From NCBI RefSeq assembly GCF_001438845.1, contig NZ_JQCL01000080.1, positions 72,061 to 136,060 of the forward strand: a stretch of 64,000 bases of DNA. The letters run 5' to 3'. The notes under the pieces were generated by a model that had not been told where the DNA came from, did not search any database, and saw only the letters and a list, made by a program, of their open reading frames with translations. The translations under genes were made by a program, and so were the position numbers. Origin of the DNA: Lactiplantibacillus xiangfangensis (GTDB lineage: Bacteria; Bacillota; Bacilli; Lactobacillales; Lactobacillaceae). Below, in pieces: positions 1 through 64,000 of the stretch (within the stretch, counting starts at the first letter, position 1; every line of letters begins with the position of its first letter).

Positions 1-86
1 CTTGGATCGCTACTATCAATATCAGTACAAATAATATTTGGGTCTTTAATTTGAAGCGTATCTTCGATAAAATGATTTTGGGACAT
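1..86 (-). CDS. ISL3-family transposase, N-terminal fragment cut by the window edge
   Basis: Only the first 28 codons are visible, read on the minus strand from an ATG at 84-86. The peptide begins MSQNHFIEDTLQIKDPNI, which resembles the start of ISL3/IS1165-type transposases of lactobacilli. A purine-rich stretch (GTGAG) lies a few bases upstream. The rest of the gene is outside the window, so its integrity cannot be judged. The family call is from memory of the N-terminus and from the hairpin-bearing end just upstream; another short minus-strand gene cannot be excluded. Confidence 0.55.
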   Translation of the reverse strand, partial: MSQNHFIEDTLQIKDPNIICTDIDSSDP

Positions 87-168
87 TTTTTCTCACTTGC
101 CTTTACTTTTACTTTGGTCGGTACGGGTGGTGCATTGAGGAGATTTGTCCTTTTATTTTACACAAAAA

Positions 169-215
169 TTGGGTGTTGATGGAAATCCATCAACACCCAA
201 TATTCTAGAGCCCAA
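169..215 (-). mobile_element. probable left end of the ISL3-type element with built-in hairpin
   Basis: A perfect 15-bp inverted repeat (169-183 with 186-200, 2-nt loop) lies between the outside flank and the transposase start. Read towards the transposase (minus strand) it is followed by a T-run (165-169), so it can act as a terminator shielding the transposase from outside transcription, as is known for several insertion sequences. The outer sequence GGGCTCTAGAATATTGGG (198-215 on the minus strand) is my guess for the terminal repeat; the other end is not visible. The same hairpin recurs at 48784-48823. Confidence 0.45.
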
Positions 216-478
216 ATTGCCTTTTGGCCCACGTTTCGACCATAGTAATAAGGAAAGCCATTCCAAAATAGTTGATATTTCTGAATGGCTTTGTGAATTT
301 TGTCTCACACGCTTTTTAATCATTGTGAAGATTAGCGCATTAAAGGCAGTTCTGCACCTGAAAATTCCGTATTTGCATGGCGTGTTGTTTGCAATTTACT
401 TTTAATATACGTTATGCTAATTAGGGTACAGTTTATTAAGTGAACTGAAAAAGCAGAAAAATGATTGGAGTGATGAGG
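216..478. promoter_or_regulatory. intergenic region with candidate opuC promoter
   Basis: This stretch has no convincing gene. A 10-bp inverted repeat (254-263 with 283-292, 19-nt loop) may be an old terminator. A promoter-like pair TTGCAA (389-394) and TATGCT (413-418) with an 18-nt spacer lies about 60 nt before opuCA and is the best candidate for its promoter. No clear operator was seen. Confidence 0.4.
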
Positions 479-1684
479 TTGTTTCTGACAATGGAACATT
501 TGAACAAGACGTATCCTGGTGGCAAAGTCGCCGTTGAAGATTTTAATCTAGAAATCGAAAAAGGTGAGTTTGTTTGTTTCATCGGGACTTCTGGTTCAGG
601 TAAAACGACGACCATGCGGATGATCAATCGGATGTTAAGTCAGACTTCCGGCACTATCAAGTTAAATGGCGAAGATATCAGCAAGATGGATCCGGTGAAA
701 TTACGCCGCCAAATTGGCTACGTAATTCAAAACATCGGGCTGATGCCGCACATGACGATTAGAGATAATATCACCTTAGTGCCGCGTTTACTTAAATGGC
801 CACAAGATAAGATGGACGAACGAGCCAAAGAAATGATTAAGCTAGTCGAATTACCAGAAGACTACTTAGACCGCTATCCATCCCAGTTATCTGGTGGGCA
901 ACAGCAACGGATCGGAGTTGTTCGGGCGTTAGCTGCGGACCAAGACTTAGTTTTAATGGATGAACCTTTTGGGGCTTTGGACCCAATTACTCGTGAAGCC
1001 TTACAAGACTTGGTCAAAGACTTGCAGGAACGTCTGGGCAAGACCTTCGTATTTGTGACCCATGATATGGATGAAGCGTTGAAGTTATCAACGCGGATCG
1101 TCATCATGGACGGTGGCGAAATCATGCAGGTTGATACGCCAGATGGTATTTTACGGCATCCCGCTAACGAATTCGTTGAGAACTTGATTGGGAAAGACCG
1201 GTTGATTCAAGCCCGGCCAAGTATCACGACCGTTGGGCAAGTTATGCTTAAAGACCCAATCGCAACGACCCCCGGCAAGTCTTTGACGGATGCGCTGCGG
1301 TTAATGCATGATAAGCGTGTTGACTCCCTGTTAGTGACTGACGAAGCGGGTATCTTAAAAGGTGTGATTGGCATTGAAGACGTGGATTACAACTTTAATT
1401 CCGCAACCAGTGTCAGTGACATCATGAAGAAGGACCTGTTCTATGTTCAGTCCAATTCGTTGATTCGTGACACCGTTGAACGCATTTTGAAACGGGGCTT
1501 GAAGAACATCCCCGTCGTTGATGACAATCACCGGCTAGTCGGAATCGTTACGCGGGCAACCTTGGTTGATATCGTGTACGATGCGCTCTGGGGTGACGAA
1601 GAGGCAGATGAAGAAACGAACAATATTCACCACGGGGAGGACGAAGACGCCGACTCCGCGAGTGCCAAGGGCGGTGAAGCCTAA
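479..1684 (+). CDS. opuCA: glycine betaine/carnitine/choline ABC importer, ATP-binding subunit OpuCA
   Basis: This is the ATPase of a QAT-family osmoprotectant importer, energising uptake of compatible solutes at the inner face of the membrane. The sequence shows Walker A (GTSGSGKTT), the Q-loop, the ABC signature LSGGQQQR, Walker [14 protein letters not shown] and the H-loop VTHD, followed by two CBS domains in about residues 250-375. In related importers the CBS pair senses ionic strength, which I infer here. A TTG start at 479 is preferred because GGAG at 466-469 is well spaced and the N-terminus then matches OpuCA length; an ATG at 461 or 491 is possible. The gene overlaps opuCB by 1 nt. 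It has about 401 residues and an acidic tail. Confidence 0.9.
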
Positions 1685-2316
1685 TGATGAGTTTCTTACA
1701 AACTTACGGGGCCCAGCTGCTAGTTAAAACTTGGCAACACTTGTACATTTCGGCTTTTGCGCTGTTACTTGGCGTGATCGTCGCGGTGCCCATCGGGGTC
1801 TTGTTGACCCGTGCAAATGGGACCGTGGCTAACGTGGTGATGTCGATTGCCAGTATGCTACAGACGATTCCCGCAATGGCGCTCTTAGCGTTGATGATTC
1901 CGTTCTTTGGGATTGGGAAGATTCCGGCAATCGTGGCGTTGTTCATTTATTCGCTATTGCCAATTTTGCGCAATACCTACTTAGGGATGAAAGATGTCGA
2001 ACCGGCGCTGATTGATGCCGCTAAGGGAATGGGTATGACGAGTGGTCAGTCGATCATTAAAGTCGAAGTACCCATGGCTGCCCCGGTTATCATGTCTGGG
2101 ATTCGGTTATCAGCAACGTACGTGATTGCTTGGGCCGCATTAGCTTCCTATATCGGTGCTGGTGGTCTTGGGGACTTTATTTTCAATGGTTTAAACCTTT
2201 ACCGAACTGACCTGATTTTAGGTGGGTCAATTCCAGTTATCATCCTAGCCCTCGTTGTGGATTGGTTACTCGGCAAGCTCGAAGCCGCTGTTACCCCACG
2301 GACAACACAGGCGTAA
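1684..2316 (+). CDS. opuCB: osmoprotectant ABC importer, permease subunit OpuCB
   Basis: This is one of two homologous permeases that form the transmembrane channel of the betaine/carnitine/choline importer. The 210-residue protein has five to six hydrophobic segments and the cytoplasmic EAA-type loop (around [12 protein letters not shown]) that docks on the ATPase. It overlaps the end of opuCA by 1 nt and precedes the binding protein, so the operon is transcribed as one unit. OpuCD, two genes downstream, is its paralogue with the same DxGKGMGMT loop. Confidence 0.9.
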
Positions 2317-2329
2317 GGGGGATAACGAG

Positions 2330-3265
2330 ATGAGAAAATTTAAAAAATGGATTTTAGGCATCATCGCGACGGTTGCTAGTGGTGTTTTATTAGCTGGTTG
2401 TGGTTTTCCCGGTTTATCGGGATCGTCTTCTGACACGGTTCGAATTGCCTCACAAAATACGACGGAACAACAAATTATGGCGTACGTGATTCAGGATATG
2501 ATTCAGCACTATTCTAAACTGAACACGACGATCATTAATAACTTGGGTTCTGGGACGGTTAGTTTCAACGCTTTGAAAAATAACCAAGCCGATATTTCAT
2601 CGATTCGTTTTACCGGGACCGATTTAACGACCATCTTAGGTGAAACGGCCGATCGGGGCAACGTGAAGGCGACCGATGATAAGGTTCGCTCACAGTTTAA
2701 TTCGAAGTACCACATGACGTACTTCCCATCCTATGGGTTTGCCGATACGTACGCGTTTATGGTGACCCAAAAGACGGCTAAGAAGTACCATTTGAATTCA
2801 ATTAGTGATATGAAAAAAGTCGCTTCTAAGTTAACAGTTGGGTTGGACCAAACTTGGCTGGAACGGAAGGGTGACGGTTACGACGACTTCCAGAAGTTGT
2901 ACGGCTATAAATTTGGGAATACTTACCCGATGCAAATTGGGCTAGTTTACGACGCGTTGGAATCTGGTAAGATGGATGCCATTTTAGGTTATTCGACGGA
3001 TGGTCGGATTGGCAGTTACGATCTTAAAATCTTGAAAGATGATCGTAACTTTTTCCCACCGTATAATGCCAGTGCCGTTGCAACGAATAAAGTCCTAAAG
3101 GAACACCCACAATTGAAGCCAATTTTGAGTCGTTTGAACGGTAAAATCGATTTGAAGACGATGCAAAACTTAAACTACAAGGTGGATAACAACTTGGTTG
3201 AACCAGAAGTGGTCGCTAAGCAATTCCTAGAACAACATAACTACTTTGAAGGGAGTGACAAGTAA
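2330..3265 (+). CDS. opuCC: osmoprotectant-binding lipoprotein OpuCC
   Basis: This is the substrate-binding lipoprotein that captures betaine-like solutes outside the cell and delivers them to OpuCB/OpuCD. The ATG at 2330 is chosen because a GGGGGA ribosome-binding site lies just upstream and the protein then begins with a proper lipoprotein signal peptide: charged MRKFKKW, a hydrophobic core and the lipobox LLAGC. The 311-residue protein has the OpuAC-type fold (PF04069 family by recognition), with several tyrosines and phenylalanines that could form the aromatic cage for quaternary ammonium. It overlaps opuCD by 1 nt. Confidence 0.9.
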   Translation: MRKFKKWILGIIATVASGVLLAGCGFPGLSGSSSDTVRIASQNTTEQQIMAYVIQDMIQHYSKLNTTIINNLGSGTVSFNALKNNQADISSIRFTGTDLTTILGETADRGNVKATDDKVRSQFNSKYHMTYFPSYGFADTYAFMVTQKTAKKYHLNSISDMKKVASKLTVGLDQTWLERKGDGYDDFQKLYGYKFGNTYPMQIGLVYDALESGKMDAILGYSTDGRIGSYDLKILKDDRNFFPPYNASAVATNKVLKEHPQLKPILSRLNGKIDLKTMQNLNYKVDNNLVEPEVVAKQFLEQHNYFEGSDK

Positions 3266-3918
3266 TGGCACACATGAATTTGCTGCAACAATTGGGGTAT
3301 TACTACCAACAAAACGGTGCGTACGTGCTTAGCCAATTTACCCGTCATTTTCTAATTTCAATTTATGGGGTGTTGTTTGCGGCCATTATCGGAATTCCGA
3401 TTGGGATTTTTATTGCGCATCATAGTAAGTTGAGTGCGGAGGTTATTGCCATCGCCAACGTGATTCAAACGGTGCCATCGTTAGCGATGCTGTCGATTAT
3501 CATGATTGGGTTAGGCTTAGGTGTCAACACCGTGATTGTCACGGTCTTCCTATATGCTTTACTCCCAATTATCAAGAACACCTACACGGGGATGCGAAAC
3601 GTTAGTCCTAGCATTCTTGATTCTGGTAAGGGGATGGGGATGACTCGCTGGCAGATTCTGCGCATGGTCGAGTTACCACTCTCACTATCAGTAATCATGG
3701 CTGGGTTGCGGAACGCGCTCGTGTTAGCAATTGGGATCACGGCGATTGGGACCTTCGTTGGTGCCGGTGGCTTAGGAGACATCATCATTCGGGGTACTAA
3801 CGCCACGAATGGTGGGGCCATTATCTTAGCCGGGGCATTACCAACGGCCTTGATGGCGATTATTTCCGACACGGTCTTAGCTTGGATTGAAAAGCGGGCC
3901 GATCCAACTCAAAAGTAA
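3265..3918 (+). CDS. opuCD: osmoprotectant ABC importer, permease subunit OpuCD
   Basis: This is the second permease of the importer, 217 residues, multi-pass, with the EAA-like loop DSGKGMGMTRWQ. It is paralogous to OpuCB. The start ATG overlaps the opuCC stop by 1 nt and follows GGGAGTGA. It is the last gene of the operon; a long hairpin with a U-run follows at once. The four-gene order ATPase-permease-lipoprotein-permease is that of Bacillus and Listeria opuC. Confidence 0.9.
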   Translation: MAHMNLLQQLGYYYQQNGAYVLSQFTRHFLISIYGVLFAAIIGIPIGIFIAHHSKLSAEVIAIANVIQTVPSLAMLSIIMIGLGLGVNTVIVTVFLYALLPIIKNTYTGMRNVSPSILDSGKGMGMTRWQILRMVELPLSLSVIMAGLRNALVLAIGITAIGTFVGAGGLGDIIIRGTNATNGGAIILAGALPTALMAIISDTVLAWIEKRADPTQK

Positions 3919-3925
3919 GGTAAAC

Positions 3926-4000
3926 AAAAAGATTGATTTACAGGTCACCCACCGTACTCATTCAGGGAAGTAGGGTCGGGCTGTAACATCAATCTTTTTA
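3926..4000 (+). terminator. terminator of opuC operon
   Basis: Arms AAAAAGATTGAT (3926-3937) and ATCAATCTTTTT (3988-3999) are perfectly complementary, with further pairing of TTACAG with CTGTAA inside the loop. The run of T at the distal arm fits an intrinsic terminator right after opuCD. Confidence 0.7.
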
Positions 4001-4079
4001 ATTTGCGGTTAAAACACTTCAACCAATATGCAAGGTTGTATTAGCTGAAATTTCATCTTTAACCGCAAGTAATTTAGTT

Positions 4080-4424
4080 TTAATTAAGTGGTGCGCGTTT
4101 AATATAGCGAATCATCGTTGGTTCAATCAGGTGCGTGACGTGTTGGTGACGGTTGACTAAGACTAACTGGCCACTTGCCAGAGTTTTGAGCACCCCGTGA
4201 ATGTTATAGGGATGCGTCTCCGTTAGGCTGGGTTGCATCTGTAACATAATCCGGTAGTGTTGGGTCTGAGCTTGTTTTAAGAACAAATCCCGCTGGAAAG
4301 CCGGCATCGTTGGCAGTAACGGCGCAACGATGGTCGGGGCAGCGATGAAGTCGTCCATAAATTGACGGTAGGAAGCTTGTAAATTTTTGGAAATTAATTT
4401 TAAATTAGATTGTTGATTTTGCAT
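4080..4424 (-). CDS. small orphan protein under a LexA-type promoter
   Basis: I do not recognise this 114-residue soluble protein. It has no membrane segment or signal peptide. The N-terminal half is helical (NLKLISKNLQASYRQFMDDF), and the C-terminal half ends in a short beta-rich stretch around GQLVLVNRHQHVTHL. That tail weakly recalls YolD-like proteins, which accompany error-prone polymerases, but the similarity is not convincing. The ATG at 4424 is chosen because GAGGTGG sits 5 nt upstream; an upstream ATG at 4442 has no such site. Its promoter carries a DinR/LexA box in the spacer, so it is very probably induced by DNA damage. It is divergent from gmk. Confidence 0.7.
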   Translation of the reverse strand: MQNQQSNLKLISKNLQASYRQFMDDFIAAPTIVAPLLPTMPAFQRDLFLKQAQTQHYRIMLQMQPSLTETHPYNIHGVLKTLASGQLVLVNRHQHVTHLIEPTMIRYIKRAPLN

Positions 4425-4456
4425 GTTGGCCACCTCGAACATTTGTTTGTGTTTTT

Positions 4457-4485
4457 ATTATACGAACAAGCGTTCTAAAATGCAA
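4457..4485 (-). promoter_or_regulatory. SOS promoter: TTGCAT-17 nt-TATAAT with LexA/DinR box in the spacer
   Basis: On the minus strand the -35 TTGCAT is at 4480-4485 and the -10 TATAAT at 4457-4462, with a 17-nt spacer. The palindrome CGAACAAGCGTTCT (plus strand, 4463-4476) fills the spacer and fits the Gram-positive LexA (DinR) consensus CGAAC-N4-GTTCG at 9 of 10 half-site bases. A repressor bound here would block RNA polymerase directly. Confidence 0.8.
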
Positions 4486-4613
4486 GCAATAAATGACCAA
4501 AAAATTAGATTGGCAGATGTTAATCCGCGCAATCGCTTGATAAGACTTGCAATCTAGGCTCAAAAAGTGCAAAATAATCTTTAAAACATATTTAATAAGG
4601 GGAATTTGCGATC

Positions 4614-5234
4614 ATGGCGAAACAAGGCATGTTAATCGTCTTATCAGGTCCTTCGGGCGTTGGCAAGGGTACCGTCCGGAAGGAAATCTTTGACTCAGAT
4701 GATAACGATTTTCAATATTCAGTCTCGATGACGACTCGGAAAATGCGTCCGGGTGAAGTTGATGGAAAGGACTACTATTTTGTCTCCAAAGATGAATTCG
4801 AGGATGAAATTAACAGCGGCGGTATGCTTGAATATGCCAAGTATGTTGACAATTACTATGGAACGCCCTTAAAATATATCAAGCAGTCTTTGGCCGCCGG
4901 TAAGGACGTTTTCCTAGAAATCGAAGTTAACGGTGCCATGCAAGTTCGCGAAAAAATGCCTGACGGTGTCTTTATTTTCTTGACACCACCCGATTTAATG
5001 GAACTCAAACACCGGATTATTGGCCGGGGCACGGATGACATGAGTGTCATCAATAAGCGGATGGCCAAAGCCGTCGATGAAATCAAGATGATGCGCAACT
5101 ATGATTACGCGGTAATCAACGACGAAGTGCCGTTGGCTGCAGCGCGGATCAAAGCGATTATCAAGAGCGAACGTTACAGTGTGAAGCGGGTCATGCCCGA
5201 GTATGAAGAAATGTTAGGAGATGCGGAATCATGA
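4614..5234 (+). CDS. gmk: guanylate kinase
   Basis: The enzyme phosphorylates GMP to GDP with ATP in the cytoplasm, serving nucleotide supply and linked to (p)ppGpp control. The 206-residue protein has the P-loop GPSGVGKGT at residues 11-19, the GMP-binding region with [20 protein letters not shown], and the RxxGRGTDD lid. AAGGGG upstream sets the start. It overlaps rpoZ by 4 nt (ATGA), the conserved gmk-rpoZ pair. Confidence 0.96.
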
Positions 5235-5443
5235 TCTTATATCCATCAGTTGATGACTTGTTGAAACAGGTTAATTCACGTTACTCATTGATTATGTTAG
5301 CTAGCAAGCGGGCCCATGAATTAGATGCTGGGGCAACCCCAATGCTTAACGAATATAAGTCCGTTAAGACGATTGGTCGGGCCTTAGAAGAAATCGCTGC
5401 CGGCGATTTAATGATCGACCCCGACGAAACTGACGAAAACTAG
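5231..5443 (+). CDS. rpoZ: RNA polymerase omega subunit
   Basis: This 70-residue subunit assists folding and stability of RNA polymerase beta'. It has the typical omega start ([20 protein letters not shown]), the conserved ASKRAHEL segment and an acidic C-terminus. It overlaps the end of gmk by 4 nt, implying translational coupling, and is followed by a strong hairpin, so gmk-rpoZ forms a two-gene unit. Confidence 0.95.
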
Positions 5444-5497
5444 TTCCGCTAAATTAGCTGCGTAACCGGTATGGTTATTGTGGCGAGTATCATAAAG

Positions 5498-5540
5498 AAA
5501 TCCCTAGTTGGTCTGCAAAATGGCCAGCTAGGGATTTTTA
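5498..5540 (+). terminator. terminator after gmk-rpoZ
   Basis: Arms AAATCCCTAGTTGG (5498-5511) and CCAGCTAGGGATTT (5524-5537) pair with one G-U and are followed by T residues. An extended -10-like sequence TGATACAAT lies at 5585-5593 and may start the coaBC transcript. Confidence 0.75.
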
Positions 5541-5698
5541 GTTTGACTGCCGGCGGCTTTGAACTACAACTCTGATGTAATTCTTGATACAATTAAACCA
5601 TGTGTAGTTGCGACTACTAACGTCGTAATGAAAAACGGTTTTATAAATTTGAAAGTTTGGCTGGGAGTTTCGAGTTCGGCCACAAAGGACGTGAAATA

Positions 5699-6922
5699 GT
5701 GGATATTTGGAATAAACGGCACGTGACGGTAGTGATCAGTGGTGGGATTGCCAGCTATAAGGCGTTGCTATTGATTCGGCAATTGATGAAACGGGGCGCG
5801 ACGGTTCGCGTCGCAATGACGGCCCACGCGGCGGAGTTTGTGACGCCATTGACGTTTCAGACCCTCACCCAACAACCGGTCGTACTAGATGAATTCACCG
5901 CCACCGATCCTAAATACGTGGTCCACGTCGCCTTAGCTGATTGGACGGAGACCATGATTATGGTGCCGGCGACGGCTAACCTAATTGCCAAAGTCGCTAA
6001 TGGGATTGCGGATGACGCCGCAACGACGACGATTCTTGCAACCACCGCACCTAAGTTTGTGATTCCAGCGATGAATTCGCACATGTATGCCAATCCAGCG
6101 GCACAACGAAACTTAAACCAGTTAGTTGCGGACGGCCTGCACGTTTTGACACCGGCGACGGGGATGCTTGCGGAAGGTTACAGCGGCAAAGGGCGGTTAC
6201 CTGAACCGGACGTCATCATCGACTGGTTAACGGATCAGTTGACCCAGCTAACGCCTAACTTACCGTTAGCGCACCAGCACGTGCTGGTGACAGCGGGCGG
6301 AACGCGTGAAGCCATCGATCCGGTTCGATACATTTCAAACCGGTCTTCCGGTAAGATGGGTTACGCGGTTGCCCAGGTCGCACGTGAAATGGGGGCTGAT
6401 GTAACCTTAATCAGTGCAACGGATCAGCTCCCCGTTCCGGTGGGCGTTCACCTGGTTAAAGTGGCTTCGGCCGCTGAGTTGTTGACGGCCGTGAACGCGG
6501 CGTTTCCAACGACGAACCTGTTGGTCATGGCGGCGGCTGTCTCTGATTATCGTCCAGTTCAGTCCGCTGATCAAAAGATTAAGAAACCGGCCGATCACGG
6601 TGACCTGACGCTCCAATTAACGGAGACGCCCGATATTTTGAAACAACTAGCGCCGCAAAAGACGAGCCAGTACGTGGTCGGTTTTGCGGCCGAAACCCAG
6701 CACCTGCTGACGAATGCGCAACGCAAATTAACGCAGAAACGGTTAGATCTGTTGGTCGCTAACGACGTTTCGAAACCTGGCGTTGGATTTAACGGTGACA
6801 CGAATCAGGTCACGCTATTGCGTCCAAACCAAGAACCCGTGAAAACGGCGTTATTATCAAAAATTGAAATTGCTCGGACCATTTTGACGACTGCGGTGGC
6901 CGGTGGTGCGGTGAAAGCATAG
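5699..6922 (+). CDS. coaBC: bifunctional phosphopantothenoylcysteine decarboxylase/synthetase CoaBC
   Basis: CoaBC joins cysteine to 4'-phosphopantothenate and decarboxylates the product in coenzyme A synthesis. The N-terminal flavin half shows GGIASYKA, the substrate motif PAMNSHMY and the GKGRLPEP loop. The C-terminal CoaB half shows VTAGGTREAIDPVRYISNRS and the lysine motif KIKK. The GTG at 5699 is chosen because AAAGGACG lies about 9 nt upstream and the protein (407 residues) then has the usual length; an upstream in-frame start would add 14 atypical residues. It is followed 22 nt later by priA. Confidence 0.92.
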   Translation: MDIWNKRHVTVVISGGIASYKALLLIRQLMKRGATVRVAMTAHAAEFVTPLTFQTLTQQPVVLDEFTATDPKYVVHVALADWTETMIMVPATANLIAKVANGIADDAATTTILATTAPKFVIPAMNSHMYANPAAQRNLNQLVADGLHVLTPATGMLAEGYSGKGRLPEPDVIIDWLTDQLTQLTPNLPLAHQHVLVTAGGTREAIDPVRYISNRSSGKMGYAVAQVAREMGADVTLISATDQLPVPVGVHLVKVASAAELLTAVNAAFPTTNLLVMAAAVSDYRPVQSADQKIKKPADHGDLTLQLTETPDILKQLAPQKTSQYVVGFAAETQHLLTNAQRKLTQKRLDLLVANDVSKPGVGFNGDTNQVTLLRPNQEPVKTALLSKIEIARTILTTAVAGGAVKA

Positions 6923-6944
6923 GTTATTAGAGAGGAAGACGAGT

Positions 6945-9362
6945 GTGGCACAAATTGCCCAAGTTTTAGTCGATGTGCCGACGATGCAGACGAATCGGCC
7001 GTATAGTTATCAGATCCCAGTGGCTTGGCAATCACAAGTCACACCTGGCATGCGGGTCGTTGTGCCCTTTGGCCGTGGCAAGCGTCGGGTCCAAGGGTTC
7101 GTTTTAAAATTAGATGAAACGACTAACTATGACGGTGACTTAAAGGCCATCGATGCGGTGGTTGATCTCGCTCCAGTTTTAAATCACGAAGCCTTAGAAA
7201 TGACAGAATGGTTAGCGGAAAGTACGTTTTCATTCCGAATCACTTGTGCCCAGACGATGCTCCCGGCCGTGATGCGTGCGAAGTATGAAAAGCAGTTACG
7301 CGTGACCGCTCAAACGACGAGCACCGTTCAGCAGACGGTCTTCAAAGACCAAACGGAAGTGCCGTTTGACGACGTTGCGACGACGCCCAAAGCGGTGAGT
7401 GATTTATTGCGGCTACAAGCCGACGGACAAGTTGACGTTTATTATCACGTTAAAAATCAGGCCCGCCGCAAAACCCAACTGGCCGTTAAACCGCTCCTGA
7501 CGTCGAGTGAGTTCACTGAAGCGGAAACCGATGTCCGAGCGGGGGCGACCCAACAGTTAGCGTTACTGAAAGGCTTAGCAACGTTAAACGGGGAAGTACT
7601 CGCACAGAAGGCCTTTACCGAACGCTTTGGTGTCAGTGAAGCAACCATTCGAGTGGGAGCTAAAAAGGGTTGGTTAGAAAAAGTTGCCGTGGAGGTCTAC
7701 CGGGACCCCTATGCAACAAGTAATATTAAGCCAACTAAACCGTTAAAATTAAATGATGAACAACAAGTCGCCGTCGATCAGATCGTCACGGCGATTGAAG
7801 CACCGAAAACGACGACCTTTCTACTAGAAGGCGTCACGGGTAGTGGGAAGACCGAGGTTTACTTACAAGCCATGGCAGCCGCCCTAGCACAAGGCAAGAC
7901 GGCCTTAATGCTGGTGCCTGAAATTTCGCTAACGCCACAGATGGTCAACCGGGTGAAGGGCCGCTTCGGTAAAGCCGTTGCGGTACTGCACAGTGGCTTG
8001 TCCAGTGGTGAAAAGTACGACGAGTGGCGACGCATTCAGCGTGGTGAAGCGCAAGTCGTTGTGGGCGCCCGCTCAGCGGTATTTGCCCCACTTAAGAACC
8101 TGGGTCTAATCGTCATGGATGAGGAACATGAAAGTACTTATAAACAAGACGATGCGCCACGCTACCACGCGCGCCAAGTCGCGTTGTGGCGGAGCCGTTA
8201 CCATAATTGCCCGGTCGTTTTAGGCTCAGCGACTCCATCCTTGGAGACCCGGGCCCGGGCCGAAAAGGGTGTTTATCAGCGGTTAGTACTAGCTGACCGG
8301 GTCAACCGGCGGCCCATGCCGAGTGTGTCGATCATTGATATGAAAAAAGAAATGCAGCAACACGCTGAGAGTAACTTTTCAGCGCCATTACTAGTTGCGT
8401 TACAGGACCGCTTGGACCGACACGAACAGAGTGTGTTAATGTTAAACCGACGGGGTTACTCGTCATTTGTGCTCTGTCGTGACTGTGGGTTTGTCTTAAA
8501 ATGTCCTAATTGTGATATTTCATTGACATTGCACATGGATACGCACACGATGAAGTGTCATTACTGTGGTCATGAAGAAGCCATTCCCCGGGTATGTCCG
8601 AACTGTCACAGTCGGCAAATTCGGTATTACGGGACCGGGACTGAAAAGGTTGAAGAAGAGTTACGCGATTTGTTACCGGACGCCCGTATTATTCGAATGG
8701 ATAATGATACGACGCGTAAGAAGGGCGCACACGCGAAATTGTTAGCGCAATTTGGCAGTGGCGAGGCCGATATTTTAATTGGGACACAAATGATTGCGAA
8801 GGGGTTAGATTTTCCTAACGTGACCCTCGTTGGCGTACTTAACGCGGATACCGCCCTCGGATTACCTGATTTTCGGGCAAGTGAGCGCACCTTCCAATTG
8901 TTAACGCAGGTTAGCGGTCGGGCTGGCCGGGCTGAAAAGACGGGGCACGTCTATATTCAGACGTTTAATCCGGATCATTACGCGATTCGATTTGCCAAGC
9001 ACCACGATTACGAAGGCTTTTTCAAGTATGAGATGCGGATGCGGCATCAGGGCGGTTACCCGCCGTACTACTTCACGGTCCAAATTACGGCGAGTGATTT
9101 AGACGAGGCGGTTGCTGCTAAGCGGATGTACCAGCTCTTACAGTGGTTACGGCCACGGTTAGCGCCCAATACGATCATTTTGGGACCGACGCCCAAGCCG
9201 ATTGCCCGTGTCAACCGGCGCTATTATTATCAAATTGTGATTAAATATAAGCAGGAACCTAATTTAAAGCAGACTTTGACGACCTTACTGCACGAAACGC
9301 AAGTTCAGCAGCGTCAAGGTCTCCAGATTGGCATCGACGTGGAGCCATTACACTTCATGTAA
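6945..9362 (+). CDS. priA: primosomal replication restart helicase PriA
   Basis: PriA is a 3'-5' superfamily 2 helicase that recognises collapsed forks and reloads the replicative helicase. The 805-residue protein has an N-terminal DNA-binding region, Walker A GVTGSGKTEVY, the DEEH Walker B box, and a cysteine-rich zinc module with paired CxxC motifs (CRDC, CPNC, CHYC, CPNC) around residues 505-545, then the C-terminal helicase lobe with QVSGRAGR. It uses a GTG start at 6945 after AGAGGAAG. It is longer than E. coli PriA, as in other lactobacilli. Confidence 0.95.
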   Translation: MAQIAQVLVDVPTMQTNRPYSYQIPVAWQSQVTPGMRVVVPFGRGKRRVQGFVLKLDETTNYDGDLKAIDAVVDLAPVLNHEALEMTEWLAESTFSFRITCAQTMLPAVMRAKYEKQLRVTAQTTSTVQQTVFKDQTEVPFDDVATTPKAVSDLLRLQADGQVDVYYHVKNQARRKTQLAVKPLLTSSEFTEAETDVRAGATQQLALLKGLATLNGEVLAQKAFTERFGVSEATIRVGAKKGWLEKVAVEVYRDPYATSNIKPTKPLKLNDEQQVAVDQIVTAIEAPKTTTFLLEGVTGSGKTEVYLQAMAAALAQGKTALMLVPEISLTPQMVNRVKGRFGKAVAVLHSGLSSGEKYDEWRRIQRGEAQVVVGARSAVFAPLKNLGLIVMDEEHESTYKQDDAPRYHARQVALWRSRYHNCPVVLGSATPSLETRARAEKGVYQRLVLADRVNRRPMPSVSIIDMKKEMQQHAESNFSAPLLVALQDRLDRHEQSVLMLNRRGYSSFVLCRDCGFVLKCPNCDISLTLHMDTHTMKCHYCGHEEAIPRVCPNCHSRQIRYYGTGTEKVEEELRDLLPDARIIRMDNDTTRKKGAHAKLLAQFGSGEADILIGTQMIAKGLDFPNVTLVGVLNADTALGLPDFRASERTFQLLTQVSGRAGRAEKTGHVYIQTFNPDHYAIRFAKHHDYEGFFKYEMRMRHQGGYPPYYFTVQITASDLDEAVAAKRMYQLLQWLRPRLAPNTIILGPTPKPIARVNRRYYYQIVIKYKQEPNLKQTLTTLLHETQVQQRQGLQIGIDVEPLHFM

Positions 9363-9401
9363 CGGGTGCCGTTATTTTGGAACGTACGGAGGAATAATTT
9401 A

Positions 9402-10352
9402 ATGACATCAATCGTATTTATGGGGACCCCGCAGTTTGCGGCCCCAATCTTAGAAAGTCTCATCAAGGAAAAGTACCAGGTCTTAGCCGTTGTGACCCAA
9501 CCGGATCGCAAGGTGGGGCGTAAGCACGTTTTGACCGCGTCACCCGTTAAACAAGTGGCCGTGGCTCATGATATTGAAGTCTTACAGCCTGAAAAAATCG
9601 GCGGCAGTCCCGAAATGCAACGGATTATTGACTTGCAACCGGATCTGATTGTGACCGCAGCGTTTGGACAGTTCTTACCAACTAAGCTTTTAAAAGCCGC
9701 TAAGGTTGGCGCCATCAACGTTCACGGCTCCTTGTTACCGAAGTATCGTGGTGGTGCGCCGGTTCAATATTCCATCATTAACGGCGAAGCGGAAACTGGG
9801 ATTACCATTATTTACATGGTTAAAAAGATGGACGCTGGTGACATGTTAGCTCAACAAGCGATTCCGATTGAAAAGACCGATGATACCGGGACAATGTTTG
9901 AAAAGCTCAGCGTGGTCGGGCGTGACTTACTGTTAGCAACGTTGCCGAAGTTGCTAGCTGGCGAGTTGACGGCGACCCCTCAGGACGAAACGCAAGTCAC
10001 TTTTTCACCAACGATCAAACCCGAACAAGAAGAATTGGATTTCTTTAACCAAACGGCGACTCAGATTGACGACCAGGTTAGAGGGATGCGTCCCGCCCCA
10101 ATTGCCTACGCGATGCTCGACGGTAAACGGACCAAGTTTTGGGACGTGACGCCACTTGACGAGCAGGTGACGCAAGCAGCCGGACAAGTGGTCCGCAAGG
10201 CCAAGCATGAGCTCGTCTTAGCAGCGGCCAACGGAACGGCCTTAGCGGTTAACACGATTCAACCGGCAGGTAAACCTAAGATGACAATTACAGACTTTTT
10301 AAATGGGTCAGCGGATAAATTCGCGACCGGAGAGCAGGTTATTAGTAAATGA
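9402..10352 (+). CDS. fmt: methionyl-tRNA formyltransferase
   Basis: The enzyme formylates Met on initiator tRNA using 10-formyl-tetrahydrofolate. The 316-residue protein has the conserved catalytic block NVHGSLLPKYRGGAPVQ, with the Asn/His of the formyltransferase fold, and the C-terminal tRNA-binding domain. The ATG at 9402 is preferred because GGAGG lies 9 nt upstream and the protein then starts directly with the TSIVFMGTP strand. The start of rsmB overlaps its end by 4 nt. Confidence 0.95.
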   Translation: MTSIVFMGTPQFAAPILESLIKEKYQVLAVVTQPDRKVGRKHVLTASPVKQVAVAHDIEVLQPEKIGGSPEMQRIIDLQPDLIVTAAFGQFLPTKLLKAAKVGAINVHGSLLPKYRGGAPVQYSIINGEAETGITIIYMVKKMDAGDMLAQQAIPIEKTDDTGTMFEKLSVVGRDLLLATLPKLLAGELTATPQDETQVTFSPTIKPEQEELDFFNQTATQIDDQVRGMRPAPIAYAMLDGKRTKFWDVTPLDEQVTQAAGQVVRKAKHELVLAAANGTALAVNTIQPAGKPKMTITDFLNGSADKFATGEQVISK

Positions 10353-11692
10353 GTACAGTAGACAACACACCCCGCTGGTTAGCAGTGGCAGCCTTAGCAA
10401 AAATTAAAGATGGCGCTTATTCCAACTTGCAGTTGAACCAGATGATCAATGACCATACGATGGATCGGCGTGACATTAATTTGCTGACGAACATGGTCTA
10501 CGGCGTGATCCAACACCGCATGACCCTTGAATACTGGTTGAAGCCCTTCGTACGCCACCCCAATCAGATCGATCCTTGGGTTAAAGAGTTACTGTTGAGT
10601 GCGGTCTACCAGTGGCAGTATCTGGACAAAATTCCACAACGGGCCGTCTTTAACGAAACGATTGAAATTGCCAAGGTTAAGGGTCATTCCGGGATTCGGC
10701 GGTTTGTGACCGGTGTGTTACACCAAATGGATCGTAGCGGACTACCTAGTTTTGACGATATTAAGGACCCCGACGAACGTTTGAGTGTGATGTACAGCAT
10801 GCCCGTTTGGTTAATTGATGAACTTCGGGATCAACTCGGTGCTGATAAGATGGTCAGCATCTTGAAATCACTCAACCAGCCTGCTAAGCAATCACTGCGT
10901 ATTAACCCAACCGTTTCGACCGTTGAAGACGTGCAAAGCGCCTTGGAAAATGATGGCCTGACCGTTGAAGCCAGCGAAGTGTCACCACTAGGATTGATCG
11001 TCACTGAGGGTCAAGCCATTAACACCGAGGCCATGCGTTACGGGATGTTTACAATCCAAGATGAAAGTGCCCAGTTAGTAGTGCCCGCATTAGATGTTCA
11101 ACCAGGCGATAAAGTTCTAGATGCCTGTGCGGCGCCTGGTGGAAAAACGACCCAGATTGCGGCTGAATTGGATGCAGATCAGGGTGGCGAAGTTGTCGCC
11201 TTAGATATTCACGCCAATAAAGTAAAACTAATCGGTCAAAACGCCGCACGCATGCACGTTGCAGACCGTGTCGCGGCAACCGAACTCGATGCGCGTAAGG
11301 TTGGAACTGAATTCGGTGATGAACACTTTGACCGGATCCTCGTTGATGCGCCATGTTCTGGTTTAGGACTCATTCGGCGGAAGCCTGAAATTCGTTATGA
11401 AAAGCAGCTCAGCGATAGTATGAATCTGCAAAAGATTCAGTTGGCGATTTTATCGGCGGCGGCCCCAACCTTAAAAAAAGGTGGTATCATGACGTATAGC
11501 ACTTGCACGATTTTGCGGCAAGAAAATCAGGATGTGATTGAGCAATTCTTGGCAGCACACCCCGATTTTGAGTTGCAGATGACGCCAACGAAACAAGCTT
11601 TAAAAGCGGATCGGGATGTGAAACCATTGTCGATTTATCCGGATGACTACATGTCAGACGGCTTTTTCATTGCTTGTTTGCAAAAAAAATAA
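10349..11692 (+). CDS. rsmB: 16S rRNA m5C967 methyltransferase RsmB (Sun)
   Basis: RsmB transfers a methyl group from SAM to C967 of 16S rRNA. Residues 1-140 form a NusB-like RNA-binding domain. The C-terminal catalytic domain shows the SAM motif LDACAAPGGKTTQ, the DAPCSGLGLIRRKPE motif and the catalytic cysteine in YSTCT. At 447 residues it has the family's usual length. The start overlaps fmt by 4 nt, the conserved fmt-rsmB pair. Confidence 0.94.
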   Translation: MSTVDNTPRWLAVAALAKIKDGAYSNLQLNQMINDHTMDRRDINLLTNMVYGVIQHRMTLEYWLKPFVRHPNQIDPWVKELLLSAVYQWQYLDKIPQRAVFNETIEIAKVKGHSGIRRFVTGVLHQMDRSGLPSFDDIKDPDERLSVMYSMPVWLIDELRDQLGADKMVSILKSLNQPAKQSLRINPTVSTVEDVQSALENDGLTVEASEVSPLGLIVTEGQAINTEAMRYGMFTIQDESAQLVVPALDVQPGDKVLDACAAPGGKTTQIAAELDADQGGEVVALDIHANKVKLIGQNAARMHVADRVAATELDARKVGTEFGDEHFDRILVDAPCSGLGLIRRKPEIRYEKQLSDSMNLQKIQLAILSAAAPTLKKGGIMTYSTCTILRQENQDVIEQFLAAHPDFELQMTPTKQALKADRDVKPLSIYPDDYMSDGFFIACLQKK

Positions 11693-11709
11693 CGGTGGAG
11701 TGGTGAACA

Positions 11710-12459
11710 GTGGATTTTGCATACCGGTCGGATATTGGCCAACAACGTGAAGAAAATGAAGACTACGTCGGCGTTTTTAAGAATAAAGCGGGGATTAACT
11801 TCGCCATCGTCGCGGACGGTATTGGCGGACACCAGGGTGGTGACGTGGCTTCTGAAATGGCCGTGTCACACATGGGGTATCGCTTTGAAAATACGACTTT
11901 TGATCAGCCGACTGATGCGGTTAAGTGGCTTGCAAATGAAGTTCAAGATGAAAACCAGCACATCATCGAAAAGGCCCGTGAGTTTTCGGACTTAAAAGGG
12001 ATGGGGACGACCATGGTGGCGACCTTACTCTTTGATGGCGAATTCTTAATGGCTAACCTCGGTGACAGTCGGGGCTACCTGTTCCGTGAAGGTGAGTTAC
12101 ACCAGTTAACGGAAGATCATTCTTTAGTGAACGAACTCGTTAAACGGGGCGAAATCTCAGCTGAACAAGCCAGAAAACACCCGCAAAAAAATATTATTAC
12201 CCGGACACTCGGTATTTCGCCAGATGCGGATATTGATACCAACTTATTCGAAATGGACGCTGGTGACCAGTTGCTCCTCTGTTCTGACGGTTTAACTAAT
12301 ATGGTGCCGGATGATCAGTTAGCAAGCGTTTTGAAAGCAACTGACCAGACGGCAGCTCAGAAGTGCGAAACTTTAATCAAAATGGCCAACACGGCTGGGG
12401 GACTAGACAATATTACCGCCTTGATCGTTGCGGTAGATGGTGAGGTGGCCGGTAAATGA
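11710..12459 (+). CDS. stp: PP2C-family Ser/Thr phosphatase (Stp/PrpC)
   Basis: This is a Mn2+/Mg2+-dependent phosphatase that reverses phosphorylation by the adjacent PASTA kinase. The 249-residue protein keeps the metal-binding motifs QREENED, DGIGGHQGG, GTTMV, GDSRGY, SDGLTN and GGLDNIT. A GTG start follows GGTGGAGTGG. The last 4 nt overlap the kinase gene (ATGA), so the two are translationally coupled. Confidence 0.94.
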   Translation: MDFAYRSDIGQQREENEDYVGVFKNKAGINFAIVADGIGGHQGGDVASEMAVSHMGYRFENTTFDQPTDAVKWLANEVQDENQHIIEKAREFSDLKGMGTTMVATLLFDGEFLMANLGDSRGYLFREGELHQLTEDHSLVNELVKRGEISAEQARKHPQKNIITRTLGISPDADIDTNLFEMDAGDQLLLCSDGLTNMVPDDQLASVLKATDQTAAQKCETLIKMANTAGGLDNITALIVAVDGEVAGK

Positions 12460-14483
12460 CACCCAACTATACCCTTAGCGGACGATATCGAATCGTTCGG
12501 TCATTAGGTGAAGGTGGGATGGCCAACGTTTACTTGGCACACGACTTAATCTTAGATCGCGATGTTGCGGTCAAGCTCTTGCGTTTAGACTTGCGCGATG
12601 ATCCAAAAACCATTAAACGGTTTCAACGCGAGGCCTTAGCGACAACGGAATTAGTGCATCCGCACATCGTTAGTCTGTACGATGTCGGTGAAGAAAACGG
12701 TATGCAGTACCTTGTTATGGAGTATGTTAAGGGAATGGATCTGAAGAACTACATTAAGGAAAATTTCCCGCTACCGTTACAACAAGTCATTGATATCATG
12801 GAGCAGATCTTAAGTGCTGTGGCCACCGCCCACGCGCATAATATAATTCATCGGGACCTCAAGCCCCAAAATATTTTGATTGATGAACAGGGCAACGCCA
12901 AGATTACCGATTTTGGGATCGCGGTGGCGTTGTCCGAACACTCGATGACCCAAACGAATACGATTTTAGGCTCCGTTCACTACCTCTCGCCAGAACAGGC
13001 CCGCGGTAGTATGGCGACGAAACAGTCTGATATCTATTCGTTAGGCATTATTTTGTATGAAATGTTGACGGGGTCGGTCCCGTTCAAAGGTGAAACGGCG
13101 GTTTCAATCGCATTGAAGCATTTCCAAAATGCGATTCCATCCGTTCGTGATTTTGATGCTGATATTCCGCAAGCCTTAGAAAACGTTGTTTTACAAGCGA
13201 CAGCTAAGGACCCGCGGGACCGCTATATCACGGTTGAAGATATGGCCTCGGATTTGCTGACCACGTTATCAACGACGCGGGCTGGTGAAAAACGGTTTAT
13301 TCCGGCTGATTTAAATAATGATGAAACGCGGATTATGCCTAGTGCGGATATTCAGGCCGCTATTAAGGCAAATCAGGATGGCAAAACGCAGGTCATGCCG
13401 CGTGATCCAGTGGCAAAATCGACCGAAGTTCACCCGAAGACACCTGAGTCTAAACCGGAAACAGACGATGCTCCGTTGCCGACCCGTTCGTGGTCTAAAC
13501 GGCACCCGTTACGCCGGCGAATCATTATTTTTGGGAGTATTTTCGTGTTACTCGTGGTCGCAGTTGTCATTGGCTTAGAATTGAGTCGGCCTCAGTCGAC
13601 GACGGTTCCTAAGGTCACTGGCATGTCGCAGGCCGCAGCAACGAAAGTGTTAGCCAAGCATAATTTGTCAGTCGGCAAAGTGAAACGCATTAAGAGTAAC
13701 CGCGTTCGCACGGGACAAGTGGTTAAGTCCGACCCGGGAAGTAAGACGATTATTTCTCAGCACGCTCGGATCAACCTGACCGTTAGTAACGGTGCTAAAA
13801 AGATGAGCTTTGGTAACTACGTCAATGAAAGTTACCGAGACGTTCGGCAAACATTGAAGTCAGCTGGCTTTAACGTTCAGGAACGGTTTAGCACTTCGGA
13901 CGTTGCGGAAGGCCAGATTATTAGTCAGGACGTGGTTGCGGGAAGTACCGTGTTACCAACCGCGACGACGGTCACTTTTACAGTCAGTGCGGGGAGCCGC
14001 TACGTTGAGTTGAAAGATTTAACGGGCGAGAGTCGGACTGATATCGTGAATTACGCACAGTCAAATGACCTGAACGTGAACTTTAAACGGGGCTACTCGT
14101 CTGACCAAAAGGCGGGGTATTCCTATGATCAAACGCCGGATGGTGGCAACGACGTCCGGGCTGGGTCAACGATCACGGTGACCATGTCACGTGGAAGTCA
14201 ACCGAGTGGTCAAGGTACCCCGGAGAACTTTTATGTGAAATTGACTTTACCGTATAAGTCATTGACCACAACGGCGACACCTGCAAATGATGTCAAAATT
14301 TATTTGCAGGATGATAATCACGTCTTGGGGACACTGTACCGCGACGTTGCAATTATGCACGATACCCGGGTCAGTTTACCGTTTGAACTCAGTGGCGACA
14401 CCAAGGGACGTTACCGCATTGTTCGTAACGGGGTCACCATCAGTGAGAAAGCCAACATTACCAGTAAGGATGCAACAAATTAA
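12456..14483 (+). CDS. prkC: PASTA-domain Ser/Thr protein kinase (PrkC/StkP)
   Basis: This membrane kinase senses cell-wall fragments and controls growth and division. The cytoplasmic kinase domain (about 10-270) has the Gly loop GEGGMANVY, VAVKLL, HRDLKPQNI, DFGIA and the activation segment SVHYLSPEQARG. A juxtamembrane linker leads to one TM helix (about 353-373), then three PASTA repeats outside the cell (about 378-580). A further extracellular domain of roughly 85 residues, not PASTA-like, closes the protein and may bind an extra ligand. It forms an operon with stp; a hairpin terminator follows. Confidence 0.94.
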   Translation: MTPNYTLSGRYRIVRSLGEGGMANVYLAHDLILDRDVAVKLLRLDLRDDPKTIKRFQREALATTELVHPHIVSLYDVGEENGMQYLVMEYVKGMDLKNYIKENFPLPLQQVIDIMEQILSAVATAHAHNIIHRDLKPQNILIDEQGNAKITDFGIAVALSEHSMTQTNTILGSVHYLSPEQARGSMATKQSDIYSLGIILYEMLTGSVPFKGETAVSIALKHFQNAIPSVRDFDADIPQALENVVLQATAKDPRDRYITVEDMASDLLTTLSTTRAGEKRFIPADLNNDETRIMPSADIQAAIKANQDGKTQVMPRDPVAKSTEVHPKTPESKPETDDAPLPTRSWSKRHPLRRRIIIFGSIFVLLVVAVVIGLELSRPQSTTVPKVTGMSQAAATKVLAKHNLSVGKVKRIKSNRVRTGQVVKSDPGSKTIISQHARINLTVSNGAKKMSFGNYVNESYRDVRQTLKSAGFNVQERFSTSDVAEGQIISQDVVAGSTVLPTATTVTFTVSAGSRYVELKDLTGESRTDIVNYAQSNDLNVNFKRGYSSDQKAGYSYDQTPDGGNDVRAGSTITVTMSRGSQPSGQGTPENFYVKLTLPYKSLTTTATPANDVKIYLQDDNHVLGTLYRDVAIMHDTRVSLPFELSGDTKGRYRIVRNGVTISEKANITSKDATN

Positions 14484-14490
14484 AATAGTA

Positions 14491-14516
14491 AGTCATGCGC
14501 AGGCATGACTTTTTTT
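14491..14516 (+). terminator. terminator after stp-prkC
   Basis: A perfect 8-bp hairpin AGTCATGC/GCATGACT (14491-14498 with 14503-14510) is followed by seven T residues. A TACAAT box shortly after it may serve the rsgA transcript. Confidence 0.85.
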
Positions 14517-14579
14517 GGTACAATAGGGATAGTTATTCAGAAGTGGACCGTACCAAATCAAGAATAAGGTGGTGCTAAT

Positions 14580-15476
14580 TTGAAAATTGGACAAATTCGA
14601 CAGTCGTTAAGTGGTTTTTATGACATTTATTCAGACGGTCAAACGTATCGAACCCGGGCGCGCGGAAACTTCCGTAAGCGTAAGATTACCCCGTTGGTTG
14701 GGGATCAGGTAGAATTTGATAGTACAACGTTACAGGAAGGCTACCTTTTGAAAGTATTGGACCGGCAGACGCAGCTGGTACGGCCACCAGTGGCCAATGT
14801 CAACTTAGCGGTCGTTGTAACGGCGACAACGAAGCAGGAGTTTTCAACTAACTTGTTGGATCGCCAACTAGTGGCATTAGAAGTGGCGGGAATTCAAGCT
14901 GTCATTTACTTTGCCAAAACGGACTTGTTAGACGATGAGACCTACGCGCAACGGGAACAATTGGCACAACGGTATCGCCAAATTGGGTACCCGGTCATTA
15001 TTGATCGAACTGCCTTTTCAAAAGCGTCGTTAGCGGCGATAAAAAAAGAACTGGCGGGGCACGTTGCGGTTGTCATGGGGCAAACGGGGGCCGGTAAATC
15101 GACCCTGTTGAACCACTTGCAACCCGGCCTAGATTTAGCGACTGGTGAAATTTCGCAAGCCTTGAACCGTGGGAAACATACGACTAGAAAGGTCAGTCTG
15201 ATTCCCATCGCTGATGGGTTAGTCGCTGACACACCAGGGTTTTCATCGTACGAAGTCTTTGACATTGCGGCCAACGAACTCACGCATTATTTTCCAGAGT
15301 TTGTTCAGCTTGGACAAGACTGTAAGTACCGTGGTTGCGTGCACATTAACGAACCGCACTGTGCGGTCAAATCAGCGTTAGCCGACGGTGACGTTTTGCA
15401 AAGTCGCTACGATAATTACCTGCAATTTTACGAAACAATCAAGAATAAAAAAGTGATTTATAATAAGAAAAAATAA
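14580..15476 (+). CDS. rsgA: ribosome small-subunit-dependent GTPase RsgA
   Basis: RsgA is a circularly permuted GTPase that releases maturation factors from the 30S subunit. The order is an N-terminal OB fold, then G4 (AKTDLLDD), G1 (GQTGAGKSTL), G3 (DTPGFSSY) and a C-terminal zinc finger built from CKYRGC, the following His and the last Cys. The TTG start at 14580 is preceded by AAGGTGG. At 298 residues it has normal length. It lies 21 nt upstream of rpe. Confidence 0.95.
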   Translation: MKIGQIRQSLSGFYDIYSDGQTYRTRARGNFRKRKITPLVGDQVEFDSTTLQEGYLLKVLDRQTQLVRPPVANVNLAVVVTATTKQEFSTNLLDRQLVALEVAGIQAVIYFAKTDLLDDETYAQREQLAQRYRQIGYPVIIDRTAFSKASLAAIKKELAGHVAVVMGQTGAGKSTLLNHLQPGLDLATGEISQALNRGKHTTRKVSLIPIADGLVADTPGFSSYEVFDIAANELTHYFPEFVQLGQDCKYRGCVHINEPHCAVKSALADGDVLQSRYDNYLQFYETIKNKKVIYNKKK

Positions 15477-15497
15477 AACGAAAAGTGAGTGAGACTG

Positions 15498-16151
15498 ATG
15501 ATTAAAGTTGCCCCTTCAATTTTAAGCGCGGATTTTGCTAATTTACAACGCGACGTTCAACTGGCAGAAAAGGCCGGTGCGGATTCGATCCATATTGATG
15601 TGATGGACGGTCAGTTTGTCCCGAACCTATCTTTTGGGATGAAGACGGTTGCTGATTTACGTCCGGTGACGTCACTAACGTTAGATTGTCACCTGATGAT
15701 TGTGGAACCAGAGCACTTTGTTGAACAATTTGCGAAGGCCGGTGCGGATCTGATTGGGGTCCACGTTGAGAGTACGCGGCACATTTACCACGTTCTCCAA
15801 TTGATCAAGCAGGCGGGTGCCAAAGCTGAAGTGGTTGTTAATCCTGGGACGCCGTTGAGCATGATTAGTGAAGTTTTACCCTTAGTTGATCAGGTCTTGA
15901 TCATGACGGTCAATCCTGGTTTTGGCGGGCAACATTTCTTAGAACCAATGCCCGCAAAAATCAAGGCGCTTGCGGCGATTAAGCAAGAACACGGCTATGA
16001 TTTTGATATCCAAGTCGACGGCGGCATCAATGCCACTACGGTTAAACAATGTTACGATGCGGGTGCCACGGTTGCTGTCGCGGGCTCATTTGTCTTCGAT
16101 AGTTCGGACCCAGCTGCTCGGATTCAGGATATTAAAGTGGCGACGAACTAA
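15498..16151 (+). CDS. rpe: ribulose-phosphate 3-epimerase
   Basis: The enzyme interconverts ribulose 5-phosphate and xylulose 5-phosphate, which feeds the phosphoketolase pathway in this genus. It is a TIM barrel with HIDVMDGQFVPN, LDCHLMIV, MTVNPGFGGQ and QVDGGIN, which carry the metal-binding His/Asp residues. The ATG at 15498 (217 residues) is preferred over an in-frame GTG at 15489 that lies inside the Shine-Dalgarno region. The gene overlaps thiN by 1 nt. Confidence 0.94.
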   Translation: MIKVAPSILSADFANLQRDVQLAEKAGADSIHIDVMDGQFVPNLSFGMKTVADLRPVTSLTLDCHLMIVEPEHFVEQFAKAGADLIGVHVESTRHIYHVLQLIKQAGAKAEVVVNPGTPLSMISEVLPLVDQVLIMTVNPGFGGQHFLEPMPAKIKALAAIKQEHGYDFDIQVDGGINATTVKQCYDAGATVAVAGSFVFDSSDPAARIQDIKVATN

Positions 16152-16813
16152 TGACAACAACGGTAAATCTACTCGTGGGTGGGCCGATGGCGAATTGGCC
16201 GGACCATTTAGAACGGATTCCTGGTCCCTGGGTCGGTGCCGACCGGGGTGCGCTACGGCTAGTCAAACTGGGTATTAAACCAGTAATGGTCGTCGGTGAC
16301 TTTGACTCGATTACCGCGTCAGAATTGGCGACGGTCAAGGCGGCTTTGGCCGGTGCGGTCATTGTGAAGCCTGACCAAGACCATACGGATACGCAACTAG
16401 CGCTGAAATCGATCTTTGAACAATTAGATCCAGACGAAGTCCATATTTACGGTGCGACCGGTGGACGACTGGATCATTTGTTGGCTAACGTTTGGTTAGT
16501 CTTAGATCCATTTTTTCGCAAATGGGCACCCAAGGTCAAACTGATTGATCGCCAAAATACTGTCGAATACTTTTTACCAGGGGACTATCAAATTCATAAG
16601 GAACCAGACAAAAAGTACTTGGCCTTTGTCCCGTTGATGCCAATGCACCTAACGCTTCCCGATGAGAAGTACCAGTTGCAAGCCGACCATAATGACTATC
16701 CAATTTCATGGGCCAGCAATGAGTTTGTCGGGACGAGTGGCCGTTTCAGCTTTGACCAAGGTGTCTTAGCCGTCATCCAGAGCCGGGATGAAGCTTCTGC
16801 TCGGCATGAATAG
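16151..16813 (+). CDS. thiN: thiamine pyrophosphokinase
   Basis: ThiN transfers pyrophosphate from ATP to thiamine, giving TPP, the cofactor of phosphoketolase and of the DXS encoded at 60 kb. The 220-residue protein shows GADRGA, the GDFDS motif with catalytic acids, DHTDTQLAL and GATGGRLDHLLAN, all typical for the family. The rsgA-rpe-thiN order is conserved in Firmicutes. The 1-nt overlap with rpe points to coupled translation. Confidence 0.94.
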   Translation: MTTTVNLLVGGPMANWPDHLERIPGPWVGADRGALRLVKLGIKPVMVVGDFDSITASELATVKAALAGAVIVKPDQDHTDTQLALKSIFEQLDPDEVHIYGATGGRLDHLLANVWLVLDPFFRKWAPKVKLIDRQNTVEYFLPGDYQIHKEPDKKYLAFVPLMPMHLTLPDEKYQLQADHNDYPISWASNEFVGTSGRFSFDQGVLAVIQSRDEASARHE

Positions 16814-16849
16814 GGTAAGCAAATTAGACATTTAAGATTTCGTCCGGCC

Positions 16850-17011
16850 GTCACTGATAACATGCGGTCGTGGGACCGGGTCAAGCCTGAGAAGCGTCTT
16901 GCCCCTCGCCCGGAACACTTGCAAAGGTCGCAATTGTCCCGGACCGTCCGTGGTGTAAAGCCGAAACACCATCGGCTAAACGCCACCTTCACGACTGATA
17001 TTATCAGTGGC
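16850..17011 (+). other. stem-closed structured intergenic region (unnamed)
   Basis: Arms GTCACTGATAA (16850-16860) and TTATCAGTGGC (17001-17011) pair at 10 of 11 positions and close about 160 nt. Inside I see CCGGG/CCCGG pairing and a hairpin TGGTGT/ACACCA around 16950-16975 that competes with an alternative AGCCGA/TCGGCT pairing. No coding signal is convincing. The architecture recalls the three-copy repeat family next to it, and a GGACCGTCC string is similar, but the sequences do not align well. It could be an RNA gene, a degenerate repeat, or chance. Confidence 0.4.
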
Positions 17012-17063
17012 AACCTCCGATTATCTAACAGAATAATAATATTAAACAAATTTTAGCGCAGGC

Positions 17064-17219
17064 GAGCAGAATTGGTGTGCTGTGTCAGCAATGTCAGCCG
17101 GCGTTTTTTAGCCGACTGATATTGCAGGGCACTTCAGAGACGTGGTTTATCGGCTCTGAAGCGAGGCCACAGACCGCACTTTGGCTGTGACCGTCCCTTA
17201 TAGCACACCGGTTCTGATC
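17064..17219 (+). repeat. structured repeat element, copy A
   Basis: This is one of three related intergenic elements. A terminal helix P1 of about 18 bp (17064-17081 with 17202-17219) encloses P2 (17088-17102 with 17111-17125, 15 bp, two G-U), P3 (CTTCAGAG 17132-17139 with CTCTGAAG 17154-17161) and P4 (CACAG 17168-17172 with CTGTG 17185-17189). Conserved loops include ACGTGGTTTATCGG in P3 and ACCGCACTTTGG in P4. The plus strand is taken as the RNA-like strand because non-Watson-Crick pairs are then G-U rather than A-C. It lies between thiN and rpmB and is followed by a terminator-like hairpin at 17261. Confidence 0.75.
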
Positions 17220-17260
17220 GACGGAGCGGCTAATTTAGTCACAATTATCAGTAATAAGCA

Positions 17261-17307
17261 AAAAAGATGGCTCCTAAGAAATGAATTCTTAAGGGCCATC
17301 TTTTTTT
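17261..17307. terminator. bidirectional terminator downstream of copy A
   Basis: A long hairpin (17261-17280 with 17286-17307) is flanked by A-run and T-run, so it can terminate in both directions. It would end any plus-strand transcript through repeat copy A. The stem (AAGATGG followed by a CTTAAG-like part) is similar to the ftsY terminator beside copy B. Confidence 0.65.
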
Positions 17308-17365
17308 GGTGGAATATTCAATTATAAAGTTTATAAAAAAATATGCCGTCAAACGTGATTTTAGG

Positions 17366-17406
17366 TAACAAAAAACGCCAGGCACAAAAAATTGTGGTGG
17401 CGGTTT
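17366..17406 (-). terminator. rpmB terminator
   Basis: On the minus strand, CGCCACCACAA and TTGTGCCTGGCG pair with small mismatches and are followed by TTTTTTGTT. It lies immediately after the rpmB stop. Confidence 0.6.
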
Positions 17407-17412
17407 GTTGCG

Positions 17413-17598
17413 CTAAACGCGCGTTACTTTACCTGATTTCAAAGTCCGAGCTGAAACCCAAACCTTCTTTGGTTTACCATCAACTAAAATGCGAACTTTT
17501 TGCAAGTTAGCTTTCCAGCTGCGGCGGCTGTGGTTTAAGGCGTGAGAACGCGTGTTACCAAAGTGCGTCCGCTTACCCGTAACGAAGTCTTTTGCCAT
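17413..17598 (-). CDS. rpmB: 50S ribosomal protein L28
   Basis: This is a 61-residue basic protein of the large subunit. The start [20 protein letters not shown] is diagnostic, and GGAGG lies 8-9 nt before the ATG at 17598. It lacks the CxxC pairs of the zinc form, so it is the zinc-independent type. It is transcribed against its neighbours and divergent from the asp23-like gene, the usual arrangement in Firmicutes. Confidence 0.95.
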
Positions 17599-17835
17599 GT
17601 TGATCTGCCTCCTTCGGTAATCATTGATAAAAGGTCGTTGCTTTATCATTCACTTGAATAATTTATCATAGTTTAATACAGGTTGCAATACATTTCTATC
17701 AAGTAATTTTACTTTACTGCTAAATTCCTACGCTGCGGGCTTTCAATAGCACGGTCGCTTGATTTTTCTTTCATGGGTTGTTGTGCTATGATAAACTATC
17801 GTAAATGAGCGCGTTAAAACAAGGAGGCTATTTTC

Positions 17836-18198
17836 ATGGCTGTCAAAATCAAAACGCAATTTGGAACAATCGATATCGATAATGATGTTATTGCGACGGT
17901 CGTCGGCGGTGCCGCGACGGATAATTACGGGGTTGTCGGCATGGCTAGTCGTAATCAAATTCGTGATAATTTAAATGAAATTTTACGCCGCGAAAATTAT
18001 GCGCGGGGTGTCGTCGTTCGTCAAGAAGACAACGGTGTCGCCATTGATGTCAATGTCATTGTTAGTTATGGCACTAAAATTTCAGAAGTTTCACGCAATG
18101 TCCAAGCCAAGGTCAAATATAATTTGCAAAACATGCTTGGCGTTACGGCCAATTCGGTCAACGTCATTGTCCAAGGTGTGCGGGTAATGAACGACTAA
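17836..18198 (+). CDS. Asp23/Gls24 family protein (YloU-like)
   Basis: This 120-residue DUF322/Asp23-family protein has the family core, with GVVGMAS and the paired VDVNVIVSYGTKISEV / VKYNLQNMLGVTANSVNV blocks. Relatives are envelope-stress-associated; in Bacillus and lactobacilli this copy is always next to the FakA-type kinase, which suggests a role around fatty-acid or envelope supply. GGAGG sets the ATG. An extended -10 (TGCTATGAT, about 17784-17792) lies upstream. It is followed 30 nt later by fakA. Confidence 0.9.
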   Translation: MAVKIKTQFGTIDIDNDVIATVVGGAATDNYGVVGMASRNQIRDNLNEILRRENYARGVVVRQEDNGVAIDVNVIVSYGTKISEVSRNVQAKVKYNLQNMLGVTANSVNVIVQGVRVMND

Positions 18199-18228
18199 AT
18201 TGAAGTTGGTGTAAGCCAAGGAGGAATT

Positions 18229-19944
18229 TTGAAATTGAAAATCACCACGATTACTAACCTTGAATTTGGCAAAATGGTGCAAGCTGCTTCTCAAAAGCTA
18301 AACCAACGTGCTGAGTTCATTAATTCTTTGAATGTCTTTCCGGTACCAGATGGTGATACCGGGACTAATATGAGTTTGTCGATGGCCAGCGGGGCGAAAT
18401 ACGAACGCGAAGAAACCAGTACCCAGGTGGGTGACTTGGCTTCAGCCCTTGCCAAAGGTCTATTAATGGGTGCGCGCGGAAATTCTGGCGTGATCTTGTC
18501 ACAAATTTTTCGGGGCTTTTCGAAAAACGTTGCCGGTAAAGCAACGTTAGACGCCAATGATTTGGCAGAAGCCTTCGCAGCTGGCGCTCAGACGGCTTAT
18601 AAGGCCGTTATGAAACCTACTGAGGGAACTATTCTGACTGTCATCAGAGAAGCTGCTGGTGCCGGTAAAAAGGCCGCCAAGAGCACTGATGATATTTGTG
18701 AGGTTATGACCAAGGTCGTTGACGCAGCGGAAGCAGCACTGAAGTCAACGCCTGATTTGTTACCTGTTTTGAAGCAAGTCGGGGTTGTAGACTCCGGTGG
18801 TCAAGGTCTAACTTTTGTATTGGAAGCTTTTAGTGACGCCTTAAGTGGCAAGATCGATGAATCTAAAGACTACGTCCCAGATGACGCTGAAATGGATTCC
18901 ATGATCGACGCTGCCCATCACCAAAGTGTCCAAGGGAAATTAGATCCTAATGATATCAAGTACGGTTACTGTACTGAAATCATGGTTCGAATCGGCGACG
19001 GTAAGCTTGTCGATCATAAATTCGACTACGATACTTTCTACGATTACTTAGCAAAACTAGGTGATTCGTTACTCGTCATTAACGATGATGAAATTGTTAA
19101 GGTGCACGTGCACACTGAACATCCCGGCGATGTCATGACTTGGGGCCAACGCTTTGGTGCGTTGATCAAAGTTAAAGTGGATAACATGCGTTTACAACAA
19201 GAAACCATCATGGAACATGACCAAGAAGAAACGAGTGCTGAAAACAAAGTAGCCGCAGCGGAATCCGCACAGCCACAAATCGACATGCACGGGTATGCCA
19301 TTATTTCAGTTTCATCTGGTGATGGGATTGCCAAGCTCTTCACGGGCTTAGGTGTAACGCACATTATCGCTGGCGGTCAGACGATGAACCCAAGTACGGC
19401 GGATATCGTTAAAGCGGTCAACGACAGTGGTGCCAAACAAGCCCTTGTTTTACCAAACAACAAGAACATCTTCTTAGCTGCTGAACAGGCGGCGGAAGTG
19501 GCTGACGTTCCGGTCAAAATCGTTCACAGTAAGACGATTTCGCAAGGGATGACGGCGATGTTGGCGTTTAATCCAGAAGCCGACTTGGAAGACAACCAGG
19601 CTGAAATGGAAGACACGCTTGATACGGTCATCAGTGGACAAGTGACCCACGCGGTTCGGGACACGACTATCGACGGCTTGGAAATCAAGAAGGCTGACTA
19701 CATGGGCTTAGTGGACGGTAAAATCGTGATCACGAACCCTGACCGTGAGACGGCAACGTTGGACATGGTTAAAGCCATGCTTGATGAAGACAGCGAACTC
19801 GTCACGATTATTTATGGTGCGGATGCCACTAAGGCGGACGCAGATAAATTAGCAAAAGCTGTTCAAGCGTTAGATAGTGAACTTGAAATTGAAATTCACG
19901 AAGGGGACCAACCGGTTTACCCATTCTTGATTTCAGTCGAATAA
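18229..19944 (+). CDS. fakA: fatty-acid kinase FakA (DAK2/DegV-like fusion, YloV)
   Basis: FakA is the ATP-binding subunit that phosphorylates fatty acids held by FakB (DegV) proteins, so exogenous fatty acids can enter phospholipid synthesis through PlsX/PlsY. The N-terminal DhaL-type kinase domain has DGDTGTNMSLSM (metal/ATP binding), GARGNSGVILSQ and SGGQGL. The C-terminal half is the DegV-like extension, with the HG-rich GYAIISVSSGDGI. It is 571 residues from a TTG at 18229 just after GGAGG; a second TTG six bases later is possible. plsX and acpP lie in the next operon, a fitting context. Confidence 0.93.
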   Translation: MKLKITTITNLEFGKMVQAASQKLNQRAEFINSLNVFPVPDGDTGTNMSLSMASGAKYEREETSTQVGDLASALAKGLLMGARGNSGVILSQIFRGFSKNVAGKATLDANDLAEAFAAGAQTAYKAVMKPTEGTILTVIREAAGAGKKAAKSTDDICEVMTKVVDAAEAALKSTPDLLPVLKQVGVVDSGGQGLTFVLEAFSDALSGKIDESKDYVPDDAEMDSMIDAAHHQSVQGKLDPNDIKYGYCTEIMVRIGDGKLVDHKFDYDTFYDYLAKLGDSLLVINDDEIVKVHVHTEHPGDVMTWGQRFGALIKVKVDNMRLQQETIMEHDQEETSAENKVAAAESAQPQIDMHGYAIISVSSGDGIAKLFTGLGVTHIIAGGQTMNPSTADIVKAVNDSGAKQALVLPNNKNIFLAAEQAAEVADVPVKIVHSKTISQGMTAMLAFNPEADLEDNQAEMEDTLDTVISGQVTHAVRDTTIDGLEIKKADYMGLVDGKIVITNPDRETATLDMVKAMLDEDSELVTIIYGADATKADADKLAKAVQALDSELEIEIHEGDQPVYPFLISVE

Positions 19945-19975
19945 AGTTAGCTTAATTAAATAAATTATGCAGATT

Positions 19976-20009
19976 GGGGTTGGGCTTGTTAAGGTGCCAG
20001 TCCCTTTTT
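19976..20009 (+). terminator. probable terminator after fakA
   Basis: An 8-bp stem with two G-U pairs (19976-19983 with 19997-20004) is followed by TTTTT. The following 150 nt contain no gene; a recG promoter lies at their end. Confidence 0.5.
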
Positions 20010-20134
20010 GTGTTTTAATTAAAGGTTGGAAGTTAAATTTAGGAATTGGTTACTGTTGTATCAGTATTTAGACTAATACAAATGAGTTAGTCTGGTTGCC
20101 ACTGATGCCACCCGATGGAGCGGTAACTAGGTGT

Positions 20135-20164
20135 TTGGTCAGTCATTAAAGTCTTTGGTATAAT
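20135..20164 (+). promoter_or_regulatory. recG-plsX-acpP promoter
   Basis: TTGGTC (20135-20140) and a consensus TATAAT (20159-20164) are separated by 18 nt, about 33 nt upstream of the recG ATG. Confidence 0.65.
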
Positions 20165-20197
20165 TGACACATAATCTTTCGGAAAGGGTGTGCGGAG

Positions 20198-22237
20198 ATG
20201 GCACAACAATTAAGTGACGCCGTGGGAACGCTGAGTGGTGTTGGTCCAGCACGACAAAAAGCGTTAGCGGAACTAGGTATTAATACGGTCGCCGACCTTT
20301 TAACGTACTATCCCTTTCGCTACGATGATCTCCAAGTCAAAGATGTTAATGAAATTGCTGATCAGGAAAAAGTGACTTTAAAGGGAACCGTTGCGTCGGA
20401 ACCAGTTTTAGCACGATTTGGCCGTAAAAAGAACCGCTTGAACTTTCGGCTGTTGATTGAACACGACGTTTACATGGTGACCTTTTTTAACCAGCCGTAC
20501 TTGATGAAACAAATTGAGACGGGCCAACCGATTGCCGTTTACGGTAAGTGGGACGCTAAGCGTAGTAGTCTGACTGGGATGAAGATTATTAACCCTAATA
20601 ACGCCGACGAAGCGTTTGGTTCAATTTATCCCGCTAGCAAGTCGGTCCGGCAAACGACACTTCAGAAGTTGATCAAGCAGGCGTATGACAATTACGCCGA
20701 TTTGTTGGTCGATATCGTGCCGCCGGCGTTAGAGACGAAGTACCGGTTACTGTCGCGGCGTCAGATGGTCCATGATATGCATTTTCCAGCTAGTCAGGAT
20801 GCGTCTACGGCGGCGCGCCGCTCTGCCACTTACGAAGAGTTCCTATTATTTCAAATGCAGATGCAAGCACTCAAAAAAAATGACGCGACGACTAATGGGA
20901 TTGCGATCCACTATGACAATGACCGTTTAAAAGCGTTTATCAAGACGTTGCCGTTCGAATTGACCCACGCGCAAAAGCGGGTGGTCAATGAGATTTGTCT
21001 GGATTTAAAATCATCACAGCACATGAACCGGTTGTTACAAGGGGACGTGGGTTCTGGTAAAACCATTGTGGCCGCCATTGTGATGTATGCGGCCATTACT
21101 GCTGGTTATCAGGCGGCCTTAATGGCACCGACTGAAATTTTGGCGGAACAACACGCCAATAATTTGGCCCGGGTGTTTGCGGATACCGGTGTTAACGTTG
21201 CGTTGCTGACGGGTTCAACGAAACCCGCGGCCCGCAAGACGCTGTTAGCGGCTTTAGCTGCTGGTGAAATCAATCTTTTGATTGGGACGCACGCCTTAAT
21301 TCAAGACGGGGTCGAGTACGCCAACTTAGGATTGGTCATTACGGATGAGCAACACCGTTTTGGGGTCAATCAACGGGCGGCCTTCCGGCAAAAAGGTGGG
21401 CAGCCAGATGCGTTGGCCATGACGGCGACGCCGATTCCCCGGACGTTAGCGATTACCGCGTATGGTGAAATGGACGTATCAGAAATTGATGAACTGCCCG
21501 CGGGTCGTCAACCGATTCAGACGACGTGGGTGCGCAGTAATCAGGCCAATTCAGCCCTGAGTTTCGTGCGGCAACAAATCGATGCCGGCTCACAGGCTTA
21601 CGTGGTGACACCACTGATTGAAGAATCGGAAACACTGGACGTCAAAAACGCCGAAGCGTTATCCGCTAATTTGCAAGATTACTTTGGTCCGTCGATTAAA
21701 GTTGGTCTGTTACACGGGCGTTTAAAACCGGAAGAAAAGGAAGCTGTTATGGCTGAATTTAAAGCGGGTGACCTACAAGTGTTAGTCTCGACGACGGTCA
21801 TTGAAGTGGGGGTTGATGTTAAGAACGCCACCATCATGATGATCTACGACGCTGACCGGTTTGGTTTGGCTCAGCTCCATCAATTGCGGGGCCGGGTCGG
21901 CCGGGGAAGCAAAGCGTCGTTCTGTATTTTAGTAGCTGACCCTAAGAATCAACAGGGGATTGAACGGATGCAGATTATGACCAAAACGACCAATGGTTTT
22001 GTGCTTGCCCAGAAGGACTTAGAATTACGGGGTGCTGGGGACGTGCTGGGCGTCAAGCAATCGGGGATGCCAGCCTTTAAAGTTGGTGATCCGATTGCGG
22101 ATTTGAACGTTTTACAAGTTGCTCAGCAAGACGCACACGCCATTGTGCAACAAGCAGATTGGCAAGATCAACCGGACAACCGGGCACTGGCCCAATATTT
22201 AAAAGTGAAATTAGCAGCGGTCGGGACCTTAGACTAG
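20198..22237 (+). CDS. recG: ATP-dependent DNA helicase RecG
   Basis: RecG remodels stalled forks and branch-migrates recombination intermediates. The 679-residue protein has an N-terminal wedge/OB domain, Walker A GDVGSGKTIV, the DEQHRFGV box, TATPIPRTLA and the C-terminal helicase lobe with QLRGRVGRG and the TRG-type segment DLELRGAGD. The length is standard. It is the first gene of the recG-plsX-acpP group, 30 nt before plsX. Confidence 0.96.
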   Translation: MAQQLSDAVGTLSGVGPARQKALAELGINTVADLLTYYPFRYDDLQVKDVNEIADQEKVTLKGTVASEPVLARFGRKKNRLNFRLLIEHDVYMVTFFNQPYLMKQIETGQPIAVYGKWDAKRSSLTGMKIINPNNADEAFGSIYPASKSVRQTTLQKLIKQAYDNYADLLVDIVPPALETKYRLLSRRQMVHDMHFPASQDASTAARRSATYEEFLLFQMQMQALKKNDATTNGIAIHYDNDRLKAFIKTLPFELTHAQKRVVNEICLDLKSSQHMNRLLQGDVGSGKTIVAAIVMYAAITAGYQAALMAPTEILAEQHANNLARVFADTGVNVALLTGSTKPAARKTLLAALAAGEINLLIGTHALIQDGVEYANLGLVITDEQHRFGVNQRAAFRQKGGQPDALAMTATPIPRTLAITAYGEMDVSEIDELPAGRQPIQTTWVRSNQANSALSFVRQQIDAGSQAYVVTPLIEESETLDVKNAEALSANLQDYFGPSIKVGLLHGRLKPEEKEAVMAEFKAGDLQVLVSTTVIEVGVDVKNATIMMIYDADRFGLAQLHQLRGRVGRGSKASFCILVADPKNQQGIERMQIMTKTTNGFVLAQKDLELRGAGDVLGVKQSGMPAFKVGDPIADLNVLQVAQQDAHAIVQQADWQDQPDNRALAQYLKVKLAAVGTLD

Positions 22238-22267
22238 CTGGTGAATACGAGAGGAAATGGTGACAAG

Positions 22268-23314
22268 ATGATCAAGATTGCGATCGATGCCATGGGTGGC
22301 GACTACGCCCCTAACGCAGTAATTGAAGGGGTCGAACAGGCCCGCGACTTATTTGAGGACACGGTCTTTTTACTTTACGGTCAACGGGACGTCATTACTG
22401 CCCAGTTAAAGAACCGGGAACGCATCCAAATTATTAATGCTGACGAAGTGATTACGATGGAAGATGAACCGGTACGGGCCGTGCGCCGCAAAAAGAATTC
22501 ATCGATCGTGATGGCGGCGCAAGCCGTTAAAGACGGTCAGGCCGACGCCTTTTTCTCTGCCGGTAATTCGGGTGCGGTACTAGCAGCCGGGTTATTTATT
22601 GTTGGCCGGATCAAAGGGATTGACCGTCCCGGATTAGTTACGGCTTTACCCGTCGTCCGCAATGCGAACCAGTCGAACTTTGTGATGATGGACATTGGGG
22701 CTAACGCTGACAGTAAGCCGTTAAACTTGCAACAATACGGTGTGTTAGGGACTTACTACGCGGAACGTATGATGCACGCGAAGAATCCGCGGGTCGCCTT
22801 ACTTAATAACGGGACGGAAGACGATAAGGGAAATAAGGTGCATAAAGCAGCCTTTGAGTTACTTTCCCAGACGGCCGACATTAACTTCGTTGGTAACGTT
22901 GAATCTCGTGATTTATTGAACGGGGTTGCGGACGTGGTCGTTACCGACGGTTTTACCGGTAACGCCGTTTTAAAGAGTATTGAAGGTACTGCCCGTTCTA
23001 TGCTAGGACTAGTGAAGGACGCCGTTTATAATACCGGGGTCGGTGGTAAACTAGGTGGCTTGCTCTTAAAGAATGGGTTCAATCAGATTCGTTCTCAAAT
23101 GGACTACTCACAGTACGGTGGGGCCGTCTTATTAGGCTTGCAGGCGCCCGTTGTGAAGGCGCACGGTTCCAGTAAAGCACCAACCATCGTTAATACGATT
23201 CGTCAAATTCGGCAGATGGTCAGCACGGATCTCGTGCCCGGTGTGGCGGAGTACTTTGCCACCCAGCAAGCTAATCAGCAAGCAAGTGTAGACAAGCCCG
23301 CGGAAAACGATTAG
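22268..23314 (+). CDS. plsX: phosphate acyltransferase PlsX
   Basis: PlsX converts acyl-ACP to acyl-phosphate for PlsY, the first step of phospholipid synthesis, and also receives acyl-phosphate made by FakAB. The 348-residue protein begins MIKIAIDAMGGDYAPN and has FFSAGNSGAVLAAGL and VVTDGFTGNAVLKS. The ATG at 22268 is chosen for its AGGA site; an in-frame GTG at 22241 would add nine unrelated residues. acpP follows directly, giving enzyme and carrier in one unit. Confidence 0.95.
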   Translation: MIKIAIDAMGGDYAPNAVIEGVEQARDLFEDTVFLLYGQRDVITAQLKNRERIQIINADEVITMEDEPVRAVRRKKNSSIVMAAQAVKDGQADAFFSAGNSGAVLAAGLFIVGRIKGIDRPGLVTALPVVRNANQSNFVMMDIGANADSKPLNLQQYGVLGTYYAERMMHAKNPRVALLNNGTEDDKGNKVHKAAFELLSQTADINFVGNVESRDLLNGVADVVVTDGFTGNAVLKSIEGTARSMLGLVKDAVYNTGVGGKLGGLLLKNGFNQIRSQMDYSQYGGAVLLGLQAPVVKAHGSSKAPTIVNTIRQIRQMVSTDLVPGVAEYFATQQANQQASVDKPAEND

Positions 23315-23352
23315 AATACTTTAGTGAATTCAAGTTAGTGAGGAGTTTCTAC

Positions 23353-23598
23353 ATGACGAAAGAAGAAATTTTTAATAAGATTGCGGCCATCATTGCTGAT
23401 CGTTTTGAAATTGATCAAAGTAAAGTTACCAATGAAATGAATCTGCAAAAGGATTTGGACGCTGACTCCATTGATTTTGTCGAATTTGTCTTGGAACTTG
23501 AAGATACCTTTGGAAGTGAAATTTCTGACGAAGATGCCGAAAAGCTTTCAACGGTTGGTGAAGTTGTCGATTACGTCGCTGCTCACCAAGCAAAATAA
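23353..23598 (+). CDS. acpP: acyl carrier protein
   Basis: This is an 81-residue acidic carrier for acyl chains. The phosphopantetheine serine lies in DADSIDFVEFVLELED. The ATG at 23353 follows GGAG at good spacing. Its place behind plsX, not in the fab operon, suggests a role in phospholipid synthesis or with exogenous fatty acids; the organism may have a second acpP elsewhere. Confidence 0.94.
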   Translation: MTKEEIFNKIAAIIADRFEIDQSKVTNEMNLQKDLDADSIDFVEFVLELEDTFGSEISDEDAEKLSTVGEVVDYVAAHQAK

Positions 23599-23605
23599 TG
23601 GTCCT

Positions 23606-23642
23606 CAAAAAGCAGGTCTCCCGATTGGGAACCTGCTTTTTG
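23606..23642 (+). terminator. terminator after acpP
   Basis: AAAAGCAGGT pairs with ACCTGCTTTT around a short inner stem (TCCC/GGGA), with a T-run at the end. Confidence 0.85.
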
Positions 23643-23670
23643 AATATTAGGGGGATCACACCTAATAAAA

Positions 23671-23700
23671 TTGTTATTAAACAGCCAATCATAGTATAAT
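23671..23700 (+). promoter_or_regulatory. rnc-smc-ftsY promoter
   Basis: TTGTTA (23671-23676) and TATAAT (23695-23700) are 18 nt apart, about 43 nt before the rnc start. Confidence 0.65.
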
Positions 23701-23742
23701 ATTTAATTGTATCGGTATTTTGTTTAAGGAAGGAAGCACAAT

Positions 23743-24441
23743 ATGATTACAGAATTAGCTGCGATGCTCAAAGACCGTTTTGGGATCGTTTTTAACAATC
23801 CTGATTTATTAGCGGAAGCCTTCACACAGGCCTCATACGTCAATGAACATCAGGATCAAAACTTGAAGTTTTATGAACGGGTCGAATTTTTGGGGGATGC
23901 CGTCTTGGAATTAGCCGTATCCGAGTATTTATACAAACGCTATAAAGACATGCCCCAAGGCAAGTTGACTCGCCTCCGAGCTGCGATGGTGTGCGAAGAT
24001 AGTTTCGCCAGTTTCGCGCGGGAGTGCGGGTTTCCGCAATATATTCGCTTAGGTAAAGGGGAACAAAAAGCCCGGGCGTGGGAACGTGATTCCCTCCTTT
24101 GCGACATTTTTGAATCCTTCGTGGGCGCTTTATACCTAGATCAAGGCCGTGAACCAGTCTTGAAGTTCGTTCGCCAAGTCATCTTTCCTAAGTTGGATGA
24201 AGGCCGCTTTGACGGGGTCTTTGATTATAAGACCACGTTGCAAGAATATTTACAACGAGATGGCGATGTTGCTATCGACTATCAACTCATTGAACAAGAT
24301 GGTCCGGCCAACGAACGGTCTTACGAAATTGCCGTCTTAGCCGATGGTAAAAAGATTGGTCAGGGCTGGGGACATTCCAAGAAGGAAGCCGAACAAAGCG
24401 CTGCGCACCAAGCTTACACTCAAGCACAACAGCAGGATTAG
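23743..24441 (+). CDS. rnc: ribonuclease III
   Basis: RNase III cleaves double-stranded RNA in rRNA processing and antisense regulation. The signature ERVEFLGDAVLEL with its acidic metal ligands is near residue 47, a second acidic site is CDIFESFVGA, and a dsRBD fills the last 70 residues (YKTTLQEYLQ ... GHSKKEAEQSAA). At 232 residues it is full length. It leads the rnc-smc-ftsY operon. Confidence 0.95.
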   Translation: MITELAAMLKDRFGIVFNNPDLLAEAFTQASYVNEHQDQNLKFYERVEFLGDAVLELAVSEYLYKRYKDMPQGKLTRLRAAMVCEDSFASFARECGFPQYIRLGKGEQKARAWERDSLLCDIFESFVGALYLDQGREPVLKFVRQVIFPKLDEGRFDGVFDYKTTLQEYLQRDGDVAIDYQLIEQDGPANERSYEIAVLADGKKIGQGWGHSKKEAEQSAAHQAYTQAQQQD

Positions 24442-24528
24442 TTTTGACTGTGACAGTGAAGTATAGCTATCGAAATATTTTATATTGTCGTTAAGTAACG
24501 ATTAATAATTACAGGAAGTTTGTGTCGA

Positions 24529-27500
24529 ATGCAACTTAAATCATTAGAAATCAGCGGCTTTAAGTCCTTTGCCGATAAAACCAAAATTGATTTTCAAGCC
24601 GGAATGACTGGCATTGTCGGCCCAAACGGTAGTGGTAAGAGTAACATTATCGAAGCCATTCGCTGGGTCCTGGGCGAGCAGGCTGTCAAAAGTTTGCGTG
24701 GAACAAAAATGACCGACGTTATCTTTGCCGGTTCTGCAAACCGCAAGCCGCTCAACATGGCAAAAGTCACGATTACGTTTGATAATAGTGATCACTTTTT
24801 ACCACTAGACTATGCGGAAGTCAGCATTACGCGTAAATTATTCCGGAATGGTGACAGTGATTATCTGATCAATAATCAAAGTTGCCGGCTAAAAGACATC
24901 ACCAACTTGATGATCGATACGGGGCTTGGAAAAGATTCCTTCTCCGTCATTTCACAAGGTCGAGTTGAGGCGGTCTTTAACGCCAAACCGGAAGATCGTC
25001 GGAGTATTATCGAAGACGTTGCGGGTGTTTTAAAGTACAAAAAGGATAAAAGTACCACGGAGGCTAAGCTAGCAGAAACGACCGACTATTTAGATCGGGT
25101 CAATGACATCATCGCGGAACTTGCGCAACAAAAAGGACCGCTGGAGCAACAAGCTAGTTTAGCTCGGGATTATCAGGATCAAAAACAAAAGTATGACGAT
25201 TTAGACCGTTCACGGTTAGTCAAAAAGATGACAATTGCGCACGATCAATTAGTCACGGTCAACCAAAAGCTGACCGGCGCCAAGACGCTCGTTGCCCAGT
25301 ACCAACAACAAGTTGATGCTGGTGCGACCAAGTTGGCAACGTTGACGGCTCAACAAGCTGAACAACGCCAGTTAAAAGATCAACTGGCAGCCAAAAACTT
25401 GGAACTGACGAAAACGATCGAAAATACGCAGGGGCAACAAGGGGTCGACGCCGAACGCCGGCAGAACCAGCAGGCCACGCAAAGTCGTTTACAAGCGGAA
25501 CTGGCTAACGCCACGGATCAGCTGGCTAGTTTGGGTGAACAGCGATCCCAACTAACCGCACAGCTGAGCCAACAACGCGAGCAAATCAAAAAGTTGAAGG
25601 CGACGGTCGCCGAGTTGACAACGGCGACTAGTGAAGCGGGACGTAAACAACTGGCTGATCAATTAACTGCGTTGCGCAATGCGTACGTAGATGAGAAGCA
25701 GGTTCAAGCCGAACTAAATAATGAAGCTAAGAACTTAGTGAAACAGCACCAACAAGCGGGGAACCAAACCGATGCGTTGGCCCAACGTTTAGTGACCGCC
25801 CAAGCTAACCTTAAGCGGGCACAAACGACGGTCGATGTTCATAACCGTGACCAGAGTACCTTGCAAAATCAATTGACGCAGCAACAAACTGCACTAACAC
25901 AGCAACGGGAACAGTTTAAAGCTAACGCCGTTAAGATTGATCAGCAACAGCAACGGTGGTTAGATGCTGCCGGGATGATGCAACGCGAAAAGTCACGGTT
26001 AGAGGCGTTACAATCGGTCCAAGAACGTTACACGAATTTTTACGCCGGTGTACGAATGGTTTTGCAACATCGGCAACAGTTTGCCGGTGTCGCCGGCGCG
26101 GTCTCTGAACTGTTAACGGTCCCAAGTTCATATACAAAGGCCGTGGAAGTCGCGCTTGGTGGGCAATTACAAAACATCGTTTGTGATACCCAGCAGACGG
26201 CCAAGGTCGTGGTTAACTTCTTAAAGCAGAACCACGCTGGTCGGGCGACCTTTTTACCAGTTGACCGGATTCAGGCCCGGCAACTTGCCGTCAATACTGA
26301 ACACGAGTTGCAACAACAACCCGGTGTTTTGGGTATTGCCAGTGAACTGGTCGACTGTGAACCCCAGTTACTAGCGATTAAGCGCTATTTACTGGGTACG
26401 ACGGTCATTGTTGATACGTTAGATCACGCCATGGCCATTTCGCGGACCCGCCGTTTCCGTTGCAAATTAGTAACGGTTGGTGGCGAAACGATTGCGGCCA
26501 GTGGTGCGATTACCGGTGGTGCGACTCGTCACGATGACAACGGACTGCTACAACAGCAACAGTCCGCTGAAAAGATTGCGGCGAACGTCGACCAAATGCA
26601 AGGCGAACTAATCACTTACGAAAAGGACTTGGCTGACGCTAAGAAAGCTAATCAGGACCTCTCTTCACAGATTGAGACGAATCAACAACGGCTGAGTGAC
26701 TTAAAGGATCAGTTGAATCAGGTCCAAGCTCAGTTACAGGCGGCTCAAAGTGAACAGACTCAATTGGCGCGTCAGGTTAAAGCCCTCGATTATGAACAAC
26801 GCCAGCGTAGTCAGGCCGATGATAGTTATGAAGACCAGGTTACGCGTAACGAGCAGGCTAAGGCCGATAACGACGCTAAGTTGAAAGACTATCAGGCACA
26901 AATGGCAACCGTTGAACAGCAGCAAAACGACTACGAAGCCTACCAAAAGGCGCAAAGTAGCCGGCTGCAAGACCAACGTGAACAACTGGTCACGTTGCAG
27001 GAACGGTGTAAACAAACGCAGGTCCAGGTCGAACAGTGTGACCAACAAGTCCAGCAACAGACCCAGGCGCAAGCGCAAGCGCGCGCTAGTTTGGAAGAAA
27101 TCAAGACGGACCTTGCGAGTCAACAAATGTCGGTACAGGAACGGGCATCGGTCCTTAAAACGGCTCAAGCCAGTCAGGCTAAAGTATTGCAGGCCCGTAA
27201 AGACTGTGACCAACGATTAGGGGACCTCAACGACACCGTTGAAGAGCTTTCAGATCAACAGGTTCGCAATCAGCAACTGGCTGCTGCCGCAACTGATGAT
27301 TACCGGCGTCTTGAGTTAAGTCAAACCAAGTTAACCGGTGAAGTCGATCATGCAACGGCGGATTTGGCCGAAAAGTATAGCTTGACGGTCGAAGCAGCCA
27401 AAAGCGATGTCAGTGACTTAGAATTGCCTGCCATTAATGAGCAGTTGAAATTGTTAAAACGCGGGTTGGATGAAATTGGGACGGTTAACCTAGGTGCGAT

Positions 27501-28089
27501 TGAGGAGTTTGATCGCGTGAAGGAACGTTACGACTTCTTAAGCTTGCAGGCTAGCGATTTGAAAGAATCTAAAGCCCACCTGTTACAAACGATGGCTGAT
27601 TTAGATACGACCGTTGCGACCCGCTTTAAGACGGCCTTTGACCAAGTTGCTAAACAGTTTAGTACGATTTTTGTGCAAATGTTTGGTGGTGGAAAGGCCG
27701 AATTAATTTTGACCGATCCGGAGCACTTGCTGACGAGCGGGGTCGATATTATGGCCCAGCCACCTGGCAAGAAGTTCCAACGGTTAAGCCTATTATCTGG
27801 TGGGGAACGGGCGTTGACGGCCATCACCTTGCTATTTGCAATCTTGGCGGTTCGTCCAGTGCCGTTTAGTATTTTGGATGAAGCTGAAGCCGCGTTGGAC
27901 GATGCTAACGTTGACCGTTTCAGCCAATATTTAAATGACTTTCAAACGGGGACACAGTTTGTCATCATCACGCACCGTAAGGGAACGATGATGCATGCCG
28001 ATGTCTTATACGGTGTCACCATGGAAGAATCCGGGGTCTCCAAAATGGTCTCGGTATCCTTAGCAGATCTTAAAAATGAACAAAACTAA
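24529..28089 (+). CDS. smc: chromosome segregation ATPase SMC
   Basis: SMC condenses and segregates the chromosome together with ScpA/ScpB. Walker A GPNGSGKSNI is at about residue 32. Two long glutamine-rich coiled coils (about 165-500 and 680-1000) surround the hinge (about 510-670, including AVEVALGGQLQNIV and SGAITGG). The C-terminal head has the signature LSLLSGGERALTA and Walker B FSILDEAEAALDDAN. The ATG at 24529 fits AGGAAG 10 nt upstream. At 1186 residues it has the usual length. Confidence 0.95.
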   Translation: MQLKSLEISGFKSFADKTKIDFQAGMTGIVGPNGSGKSNIIEAIRWVLGEQAVKSLRGTKMTDVIFAGSANRKPLNMAKVTITFDNSDHFLPLDYAEVSITRKLFRNGDSDYLINNQSCRLKDITNLMIDTGLGKDSFSVISQGRVEAVFNAKPEDRRSIIEDVAGVLKYKKDKSTTEAKLAETTDYLDRVNDIIAELAQQKGPLEQQASLARDYQDQKQKYDDLDRSRLVKKMTIAHDQLVTVNQKLTGAKTLVAQYQQQVDAGATKLATLTAQQAEQRQLKDQLAAKNLELTKTIENTQGQQGVDAERRQNQQATQSRLQAELANATDQLASLGEQRSQLTAQLSQQREQIKKLKATVAELTTATSEAGRKQLADQLTALRNAYVDEKQVQAELNNEAKNLVKQHQQAGNQTDALAQRLVTAQANLKRAQTTVDVHNRDQSTLQNQLTQQQTALTQQREQFKANAVKIDQQQQRWLDAAGMMQREKSRLEALQSVQERYTNFYAGVRMVLQHRQQFAGVAGAVSELLTVPSSYTKAVEVALGGQLQNIVCDTQQTAKVVVNFLKQNHAGRATFLPVDRIQARQLAVNTEHELQQQPGVLGIASELVDCEPQLLAIKRYLLGTTVIVDTLDHAMAISRTRRFRCKLVTVGGETIAASGAITGGATRHDDNGLLQQQQSAEKIAANVDQMQGELITYEKDLADAKKANQDLSSQIETNQQRLSDLKDQLNQVQAQLQAAQSEQTQLARQVKALDYEQRQRSQADDSYEDQVTRNEQAKADNDAKLKDYQAQMATVEQQQNDYEAYQKAQSSRLQDQREQLVTLQERCKQTQVQVEQCDQQVQQQTQAQAQARASLEEIKTDLASQQMSVQERASVLKTAQASQAKVLQARKDCDQRLGDLNDTVEELSDQQVRNQQLAAAATDDYRRLELSQTKLTGEVDHATADLAEKYSLTVEAAKSDVSDLELPAINEQLKLLKRGLDEIGTVNLGAIEEFDRVKERYDFLSLQASDLKESKAHLLQTMADLDTTVATRFKTAFDQVAKQFSTIFVQMFGGGKAELILTDPEHLLTSGVDIMAQPPGKKFQRLSLLSGGERALTAITLLFAILAVRPVPFSILDEAEAALDDANVDRFSQYLNDFQTGTQFVIITHRKGTMMHADVLYGVTMEESGVSKMVSVSLADLKNEQN

Positions 28090-28116
28090 TTCAAATAAGA
28101 AAAGGAAGTGTTCAAC

Positions 28117-29580
28117 ATGGGACTGTTTAGTCGCCTGAAAAAAGCATTCAGTTTACCTGAATCTGAAGAATCCCAAGCAAGCGCGGCGGCGAGTGAAGCC
28201 GTTGACAGTGAAACTAGTCAGGCAAGTGCTGGCACTAGTGACGTTGAAAGCGTCGCTGCCAGCAGTGCGCCAGTCGAGAGCACGGTAGCTAGTAGTGAAG
28301 CCCCAATTTCTGAGGCGCCCGTTTCGGCTCAAGGCGTTTCCGAAGCACCCGTTGTAGAATCAGTTGCGGCTGAATCAACGGCGTCACAGGCACCTGCTAG
28401 TGAGGCAGAATCAACTGAAGCTGATTCTGCCTCAGCCCCGCAATTAACAGCGAGTGAAGCCGTTGCGAAGTCAATTGCAGCTTTGAAAGCAGCGGTTGCG
28501 AGCCAAAGTGCTTCTGTAGCAGCACCTGCTAGCGAAGAAGCGGCCACTGTAGACGAGTCGAGTGACGTGCCAGAAGCAGTCTCGGCAGCAACCAGTGCGG
28601 CTGTGGCTGAATCTGAGGTATCAGCTGAAAGCGAAGCGGAACCAACTGAAGCGCAGCGTTACGATGAAGGCTTGAAGAAGTCGCGGAAGACCTTTGGGGA
28701 TCGCATCAACGCCTTTTTGGCCAACTTCCGGCACGTTGATGAAAGCTTCTTTGACGACCTGGAAGACACGTTGATTGAATCCGATGTGGGTTATGAAACG
28801 GCAATGCGGATCAGCGACGAGTTACGTGACGAAGTAAAGCTTCAAAACGTTAAGAGCAAGAAAGAAATTTCTAGCGTTATCGTTGAAAAGTTAGTCGATA
28901 TGTACGGTGAAGCCGGTAAAGGCGAAGATAATTCGATTCACATGGCGAAAAGCGGCCCAACCGTGATCCTGTTTGTTGGGGTCAACGGGGCCGGTAAGAC
29001 GACGACCATCGGTAAAATGGCAAACATGTATAAACAGCAGGGCAAAAAAGTCCTACTGGCTGCCTGTGACACGTTCCGGGCGGGTGCCATTCAACAACTG
29101 CAAGTTTGGGGCGAACGGGACGGCGTTGACGTTGTTGCTGGCCCTGAAAAGAGTGATCCAGCCTCCGTTTGCTTTGACGCGGTCAAGAAAGCTAAGGCCG
29201 AAGACTACGACGTGCTCTTCGTTGATACCGCTGGTCGGTTGCAAAACAAGGTCAACTTGATGAACGAGTTGGAAAAAATCAAGCGGGTCATCACGCGTGA
29301 AATCCCAGATGCACCGCACGAAGTCTTACTAGTGCTGGATGCTACGACTGGACAAAATGCGTTGAATCAAGCGAAACTGTTCAAGCAGTCCACGAACGTG
29401 AGTGGCATCGTTTTGACGAAACTCGACGGGACGGCTCGTGGTGGGATCGTGTTGGCGATTCGAAACGAACTACACCTCGCCGTGAAGTATGTTGGTCTAG
29501 GTGAAAAAGTAACTGATTTACGGCCATTTAACGCCAATGACTTTGTCTACGGGCTATTTAAAGATGTCATTACAGCCTAA
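28117..29580 (+). CDS. ftsY: signal recognition particle receptor FtsY with long acidic N-terminus
   Basis: FtsY docks the SRP-ribosome complex at the membrane and hydrolyses GTP with Ffh. The C-terminal NG domain shows [27 protein letters not shown] and [10 protein letters not shown]. The first about 175 residues are a low-complexity Ala/Ser/Glu/Val stretch with repeated SEAP-like units, the equivalent of the acidic A domain, after an amphipathic [11 protein letters not shown] membrane-targeting helix. The ATG at 28117 is set by GGAAG. It is the last gene after smc; a terminator and repeat copy B follow. Confidence 0.95.
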
Positions 29581-29590
29581 ATGAATAATC

Positions 29591-29629
29591 AAGATGGTGC
29601 TTAGGACTCGCTCTTAAGGACCATCTTTT
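29591..29629 (+). terminator. terminator after ftsY
   Basis: AAGATGGTGCTTAGG (29591-29605) pairs with CTTAAGGACCATCTT (29613-29627), followed by T residues. The stem resembles that at 17261-17307. Confidence 0.8.
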
Positions 29630-29660
29630 GTGTTTGGGTAAAGTCTAACTTAGCCGCTAC

Positions 29661-29818
29661 GTTGGGTAGCCTTGGGTTGCTATGGGGGACGGCCCCAGCC
29701 ACACTGCGGTCTGAGGCCTCAATTCAAAGCCGATAACCCGCGTCTTTGAACTGCCCCGCAAGATTAGCAGGAAAAAGTCCTGCCAATCTTGCCGACACAG
29801 CACCCAAAGCTACCCAAC
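29661..29818 (-). repeat. structured repeat element, copy B
   Basis: This is the second copy, RNA-like strand minus. P1 is 17 bp (29661-29677 with 29802-29818) and shares no sequence with P1 of the other copies. P2 is a 13-bp hairpin (29759-29771 with 29778-29790 in plus coordinates, with one G-U). P3 is TTCAAAG/CTTTGAA with loop ACGCGGGTTATCGG; P4 is CCTCAG/CTGGGG around ACCGCAGTGTGG. The string GTGCTGTGTCGGCA after P1 is shared with copy C. It lies between ftsY and ylxM, antisense to both. Confidence 0.75.
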
Positions 29819-29825
29819 TTCGCTA

Positions 29826-30092
29826 AAAGAAATTTTACGATTGTTATCACTGGAATAACTGACAAGCAACTAATTTTTATTAGCTCAGATCTTGATACAA
29901 CGGGACTTAATTCCAAATGTCCTATGCAACCTCTAGTCTAGGTGTCTGGAGATTAGCGAAACTAAAACTAGGTACAAATGAGCGCCCTTTCATTTTTTAT
30001 ATGAAAATGGCGGCTGAGAGTTGACGAATCCTACTAAAATCGGTAATCTTAACTAGTATGTAGTCTGAGAATATCGCGCGAGGAGTCACCGC
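29826..30092 (+). other. intergenic stretch before ylxM
   Basis: I see no gene here. A small hairpin-like sequence GCCCTTTCAT/ATGAAAATGGC (about 29990-30014) and AT-rich tracts are present; the ylxM-ffh promoter presumably lies within, but no clear -35/-10 pair stands out. Confidence 0.3.
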
Positions 30093-30440
30093 ATGGAAAT
30101 TGAAAAAAATTATCGGATTAACTCGCTATTTGAGTTTTATGAACCGTTATTAACGACTAAACAAAAAGAATATATTCAACTGTACTACGGCGATGACTAT
30201 TCCTTAGGTGAAATTGCGGCCGAGTTTTCGGTCTCACGCCAAGCGGTCTATGATAATATCAAACGGACCGAAAAGATTTTAGAAGGTTATGAAGCCAAAC
30301 TTAGCTTGTACCATGATTTTGTGGAACGTAACCACGAAGTCGACGCTATTTCTGACTATATCAAAGCGCATTACCACGGTGATGCAACGTTAATTAAGAT
30401 GATTCAACAACTAGTTAGCTTAGAAGCTGACTCAGAATAA
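30093..30440 (+). CDS. ylxM: SRP-associated HTH protein YlxM
   Basis: YlxM is a small helix-turn-helix protein that is found with ffh and modulates SRP GTPase activity in streptococci. The 115-residue protein has the sigma-70 region-4-like HTH ([23 protein letters not shown]) and an N-terminal [14 protein letters not shown] segment typical for the family. GGAG sets the ATG. It stops 21 nt before ffh, forming the conserved ylxM-ffh pair. Confidence 0.93.
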
Positions 30441-30461
30441 TATAAAGGTTAGGTGACACTG

Positions 30462-31910
30462 ATGGCATTTGAAGGCCTAACAGAACGTTTACAAAAAGCA
30501 ATGACCAATCTCCGACGTAAGGGGAAGGTCTCAGAAAGCGACTTACGGCAAACGATGCGCGAAATTCGCCTCGCGTTGTTGGAAGCCGACGTTAACTTTT
30601 CAGTCGTTAAGGACTTTGTTAAGACGGTCCGCGACCGCGCCCTCGGGGCAAAAGTGCTGGAAGGTTTAAATCCAGCGCAACAAATCGTTAAGATCGTTAA
30701 TGAAGAATTAACGAAGACGATGGGTGAAACGGCCGTACCATTGAACAAATCGGCCAAGATTCCAACCGTTATTATGATGGCCGGGCTTCAAGGGGCCGGG
30801 AAAACGACGACCGTTGGGAAGTTAGCCCTCAAGCTTAAAAATGAAGAAAACGCGCGGCCATTAATGATTGCGGCCGACGTTTACCGTCCCGCTGCGATCC
30901 AACAATTACAACAAGTTGGGGATCAAATTGGCGTACCGGTCTTTGAAATGGGAACGGACGTTGATCCGGTTGAAATCGTGCGTCAAGGGATGGCCCACGC
31001 AAAAGAAAACCATAATGACTACGTCTTCATTGATACGGCTGGTCGTTTACAAATTGACGAACAGTTAATGAATGAATTGGCTAACATCAAGGATTTAGTC
31101 CATCCTGACGAAATTCTGTTAGTAATCGATGCCATGACTGGGCAAAATGCCGTTAACACGGCCGAAGGGTTTAACGATAAGTTAGACGTGACCGGGGTTG
31201 TTTTGACCAAGTTAGACGGGGATACCCGTGGTGGGGCCGCGCTTTCTATTCGGGCCGTGACTGGCAAACCGATCAAGTTCGTTGGTCAAGGTGAAAAGAT
31301 GACCGACCTTGACGTCTTCCATCCAGATCGGATGGCGGATCGAATTCTTGGTATGGGTGACATGCTGACGCTGATTGAAAAGGCGCAAAAACAGTATGAT
31401 GAAAAAGAAGCCGAAGAAATGAACCGCAAGATTCAGGAAAACAGCTTCGACTTTAACGATTTTCTTGCGCAATTAGACCAAGTTGACAAGATGGGGAGCA
31501 TGGAAGATATCATGAAAATGATCCCCGGAATGGCTAACAATCCGGCCATGAAGAACGTCAACATGGATCCTAAAGACATCGCACACGTGCGGGCCATTGT
31601 TTATTCAATGACTGAAAAAGAAAAAACGGATCCCGATTTATTGAATCCTTCACGGCGCCGGCGAATCGCAGCTGGTTCTGGGCGTCCAATCCACGAAGTT
31701 AATCGGATGATCAAACAATTTAACCAAACCAAAAAGATGATGAACCAAATGTCGAAGGGTAACTTTGCCGGCATGGAAGGCCTGATGGGCGGCAATGGCG
31801 GCGGTATCGGTGGTAAGATGCAGCAAATGGCCATGAAGCGCATGGTGCGGCAAACTAAGAAGACAAAACAAAAGCGTTTAGCGAAGGCAATGCGTCGTCG
31901 GAAACGCTAG
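30462..31910 (+). CDS. ffh: signal recognition particle protein Ffh
   Basis: Ffh binds 4.5S RNA and signal sequences and targets ribosomes to FtsY. The N domain (MAFEGLTERLQKAM) is followed by the G domain with GLQGAGKTTTVGK, DVYRPAA, DTAGRLQ and TKLDGDTRGG, and a methionine-rich M domain with the RNA-binding helices (SRRRRIAAGSG). The ATG at 30462 fits the AGGTGA site. At 482 residues it has the usual length. Confidence 0.96.
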   Translation: MAFEGLTERLQKAMTNLRRKGKVSESDLRQTMREIRLALLEADVNFSVVKDFVKTVRDRALGAKVLEGLNPAQQIVKIVNEELTKTMGETAVPLNKSAKIPTVIMMAGLQGAGKTTTVGKLALKLKNEENARPLMIAADVYRPAAIQQLQQVGDQIGVPVFEMGTDVDPVEIVRQGMAHAKENHNDYVFIDTAGRLQIDEQLMNELANIKDLVHPDEILLVIDAMTGQNAVNTAEGFNDKLDVTGVVLTKLDGDTRGGAALSIRAVTGKPIKFVGQGEKMTDLDVFHPDRMADRILGMGDMLTLIEKAQKQYDEKEAEEMNRKIQENSFDFNDFLAQLDQVDKMGSMEDIMKMIPGMANNPAMKNVNMDPKDIAHVRAIVYSMTEKEKTDPDLLNPSRRRRIAAGSGRPIHEVNRMIKQFNQTKKMMNQMSKGNFAGMEGLMGGNGGGIGGKMQQMAMKRMVRQTKKTKQKRLAKAMRRRKR

Positions 31911-31945
31911 TTTAAAAGATTTTTTAGCCTGTCAAGAAAAAGTCC

Positions 31946-31974
31946 TTTACAAGCTATTGATTTACTGGTATATT
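31946..31974 (+). promoter_or_regulatory. rpsP-khpA promoter
   Basis: TTTACA (31946-31951) and TATATT (31969-31974) are separated by 17 nt, about 32 nt upstream of rpsP. Confidence 0.6.
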
Positions 31975-32006
31975 ATTACCTGTTAAAGAATTCGGGAGGT
32001 GTTTAA

Positions 32007-32279
32007 ATGTCAGTCAAGATTCGTCTAAAGCGGATGGGTTCAAAGAAAAATCCATTTTACCGGATTGTCGTAGCAGACTCACGGTCACCACGTGATGGTC
32101 GTTTTATCGCCCAAGTCGGCACATACAACCCACTTACTGAACCAGCCCAAGTTAAGCTTGAAGAGGAAGATATCCTCGGTTGGTTGAACAACGGTGCGCA
32201 ACCTTCAGATACGGTTAAGAATATTTTATCTAAAGCCGGTATCATGAAGAAGTACCACGAAGCAAAGTACACTAAATAA
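32007..32279 (+). CDS. rpsP: 30S ribosomal protein S16
   Basis: This is a 90-residue small-subunit protein with the diagnostic start [20 protein letters not shown] and [23 protein letters not shown] lies 6 nt before the ATG. It is co-transcribed with khpA, 17 nt downstream. Confidence 0.96.
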
Positions 32280-32296
32280 TAAAGCGGTAATAGATC

Positions 32297-32554
32297 ATGG
32301 CAGATATTAAAGCTTTAATCACCACGGTTGTCACGCCTTTGGTCCAACATCCTGATGATATCCAAGTTACTTTTAAGGAAACCCAACGGTACCTTGAATA
32401 TAACTTAACGGTTAACCCCGAAGATATTGGACGGGTGATTGGTCGCCAGGGACGGGTTGCTTCTGCAATTCGGACGATTGTGTATAGTGTCCGCGTTTCA
32501 GGACCTAAACGTGTCCGGCTTACGATCGAAGACGGACAACAAAAAAACTCTTGA
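32297..32554 (+). CDS. khpA: KH-domain RNA-binding protein KhpA (YlqC)
   Basis: This is an 85-residue single KH-domain protein with the GXXG loop in GRVIGRQGRVA. In streptococci and lactobacilli KhpA acts with KhpB (Jag/EloR) in RNA binding and control of cell elongation. It follows rpsP as in most Firmicutes. The ribosome-binding site is weak (AGCGGTAATAG), so translation may depend on coupling to rpsP. Confidence 0.93.
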   Translation: MADIKALITTVVTPLVQHPDDIQVTFKETQRYLEYNLTVNPEDIGRVIGRQGRVASAIRTIVYSVRVSGPKRVRLTIEDGQQKNS

Positions 32555-32588
32555 GCAAGCAGCGATGTTTTGTTTAAGAGCTTTTTTA
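32543..32588 (+). terminator. terminator after khpA
   Basis: AAAAAACTCTTGAGCAA pairs with TTGTTTAAGAGCTTTTTT with mismatches, with T-run; it overlaps the last codons of khpA. Confidence 0.55.
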
Positions 32589-32622
32589 TTACTTATCTAA
32601 AGGGTTTAATAGTGGTCGCTTC

Positions 32623-32770
32623 GTCGATTAGGACTGGGGGACGGTTCCAGCCATAGTGCGGTCTGGAGCCTCGATTCAAAGCCGATAAACCACGTCTTTG
32701 AATAGCCCCGGATTAGCTGCGAAAAACTTTCAGCTAATCTTGCCGACACAGCACACCAGTCCTAATCGAC
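32623..32770 (-). repeat. structured repeat element, copy C
   Basis: This is the third copy, RNA-like strand minus. P1 is a perfect 15-bp helix (32623-32637 with 32756-32770). P2 is GATTAGCTG/CAGCTAATC with a T-rich loop, P3 TTCAAAG/CTTTGAA with loop ACGTGGTTTATCGG, P4 TCCAG/CTGGA around ACCGCACTATGG. The single-stranded string TGTGCTGTGTCGGCA is nearly identical in all copies. It lies between khpA and rimM, antisense to both. The rest of this 356-nt gap holds only a TATAAT-like box (about 32868) for rimM. Confidence 0.78.
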
Positions 32771-32910
32771 TTCGCTGCAGGCAACTTTATTAACATAAGG
32801 ATGGTTGGGGCTTGTCAGTGATTGCAAAGACAGGCTACAAGGGACTAATTTGTAGTAGTTTAAAATAATATAATGAGATTAAAAATAGAACGATTTAAGG
32901 AGGCTACTAG

Positions 32911-33435
32911 ATGGATTATTATCGGATTGGGACGTTAGTCAACACGCACGGTATTCGTGGTGAAGTGAAGGTTGTTGTGATTACTGATTTTCCTAAAAAA
33001 CGGTTTAAAGTGGGGCAACAAGTGACTCTGTTTAAATCACCAGACAAGACCATGAACGGTGTCACGGTAACGATTGCCACGTCACGTCAACAAAAAGGGC
33101 TCTTTTTCCTGACATTTAAAGGGCTCGGTAACATTAATGATGTTGAGCAGTACAAAGGCTGGACCATCATGGTAAAAGCTGAAGAATTACACAAGTTACC
33201 AGCTGGCGAATATTACTATCATCAAATCATCGGCTTGTCCGTTGTGACGACGGACGGTGAAACTCTGGGTAAGATCAAAGAAATTTTAGCACCGGGTGCC
33301 AACGACGTTTGGGTCGTTCAACGTGACCATGGTCAAGACGACGTCCTCTTGCCAAAAATTCCACAAGTGATTAAAAAGGTTGATTTAGACGCCGGTGTGG
33401 TCACGGTTGAACTAATGGAAGGGCTGATCGACTAA
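32911..33435 (+). CDS. rimM: 16S rRNA processing protein RimM
   Basis: RimM binds S19 and helps mature the 30S head. The 174-residue protein has the RimM N-domain ([15 protein letters not shown]) and a C-terminal PRC-barrel with the paired aromatic motif [15 protein letters not shown] sets the ATG. It overlaps trmD by 1 nt, the conserved rimM-trmD-rplS order. Confidence 0.95.
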
Positions 33436-34175
33436 TGCAAATCGATATTTTAAGCCTGTTTCCAGGAATGTTTGAAGGGCCGTTGCACGAGTCAATGATT
33501 GGTAACGCCATCGAAAACGACGTCATTAACGTGGATGTCACGAACTTTCGGGATTACACGACGGACAAGCACAACCACGTCGATGACTATCCGTATGGTG
33601 GCGGAGCCGGGATGTTGCTCCAGCCCCAGCCCATCTTTGACGCCTTAGATGACGTTCAAAAGAAGCATCCGTCCAAGGGGCGGGTCATCTTGTTGGATCC
33701 TGCGGGTGTGCAGTTTAACCAGCACGTGGCGGAGGACTTCGCAAAAGAAGACCACCTCACGTTCATCTGTGGCCACTATGAGGGCTATGACGAACGTATT
33801 CGGTCACTTGTGACGGATGAGGTCTCACTTGGCGACTACGTCTTAACTGGCGGTGAATTAGGCGCCATGGTGATGATTGACGCAACCGTGCGGCTGATTC
33901 CTGGTGTTTTGGGTAACGCCGAATCTGCACCCGGTGATTCGTTTTCTAGCGGCCTGTTAGAATACCCCCAATACACGCGGCCGGCTGATTTTCGGGGGAT
34001 GCCCGTGCCAGATATCCTGCTCAGTGGGGATCACGGCAAAATTGATGACTGGCGGTTAGCGCAGGCCCTCAAGCGGACTTATGAGCGTCGGCCCGATATG
34101 TTAAAAGATTTGAAACTGTCTGGAAAAGCCCGCCAAATGCTGGCGGACATCCAGGCTGACGAGCTGGATCACTAA
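33435..34175 (+). CDS. trmD: tRNA (guanine-37-N1)-methyltransferase TrmD
   Basis: TrmD methylates G37 of tRNAs reading CNN codons with SAM and prevents frameshifting. The 246-residue SPOUT-class knot protein shows [24 protein letters not shown] and [12 protein letters not shown], the SAM-binding knot. It overlaps rimM by 1 nt. rplS has its own promoter and leader downstream. Confidence 0.96.
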
Positions 34176-34182
34176 ATTTAGC

Positions 34183-34291
34183 TTGCATTCTTTAGAATGA
34201 ATATGTTATTCTATTTATTGGCTATTATGCCCATTAACGATGTTCCGCTGACCAGGTTGTCACGAATGTCGGCGAAAGGAAGATACAAATT
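34183..34291 (+). promoter_or_regulatory. rplS promoter and probable L19 leader
   Basis: TTGCAT (34183-34188) and TATTCT (34207-34212) are 18 nt apart. The following leader forms small hairpins, the clearest being CGCTGAC with GTCGGCG (about 34248-34275, one G-U) just before the ribosome-binding site GAAAGGAAG. Position and stem agree with the known L19 leader family that mediates autogenous control, but I could not run a covariance model. Confidence 0.5.
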
Positions 34292-34648
34292 ATGCGTCAA
34301 AACAAATTGATCGAAAAGATCACCAATGACCAACTCCGGACAGATATCCCTGATTTCCGTGCCGGTGATACGGTTCGTATTCACGCCCGTGTTGTTGAAG
34401 GAACTCGTGAACGGATCCAATTATTCGAAGGTGTCGTAATCAAGCGTCACGGTTCAGGAATCAGCGAAACTTATACTGTTCGTAAGATCAGTAACGGTGT
34501 CGGTGTTGAACGGACTTTCCCATTACACACACCACGGGTTGCTGCCATTGACGTTGTACGCCAAGGTCGTGTACGTCGTGCTAAGTTGTACTACTTACGT
34601 GACTTACATGGTAAAGCTGCACGTATCCCAGAACGTCGTCGCGGCTAA
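34292..34648 (+). CDS. rplS: 50S ribosomal protein L19
   Basis: This is a 118-residue protein at the subunit interface, with [28 protein letters not shown] and the C-terminal [18 protein letters not shown] typical of L19. It follows trmD with an independent promoter. A strong terminator (34703-34737) ends the housekeeping block. Confidence 0.96.
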
Positions 34649-34702
34649 ATCACAATGTAATCAGTTTGAATTAGTGGCGTAAGCCTTGATTTGAACGCAA
34701 AG

Positions 34703-34737
34703 AACGACTAACTGAATTTTCAGTTAGCCGTTTTTTG
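34703..34737 (+). terminator. terminator after rplS
   Basis: AACGACTAACTGA pairs with TCAGTTAGCCGTT with one mismatch, followed by TTTTTTG. Confidence 0.85.
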
Positions 34738-34989
34738 TTACCTGTAATTTGAAATTGATTCTAAATTTAAAATGTCAGGATAGTTTGTCCAATTTTTGAT
34801 TTGGATTCTTAATGAAAGGGTGGAAAAAGGAATTGTAATTAAAGATGAAACCGCTTTAAAAATGGCTTTAGTCGGATATTAGCTAAAAGGGTCGTAATTA
34901 AGTTAGCAATCTGTTAGATTATGATTAAAATATAATTAGAAAAATGAATGACCAACTAATTATAAATAATTTAATGGAGTGTGATGCTT
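34738..34989 (+). promoter_or_regulatory. promoter region of the transporter/amidohydrolase pair with a cre-like site
   Basis: The stretch is AT-rich with no gene. TGAAACCGCTTTAA (34846-34859) matches the CcpA cre consensus at 13 of 14 positions. A TATAAT (34931-34936) about 55 nt before the start is the likely -10; no good -35 is visible. Confidence 0.4.
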
Positions 34990-36246
34990 ATGGCTGCAAT
35001 TATTGCGCTAATGACTGTTATGGGTTTTATCATGGTAGGTGAATGGGTTTCAACCCGTTCTCGGGCCTTCATCCCGTCAGTTTTCATTACGGCTGTGCTA
35101 TTTTTGATTGGATTCTGGACGATCGTACCGAAAAACGTGGTTCCCCAAGCTTCCTTTGGGACTCAGTTCATTGCAATTACGCAAGCAGTTTTGCTAGTCC
35201 ACATGGGGACCCTTATGGACTTGAAGCTATTACTTAAACAATGGCGCGCCGTGACCATCGCCTTAGCCGGTGTAGTTGGGACCGTGGTCCTTGCCATGGG
35301 TGTTGGGAGCCTACTATTTAGTTGGCATACCGTTGTCGCAAGTGTGCCACCTTTGACTGGTGGCTTGGTTGCTGCTTTCTTAATGACTTCCGGGTTAAAA
35401 GCCCAAGGCATTACCGCTTTAGTTGCCTATCCGGTTGCAATGTTCGTTGTACATAGTATGCTCGGTTACCCATTGACGTCATGGATGCTAAAGCGTGAAA
35501 GCAAACGCCTCCTCGTGAAATATCACGCTAATCCAGCACCCGTCGTCGCCGTTGACGATGCCAAAGTTGCCCGGGCGACTAACAACACGACCGCCCAAGT
35601 GACGGACAGTGCGCGGGACAACGAAACAGCAATTGCACCAAGCAAAGCATTTTCTCGGTTTAAGCTACGGCGCTGGCAAATTTCCGATGCCTACGATACA
35701 CCAGCCTTTATGTTATTTAAGGTCGCCATCGTCACGGCATTGGCAGAATGGGTCGCTAGTTTATTACACGGCACGATTAACGCATTTATCGTCTGCTTGG
35801 TCTTCGGTGTTATTGCTCATCAATTTGGCTTCCTAGAAGATTCCGTTCTTGAAAAGGCGGGCGTGTTCCACTGGTTAATGTACGGCTTACTAGCCTACAT
35901 CTTCTCAAACTTAAGCATCGTTAAAGTTAGCATGTTGTCAGGAATCTTAGTCCCAATCGTGACCTTGATCATCTTAGGTGTTCTCGGCATGTTCTTAGCT
36001 TCCGCTGTATTAGCAAAGCCGTTAGGGTTCAGTCGCGAAATGGCTTTTGCCAGCGCGCTGACCGCGTTGTTCGGTTTTCCAGCCGATTACATTGTGACCC
36101 ACGAAGTTGTTAGCATCATGGGTTCCACTGACAAAGAGAAGAAATATTTACTCGATAATATGCTACCAAAGATGTTAGTTGGTGGGTTTGCGACCGTGTC
36201 AGTCGCGTCGGTTATTATTGCATCGGTATTCTTGAAGATTTTGTAG
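34990..36246 (+). CDS. multi-pass membrane protein, putative transporter
   Basis: I do not recognise the family with certainty. The 418-residue protein has about ten to eleven hydrophobic helices in two blocks, separated by a hydrophilic loop (about 170-235) rich in Ala, Asp and Asn. LTALFGFPADY and LTGGLVAAFLMTSG look like functional re-entrant segments. Its overall look recalls carboxylate/amino-acid carriers of the GltS type or the uncharacterised DUF3100 group. The amidohydrolase 11 nt downstream suggests that it imports an N-acylated amino acid or amide that the enzyme hydrolyses. The ATG at 34990 suits GGAGTG; ATG 34984 is possible. Confidence 0.6.
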   Translation: MAAIIALMTVMGFIMVGEWVSTRSRAFIPSVFITAVLFLIGFWTIVPKNVVPQASFGTQFIAITQAVLLVHMGTLMDLKLLLKQWRAVTIALAGVVGTVVLAMGVGSLLFSWHTVVASVPPLTGGLVAAFLMTSGLKAQGITALVAYPVAMFVVHSMLGYPLTSWMLKRESKRLLVKYHANPAPVVAVDDAKVARATNNTTAQVTDSARDNETAIAPSKAFSRFKLRRWQISDAYDTPAFMLFKVAIVTALAEWVASLLHGTINAFIVCLVFGVIAHQFGFLEDSVLEKAGVFHWLMYGLLAYIFSNLSIVKVSMLSGILVPIVTLIILGVLGMFLASAVLAKPLGFSREMAFASALTALFGFPADYIVTHEVVSIMGSTDKEKKYLLDNMLPKMLVGGFATVSVASVIIASVFLKIL

Positions 36247-36257
36247 GGGGCATTTTT

Positions 36258-37421
36258 ATGACAACAACTGATTTAACGACTTGGATGACGGGGTTACGTC
36301 ATCAGATTCACTCATATCCAGAACTCGCACTACACGAGGTGAAAACAACCGCGTTGATTAAGAAAACGTTGACGGATTTAGGCGTTCGCGTTTTACCCTA
36401 TCCCGGGGCGACCGGGGTGGTGGCTGAGATCGGCCATGGCGAACCAACCGTCGCGTTACGGGCGGATATTGACGGTTTACCCGTTTTGGAAAAATCCGCG
36501 TTGCCATTTGCTTCCACGGTAAAGGGCCATATGCACGCTTGTGGGCACGATTTTCATACCGCGGCGTTACTAGGTGGCGCACGGCTACTAAAGGCACATG
36601 AAGCCGAATTAAACGGAACCGTTCGCTTGATTTTTCAACCGGGTGAAGAAGGATACGTCGGGGCGAAGCTCATGATTAAAAATGGCGTGTTAAACGGTGT
36701 TCAAGCTATTGCGGGGTTTCATAACCAACCAGATATCCCGGTAGGTACACTTGCGCTGAAGACCGGTCCAATGATGGCTAGTAATGATAACTTTGACGTC
36801 ACCATTAAGGGCCACGGTTCTCACGCGGCGATGCCGGAAGCGAGTCATGATCCCATCGTCACGCTGGGAGAATTGATCACGGCGTTGCAGACGATTCGCA
36901 GTCGTAACATTGCGCCGGATGCGCCGTTGGTGTTGACATTAGCGGCAGTTCAAGCCGGGACAACGTTTAACGTGATTCCCGATTCAGCGGAGTTTAAGGG
37001 GACTATCCGGACGTTCAGCGCGGCTAACCGTCAATTAGCCAAGGAACGGTTCTACGACATTGTTGAGGGTGTGACCAAGATGAATGGTCAGACGACGGAA
37101 ATCAAATGGGACCGTGGTCCAAGCTGTGTCAATAACGATGAAACGTTGACGGACGTGTTGGCGAAAGCGTTGGCCGACACCGTGACCATCGTACCAGCGC
37201 ATCCTTGCAATGCGGACGATGACTTTGCGTTGTATCAAGAACGAGTCCCCGGATTTTACGGTTTCCTTGGGTCGGGTGGGACCGGCGTCTTACACCAGTC
37301 CAACTACAGTTGCAACGATGCCGGACTGATTTACGGGGCGAAGTTCCACTTGATGGCGGCGAAGGCAATGCTAGCAGCCGTTTCAGCCGGGGTGTTAAAT
37401 CCGGTCGACCAGGCGGTTTAA
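36258..37421 (+). CDS. M20-family amidohydrolase (hippurate/N-acyl-amino-acid hydrolase type)
   Basis: This zinc-dependent amidohydrolase probably releases an amino acid from an N-acyl or aminobenzoyl conjugate. Metal-binding motifs are MHACGHDFHTAALLG and GEEG, with a later FHNQPD and the HGSHAAMPE dimerisation-domain loop (about residues 185-195). The 387-residue length is typical. GGGGG precedes the ATG by 7 nt. It lies in an operon with the membrane protein upstream. The exact substrate cannot be told from sequence. Confidence 0.85.
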   Translation: MTTTDLTTWMTGLRHQIHSYPELALHEVKTTALIKKTLTDLGVRVLPYPGATGVVAEIGHGEPTVALRADIDGLPVLEKSALPFASTVKGHMHACGHDFHTAALLGGARLLKAHEAELNGTVRLIFQPGEEGYVGAKLMIKNGVLNGVQAIAGFHNQPDIPVGTLALKTGPMMASNDNFDVTIKGHGSHAAMPEASHDPIVTLGELITALQTIRSRNIAPDAPLVLTLAAVQAGTTFNVIPDSAEFKGTIRTFSAANRQLAKERFYDIVEGVTKMNGQTTEIKWDRGPSCVNNDETLTDVLAKALADTVTIVPAHPCNADDDFALYQERVPGFYGFLGSGGTGVLHQSNYSCNDAGLIYGAKFHLMAAKAMLAAVSAGVLNPVDQAV

Positions 37422-37438
37422 AAATTAGATGATGATGT

Positions 37439-37473
37439 AAAAGACGTTTCACTAATCAAGTGGGACGTCTTTT
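37439..37473 (+). terminator. terminator after the amidohydrolase
   Basis: A 15-bp hairpin (37439-37453 with 37459-37473) holds two G-U pairs, with T-run at its end. Confidence 0.85.
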
Positions 37474-37543
37474 GCATCGTTGTAGAGTCGAACCTAAGCG
37501 GGTACGCATGCTATAATAAGAGGCATTGAAGGGGTGACCATCA

Positions 37544-38410
37544 TTGAAAGAAAAACAAGTTTTTCATATTAATGGGTACATTGGATTGGTCCTAGCAGTC
37601 TTATTCGTACTGGCCGGGGGATGGCTCGTTTGGCTGGGCGCAACTGGGGATCAGATCTTTAACGTATTTTTAGGGGCGTTGCTGATCATTATTGCGGCGT
37701 TCGGGGCAAGTTCGCTGACCATCGTGGGTCCAAATGAAGCGCGGGTATTAACGTTCTTTGGAAAATACATTGGGACGATTCGTGATTCGGGGCTATTTAT
37801 GACCGTGCCACTAACTAGTAAATTTGCAATTTCACTACGGGTGCGTAACTTTAATAGTGCCATTTTGAAGGTGAACGATTTACGCGGAAACCCGGTCGAA
37901 ATTGCGGCGGTGATCGTGTTTAAAGTGGTCGATACGAGCATGGCGCTGTTTGCGGTGGATGACTACGAACAATTTGTGGAAATTCAGAGTGAATCCGCAA
38001 TTCGGCACGTGGCATCTGAGTATCCTTACGATACGTTTGACGATAAGGAAAAGATCACGCTACGGAGTAATCCAACGGAAGTTTCGGACCGTTTAACGGA
38101 AGAGTTACAGGAACGGTTGAACGTGGCCGGGGTGGAAATCGTGGAAACGCGCTTGACCCACTTGGCATACGCGACGGAAATTGCGAGTGCGATGCTGCAA
38201 CGGCAACAGTCATCCGCTATCTTATCTGCGCGGAAGGTAATTGTTGAAGGGGCCGTATCGATTACTGAAGAGACGATTCAGCGGTTAGAAGAGGATACTG
38301 GTATGACATTATCAGATGAAAAAAAGATCCAGTTAATTAATAATTTGATGGTCACGATTGTGTCGGAACGTGGGTCACAGCCGGTGATTAATACGTCGAA
38401 TGTGAATTAA
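37544..38410 (+). CDS. SPFH/band 7 (stomatin-like) membrane protein
   Basis: This is a 288-residue flotillin/stomatin-type scaffold. Two hydrophobic helices (about 9-28 and 36-56) precede the SPFH domain, with GPNEARVLTFFGKYIGT and SEVSDRLTEELQERL-like helices and the conserved YATEIASAMLQRQQ region; the C-terminus is charged. Family members form large oligomers in the membrane and often influence proteases. The TTG start at 37544 follows GAAGGGGTGA; an extended -10 TGCTATAAT (37509-37517) lies upstream. It is a monocistronic unit with terminator at 38438-38471. Confidence 0.85.
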   Translation: MKEKQVFHINGYIGLVLAVLFVLAGGWLVWLGATGDQIFNVFLGALLIIIAAFGASSLTIVGPNEARVLTFFGKYIGTIRDSGLFMTVPLTSKFAISLRVRNFNSAILKVNDLRGNPVEIAAVIVFKVVDTSMALFAVDDYEQFVEIQSESAIRHVASEYPYDTFDDKEKITLRSNPTEVSDRLTEELQERLNVAGVEIVETRLTHLAYATEIASAMLQRQQSSAILSARKVIVEGAVSITEETIQRLEEDTGMTLSDEKKIQLINNLMVTIVSERGSQPVINTSNVN

Positions 38411-38437
38411 ATATATGTGAATAGTATAAAGTATTGG

Positions 38438-38471
38438 AAGACTGGGTTAGTCTTAGTAGCCCAGTCTTTTT
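38438..38471 (+). terminator. terminator after the SPFH gene
   Basis: AAGACTGGG (38438-38446) pairs with CCCAGTCTT (38460-38468), followed by T residues. Confidence 0.8.
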
Positions 38472-38566
38472 GTATGTCTCTAGTGAGGAGAAAAGTGAGT
38501 AATTAAGGAATTATGTAAGCGTTATTATAGTATAATTATTTATATATAAATATAGAAGGTGTTTGC

Positions 38567-40309
38567 ATGAAATCAGAACAATTTTTGACACAAAAAGTGA
38601 GCTCATTACAAAATGAGTTTGAGTTAGCCGGGATAAAAGCATATGACTCAGAACAGTTGCAAGGCAAAAAGAAGAAGCAGTTGACCAACGCAGCTAAAGT
38701 AATTGGCGCGGGAATCAATCAAAATTTAATTACTGCGGTTTTAGATTCGACAATATTTGGTAGTGGTAAAGAAGGCGCGGTGTTTACAGGAAAATGGTGC
38801 ATGATTCGAGGCTCATTTGGTGACCCTAGTGGCAAAATTGATTTAGCGCGTCTACAAAGTATTGATTATGTGATTAATACGTCGACAAATGATAAAGGAA
38901 AAGAAGTTAAAGAATATCGGCTTGAATGGAAATATCAAGATGATAATGAGGAAGCTGAAACACACTACTTATCAACGAGTACAAAGACTGATGGTGACGT
39001 ACTAGCGTGTGTTGATAAAGTTTTAAATGATTTTAATGAAAATGCTGATAGTGAAAACATTAAAGAAACGGATCACGGTCAGACTTTGACGGATTTAGGG
39101 GAGGATGCTGTATTTCAGTACTTAAAGATAATTTATCTTTATTTAGTTGGCCCAGAAAATAACTTTGGCGACCATGAGTTACGCAATTACACAATGTTAC
39201 AGAGTCAATTAAATGTATCTAGCGAAATGGACCAGCGGTTAAGAGTATATAGAATGGAATCAGAACATGAAACGCTTGCATCTCAGGTAGAGGCTTTGAA
39301 AACATTTATTCCGGAAGGTAGTCAGCCCACAATTTTTCAATCTTTAGTCAATGATATTTTATCGACATTTAGTGATGATGATTTAGCTGGCTGGGAAGAG
39401 GAGCCTAAATTGGCAACTGTCTTGCAAGTAACGAATGTAAGTTCAGATCAAGCCAAGTTTTTTGCCCGTAACCAGCAGTTAACTAGGCGACAATTAAATG
39501 AAAAGTTAACTGACAATGAGGTCAAGGAACTAACTAAAAAGCTAGCGGCCTCTGGTGCTTCTGTCGGAGCGTCACTTTTGGCGTTAGCAGTAACCGGTGC
39601 GAGTGTAGGTGCATTTGGTGAAGCAGGTCTTGGAACCCTGGCATTTATGACGATGAGTACGGGGGGCTTAGGGCTCGCCGTGGTAGGAATTGGTGCTGCT
39701 AGTGTAGCGGCGTACAAGGGTGTTGAATACTTAACAAATTCACAAAAGTCGAAATATGCCTATCGAAATGAACTTTTGCAGGCAAAAGTTATTAAGCTAT
39801 CTAATTCTCAACAAATCATTATGAAAGATATTAATTATATGACCGATAAGATTGCTGATGAAATGAGTAAGAATGAAAGTAATGAAGTTAAGCTGGAAAG
39901 AGCAGAACGTTGGATTGCTAGTGTTAGAAATCGTTCAAAAGTAGGAACAAAAATGGATCAAGAGCGTATTTCGGCTAACCGTGAACAACTCATTTCAGAA
40001 ATACCAGTACAAATTGACCGTGAAAAATTACATGATTTGGTACAGTCACATACGTTTGGTAACGAAATTGAAACTCAGATTTTAGGACTTTATGACGATG
40101 AGGATAATTTACAAGCTAACTTATCAGTACGTAGTCTGAGCATGTTGTTAAATCGTTTAAATAGTATTGAATATACTAAAGCAGCTACAATGGCCAATAC
40201 TAAGGTTGCCGGTAAGAAAGTTAAAGGAATGGCAAATTCATTTATTAAGAGGTATACGGATGACAAATCAGAACAACAAGATGACGAATCTGAACAGCAA
40301 CCTGAATAA
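38567..40309 (+). CDS. unknown protein with PH-like N-domain and Gly/Ala-rich membrane hairpin
   Basis: I cannot name this 580-residue protein. The segment around residues 55-150 (STIFGSGKEGAVFTGKW, RLQSIDYVI, then strands) resembles the bacterial PH-like module that precedes effector domains in many uncharacterised proteins. Residues 205-325 are helical and charged. Residues about 328-385 form a Gly/Ala-rich hydrophobic stretch able to make two membrane helices. The C-terminal 190 residues are helical and end in a Glu/Gln tail. Base composition is more AT-rich than the housekeeping block, hinting at transfer. It overlaps the next gene by 50 nt. TATAAT at 38531-38536 is the likely -10. Confidence 0.75.
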   Translation: MKSEQFLTQKVSSLQNEFELAGIKAYDSEQLQGKKKKQLTNAAKVIGAGINQNLITAVLDSTIFGSGKEGAVFTGKWCMIRGSFGDPSGKIDLARLQSIDYVINTSTNDKGKEVKEYRLEWKYQDDNEEAETHYLSTSTKTDGDVLACVDKVLNDFNENADSENIKETDHGQTLTDLGEDAVFQYLKIIYLYLVGPENNFGDHELRNYTMLQSQLNVSSEMDQRLRVYRMESEHETLASQVEALKTFIPEGSQPTIFQSLVNDILSTFSDDDLAGWEEEPKLATVLQVTNVSSDQAKFFARNQQLTRRQLNEKLTDNEVKELTKKLAASGASVGASLLALAVTGASVGAFGEAGLGTLAFMTMSTGGLGLAVVGIGAASVAAYKGVEYLTNSQKSKYAYRNELLQAKVIKLSNSQQIIMKDINYMTDKIADEMSKNESNEVKLERAERWIASVRNRSKVGTKMDQERISANREQLISEIPVQIDREKLHDLVQSHTFGNEIETQILGLYDDEDNLQANLSVRSLSMLLNRLNSIEYTKAATMANTKVAGKKVKGMANSFIKRYTDDKSEQQDDESEQQPE

Positions 40310-41765
40310 AACAGCAGAAGTATTGTCAGTAAACCAGGATGAAGCTGAAAAGGCACTTCATCGGACACAAGAATTGACGTCGATGGTTGATGAATTATCA
40401 GAAAAAAATGATAATCAAGCTGAACGTTTGGATGATTTATTGGATTCATTAGATGATATAGATCTTGATGATTTAAATCTTGACGATCTTGAGGATTATG
40501 ATGAAGAGATTCCGGTGCTTAACGAAAAAGTTGATTTGGAACCATTAACGTACATGCAAACGAGTCATGATTTTGATTCTTTGATTGAGCAAAGCGAAGA
40601 ATACGCCGAAAAATGCAATTTAGACCTAAGCAACCCATACTTATCTGGACTGAGTGAAGTTGAAATCAATCAATTAAGCACGAGATTGAGTGAAAAATAT
40701 GAGCAGACGAGACTGGATAAATGGGACTATGCGTTTGCTGGTGTTGTTGGCATTATCGGTGGCTTAATGGATGCCTTCTTAGTAGGGTCAGTAACTGATG
40801 GCAATAATCCAAAAACAGTTGATGAACAAGGCCGACTGAGCAAAGGTGTCGATAACGTTTATCAAACATTTGTTAAAAAATATGCTTCGTTTGAATCTGG
40901 TAAAAAAATGGATTCTCCAAGTCAAGCAATCCGGTGGTTGGAAAAGCACCATAAAGTGTCATATGATGCCTCGAATAATGGCAAAGTAATTGAGGGCGTC
41001 GTTAAAAATATGAACCCAGCTAACCATCATTTATTATCAATGGCTCATGATCCTGGTCCTTTGGGGCTAATTTCTGGTATTTTGGATCAAATGGATGGGA
41101 AGAGTACTTTTCTGAGTGGTGGACAGCTGGTTCGCGTCGTAACAGACTCTGCAGAGTCGAAAGCCGTGACTAGCCAAACAGGTCCAACAAAAGTAATTGC
41201 AGCGGCGCAAAATTGGTTTGGTCATATTTGTTCAGATGTTTCAGGTGCAAGTGGTAGCAAAGGGCGTGGTGCAGGGCTACCCGCACCTTTCTATGAACTG
41301 ACACAAAAATTGAATTTTGGTAGTGTAAATATTAAGGGTGACAATAAAAGTTTTGCGGAGGTTTTTGAATGGCTCTATAAACAAGGCTTGGATTGTCGGG
41401 CGTTTACTGCCCAAGCGATACCCGTTCTCATAATGGAAACACTGGTACGTTTATATTGGGTTTATAAGAATCATTTTTACTATGGAAAGACTTGGAAAGA
41501 AAGTATACCCATCGCAAATAAAATGGATTTACAGAAATTAATATTGACTGCAACTGCAACTTTTGAAACAGTTGACATAGCAGACAGTATTATTCAAAAT
41601 GGGGCCAATGTCCAAGCTTTATTGCGTATTAATTTTGTCGGAATCGTAGATATGTCGTTCAGATCGTTTCAGGTACTACGTAGCACTGTCTCAAAAGGTA
41701 AGCATATTGACAAGCTAGATAGTGACTTGCAAGTTGAATGGACGCGTGTTTACCAGACAATTTAA
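40260..41765 (+). CDS. unknown membrane-associated protein with His-rich conserved core
   Basis: The ATG at 40260 has AAGAGG 7 nt upstream and lies inside the end of the previous gene, so the two are coupled. Residues 1-60 are a coiled-coil-like region, 55-83 an extremely Asp-rich string, and 152-177 the first hydrophobic segment (ending GLMDAFLVG). The core holds NHHLLSMAHDPGPLGL (about 255-270) and WFGHICSDVSGASG (about 319-332), followed by a GRGAGLPAPF loop. I recall this motif pattern in scattered bacterial proteins of unknown function. The His/Asp placement could bind metal. The protein has 501 residues; no enzyme class can be assigned. Confidence 0.75.
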   Translation: MTNQNNKMTNLNSNLNKTAEVLSVNQDEAEKALHRTQELTSMVDELSEKNDNQAERLDDLLDSLDDIDLDDLNLDDLEDYDEEIPVLNEKVDLEPLTYMQTSHDFDSLIEQSEEYAEKCNLDLSNPYLSGLSEVEINQLSTRLSEKYEQTRLDKWDYAFAGVVGIIGGLMDAFLVGSVTDGNNPKTVDEQGRLSKGVDNVYQTFVKKYASFESGKKMDSPSQAIRWLEKHHKVSYDASNNGKVIEGVVKNMNPANHHLLSMAHDPGPLGLISGILDQMDGKSTFLSGGQLVRVVTDSAESKAVTSQTGPTKVIAAAQNWFGHICSDVSGASGSKGRGAGLPAPFYELTQKLNFGSVNIKGDNKSFAEVFEWLYKQGLDCRAFTAQAIPVLIMETLVRLYWVYKNHFYYGKTWKESIPIANKMDLQKLILTATATFETVDIADSIIQNGANVQALLRINFVGIVDMSFRSFQVLRSTVSKGKHIDKLDSDLQVEWTRVYQTI

Positions 41766-41833
41766 ACGTGGGTAAGCCTCATTAAGCTTCGTGAGTGTGA
41801 TTTGCTAGGGGAAAAGGATTAATTAAAGTTGAG

Positions 41834-41898
41834 AAAAAACAAGCAAAGTCGCAACCTGCAATCGATTGACTGCGTGGTTACGGCTTTGCTTGTTTTTT
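41834..41898. terminator. bidirectional terminator between the cassette and the flavoprotein gene
   Basis: A long inverted repeat (41834-41856 with 41876-41898, few mismatches) has an A-run on the left and a T-run on the right, so it can stop transcription from both convergent sides. Confidence 0.8.
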
Positions 41899-41980
41899 AA
41901 GTCCTAAAAATTAAATTTGCTGGAAAGGTGTGACAATCTGATTTAAATCTCATCTACATTTAAGCGGTTCAAAAGTATAA

Positions 41981-44371
41981 TTATTCACTGACTTTAGCAA
42001 GTGCATTTTTAACAGCACTCTTCAGTGCTCGACTTGAGGCGGAGGCCCCTGAAATACCGTCGACATCGTAGGTGTTATTAGCCACCATATTTTTAGGCAG
42101 TTCCTCAACCGCTTTTAACCCAAAGTCTTCACTTTCGTTTTGTTCGATAACCTCGACATCTTTGATCTTACTATCATCGTAGGTGACCCGAACAACAACG
42201 CGACCGCCAATCCCTTGGTCGCTAACCCCTAAATATTGATTCGATTCCAAGTCGATGTCATCGAGGTTGGTTTGTGCAAGGTCGTTTTGTGGCGCAACAT
42301 TACCGACTTCACTTGGTTCGGCATGATTATTTGAGGTAGTAGTATCATCCTTAGGTTTGGCTGCATTTTCACCAGCAATTTTACCAAAGATGAGGCATTC
42401 TGCTAAGTTATTCCCACCTTGATACAGGTTAGTGTTGATCCCACCTAATTCACCAGCACCGTAAAGATGGGGCACGGGTTCACCATTTAAGCCAATGATT
42501 TCTGCATTCGCATTTCGTTTTGGCCCACCTTGCGTGTTGAGCATCGTATGGGTTAACGCAGCTGCATAGAAGGGGCCGTTATCAAATTTACGCATGGATG
42601 CCGGTGCACGGTGGTATTCATAATCTTTTCCTTGTTCAGCGAATAAGTTGAAGTTAGTGACAGTATTGACCAAGTTGTCCGAATCAACACCGAGCTTTTG
42701 TGCTAACTGCTTGATGCTATCGGCTTTGACTAGTGTATCCAAGAAATCAGAGTAAGGGATGTTTTTATTGGCCTTAATTTGTTCTAACTGAGCCTGATCA
42801 AAAATCAAGTATGGATGTTGGTTTGCACGGGGAACGCGCCAAGTTCCGTGGTCCCAAATATGGCCGTGACGGCATTCTTCGTCTTCTTTGAAGTAACGGG
42901 TCGCATCGTCCGCAATGGTTAAAATGCTTCCGGTATATAGATCTGGCCAGTAGTCGAGAATCAAGCGCGCACGCTTTCCGTCTGGAACCTTAAAGGCGAG
43001 TCCATGAAGGAAGCCAACCGCTTCGTAATTATGCATATGCCATAATTTAGCACCGACTTCGGCTGCCATTCGAATGCCATCGCCACGGTTGTAAAGGGTA
43101 CCTAGTGGTGATAATTTTGTTTCGCCAAGGTAATCTTGAATTTGCTCTTTATTGTTTTCAAAGCCACCAACGGTTAAAACGACCCCGTTTTTTGCACGAA
43201 TATTGTAAGTTTTCCCATTACGATCGATTTGTGCACCCAAAATGACTTTACTGATTGGATCTTGAATTAAATGCATTGCTCGGGAGTTCAACCAAACATC
43301 AATTGAATCAGAACGGTCAAGTACCTTTTGACGAATAATCTTCCAAAGTGCCGCATCAAAGATTCCGTTATGCACGGTCAAAGCGTCCGTTGAATCCGCG
43401 CCTGCAAGTTCTGGAAATTCTGAGATAACACTTTTGGCAAATGCGGATAATTGACCACCGCTGTGCTTGAAACTATACGGTTTAACGTCTAAATAATTTT
43501 GGAGATAGTTAGGAAAATCAACCATTTTTTTAACGAAAATATCAATCATCTTTTCATCGAGATCAAATGGTGCGGTCATGGCCTTGTAGTAGGCTTTTAA
43601 TCCGGGAACGTCATCTCCAGAAGCTAAAATTTGAGCAGCGTAGCGGGTGTTACCGCCTTCGTGGCCAGCGGGTGCAGCATCAACTAACAATACTTTGGCA
43701 CCACTGTCCGCGGCATGGCGGGCTGCAGTAGCGCCAGCACCACCAAATCCGAGTACCAGCGTGTCATAGGTGGTACTCCAAGCAATTTTATCAACATAGT
43801 TCATATCGGTTTCCTCCTCAGTTAAATCTGGGACCATTTTATGAATGAAATCTAGATAGTTATCGAAACATTCCGTTAAGAATGCGATAGTTTGTTTATT
43901 CTTTAACTTGTGATTGGCATCAAATTCATCCCGACAGTTTCCTAATAAAAATTCATTACCTGGAAGTACTAGGGCGTTGACGCCGGGGGAGTCCAAAATC
44001 TGTTTTAAATTGATTTGGGCACGCGAGGTTCCTTGACTACCGTAAGATGCCCCGACGACCATGACGGGTTTGTCTTTAAAGGGATGACTAGTACACGACA
44101 GCCATTCAATCATGCTTTTTAAGGCAGCTGGAATGGCGTGATCGTATTCCGGAGTTGCGATAATGACACCGTCAGCATCGTCGATTCGTTGCGAGATTTC
44201 TTTGACGGATGCCGGGACGTTATGACAATTATTTTCATTAAAAAGCGGTAATTGATTGATTTCAATGAGATCGACTTTTGCCCGGTCACTAAAAATACTT
44301 TTCATGTATTTTAGTAGGAAGCGATTGAATGAATAGTCAGCGTTAGTTCCTGTTATACCAATGAGTTTCAT
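41981..44371 (-). CDS. three-domain flavin reductase (FMN reductase + fumarate-reductase-like + FMN_bind)
   Basis: The 796-residue protein joins an N-terminal NAD(P)H-dependent FMN reductase (1-185, with ATPEYDHAIPAALK and GASYGSQG), a central FAD domain of the fumarate reductase flavoprotein family (from residue 203, LVLGFGGAGATAARHAA), and a C-terminal FMN_bind domain whose SGASAS (774-779) fits the ApbE flavinylation motif. The loop GGPKR and THTMLNTQGG are retained, but the usual NRLGGN with the substrate-binding Arg reads NLYQGGNN. So fumarate is an unlikely substrate; a cinnamate- or vinylphenol-like acceptor is my inference from L. plantarum relatives. It is cytosolic, with no signal peptide, and divergent from a LysR gene. 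Confidence 0.8.
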   Translation of the reverse strand: MKLIGITGTNADYSFNRFLLKYMKSIFSDRAKVDLIEINQLPLFNENNCHNVPASVKEISQRIDDADGVIIATPEYDHAIPAALKSMIEWLSCTSHPFKDKPVMVVGASYGSQGTSRAQINLKQILDSPGVNALVLPGNEFLLGNCRDEFDANHKLKNKQTIAFLTECFDNYLDFIHKMVPDLTEEETDMNYVDKIAWSTTYDTLVLGFGGAGATAARHAADSGAKVLLVDAAPAGHEGGNTRYAAQILASGDDVPGLKAYYKAMTAPFDLDEKMIDIFVKKMVDFPNYLQNYLDVKPYSFKHSGGQLSAFAKSVISEFPELAGADSTDALTVHNGIFDAALWKIIRQKVLDRSDSIDVWLNSRAMHLIQDPISKVILGAQIDRNGKTYNIRAKNGVVLTVGGFENNKEQIQDYLGETKLSPLGTLYNRGDGIRMAAEVGAKLWHMHNYEAVGFLHGLAFKVPDGKRARLILDYWPDLYTGSILTIADDATRYFKEDEECRHGHIWDHGTWRVPRANQHPYLIFDQAQLEQIKANKNIPYSDFLDTLVKADSIKQLAQKLGVDSDNLVNTVTNFNLFAEQGKDYEYHRAPASMRKFDNGPFYAAALTHTMLNTQGGPKRNANAEIIGLNGEPVPHLYGAGELGGINTNLYQGGNNLAECLIFGKIAGENAAKPKDDTTTSNNHAEPSEVGNVAPQNDLAQTNLDDIDLESNQYLGVSDQGIGGRVVVRVTYDDSKIKDVEVIEQNESEDFGLKAVEELPKNMVANNTYDVDGISGASASSRALKSAVKNALAKVSE

Positions 44372-44385
44372 TACTTCACCAACCT

Positions 44386-44509
44386 TTGTGTTATTATTAA
44401 CAAGTCTTGTTAAATTAAGCGTTCCTAATTAGTTCTCCTTCATTATGAAACCGTTTTCTGTTAAAGTAAAAGTACTTATCGGCATATGACTATAACTGAT
44501 TAGTTATAG
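44386..44509. promoter_or_regulatory. divergent regulatory region: palindromes and cre-like site
   Basis: Three elements stand out between the flavoprotein gene and lysR. TTAACAAG-t-CTTGTTAA (44397-44413) is a perfect palindrome near the flavoprotein start and overlaps an 18-nt Rex-like TTGTG...AACAA sequence (44386-44403). TGAAACCGTTTTCT (44446-44459) matches the cre consensus at 13 of 14 positions. CTATAACT-gatt-AGTTATAG (44490-44509) is a perfect palindrome containing a T-N11-A motif, typical of LysR sites, just before the lysR ribosome-binding site. Confidence 0.5.
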
Positions 44510-44523
44510 AAAGGGGCCTAATA

Positions 44524-45450
44524 TTGAGTGTGATGAATGATAAATTAAAAGACATTTTGGAAGGCGTTACGAAGTATTCAACGATTACGCAAGTTTCGAA
44601 GGCGTGCTATGTCAGTCAGCCCTATATTAGCCGCCTACTAACGGAAACCGAAGCCGACTTTGGGATGAAACTTGTTAATCGAAACTTAACGCCAATAAGT
44701 CTGACGTATGCCGGGACACGGGTCTTAGCATATTTGCAGGAGGAAGTTTTAATTGATCGGAAAATGCAATCAGAAATGCAACAACTTTCGGAGCATCAGG
44801 GTGGTTCATTGACCATCGCTGTGTACCCCGGATTTGCTAATTTTTGGATGCCACGGTTATTGTTTAAAATTCAACGGCGTTTTCCGGCGTTACACATCAA
44901 GATTGTTGAAGAAACGACTAGTATTGCTGAACGCGACTTACCATCTGGAAAAATTGATATTTTTATTGGAAAGGTTATTTACAATGAAAAAATTAATAGT
45001 TCAAGTTTGGGACGGATTCCGCTTTATTTAGTGATTCCGGAGTATTCTAAACTGTTTAAGCGGGGGCATTTATACCGAGATAGTGTAAGTGATGACATTA
45101 AAATTTTGAATGGCGCGCCCTTCATAACCATTTCACAAGAATCACGGTTTCAAGAAATGATTGATCACTTTTTAAAGGATAATGGTGTGCGGGTTAGAAA
45201 CGTCGTGGAAGTTCAAAATACGATGTTAGCGACTTTACTTGCTGCAAGTGGGGGTGGGTATACGATTACGATGAAACAGATTATTGAGAATCTTCCCAAA
45301 ATTGGGGACATTAACGGGCTGAAGTTACCAATCGACCAATTCTCTTTAGACGTTGGTGTGTCATACTGTGAATCCAGTTCGACTTCTAAGTTTATCGAGG
45401 AAACCGTTTCAATAATAAAGCAGGTTGGATTGACCGGATTAGGTTGTTGA
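44524..45450 (+). CDS. LysR-family transcriptional regulator
   Basis: The 308-residue protein has the N-terminal winged HTH (SKACYVSQPYISRLLTETEADFG) and a periplasmic-binding-like effector domain (SLTIAVYPGFANFW, LAASGGGYTITM). It is divergent from the flavoprotein gene, which it probably controls in response to an aromatic or other substrate. A TTG at 44524 follows AAAGGGG at good spacing; an ATG at 44533 is possible. The recognition helix context QPYISR is standard for the family. A perfect palindrome lies right upstream. Confidence 0.88.
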   Translation: MSVMNDKLKDILEGVTKYSTITQVSKACYVSQPYISRLLTETEADFGMKLVNRNLTPISLTYAGTRVLAYLQEEVLIDRKMQSEMQQLSEHQGGSLTIAVYPGFANFWMPRLLFKIQRRFPALHIKIVEETTSIAERDLPSGKIDIFIGKVIYNEKINSSSLGRIPLYLVIPEYSKLFKRGHLYRDSVSDDIKILNGAPFITISQESRFQEMIDHFLKDNGVRVRNVVEVQNTMLATLLAASGGGYTITMKQIIENLPKIGDINGLKLPIDQFSLDVGVSYCESSSTSKFIEETVSIIKQVGLTGLGC

Positions 45451-45483
45451 AGCTTAAAATAATCAGTTTAGAGATTAAAAAAA

Positions 45484-45518
45484 CGACTCACCGACGGATG
45501 ATAGTTGTCGGTGAGTCG
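45484..45518. terminator. shared bidirectional terminator of lysR and adhesin gene
   Basis: CGACTCACCGAC (45484-45495) pairs perfectly with GTCGGTGAGTCG (45507-45518). The A-run at 45477-45483 provides the U-run for the minus-strand adhesin gene. Confidence 0.8.
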
Positions 45519-45533
45519 CTTTGTTGCTGATTA

Positions 45534-48500
45534 CTACTTAAATCGTTTTAATAAGGTGAGTCCTAATCCAAGCAAACCTAGTATGCCAGTAACTGCGATC
45601 CAACGAGTCCGTTGCTCGTTAGTTGCGGGAAGTGCTTTATCCTGTGTTGGTTTTGTGTGAATCTTTTCCGTTGTCACCGTTTTAATTGGTGACGTTGGTA
45701 GGGGCTTGGTAGTCGCTGGCTCCTTAGATGGTTGACCTGGTTTCGGTTGGTCAGGTTTAACCAGGTCCGGCTCACCAGCTGGATCAGTGGGGAGGACTGG
45801 CGGCTCGGTCGTGTTTCCATTGCCATCGCCATTAGCACCACTATCGGGAACCGCTTGCACGTGCAAGTGAACGATTAACGTTTGTCCGTCGCTAGTACTC
45901 AAAGTAACGGGATAGGTCCCGACTTTATGACGATTAGCTTGGCTAAGATCGACGCTCACATTCAAAGTTTTACCATTTTTATCCTGAGCCACGGCTTTGA
46001 AGTCACTGGCGGTTGGCGCTGGACCGTCCACGGTCATCGTAAAATCTTGCCCGGTTAACTTCCGTTGGTCCTTGTCAGGGGCCTGTTGCTGATAAAAATA
46101 ACTGACGGTCTGATCCTGTTCGTTGAACGTTCCGGTAGTGGCACCCGTTGTTCTAACGTGAGTGTAGCCGGCAATTGCTTTAACGGCGGTGGTGTACGTC
46201 GTATCTAATGGCCCGGTCAGCGTATCTTGAGGTGCTAAGGTGTGCCCGTCTAAATCCAAATAATTGACGGTCACTTGTCCTAGTTTAGCGGCTTGCTTAG
46301 CGTACATTAGTGTGACGGTGGCTGGCTTTTCACTAAATTGTCCGGTCAGATCGCCATTAGCGTGTTGGTATTGGTAATCTTTAAACGTCGGTGGCGTGAT
46401 GGTATAAGTGGCCGCAATGCTTCCAGTCAGCTCAGCATCTGGCGCCAGAGTTTGACCATCGGTAGTTTGATACTTAACGATGACTTGCCCTTGCTTTTCC
46501 TCGGTGGCGTGATAAATCAACGTGACGGCTTGGTCGTCCTTAGTGAAAGTACCGTTTAATGTGCCCTCAGCATGGTGATACGTGTAACCCGCAATATTTG
46601 GCTGGCTAACAACGTATGGTGTGTCGACATCACCAGTTAAACTGGTCGCGGGAGCTAGTGTTTTACCTTGATCATCCAAGTAGTTGACGGTGACTTTCCC
46701 CCGAACCACGGCATCCTTTCTGTAGGTTAGGGTAACGGTTTTAGCGGTTGACGTAAATTGTCCAGTCAGGTCACCTTGAAGGAAGGTATAGCCGTCAATG
46801 GTTTTCTTTTCAATCGTGTAATCAGTTGCGATTGGTCCGGTCATCGTCGTGGGTTCGGCCAATTGCTTGCCTTGGTCATCGACGTAGTTTACGGTGACCG
46901 TTCCTTGAGCAACTTGTTTGCGATAAATGAGATTGACGGATTGACTAGTCGTCGTATAAGTTCCGGTCAGTTGGCCCGATTCAAAAGTATAGCCGTCAAT
47001 GGTTAGTGGTTCGATATTATAGGTGTTACCGAGTTTGCCCGTCATGGTCGTCGGCTTAGCGAGGGCGTGACCGTCTGAATCGAGGTAGTTCACGGTAATA
47101 CTACCCTCGGTTGGAATCTGGCGATAAGTCAACGTGACGGTCTGTTCGCTACTATTGAACGTGCCAGTTAAGTTACCGGATAGGTAATTGTAGCCGTCAA
47201 TGGTTTTTGGCTTGATCTCGTAACTGGTTCCTAAGTCACCCGTCATCGTCGTGGATGGCGCAATGGTTGTGCCCGCTTCATCTTGATAATTGACGGTCAC
47301 TTGCCCCTGTTTGGCATAATTGAGCGTAATGGTCTGTGCGGTGCCACTAATGGTCCCCGTAAGTGGCACGTCATCTTGAGTGCCCTGATAAGTGTAGCCA
47401 TCAATGTCAGGTGGTGTTATGGTGAACGGATCATCGATTGCACCCGTAATCGTGTCGGCTGCCTTGATTGGGTGGGTTGGGTCAGCCGAATCGACATAGT
47501 TGACCGTCACCGGTGCAGCAGCTTTAGGTTGCCAAACGAAGGTGTCGATCGCGGGGGTGTTGGTTCCATCGTAGATCGATACTAATTGGTCAGTCGTTAA
47601 AACCTGATCACCATTCGGCTGACTGGCCGTTCCCGTGCCGATGTTCTGCCAGTACCCCGTATATTTATTGGTTTCAGAAATCGAGCGCAGGCCGGTGCCA
47701 GCGAGCTTGGAATAGGGTCCCAGTTTAATTTCTTTAAGTAACATGGCGCTGTTAAACATTCGCCAAGTTCCACCGTAAGAAGTGCTTAAATTGCGCATGT
47801 CAAAAGAAGAGATATCAATATTGTTGATACCAGCCAGGGTGAACATGCTCTCCATACTGGTGATATGGCTGGTGTTTTGCCAGTTAGAAGTATCAATTGA
47901 TTCCGCTTGTAATTGGAAACCAAAATTAGCTAGGCTAACTTTGGGTGCTTGAAAATTCCAGCCAGATAAATTTAACAGTTTAAATAAGCGCTGATAATTG
48001 TCATCGAAGTCACCCGCACGTCCGAATGCCATGGATCCGCTAGTTAACGCACCGACGTCCCAGTGACTGAGGTCAAGGGTCCCGACTAGTGCGGTTGCGA
48101 AGAAGGTTCGATCGATGGTTCTAACTTTACTGGTATCCCAGTGTTCGACACCGGTCAGATCCGTTAGTTGTGAGTCTGCGTAGAATAGATCGTTAAGATT
48201 TGTCGTTCGACTGGTATCGACATTGTCGAGGCCGTCGATTTGAGTTAGGTTACCCAAGCCGGCAAAGAGTCCCGCGGCTGCGGCGTTAAACGTGACTGGT
48301 CCGGTGATTTCAATCTTGGTAATTGAGGCGCTGTAAGCTTTCCACGGCGACTTATCGGTCGTGTTATTCGCAAAGTCACCGGGGCCAATCGTCAAGGTAC
48401 CATCTTGCAAGGACCAGGCGCTGGAACCAAACGTCCCCGTGATTGGTTCACTGGTGGTTGTGGTCAAGGCGAATGCCGTCAAATTTTTAGCAGCCAGGGG

Positions 48501-48659
48501 TGTCACTGGTGTGGTTGATTGCGTTAATGAAGATGAAGGGAATGGATCAGGTGAGGATGCGTGAACTGATAATTGAGAAAACGCTGTCATTGTACTGAAA
48601 CTTACAACAACGAGACCGAGTGTTTTCCAACGAGTTCTGGGTAGTTGGTTGGTAACCAT
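45534..48659 (-). CDS. LPxTG-type BspA-like/MucBP adhesin, paralogue 1
   Basis: This is a cell-wall-anchored adhesin of 1041 residues. The ATG at 48659 follows GGAG and opens a signal peptide (charged start, hydrophobic core, VHA-SS cleavage). Next comes a BspA-like DUF285 region (about 60-350) with repeated DTSxxT/LDLSHWDV-type leucine-rich units. Seven MucBP-type repeats follow, each opening VNYxDxxG and closing TVTLxY, and then one bacterial Ig-like domain. The tail has a Pro-rich linker, the sorting signal LPATNE, a hydrophobic helix and KRFK. MucBP domains bind mucin in relatives. It is a close paralogue of the gene at 48847. Confidence 0.9.
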   Translation of the reverse strand: MVTNQLPRTRWKTLGLVVVSFSTMTAFSQLSVHASSPDPFPSSSLTQSTTPVTPLAAKNLTAFALTTTTSEPITGTFGSSAWSLQDGTLTIGPGDFANNTTDKSPWKAYSASITKIEITGPVTFNAAAAGLFAGLGNLTQIDGLDNVDTSRTTNLNDLFYADSQLTDLTGVEHWDTSKVRTIDRTFFATALVGTLDLSHWDVGALTSGSMAFGRAGDFDDNYQRLFKLLNLSGWNFQAPKVSLANFGFQLQAESIDTSNWQNTSHITSMESMFTLAGINNIDISSFDMRNLSTSYGGTWRMFNSAMLLKEIKLGPYSKLAGTGLRSISETNKYTGYWQNIGTGTASQPNGDQVLTTDQLVSIYDGTNTPAIDTFVWQPKAAAPVTVNYVDSADPTHPIKAADTITGAIDDPFTITPPDIDGYTYQGTQDDVPLTGTISGTAQTITLNYAKQGQVTVNYQDEAGTTIAPSTTMTGDLGTSYEIKPKTIDGYNYLSGNLTGTFNSSEQTVTLTYRQIPTEGSITVNYLDSDGHALAKPTTMTGKLGNTYNIEPLTIDGYTFESGQLTGTYTTTSQSVNLIYRKQVAQGTVTVNYVDDQGKQLAEPTTMTGPIATDYTIEKKTIDGYTFLQGDLTGQFTSTAKTVTLTYRKDAVVRGKVTVNYLDDQGKTLAPATSLTGDVDTPYVVSQPNIAGYTYHHAEGTLNGTFTKDDQAVTLIYHATEEKQGQVIVKYQTTDGQTLAPDAELTGSIAATYTITPPTFKDYQYQHANGDLTGQFSEKPATVTLMYAKQAAKLGQVTVNYLDLDGHTLAPQDTLTGPLDTTYTTAVKAIAGYTHVRTTGATTGTFNEQDQTVSYFYQQQAPDKDQRKLTGQDFTMTVDGPAPTASDFKAVAQDKNGKTLNVSVDLSQANRHKVGTYPVTLSTSDGQTLIVHLHVQAVPDSGANGDGNGNTTEPPVLPTDPAGEPDLVKPDQPKPGQPSKEPATTKPLPTSPIKTVTTEKIHTKPTQDKALPATNEQRTRWIAVTGILGLLGLGLTLLKRFK

Positions 48660-48714
48660 GATTTTTACTCCTTTTAGTTTAGTAAGTGCGGTTAACAATT
48701 AAACCATAGTATAT

Positions 48715-48736
48715 TATGAATATTGACCAATGTACA
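48715..48736 (-). promoter_or_regulatory. conserved promoter element of adhesin paralogue 1
   Basis: On the minus strand TGTACATTGGTCAATATTCATA precedes a TATACT -10 at 18 nt from ATGTAC. It matches the corresponding sequence of paralogue 2 (52031-52052) at 18 of 22 positions. Confidence 0.45.
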
Positions 48737-48783
48737 TTATTCGCAATTATAATAAATGGGTATAAAAGGGGTTTTGATACTAT

Positions 48784-48823
48784 AAAATTGGGTGTTGATG
48801 GATTGCCATCAACACCCAATTTT
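48784..48823 (-). terminator. terminator of adhesin paralogue 2, copy of an IS-end hairpin
   Basis: A perfect 18-bp inverted repeat (48784-48801 with 48806-48823, 4-nt loop) follows the stop of paralogue 2. Its stem is the same as that of the IS end at 169-200, and a GCTC string is also shared just outside. It may be an IS-end relic used as a terminator. Confidence 0.7.
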
Positions 48824-48846
48824 TGAGCAAGCGTCATTTAATTGAC

Positions 48847-51800
48847 CTATGATTTGAAACGTTTAAATAAAGCCAGCCCTAGTCCGAGCAATCCGATTAA
48901 ACCCGTAACTGCGACCCAACGAGTTCGCTGCTCATTAGTTGCGGGGAGTACTTCGTCTTGTGTTGCTTTTGCCTGAACTCGCTCCGTCGTTGCCGTTTCA
49001 ATTGGCGACGTGGGGATTGGGCTCATTGTTTTTGGAACTTCAGTTTTAGAAATACCTGGTTGGTCGGGCTTGACTAGGTCTGGTTCACCCGCTGGGTCAG
49101 TTGGAAGAACTGGTGGCTCAGTAGCATGACCGCCATCGTTGTCGTCGTCCCCGTTGTCACCACCGTCGGGAGCCGCCCGGACGTGCAAGTGAACGATCAA
49201 CGTTTGACCATCACTGGTCCGCAATGTGACCGGGTAAGTGCCGACTTGGTCAAGTTGTGCTTGAGTGAGATCCACCTCAACCGGCAATGATTGTCCATTC
49301 TTATCCTGCGCGCTGGCTTTAAAATCGGTGGCCGTTGGGGTGGGGCCATTGACGATCATCGTAAAGTCTTGGCCGGTCAGTTGCCGCTGATCAACATCGG
49401 TCGTTTCTTGTTGATAGTAATAGTTGACCGTTTGCGCCTCAGCTGTAAACGTCCCGGTTGGGGCCCCGGTAGTTTTGATATACTTGTAACCCGCAATTTG
49501 CTTAACGGTAGTCGTATAGGCCGTGTCAATTGCGCCCGTTAAAGTTGCTTTTGGCGCAATCGGTTGTCCATTCAAATCTAAATAATTAACGGTGACTTGT
49601 CCGTTGGCAACGGCATCCTTTTGGTAAATTAGGGTAATGGTCGGCGTCGTTACACTAAAAGTTCCCGTTAGCTGATCACTTGCATGTTGAAAGTGATAAT
49701 TTGTAAAGGTCGGGGGCGTAATGGTGTACGACTCACCAATCGTCCCGGTGAGTTGGGTGTCGTCAGCCAGCGTTTGTCCGTCGCATGTCTGGTATTTGAC
49801 GTTAACTTGTCCTTGTGGCTCAGGAGTCGCTTGATAGATCAGGGTCACAGTCTGAGGCGTTTTTGTAAATACGCCGGTTAACGGACCGTCAGCGTGTTGG
49901 TAGGTGTAGCCGTCAATCGTCAGCTGGCTAATGGTAAACGGAGTAGCCACGTCTCCCGATAACGTTTGCGATGGTGCAAGTGATTTACCCGCAGTATCTT
50001 GGTAATTGACGGTGACCGTCCCTTGTGCGAGCGGTTCTTTGCGATAGGTCAGCGTAACCGCTTTATCGGTCGCCGTGAAGATCCCCGTTAGTTCACCAGT
50101 CAAAAAGGTGTGGCCTGGAATGGCTATTTTTTCGATAGTGTATTCACTGTTAACGGGACCAGTCAGCGTTGTCGGTTCCGCAAGCTCATGGTCTTGTTCA
50201 TCAACGTAACGGACGGTCACAGTGCCATGAACGACGTTTCTTTGGTAAATCAGTGTGACTGATTGATTAGTAGCGGTAAACGTTCCGGATAATTGCCCCG
50301 ACTGATACGTGTAACCACTGATTGTCGGTGGCGTAATGGTGTAGGCGCTACCAATTTTGCCCGTCATGGTGGTTGGCGCTTCAATCGTGTGACCTTCATC
50401 GTCTAAATAATTAACTGTAATACTGCCTTCGGTTGGGATGGCGCGGTAGGTTAAGTTCACGGTTTGTGGTGCTTCCGTAAAGATTCCTTGAAGATCACCC
50501 GCGACATAGTCATACCCGGGAATGGCGAGTTGATCAATCGTGTACGTGGTTCCCACGTCACCGGTCTTTTTCTGAGCCGGCGCAATCACGTTGCCTGCTT
50601 CGTCCAGGTAGTTTACCGTAACCTGGGCCTGTTTGGCGTACAGTAAGGTGATGTCCTGCGCAGTCGTGCTAAACGTCCCGGTTAATGAACCGTTACCTTG
50701 CGTGCCGCGATAAGTGTAACCGTCAATTGTGGGTGGGGTAACCGTAAACGGATCATCGATCGCACCAGTGAGTGTGTCCGTTGGCTGAATGACTTGACTA
50801 GGATCAGCCTGATCAACGTAGTTCACCGTCACCGGTTCCCCAGCGTGGCGTTGCCAAACGAACGTATCCGTTGCGGGGGTCTGAATCCCGTCGTAGCGGG
50901 CGACCAGTTGATTAGTCGTTAGCACTAGATCGCCTTTAGGTTGGCGGGCTGTCCCGTCGCCAACGTTTTGCCAGTAGCCCGTATACTTATTGTTATCAGG
51001 CACTTGGGTGAGATTGGTTCCGGTCAACTTAGAATTTGGCCCGAGTTTAATTTCTTTGAGGTTCTCGTTGTTTGACAACATTTTCCGTGTGCCATTCGAG
51101 GAAGTTGGCAAGTGGCGCATATCAAACGAAGAAATATCAACTTTTGACACCCATGAATAGTAGAACATGTATTGCATGTCTGAAATATTGTGGGTATTTT
51201 TCCAGTCAGAAGTATCAAGATCAATGTCCGCTAGTTCTTGGAGAAATAAAGCTAAAGAGGTATTAGGGCTTTTAAAATTCCAGCCGGACAGGTCGAGCCG
51301 TTTAAACTGGGATGTTCCGGTACGTGCAAATGCCAGCGTTGTCCTATTCAATGAGCTAACATCCCAATGACTGAGATCAAGGGTGCCAGCTAAACCGGTC
51401 GTCATAAAAAGATAGGAAATGTTTTTAACGTTGCTTGTGTTCCAGTATTCAATGCCAGGGACACTTTTTAAATTAGGGTTATACCCAAAGAGGCTTGACA
51501 TATCAGTAGTCTTACTGGTATCAACCTTTTCAAGACCGTCAATTTGGGTCAGTTTGGGGAAGTTCGCAAACAGCGCGTTAGCTGTCGTATTGAGGGTCAC
51601 TGGTCCCGTGATTTCAATTTTGGTAATCAAAGCTCGATAATCATTCCAGGGAGAACTGTTGACGGCGTTATTTGCAAAGTCACCGGGCCCAATTGTCAGG
51701 GTGCCGTCTTGTAGTGACCAATTACTGGTGCCAAATTGACCCGTGATGGGGTCTTCCTTAGTTGCCGGTGTCGTTAGGTCAAGCAAGGTCGACGTTCCTG

Positions 51801-51966
51801 GCAGTGAAGCCATTGGGTGAGGTTGTGTGACTGAATTGGCTAGCGATAGTGGGGTTGTAAAAGTAGTTGCTTGTGCTGATTGAGCGGTGAGTGTCATGAC
51901 GCCGGCACTTAAAAGTAAGAGGCCAAGGCCAGTCCACTGGGTGCCGGGATGCCGTTTTGTAAGCAT
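48847..51966 (-). CDS. LPxTG-type BspA-like/MucBP adhesin, paralogue 2
   Basis: This 1039-residue protein has the same architecture as paralogue 1: signal peptide from ATG 51966 (GGAG upstream, cleavage near QSAQA), BspA-like DUF285 region, seven MucBP repeats (one with a CDG instead of TDG, giving a lone extracellular Cys), one Ig-like domain, a Gly/Asp-rich then Pro-rich linker, LPATNE and a C-terminal membrane helix. The two genes point the same way, 187 nt apart, with related promoters, so they arose by tandem duplication. They may alternate or specialise in ligand. Confidence 0.9.
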   Translation of the reverse strand: MLTKRHPGTQWTGLGLLLLSAGVMTLTAQSAQATTFTTPLSLANSVTQPHPMASLPGTSTLLDLTTPATKEDPITGQFGTSNWSLQDGTLTIGPGDFANNAVNSSPWNDYRALITKIEITGPVTLNTTANALFANFPKLTQIDGLEKVDTSKTTDMSSLFGYNPNLKSVPGIEYWNTSNVKNISYLFMTTGLAGTLDLSHWDVSSLNRTTLAFARTGTSQFKRLDLSGWNFKSPNTSLALFLQELADIDLDTSDWKNTHNISDMQYMFYYSWVSKVDISSFDMRHLPTSSNGTRKMLSNNENLKEIKLGPNSKLTGTNLTQVPDNNKYTGYWQNVGDGTARQPKGDLVLTTNQLVARYDGIQTPATDTFVWQRHAGEPVTVNYVDQADPSQVIQPTDTLTGAIDDPFTVTPPTIDGYTYRGTQGNGSLTGTFSTTAQDITLLYAKQAQVTVNYLDEAGNVIAPAQKKTGDVGTTYTIDQLAIPGYDYVAGDLQGIFTEAPQTVNLTYRAIPTEGSITVNYLDDEGHTIEAPTTMTGKIGSAYTITPPTISGYTYQSGQLSGTFTATNQSVTLIYQRNVVHGTVTVRYVDEQDHELAEPTTLTGPVNSEYTIEKIAIPGHTFLTGELTGIFTATDKAVTLTYRKEPLAQGTVTVNYQDTAGKSLAPSQTLSGDVATPFTISQLTIDGYTYQHADGPLTGVFTKTPQTVTLIYQATPEPQGQVNVKYQTCDGQTLADDTQLTGTIGESYTITPPTFTNYHFQHASDQLTGTFSVTTPTITLIYQKDAVANGQVTVNYLDLNGQPIAPKATLTGAIDTAYTTTVKQIAGYKYIKTTGAPTGTFTAEAQTVNYYYQQETTDVDQRQLTGQDFTMIVNGPTPTATDFKASAQDKNGQSLPVEVDLTQAQLDQVGTYPVTLRTSDGQTLIVHLHVRAAPDGGDNGDDDNDGGHATEPPVLPTDPAGEPDLVKPDQPGISKTEVPKTMSPIPTSPIETATTERVQAKATQDEVLPATNEQRTRWVAVTGLIGLLGLGLALFKRFKS

Positions 51967-52023
51967 GGGGGCGTTCTCCTTTAGCTGGTTAGTCAGTTTA
52001 GTTAACGATTTAAAATCAACTAA

Positions 52024-52052
52024 ATTATAATATGGATAATGACCGGTGTACA
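52024..52052 (-). promoter_or_regulatory. promoter of adhesin paralogue 2
   Basis: On the minus strand TTGTAC is followed after 18 nt by TATAAT (52024-52029). The spacer and -35 hold the TGTACA-YY-GGTCA element also present upstream of paralogue 1. Confidence 0.55.
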
Positions 52053-52360
52053 ACAAATGCTAATGTGAAATATAAAACATTTGATACATTGGGTATCTGA
52101 AATGACTGCTATATACAAATATGCGTGATAGCGGTAATTACATGGAAACCATAAGCTTTAAACCAAGTCGGTGTTATACGTCACAAGAATTAATATTAAT
52201 GGTGTAGTTGTCGCTTGAAGAGATAAATGTGCCATGCAACTAAGTGCGAAGCCAAGTTGATTACAATTTTTCAAAAAACAAAAATGAAATTGGCAGTAAA
52301 TGCGTAACTAATAATCATCGTGATAAAATCATGAAAGTTCATTATTGGGGGAGATTTTGT
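52053..52360. other. intergenic region between divergent adhesin and lipoprotein genes
   Basis: I see no gene. The DNA is AT-rich. No upstream ATG of the lipoprotein frame (52244 or 52331) has a ribosome-binding site, so it is taken as leader. Confidence 0.35.
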
Positions 52361-52978
52361 TTGAAAAGCGTAAAGTCGGTTAGTTTAGGGTTATTGTTGG
52401 TCATGATGGGGACAGTTTTGGTGGGCTGCAGTAGTGGTGAAATAACGACCACGACTGATGAATCGGCTAGTTCACAGGTCGAGCGGTCAACGAGTGAATC
52501 AGAGGAAGATGAGGCAAGTAGTTCTTCGGCGGATGATAAAGTGACAAGTTCCTCAGAAGATGAGGCGGAAACCAGTTCTTCAGCGGACGAAAAAGCGACG
52601 AGTGCTTCAGAGGATGAAACGGAGACCAGTTCTTCAGCTACCAGTGATTCATCTGAAAATCAGGTTACTGATAAAAGTAGTTCGACTAAACCAAGTACCA
52701 GTGTAACGACGGCATCTTCTAGTTCGGTTACACCAGCACCACACCGGGCGCCTAGTCACCCTCAAGGCAATTCTAGTCAAGCACGGCCACATGTGATTCC
52801 AGATTCTAAGGTGTCAACGGTTGGTGATCCGCGAATCTGGGGAAATCCGCGCACGAAACTATATTACACACCAGCTCAAAATTACCGTGGCTTTCGTCCG
52901 CGGCACGCCGTTCCTTTTGACAATGAGGCGGCGGCTAAAGCGGCTGGGTACACACAATCACCACGCCGGCCACGGTAG
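52361..52978 (+). CDS. surface lipoprotein with Ser/Glu linker and YokF/Ada-like tail
   Basis: A TTG at 52361 follows GGGGGAG at 7-8 nt and gives a clean lipoprotein signal peptide: MKSVKSVSLG, a hydrophobic core, lipobox LVGC. Residues about 30-125 are a Ser/Glu/Asp/Thr linker made of near repeats (SSSADDKVTSSSEDE). The C-terminal 60 residues (GDPRIWGNPRTKLYY ... FDNEAAAKAAGYTQS) match the small module found at the end of secreted nucleases and other surface proteins, without its usual cysteines. The protein has 205 residues and no catalytic domain. It may be a wall-spanning display protein. Confidence 0.7.
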   Translation: MKSVKSVSLGLLLVMMGTVLVGCSSGEITTTTDESASSQVERSTSESEEDEASSSSADDKVTSSSEDEAETSSSADEKATSASEDETETSSSATSDSSENQVTDKSSSTKPSTSVTTASSSSVTPAPHRAPSHPQGNSSQARPHVIPDSKVSTVGDPRIWGNPRTKLYYTPAQNYRGFRPRHAVPFDNEAAAKAAGYTQSPRRPR

Positions 52979-53118
52979 TGCCACGTTGATTTTTTAAACT
53001 ATAAAATCACTAAACCTAGACATGTCGATAAATACTGATACTGTTGAGCTAATTAGTTGACCTTTGTAACTGAAACCCGTATGTTGAAAATAACATAATT
53101 TATTAGGAGGTCTGTTTA

Positions 53119-53691
53119 ATGGCAAAAGTAACGATTTTTGGTCAAGGCAATATGGGTCAAGCAATTGGCGATGTTTTCAAACAAGGTGGTAACCAAGTCA
53201 CCTATTTGGGGCATCATGATGCAGTGACGGATTTAGGTGAAATTGTGGTATTAGCAGTGCCTTATCCCGCTGCAATTAGTATTGCCAAGGCTAACCAAGC
53301 CGCATTGGCGGGTAAAATTGTGGTTGATATTACTAACCCGTTGAACTTTGATACCTGGGATGAATTGGTCGTTCCAGCGGACAGTTCGGCGGCAGCGCAA
53401 ATTGCCCAGTTATTACCGAACACTAAGGTCGTTAAGGCGTTTAACACGACCTTTGCAGCAACTTTGCAAAGTCGTAAAGTTGGTGACAATCAAACGACTG
53501 TCATGGCAGCGAGTGACGCTGAAGATGCCAAGGTGACTTTAGCGGATGCGTTAACTGATAGCGGCGTGGCGTTTGTTGATGCCGGTTCCTTGAAACGAGC
53601 ACGTGAAATGGAAAGCTTAGGCTTCTTGCAAATGACCTTGGCAGCTAAAGAAAAGATTGGCTGGACCGGTGGCTTTGCGTTAATTAAATAA
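53119..53691 (+). CDS. NADP-dependent oxidoreductase, F420H2:NADP reductase-like
   Basis: The 190-residue protein has a Rossmann start (VTIFGQGNMGQAIGDVF) and the DITNPLN and KAFNTTFA motifs of the NADP_oxidoreductase coenzyme F420-dependent family (PF03807). Lactobacilli lack F420, so it probably reduces another flavin, quinone or carbonyl compound with NADPH. GGAGG sets the ATG. It stands alone with a strong terminator. Confidence 0.85.
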   Translation: MAKVTIFGQGNMGQAIGDVFKQGGNQVTYLGHHDAVTDLGEIVVLAVPYPAAISIAKANQAALAGKIVVDITNPLNFDTWDELVVPADSSAAAQIAQLLPNTKVVKAFNTTFAATLQSRKVGDNQTTVMAASDAEDAKVTLADALTDSGVAFVDAGSLKRAREMESLGFLQMTLAAKEKIGWTGGFALIK

Positions 53692-53702
53692 ATGCGACTA
53701 AT

Positions 53703-53743
53703 AAAAAGTGGTCAAAATCATGCGTTGATTTTGACCACTTTTT
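53703..53743 (+). terminator. terminator after the oxidoreductase
   Basis: A perfect 18-bp hairpin (53703-53720 with 53726-53743) ends in a T-run; the A-run on the other side makes it potentially bidirectional. Confidence 0.9.
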
Positions 53744-53766
53744 TTGGTGTGATTACTGATATAACT

Positions 53767-53826
53767 AGTTTTGTTCGGTTAAAGCGGGGTGCGCCTTCCT
53801 GTTTAAAGACGCGTTGAACTGCTGGT
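53767..53826 (-). pseudogene. remnant of a glutathione S-transferase 3' end
   Basis: About 60 nt match the 3' end of the intact transferase gene at 57873-57933 with six differences, in the same orientation. On the minus strand it would encode AVQRVFKQEGAP, against [12 protein letters not shown] in the intact protein, after which a 2-nt deletion shifts the frame. No other part of the gene is visible. It lies just upstream of the third adhesin gene, with the intact copy just downstream, so the adhesin is flanked by direct repeats. The rest of the gap up to 53994 is AT-rich and holds the adhesin promoter (TTGAAT ... TATAGT, about 53907-53937). Confidence 0.75.
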
Positions 53827-53994
53827 CAGTGACGTCAAATGGTGAATGGCAGCCCTGACGAGTCGCAATGTTTGTTATAAAAAATATAATTGATGCAAAT
53901 AAAAATTGAATACTTTCATTATCCTATGATTATAGTGTTAATATGAGCTTATACAAATATGTAGACCATTAACTTTGAAGGGGGTTCATATTAA

Positions 53995-56900
53995 ATGAAG
54001 TCAAAGGAAATGTTACACTATAAAATGTATAAAAGCGGTCGCTTCTGGGTGTTTGCGGGAATCTTAGCAACGACTTGGCAACTAGGAACTTTTACTGCAA
54101 GCGCGGATGCACAACCGGCAGCAACGGGTACGCCAGATACTCAAACTGTAGTTGCAGGAACGTCGTCTGATTCAACGTCAAAGGAGACGCCTCTCAAGCA
54201 ACCAGCTAATTCTGCCGCACCTGCGACTAATGATAGTCAGGCACAGGGGCAACCGATTAATTCGCAATCTGAAAACAATAATGATCTCCTGGATAAGCCG
54301 CAAAGAGTTGATCAAAGTTCTAGTGCGGTACCTACCTCGGACGGAAATAAAAGCGTTCAGTCAGAAACACAATCAACAGAATCTTCTGAAGCCAAGTCAG
54401 CTTCGGAGCGGGCTAAGCCGATTGAACAACAGTCTGCGGCACCAGTAACTAACAACAATGCTGACAGCGCTAATCTAACGTTAGTTCAAAAAACTAATCA
54501 GCAGGAGAGCGGTCCTATAAACGATGGAGCGGGAGACGATGTTGCTTCAAAAGAAAGCGCTACCATTGGAGCAACTAAATTAGCGATGATTCGACCAATG
54601 TCACTTAAATTAGCAAAAGCTAATATGCTGCGGAATACCCAACCGGTGACGCCAGCGAAAGACTATGCTGGTTACCAGGCTGCAGATCCTGACAAAAAGG
54701 GTCTTTTTGGAACCAGTGAATGGTGGATTGATCCTACGGGTACCCCGTATACGTTGCACATTGGTGCTGGTACCTTAGCAGACACAACTTATAGTTGGGA
54801 TTATTCTATTGATGGTGTTGATCCGGAGACACCATGGGTCGATAATTCACTTAAAATTGACAAGATTATCATTGAAGATCCAGTCGTAGCGGCACCATCA
54901 GTACCCGCTTTGTTTGCAAATCTTACTAATTTGACACAAATTGAAGGATTAGGACTTTTAGATACGAGTCAAGTGACTGATATGTCATACATGTTTCAAG
55001 ATGATCTTAATCTAACCAGTTTAGACGTGGGCAATTGGGATGTGAGTCATGTTCAGAATTTCCGCAAAATGTTTTTGGGAACATTGAACGTATCCGTGCT
55101 AAATATTAGTCAATGGAATACTAGTAGCGCAATTGACATGAATGGAATGTTCACCAGTTCTGGTGTTAAAGCATTAGATGTCAGTCAATGGAATATGGAG
55201 AAAGTAACTAACAATAGAGGGATGTTTAACTACGGGGCGTATACACCGGGTGGTATGATAGCAGAGTTTAGCTTATTAAAGAAGTTAACCGTTGGCTCAG
55301 CGTTTAAATTTGTCGGTGAAACTGAACGTTCTGCTGATATTGGTCGTACTAGCAGGGATTACCCTTACACGGAGCGGTGGATTAATAGCAAAACACATCA
55401 AGTTTACGATGAAAAAGAAATTTCAAAGTTATATGATGAGACAGCGGCAGGGGCAGCGACCTATGAAGCTGAGACTGACGAGATTGATCACAGTATATTA
55501 AATACATTTGGTTTTGAAATTTTTTTAAACGATTATGATTGGGATCTTGGCTGTGGTGCAAATTTCAACAATTCCCGTGGAAATGTGTTTGTAATTCACA
55601 ATCGTTCATCAAATATATCCTATCAAGGTGATGTGGATGTGACTAAGCTAGGGAGTTATCCGATTACAATTAGTTATACCGATGATATTGGTCACACAAT
55701 TGTAGGTCAGCCAAGTCTTGTGACTGTTATAGATCCGGGTGATAGTCAAGCCTATATTACAAGCTCTAATATGACACTAGTTGTGGGGCCGAAGCTTACT
55801 ACGGAAACTGTGAATGATGCTATAGAGAATTCAGTTGGTGGTAAAACCTATGATGGCAGGCCAATGATGTACGAGGAAACAATCTATATGATGGATGACA
55901 ATAGCCTCATGTTGGATTACATTCCAACGTATATTCCTGAAACTTATTCGATTGTATACGAGTATGAAATGGCGCCGGGTGAGGATCAGGTAACAATTAC
56001 CAGTAAAAGTACGCTCAACATCATCAAGACAGCCGCCACCGTAAAATTAAAGCCAACCACGATTATCGCTGGTCCAGATGCTAAATCGTGCTTTAATAGC
56101 AGTGACTACTTTGCTGGCGGTTTGGACGGTACGGGTCAGCATGCGTTAACGGCGTCCGATGTAACGTTTGGTGGCTTAGACGCGATTAAATTTGACCAGC
56201 CCGGTAAATATCGGATTACGGCTTCGTATGAAGACGTGTCGGGTAACCAGATTGAAGCCATGCCGGAATATGTTACGGTTATTCCGAATACGGCGCAACT
56301 GGAATTACAACCGGTCACTATGATAGCCAGCCCGAATGTTAAATTCGATCCAACTAGCGTCATTAAAGTGGGAACCACCGCTTTTGGTACCCCGATGACG
56401 ACGGACAATGGTCTGACCATTACGAGTCAAGTTGACGCGCAAACGGCCGGCCAGTATTTAGTAACGGTTAGCTATACTGACGCATCCGGCAATGTGATCA
56501 CTAAGGATACCCAGGCGACGGTCGAAAATCATTTGGCTATTCAGACCGAACCAGTCGACATGATGCAGGGCCAAACCTTTAACCAGACTAAGGGAATTTT
56601 ATCAGCGGTTGATTCGGCGGGCAATGCGATTGATTTTGCCAAACTTAGTTACGATACAGCGGCTCTAGACGTTAATCAGCCCGGGACTTATCAGGTTAAG
56701 GTAAGTTATACCGATCAGTTTGGTAATGCCACTGACGCTACCATTCCGGTCACCGTGCACGCAAATGAAGTTGTACTCAAGACGGTACCGGTGATTAACT
56801 TATGGTTGGGTGAACAGCTTGATCCTACTCAGGCGGTAATTAGCGCTACGGTCAATGGTCAGGTGATTTCTAAGGATGAGTTGTCTTATGACGTTCAACA

Positions 56901-57837
56901 AATCAATACAGAAAAGCCTGGAACATATCAGCTTGGGATTAGTTATCAAAGTCAAGCTGTTCAGGCGGTTCCCGTGACGGTCAGCGCGGCTAGTTTAGTT
57001 GTCGTACCAGCGGTTACCATTACTCAAGGAGCGACCTTCGACGTTGCCAGTCTGATTAAACAAGCAACCGATGCTTTTGGTCAAACGTTAGCCCCAACGG
57101 CGTTACGCTATTCGGACACCGTGGATACTTCTAAAGTTGGTCAGCAACGGGTCACCGTGACCAATCAAGATGTATTTGGTAATGTTTTGACTCAGTCCGT
57201 AACAGTTACGGTACAGGCTGCTGCGGTGAAGCCGACACCGGAACCAGAGCCGAAACCAGACCCAGACCCAGACCCAGACCCAGACCCAGACCCAGACCCA
57301 GACCCAGACCCAGAACCAAAGCCAAATCCAGATCCAACACCGAATCCGAAGCCGGAACCAACACCAGATTCAGAGCTTAAACCAAAACCAGAGCCAACGC
57401 CGGAACCAGAACCGGTGCCAGCACCAAATCCAGCACCAGTGACTAAGTCGACACTAACAGTACCAACTCCGGAACCAGCAACGCCAGTGGTTAAACCACA
57501 ACCAACGACGCCCAAACCACAACCAGCTCCGGTAGCACCAGTGGTCAAAACACAATCAGCGACGCAATGGACAACTGATTCAGTTCAGACAACGCTGGTA
57601 CCAAAGCAACGAGTCAGGACGCATCGGCAACTGGCAAAAGTAATGCCAGCTAGTAGTGCAATCAGTGGGATTACTGTTAATCCGACGCAAAAGGCAGCCC
57701 CAACGCAAACTCAATCCACGACGTTGCCAACAACCACTGAAGCCCACACTGAATTGTTAGCCTCACTATTGGGTCTGATGATGTTAGGAACGGGCTTAGC
57801 TTTTTCCAAATGGATGACTAAGCGACGCCAAAACTAA
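53995..57837 (+). CDS. large LPxTG-type surface adhesin with BspA-like and Ig-like domains
   Basis: The 1280-residue protein opens with a [13 protein letters not shown] signal peptide (YSIRK-like, cleavage near SASADA). A Ser/Gln/Asn/Ala-rich region (about 40-200) precedes a BspA-like DUF285 region (about 225-430: [29 protein letters not shown]). Several bacterial Ig-like (Big_3) domains follow to about 1080, e.g. [16 protein letters not shown] Pro-rich wall-spanning stretch contains the Asp-Pro repeat. It ends in LPTTTE, a hydrophobic helix and [15 protein letters not shown] precedes the ATG. It is not a close paralogue of the MucBP pair. It lacks MucBP repeats. Confidence 0.88.
57261..57314 (+). 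repeat. hexanucleotide tandem repeat encoding (Asp-Pro)n
   Basis: Nine perfect CCCAGA units in a row lie in frame in the wall-spanning region of the adhesin. Because the unit is 6 nt, slippage would change length without a frameshift. Confidence 0.95.
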
Positions 57838-57876
57838 TTTTGATTGTTGAATAATTTTAGTCTTAAAGATTTAGTT

Positions 57877-58512
57877 TTACTCGGTTAAAGCGTGGGGTGC
57901 GCCTTCCTGTTCAAAGACGCGTTGGACTGCTGGGCGTGAGCGCATGATCTCATCGAATTTTTTAAGGCTAGGAAGGTCGGCAAAGAAATAGTTGAGTCGT
58001 TGCATCCAGTTGGTCATGACGAATAAATAAGGATCTGCAACGCTGAGCTGATCGCCCATCAAGTAGGGACCATGGGTGGCGAGGTGCTGATCAACGTAGG
58101 CCAGACGCAGCTTGACCCGTGACCACACTAGCTTTTTAGAATCAGGGGTATTTGGTAGCCAGTTACCTTTCCGGAAAGGCGAAATGAAATTTTTATGTAA
58201 TTCTGTTGCGATGTAGTTGAGCCACGTGCGTTCTTTCCAATAGTTATGGGTATTATAAGCAGGTAGGTTGCCGTGGGACGACTGCTGTTCGATAAATTCC
58301 AAGATAACCGCGCACTCGGTCATTAAAGGTAGGTCATTTGTCTTCAATGCTGGGACGTAAGATTTGGGATTGAGCGCACTGTAATCGCCCTTTGACCAAG
58401 TCTTGCTATCCAAGTTCACTTTTTCTAGTTGATAAGGTAGACCAAGTTCTTCTAATAAAATGTGGGGTGCCATGGAACTTGCACCGGATGCGTAGAATAA
58501 GGTTAATGTCAT
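57877..58512 (-). CDS. glutathione S-transferase family protein
   Basis: The 211-residue protein has the thioredoxin-like GST N-domain ([24 protein letters not shown], with a serine near the usual catalytic position and the cis-Pro in SYVPAL followed by [10 protein letters not shown]) and an all-helical C-domain ([15 protein letters not shown]). It resembles bacterial beta-class GSTs that act in detoxification. AGAGGA precedes the ATG. It is convergent with the adhesin gene. Its 3' end is duplicated upstream of that gene. Confidence 0.88.
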
Positions 58513-58732
58513 AATTTTTTATTCCTCTTTTTCAAGATAGCATAACAGGTGTTTGCTGAGACAATGAAAAATTTAGGTAAATTTTGGGTTAATAATTTTT
58601 AGAGAGACCGATGTGGTCTGAAAATCCAATTGGGTATTTTGGATAGTCTAAAAGACGGTTTTAGCTCATAAAGAAGCGCCATGTCGCAATATTATCAGCG
58701 GCATGGCGTTTTTATGATGTAATCAAAATTTA

Positions 58733-59479
58733 TTAATCTGAAATAAAGTCTGTCGCCAACTGAAGCACCGTTTTCCGAGCAGTACCATCTAAACGGTGGC
58801 TGGCACCGGGGATGAGGTGGAAGGTACTGTTTTGATAGACGTTGTCGTAGCGTTGTGAAGCATGGTTGGAAACGATGTTATCGGCGTCTCCGTGAATCAA
58901 GCAAACGGGACCAGTGTAATTTTGTGCGGTCTCGTAGATGGGGAGCAATTGTGCCGTGCGAAGGTAAAAGCCGCCCAAGACCTTGCCGTTATCCATTGGT
59001 AGTTGCGCAGGAATGTGATGTGGGTCGTAAATGAGGCCACGGGTGTGCCCGGCAATTGCATCGTCTTTAAGGGTCGCAGCGGGGGCCATGAGAACTAATT
59101 TATGAATCAAGTCGGGATAGTAGCCGGCTAACATGCTGGCCACCACACCACCTTGAGAATGACCCAATAGGTCGATCTGTTTAGGTGCAAGTCGGGTCTG
59201 AACGGCTGTCAAAACGGCTTGAGCGTCGGCAATTTCATTGAGTACGGTCATGTTGATGAAATCGCCATCACTGTTGCCATGACCGTTAAAATCAAACCGC
59301 ACCGTGCCCACGCCAATTTCGCGTAGGTGCTCTGCGAGTTGGACTAGTAAGGCCGTGTCCGTATAACCCCGGTTACCCGTAAAGCCGTGCATGAGAATGG
59401 CAATCGTGCCATTAGGTTGGGGTGCTGGTTCATAAATACCAGCTAAAGTTAAGCCGTCACGTGTTACGTTAAATTCCAT
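58733..59479 (-). CDS. cinnamoyl (feruloyl) esterase-like alpha/beta hydrolase
   Basis: The 248-residue serine hydrolase closely follows the Lactobacillus johnsonii LJ0536 cinnamoyl esterase pattern: oxyanion HGFTGNRG, FDFNGHGNSDG, NMTVLNEI, nucleophile elbow GHSQGGVVASMLAG and MAPAATLKDDA. The triad is read as Ser108, Asp200, His228. Such enzymes release ferulic, caffeic or coumaric acid from plant esters. The TLKDDAIAGHTRG to LGGFYLR stretch matches the lid insert that binds the phenolic ring. GGAGG precedes the ATG. It is probably monocistronic. It may connect with the flavin reductase at 42-44 kb. Confidence 0.85.
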   Translation of the reverse strand: MEFNVTRDGLTLAGIYEPAPQPNGTIAILMHGFTGNRGYTDTALLVQLAEHLREIGVGTVRFDFNGHGNSDGDFINMTVLNEIADAQAVLTAVQTRLAPKQIDLLGHSQGGVVASMLAGYYPDLIHKLVLMAPAATLKDDAIAGHTRGLIYDPHHIPAQLPMDNGKVLGGFYLRTAQLLPIYETAQNYTGPVCLIHGDADNIVSNHASQRYDNVYQNSTFHLIPGASHRLDGTARKTVLQLATDFISD

Positions 59480-59581
59480 CTTGAGAAGCCTCCATTTTTC
59501 ATTGGTACCTCTCTAGGATAGTCGGAAATTGTTAATATTGCTAAACTTTTTTGAAAGGCAGTGGCGCATTCCCATTAATTA

Positions 59582-59848
59582 CTAGTGCCACTCGGTCAGC
59601 AGTGCGATAAAGATGGCGGCAATGTACGCCGACATTAGGCGTTCTCGGATGCCAGCGGGGAGTTGCCGCAAGGGCCGCGTTTTGAGACTACTAATGATGA
59701 CTAAGAGAATCATGGTAGCGCTGACGCCTAGGTTGAGGTAGGCAAATTTTTGACTGGTAACGATCCCGGACCAATGTGCTAACCCAATCAGCAAGTTTAA
59801 AAAACAGCCGATGACAATCGTGACCCACAAGTTATTTAAACGTTTCAT
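59582..59848 (-). CDS. small three-helix membrane protein of unknown function
   Basis: The ATG at 59848 follows GGGGGTG and gives 88 residues with three hydrophobic helices (about 8-28, 36-56, 70-86) and a positively charged start (MKRLNN) and loop. I do not recognise the family. An upstream in-frame start would add 39 residues without a ribosome-binding site. It is downstream of dxs in the same direction, but a strong terminator separates them. Confidence 0.6.
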   Translation of the reverse strand: MKRLNNLWVTIVIGCFLNLLIGLAHWSGIVTSQKFAYLNLGVSATMILLVIISSLKTRPLRQLPAGIRERLMSAYIAAIFIALLTEWH

Positions 59849-59945
59849 CAGCGCACCCCCATCAGAATTAAAACAATCGCATTGACCATACACCCGCTCG
59901 AAGTGAATTTCGATTACAAATTTTTGTACGGTCATTATCCAAACC

Positions 59946-59990
59946 AAATAGCCCGGTAAAACCACCTAAGATGGGTTTACCGGGCTATTT
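59946..59990 (-). terminator. terminator after dxs
   Basis: A perfect 15-bp inverted repeat (59946-59960 with 59976-59990) with GC-rich core and T-run on the minus strand follows the dxs stop. Confidence 0.85.
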
Positions 59991-60012
59991 GTGTTTATAG
60001 GACTGTTAAAAA

Positions 60013-61758
60013 TTAGTTCAAATGCGTTGTAATTTCAGTGACCACTTGTTCAGGGGTGAGTTTGAATTCGTGCCAGAGCGCCGCGGTCGTTTCATGGTCG
60101 TTGAACCGTTTGGCAGCACCCAGGTTAATCACGTGCATGGCAGTATCACCATAATGGCGACTAACTTTCTCACCAAACCCACCACTCAGGCTAGCTTCTT
60201 CTAGCGTCACGACTAGTTTGTGGGTTTCATTTAACCGGTTTAAGGTTGCCGTATCAAGTTCTGAAATGTCACGCGGATCAATGACCGTCGCGTCAACTTG
60301 ATGATTTAGTAATTGTTGTTGGACCTGTTCCGCTAACGGCAATAAACTTCCCACACCGATAATGGCTACGTCTTTACCCGCATGCAAGGTGTGCATTTGA
60401 TGAACATCAAAGTCTGGTGCTAACGGTGCCGAATGCACTCCGTTACTAGGCACGCGGATCGCCACGGGCCCGGTCGGTTGATGGAGTGACCAACGCATCA
60501 TTGCGGCTAACTCTTCCTTGGTAGTTGGTGCTAAGTAGGTCAGGTTAGGAATGTTGCTGAGCATCGCAATATCAAAAATTCCTTGATGGGTAGGGTCGCC
60601 AGCACTAATTCGACCACCTGAGACCATGATTGTGACGGGCAACTGGTTGATTCCTAAGTCGTGCGACAATTGATCGTAAGCCCGTTGGAGGAACGTGCCA
60701 GAATGAAAGACGATCGGCCGTAAGCCTTGCTGTGCTTGACCCGCTGCGAAGGTGATTGATTCTTGTTCAGCAATTCCAACGTCAAAGTAACGGTTAGGAT
60801 GGCGGTTGCCGAAACGTTTCAAGTCGTAACCACCAGGGATGGCCGCTGTAATGGCCGTCAGCGGTGTGTGTTGAGTCGTTAATTCATCTTCGAGCACGCT
60901 GTGGATGGTATCGTTATAACTTTCACCAGTTGCGGGGTGTAACGTGGTCCCCGTTTTTAGGTCAAATGGGACGTGCCAATGGAAGGCTTCCTTATTTTCA
61001 ATGGCGGGAGCGTAACCGTGGCCCTTTTCGGTGTGAACGTGAAGAACGACAGGGTGATCGATATCTTTGATGGCTTTAAAAGCGGCCAGCATGCTAGCGA
61101 GGTCGTTGCCGTTATCGACATAACGGTAATCTAATCCCATGGCTTTGAATAAGTTATTTTCACTTTGCCCCTGGGTGTCACGGAGTTCCTTTAAGTTGCG
61201 ATATAAGCCACCGTGATCTTCAGCGATTGCCATCCCGTTATCGTTGACTAAGATAATTAGGTTGGAATGTAGCGTGGCCGCGATGTTTAAGCCTTCTAAG
61301 GCCAAACCACCGGATAACGAACCGTCACCGATAACGGCCATTACGTTGCCGGATTTGTTTTGTAAATCCCGAGCACTGGCCATCCCCGTTGCGAGTGCAA
61401 TCGAAGTGGACGTGTGCCCGATGTTGAAGTAGTCGTGGGGACTTTCTTCTGGTGATGTGTAGCCACTGACATCGTCGTAGTGGGCCGGGTCAAGCCAGGC
61501 TTCTTTACGGCCAGTTAAAATTTTATGGGTATAGGCTTGGTGTGAAACGTCCCAGACGACTTTGTCGATTGGTGAATTGAAGACCGTGTGAAAAGCAATG
61601 GTCAGTTCAACGACGCCCAGGTTAGGGCCAACGTGACCGCCAGTTTGGCTCACCTTGGTGAGTAACACGTGGCGAATTTCAGTTGCTAATTCTGTTAACT
61701 CGGTCAGTGATAACGGTTTGAGGTCGGCCGGCTGATTGATTTTATTTAAAATGTTCAT
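60013..61758 (-). CDS. dxs: 1-deoxy-D-xylulose-5-phosphate synthase
   Basis: DXS condenses pyruvate and glyceraldehyde 3-phosphate with TPP; the product feeds isoprenoids (MEP route), thiamine or pyridoxal. The protein shows GGHVGPNLGVVELT, WDVSHQAYTHKIL, the TPP motif GDGSLSGGLALEGLN, the central AEQESITFAAG and a transketolase C-domain. The ATG at 61758 (581 residues, a little shorter than the usual about 620) fits AGTGAG; a TTG at 61782 would add eight residues. No other MEP gene is near, and lactobacilli normally use mevalonate, so its role is open. Confidence 0.9.
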   Translation of the reverse strand: MNILNKINQPADLKPLSLTELTELATEIRHVLLTKVSQTGGHVGPNLGVVELTIAFHTVFNSPIDKVVWDVSHQAYTHKILTGRKEAWLDPAHYDDVSGYTSPEESPHDYFNIGHTSTSIALATGMASARDLQNKSGNVMAVIGDGSLSGGLALEGLNIAATLHSNLIILVNDNGMAIAEDHGGLYRNLKELRDTQGQSENNLFKAMGLDYRYVDNGNDLASMLAAFKAIKDIDHPVVLHVHTEKGHGYAPAIENKEAFHWHVPFDLKTGTTLHPATGESYNDTIHSVLEDELTTQHTPLTAITAAIPGGYDLKRFGNRHPNRYFDVGIAEQESITFAAGQAQQGLRPIVFHSGTFLQRAYDQLSHDLGINQLPVTIMVSGGRISAGDPTHQGIFDIAMLSNIPNLTYLAPTTKEELAAMMRWSLHQPTGPVAIRVPSNGVHSAPLAPDFDVHQMHTLHAGKDVAIIGVGSLLPLAEQVQQQLLNHQVDATVIDPRDISELDTATLNRLNETHKLVVTLEEASLSGGFGEKVSRHYGDTAMHVINLGAAKRFNDHETTAALWHEFKLTPEQVVTEITTHLN

Positions 61759-61848
61759 ACGATCGCTCACTTTCTGTTTCAAGGTTACTTTAATAGGGTA
61801 GCACCTTCGAGTAACGCTAAGACAAGCCCTTTTCGAAAAAAGGCAGAA

Positions 61849-61887
61849 AAAAACCGTTCAGAAATTTAAAGTTTTTGAACGGTTTTT
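61849..61887 (-). terminator. terminator after pepD
   Basis: AAAAACCGTTCA pairs with TGAACGGTTTTT across a 15-nt loop, with A/T runs on both sides; it follows the pepD stop on the minus strand. Confidence 0.75.
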
Positions 61888-61927
61888 ACCATCGCAACGT
61901 TATGATTCTCGGCAATTAGGCGTTGAA

Positions 61928-63367
61928 TTATAAGTTTAAATCGGTTTGATAATTTAATGGTGACATATCAGTACTCTTAGTAATTAAATCCGCGGTTAAG
62001 GTTTGCATTGCTTGAATCGCCATGTCGGCGGCTTCCTGGTTGGCTTGGGTTAATTTAGCCGTTAAGGCGTCGCCGGTGAGTGCTGCAATTTCATGGTCAG
62101 TCACAATTAGGTGGTGACCGAGTGCAATTGCTAATTCCTTTTGCGCAGCTTGCATGTCGCCGTGAAGTTCGTGGTAGTGCGCGTCAACGAGTACGCCAAC
62201 GTGCTTAAAAATCCAGTAGGCGGAAGTTGGGTCATACTTTTCAGTCGCCACTTGGTAAGCTGCAGGGGTGTCACTAGCCCCGGCGTAAAATGGAACGTAG
62301 ACACTTTCGGCAGCCACACCCATGGCTAACCAGTGAATGCCACAAGTTTCTTTAGGCAGATCTTCACGAATTTGTAAGACGTGTGATTCTTGCGTTTTAG
62401 CAAGGCTGATTGGCCGGTAAGTGTGTTTTTCCGCTTTCGTGCCGTTACCGACGGGATCAAACGGTGTCCCTTCATAATGGGAAGCTAAGTAGTGTTGCAC
62501 CTGATCGATGTGGATCAACCCACTTGCCCGTTGAATGAAGGGTAAGGTAAACGACTCTGGTTCTTGTGGCACGTCCGGTGTGAAGTACTTTTGCCCGTAC
62601 CAAACGCGGGGGGTGTTGTAATGAAGGTCAGAGAGGTCGGCCGTCCCGAAAACTTCGCGGAAGTTTAGCCCGTTGTCCATTGAAGCTAATTGGTTGTCTA
62701 ATACAAAATTACGGATTCCCTTAGCGTATAAGAAGTTGTCATGATCAGCTAAATCAATTTCTTGAATGGCTAACTGGTTGGCCACGACGGCGTACGCGTC
62801 GTCCGGAATCCGCTGAGCGACCCAATAATGGCCGGCCCCCGTTTCCATGTACCAGACTTCGTCAGCGTCACTAAATAAAATTCCGTTGGTTTCGTAGGTT
62901 CCGTGATCTTCAACAATGCGGCCGAGATGTTCAACACCTTCACGTGCGGAGTGGATGTATGGCAAGGTTACGGTGACCATGGCTTCTTCACCAATCCCGT
63001 CTTTGACGTAAGGATCAGCGGCCAAGACCCGGGCGTTGCAGTAGGCACTTTCAGTCGCACTCATGGCGACCCCGTATTCATTGATCCCGTCTTCTTCAAA
63101 CAAACCGTATTTAGGCGTCCATTCGGGGGTCGCCGTATATTTGGCCTGAATGGTTGGCAAGGTCATCGTAAACGGGTGGTCTTCATCATTTGATTTGAAG
63201 ACTTGGGGTGTCGCAAATTCAGTATGGGGATGAACGACGAATTTTTTTGCCCAAGCGGACCGGGAGTCCTCGTTACGACCAATCATAGTGGAGCCGTCCG
63301 CGCTGGCATTTTTACCAACGAGGATACTCGTACAAGCAGAATAAGGATTAAACTGATGGGTCAGCAT
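61928..63367 (-). CDS. pepD: C69-family dipeptidase PepD
   Basis: PepD is an Ntn-hydrolase that cleaves a broad range of dipeptides. The N-terminus MLTHQFNPYSACTS carries the nucleophile Cys12, which becomes N-terminal after short propeptide removal in relatives. It is followed by GRNEDSRSAWAKKF, GVAMSATESAY and the YMETGAGHYWVAQRIPD block. The ATG at 63367 (479 residues) is set by AAGAAGGAAG; the upstream in-frame ATG adds 21 residues without support. Its size matches PepDA of other lactobacilli. It has no signal peptide, so it is cytosolic. Confidence 0.93.
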   Translation of the reverse strand: MLTHQFNPYSACTSILVGKNASADGSTMIGRNEDSRSAWAKKFVVHPHTEFATPQVFKSNDEDHPFTMTLPTIQAKYTATPEWTPKYGLFEEDGINEYGVAMSATESAYCNARVLAADPYVKDGIGEEAMVTVTLPYIHSAREGVEHLGRIVEDHGTYETNGILFSDADEVWYMETGAGHYWVAQRIPDDAYAVVANQLAIQEIDLADHDNFLYAKGIRNFVLDNQLASMDNGLNFREVFGTADLSDLHYNTPRVWYGQKYFTPDVPQEPESFTLPFIQRASGLIHIDQVQHYLASHYEGTPFDPVGNGTKAEKHTYRPISLAKTQESHVLQIREDLPKETCGIHWLAMGVAAESVYVPFYAGASDTPAAYQVATEKYDPTSAYWIFKHVGVLVDAHYHELHGDMQAAQKELAIALGHHLIVTDHEIAALTGDALTAKLTQANQEAADMAIQAMQTLTADLITKSTDMSPLNYQTDLNL

Positions 63368-63488
63368 AAACTTCCTTCTTTCTATAATAGTTAACTTTAC
63401 TGATTTAATTTTATCATTTTTGCGAATCAATGCGTATTTTTTAGTTATAATAAGGACGGCTTAAAATACATATAAAGAAGGTCTAGTT

Positions 63489-64000
63489 ATGGCGCATATT
63501 TCTAATCCCCGGTTGGCATTTGCATGGCAACTCGTGATAATGCTAGCATCGGCAATTATTTCTGCCGTCGGACTGAACGAATTTTTAATTCCGGCAAATA
63601 CCTTTAGTGGTGGCGTGAACGGGATTGCTCAGTTACTGTATTCCGTTGGCCAGCCGATGGGGATTCACATCAATACCGGTTGGTACATTCTGATTTTTAA
63701 CATTCCAATTGCGTTATTAGGGTGGTTTAAGCTGGGACACCTGTTCACGATTATGAGCTTCGCTACTGCGTTTCTAACGTCGATGGCCGCGGTCATCGTC
63801 CCCGTGATCAACGTTGCGCATAATGCACTACTCGGGGCATTATTTGGCGGAATCTTAACGGGAATTGGGATCGGAATTACGATGCGTTACGGTTTTTCAA
63901 CTGGTGGTTTCGACATTATTGTGCTGGTGCTAGAACGCGTGACTGGGCGAACGGTCGGTAGTCTGATGTTTATCACCAATTTACTGATCATCGTGATGTC
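63489..64000 (+). CDS. YitT/DUF161-family membrane protein (3' end outside window)
   Basis: The ATG at 63489 after GAAGG opens a frame that runs to the window edge: 170 codons with no stop. The sequence MAHISNPRLAFAWQLVIM, then FLIPANTFSGGVNGIAQLL, NIPIALLGW and YGFSTGGFDIIVLVL is typical of YitT-family integral membrane proteins, several of which are linked to efflux or remain unassigned. At least five hydrophobic helices are visible; the C-terminal soluble DUF2179 domain would be outside. It is divergent from pepD, with a TATAAT at 63446-63451. Confidence 0.85.
   Translation, partial: MAHISNPRLAFAWQLVIMLASAIISAVGLNEFLIPANTFSGGVNGIAQLLYSVGQPMGIHINTGWYILIFNIPIALLGWFKLGHLFTIMSFATAFLTSMAAVIVPVINVAHNALLGALFGGILTGIGIGITMRYGFSTGGFDIIVLVLERVTGRTVGSLMFITNLLIIVM

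Follow-up and report, generated by a model that had tools for sequence, protein, structure and literature searches.

Gene X and its promoter

The window, a stretch of 64,000 nucleotides from Lactiplantibacillus xiangfangensis (RefSeq assembly GCF_001438845.1, contig NZ_JQCL01000080.1, positions 72,061 to 136,060), carries on its minus strand a small gene, here called gene X, whose open reading frame and translation give a protein of 114 amino acids (4080-4424, with the ATG at 4424 and the stop at 4080). The gene is present in a single copy in this genome. Comparison of its codons with those of loci L009-L011 gave dN values of 0.08-0.11 against dS values of 1.2-1.8, the latter near saturation, and because dN lies far below dS the reading frame is a genuine coding sequence. 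Gene X is divergent from gmk (4614-5234, plus strand), which encodes guanylate kinase as identified by Pfam and NCBIfam, and convergent with an opu-type transporter operon (461-3918, plus strand) that includes an ABC ATPase with CBS domains. A conserved hairpin element (3995-4078) sits between the X stop codon and the opu terminator, close behind the former. It has compensatory changes at 10 of its 19 predicted pairs across 13 Lactiplantibacillus sequences, a loop core reading GCAAGG and no match in Rfam. This candidate 3′ UTR structure could belong to the SOS-induced X mRNA.

The minus-strand promoter consists of a -35 hexamer TTGCAT (4480-4485) and a -10 hexamer TATAAT (4457-4462) separated by a spacer of 17 bp. 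The original prediction had placed a LexA box exactly within this spacer, and its coordinates proved correct: box 1, AGAACGCTTGTTCG, occupies 4463-4476 on the minus strand and is kept in relatives. That reading saw one of two boxes and overlooked the other. Box 2, CAAACAAATGTTCG (4436-4449, minus strand; CGAACATTTGTTTG when read on the plus strand), lies between the -10 hexamer and the Shine-Dalgarno sequence GAGGTGG (4430-4436, minus strand), over the expected transcription start, and its last base is the first base of the Shine-Dalgarno sequence. The centre of box 2 is 27 bp downstream of that of box 1. The 14-mer of box 2 recurs, identical and on the opposite strand, 68 bp upstream of the start codon of the genome's own lexA gene. 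In one relative (L030), a third LexA-like box, CAAACAGACGTTCG, is found at -85, 33 bp upstream of box 1.

A conserved twin LexA operator

We then asked how often such boxes arise by chance. The window holds 24 box-like sites at no more than 2 mismatches, compared with 32.8 expected from shuffles, and the whole genome holds 152/155 sites at no more than 1 mismatch, compared with 230/223 for a control pattern written backwards. One LexA-like box alone is therefore within chance expectation. The twin arrangement and its conservation are beyond it. A strict twin-operator pattern (box, TATANT, box) was found in 124 of 301 Lactobacillaceae genomes, representing 20 of 40 genera and occurring once in each genome, and the control pattern had a count of zero among the genomes listed from that scan. 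All 87 homologues identified by BLAST have box 2, and 85 have box 1 when up to 3 mismatches are allowed in it, with the two boxes 27 bp apart in 68 cases, 28 bp in 12, 25 bp in 3 and 34 bp in 2. A lenient re-scan of 8 further loci missed by the stricter pattern recovered twin boxes 27-30 bp apart in 7 of them and one box in the eighth (L173). The operators have hardly changed, whereas the protein itself, once outside the genus, is 12-35% identical to that of the window in a broad alignment.

The pattern was followed beyond the Lactobacillaceae at 20 loci, two of which (in families f36 and f39) encode umuC-linked YolD proteins. Twin boxes 28 bp apart precede all four relatives in family f34, and one relative in f36 has twin boxes 32 bp apart. 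The five relatives in f38 divide into one with two boxes, two with one box and two with no box, and a LexA box was absent from all 8 loci of three other Lactobacillales families (f2, f3 and f35). Since some of these outside relatives do not have boxes, the wider superfamily is not uniformly SOS-controlled.

An orthologue of X has already been noted in print as SOS-like. The gene lp_1611 of L. plantarum WCFS1 neighbours the opu genes, runs opposite to them and has a LexA-DinR motif (PMC2174512), features that it shares with X, and we take it to be the direct orthologue. The match rests on adjacency to opu: the same gene order is common to loci L008-L014, including that of L. plantarum EGD-AQ4 (L011). 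Peroxide raised lp_1611 expression 32-fold, and the function of the gene was left unassigned in that paper (PMC2174512). The available part of the published account mentions no second box, wider family or YolD kinship (PMC2174512). A regulon study from 2013 described the LexA regulon, with 13 operons, as universal in its 15 Lactobacillaceae genomes (PMC3616900), and lp_1611 is absent from the main text of that study as available (PMC3616900).

The genome encodes its own LexA (TIGR00498, above cut-off). Together with a LexA-type operator that overlaps the promoter and is conserved in orthologues, this gives good support to the prediction that X belongs to the LexA (SOS) regulon. The SOS control proposed from a single box is borne out by two boxes conserved across genera and by the published peroxide induction of the orthologue.

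Distribution and neighbourhood of the X family

The description of X as an orphan gene did not survive the homologue searches. By BLAST, 87 of 301 Lactobacillaceae genomes, from 13 of 40 genera, encode a homologue, and a profile search at E≤0.01 extended the family to 211 of 301 genomes and 30 of 40 genera, although matches near E 0.01 may include chance matches or umuC-linked YolD proteins. The closest protein match (99%) comes from a metagenome-assembled genome labelled 'Lactobacillus', and six other relatives are all from Lactiplantibacillus. No match to X was found on viral contigs or on plasmids, the latter searched by protein and, using the gene of relative L020, at the DNA level, and a phage search returned three weak matches to Leptospira phages (E 0.1).

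The gene also has a characteristic genomic position, beside gmk in many genomes. All 20 representative loci read, which come from 12 genera, have gmk, rpoZ and recN within the 5-kb flanks (NCBIfam gave the names RecN and gmk, each on a single example). Our script recognised X itself in 19 of these loci, and in the remaining one (L152) a longer overlapping ORF masked X, which BLAST shows to be there. Another 40 loci (L161-L200) had gmk within the flanks in 38 cases, the exceptions being L172 and L173; the gmk-flanked loci include all 20 drawn from the twin-operator list, four of which come from genomes with no profile match (G024, G035, G092 and G296). By comparison, 5 of the 20 representative loci have the opu operon placed between X and recN.

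A PC4-like gene adjoins X in several genomes. In two genomes of family f3 (L243, 3489-3833; L244, 3453-3773), the X homologue is divergent from such a gene, upstream of which both genomes have a perfect TACGAATA, a competence cin-box. In L148, L150 and L159, too, gmk and X are separated by a PC4-like gene. The identification is based on PF02229, named on a relative that is 59% identical.

A remote YolD-like domain

The original prediction had also stated that the protein matches nothing recognisable. Profile comparison indicates that the C-terminal domain is remotely related to YolD. In an hhalign comparison, the X family aligned with a YolD alignment at 95.9% (E 6e-9), over a predicted YolD-like domain of the Sm/SH3 type that spans about residues 38-112 (4089-4313, minus strand). 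YolD proteins of Bacilli alone gave 90.1%, and a narrower alignment of the X family gave 93.0%. An earlier comparison made with fewer relatives had scored 47% (E 1.9e-4), so that the score climbed as relatives were added. As controls, 16 neighbouring families scored at most 1.06%, column-shuffling the YolD alignment 100 times gave no value above 20% (2.7% for the best-scoring shuffle), and the reversed alignment gave 0.45%. Ranked by HMMER with the X profile, 26 of the 38 YolD-set proteins came above the best-placed of 209 control ORFs, and the remaining 12 ranked lower or were unlisted. Furthermore, whole-genome scans with the X profile retrieved umuC-adjacent YolD genes (L239 and L245).

Taken by itself, the protein of the window has no Pfam or NCBIfam match to YolD, and PF08863 has no match in the genome at E≤0.01. 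Both databases were searched with this single protein, and Pfam and PHROGs with 30-40 relatives. Scattered weak matches from these searches (HEAT, VTC, CRS1_YhbY and an 'exonuclease' phrog) were rejected, each family being matched by no more than 2 members. For motif counts we used 114 members, namely 84 of the 87 BLAST homologues and 30 proteins from loci L161-L200, the other 10 of which gave no ORF by the rule of the script. Three broken members (L036, L086 and L098) were left out of both these counts and the broadened profile, and a duplicate of the window protein (L016) was left out of the profile. YolD carries an N-terminal DRG..KW..LPEH arm, and none of the 114 members has the corresponding [DN]RG..[KR]W motif. 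Nor does any of them have a membrane-like stretch, the largest Kyte-Doolittle mean over 19 residues being 1.37.

The full-length structure model was poor, with a mean pLDDT of 50, and a model of the domain (pLDDT 72) gave a long helix and few strands, with no convincing barrel from either; a PDB fold search returned nothing below E 4. The proposed fold does not rest on these models. In sequence searches of the PDB, the best match of the broad family profile (A3) was Hfq (E 6.6e-4, profile positions 45-105), which neither the narrower profile A1 nor the YolD profile retrieved. YolD is predicted to fold as an SH3 barrel with kinship to Sm domains (PMC6511836), which agrees with the weak match of the X profile to Hfq.

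Overall, residues 38-112 or so are remotely related to YolD. We do not claim membership in YolD proper, because X has no arm, stays below the family cut-off and shows no link to a polymerase. The regulation of X and its homology to YolD are both well supported. Our literature search found lp_1611 in the one paper cited above (PMC2174512) and no paper on YolD-like proteins in Lactobacillus. As far as the literature was searched, this therefore appears to be the first description of a family that combines a conserved twin operator with a kinship to YolD confined to the barrel.

Relation to Y-family polymerases

In B. subtilis and S. aureus, homologues of YolD are induced in the SOS response, and they have been proposed as counterparts of UmuD for the UmuC-type polymerases of Gram-positive bacteria (PMC6511836), the arm of YolD/YqjX having been modelled as inserted into the polymerase (PMC12926913). 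The role of YolD/YqjX in B. subtilis is disputed (PMC13335488). X shares with YolD/YqjX (PF08863) a C-terminal barrel domain, as judged from profile comparison, together with SOS control and a similar length. It differs in lacking the DRG..KW arm, in lying outside a polymerase operon and in having its own promoter with two LexA boxes. Moreover, X occurs in genomes that apparently lack a UmuC-type polymerase and in others that apparently lack a DinB-type one.

The L. xiangfangensis genome has two Y-family polymerases (E 8.7e-51 and 3.2e-25). Its umuC-type gene (L202, 1465-3443) has a LexA-like box, GGAACAAGCGTTCT, just upstream and overlaps a downstream gene for a 149-amino-acid protein. That protein has no Pfam or NCBIfam match and is 42% identical to the L105 protein, itself a weak match to the YolD model. 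That this umuC already has a gene of YolD-like kind behind it counts against X in such a role. Across genomes with X at E≤1e-10, the sole Y-family match resembled the UmuC type in 13 and the DinB type in 9, a count made by hand with polymerase type taken from the E-value only and with many draft genomes included. Since X is found with either class alone, neither appears to be an obligate partner, and X is unlikely to serve one polymerase as a fixed subunit. The genomes of genus g6 (for example G005, G104 and G289) have a single Y-family match at E about 1e-26, near the value of the UmuC-type polymerase of L. xiangfangensis, and, judged from the E-value only, these genomes may lack a DinB-type polymerase.

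Of the functions first suggested for X, a polymerase accessory factor comes nearest to the evidence, but only as a candidate role, since the polymerase-binding arm and a polymerase operon are both absent. In the 20 representative loci read, X lies outside any polymerase operon.

Discussion

With about even confidence, we read X as a LexA-repressed SOS gene whose product, a stand-alone barrel of the YolD (Sm/SH3) type, would act by protein contact in damage tolerance. The product is predicted to be a small soluble protein with an N-terminal segment that is probably helical, followed by the YolD-type barrel. In undamaged cells, two LexA dimers would sit on the spacer of the promoter and on the transcription start, keeping basal levels of X low. 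Upon DNA damage, RecA-driven cleavage of LexA would release the promoter. This scheme of repression and release, in which LexA binding is itself inferred, is well supported by the architecture and conservation of the boxes and by the published peroxide induction of the orthologue. The X protein would then contact a partner in DNA-damage tolerance, most likely at the surface that the YolD barrel contacts in the proposed Gram-positive Pol V-like complexes, with the tail of a UmuC-type polymerase, RecA or the replisome as candidates. Because X lacks the arm that YolD is modelled to insert into the polymerase, X probably modulates or competes and would not be a stable polymerase subunit. Both partner and function are inferred here.

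X might also be a polymerase-independent SOS effector derived from the YolD barrel, a general damage-response switch that replaces YneA-type inhibitors or Hfq, and we offer this reading tentatively. It would mean that lactobacilli freed the barrel from its arm and placed it under the genome's only twin LexA operator of this pattern, and that the switch would govern division, replication, or RNA or single-stranded DNA. If so, the ancestral SOS function would be that of the YolD barrel itself and not its link to a polymerase.

A soluble SOS division inhibitor in the role of YneA or SulA, held under a tight double operator because leakage would stop division and let go once LexA levels drop, is an unlikely but live rival account of X that draws on the twin operator and on the strong published induction. 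X resembles YneA and SosA in being small, LexA-repressed and from a Gram-positive organism. In addition, a DUF896 (YnzC-like) gene runs divergently from the genome's own lexA (L015, 1088-2112), and the roughly 90 bp between the two contain no yneA. NF010723 (printed as PRK14125.1), which we take to be the YneA model and which was the sole inhibitor model searched, exceeded its cut-off in none of 121 Lactobacillaceae genomes. However, the same model gave sub-cut-off matches at E≤0.001 in 110 of the 121, which we presume to be LysM domains, so that a diverged YneA is possible. YneA and SosA are membrane proteins, and the known Gram-positive SOS division inhibitors are described as small membrane proteins (PMC13396833), whereas none of the 114 X members has a membrane-like stretch and X does not lie beside lexA. 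The domain kinship, too, points to YolD.

Still less probable, though also a live rival, is that X is a nucleic-acid-binding SOS protein of the Sm/Hfq type, acting on RNA or single-stranded DNA in lactobacilli without Hfq. Such a role would accord with Hfq being the top PDB match of the broad profile, with the failure to find Hfq in 39 of 41 genomes (including this one, which has no PF17209 match) and with two genomes outside the Lactobacillaceae in which the X homologue and a PC4-like gene diverge, PC4-like proteins being a family that binds single-stranded DNA. The match to Hfq over the X barrel is, however, weak, with marginal E-values, and was not reproduced by profile A1; X lacks the Hfq signature, the YKHAI segment of Hfq being aligned with ldlnqI in the X family; and the similarity to YolD, whose own profile does not match Hfq, is much stronger.

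The authors of the 2007 study proposed a regulator role for lp_1611 from its position and strand beside the opu operon (PMC2174512). We consider a transcription regulator improbable: Pfam finds no DNA-binding domain in the window protein, and opu, adjoining X in a quarter of the representative loci, is not a constant neighbour. That the boxes are chance sites beside an ordinary, unrelated small gene, as the unexceptional frequency of single boxes in window and genome might suggest, is scarcely credible given a twin pattern that recurs once per genome in 124 genomes, its control having none among those listed, and the published peroxide induction of the orthologue.

Returning to X as a YolD-type barrel that acts by contact, the finding bears on the contested question of whether YolD-like proteins are true counterparts of UmuD, for which modelling papers argue and against which B. 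subtilis genetics perhaps speaks, as far as the available parts of those studies go. As a natural relative of YolD that has the barrel only, looks strongly SOS-regulated and occurs with either polymerase class alone, X offers a way of testing the barrel without its arm. It also adds an unexplained gene to the SOS regulon of a bacterial family that lives in food and the gut.
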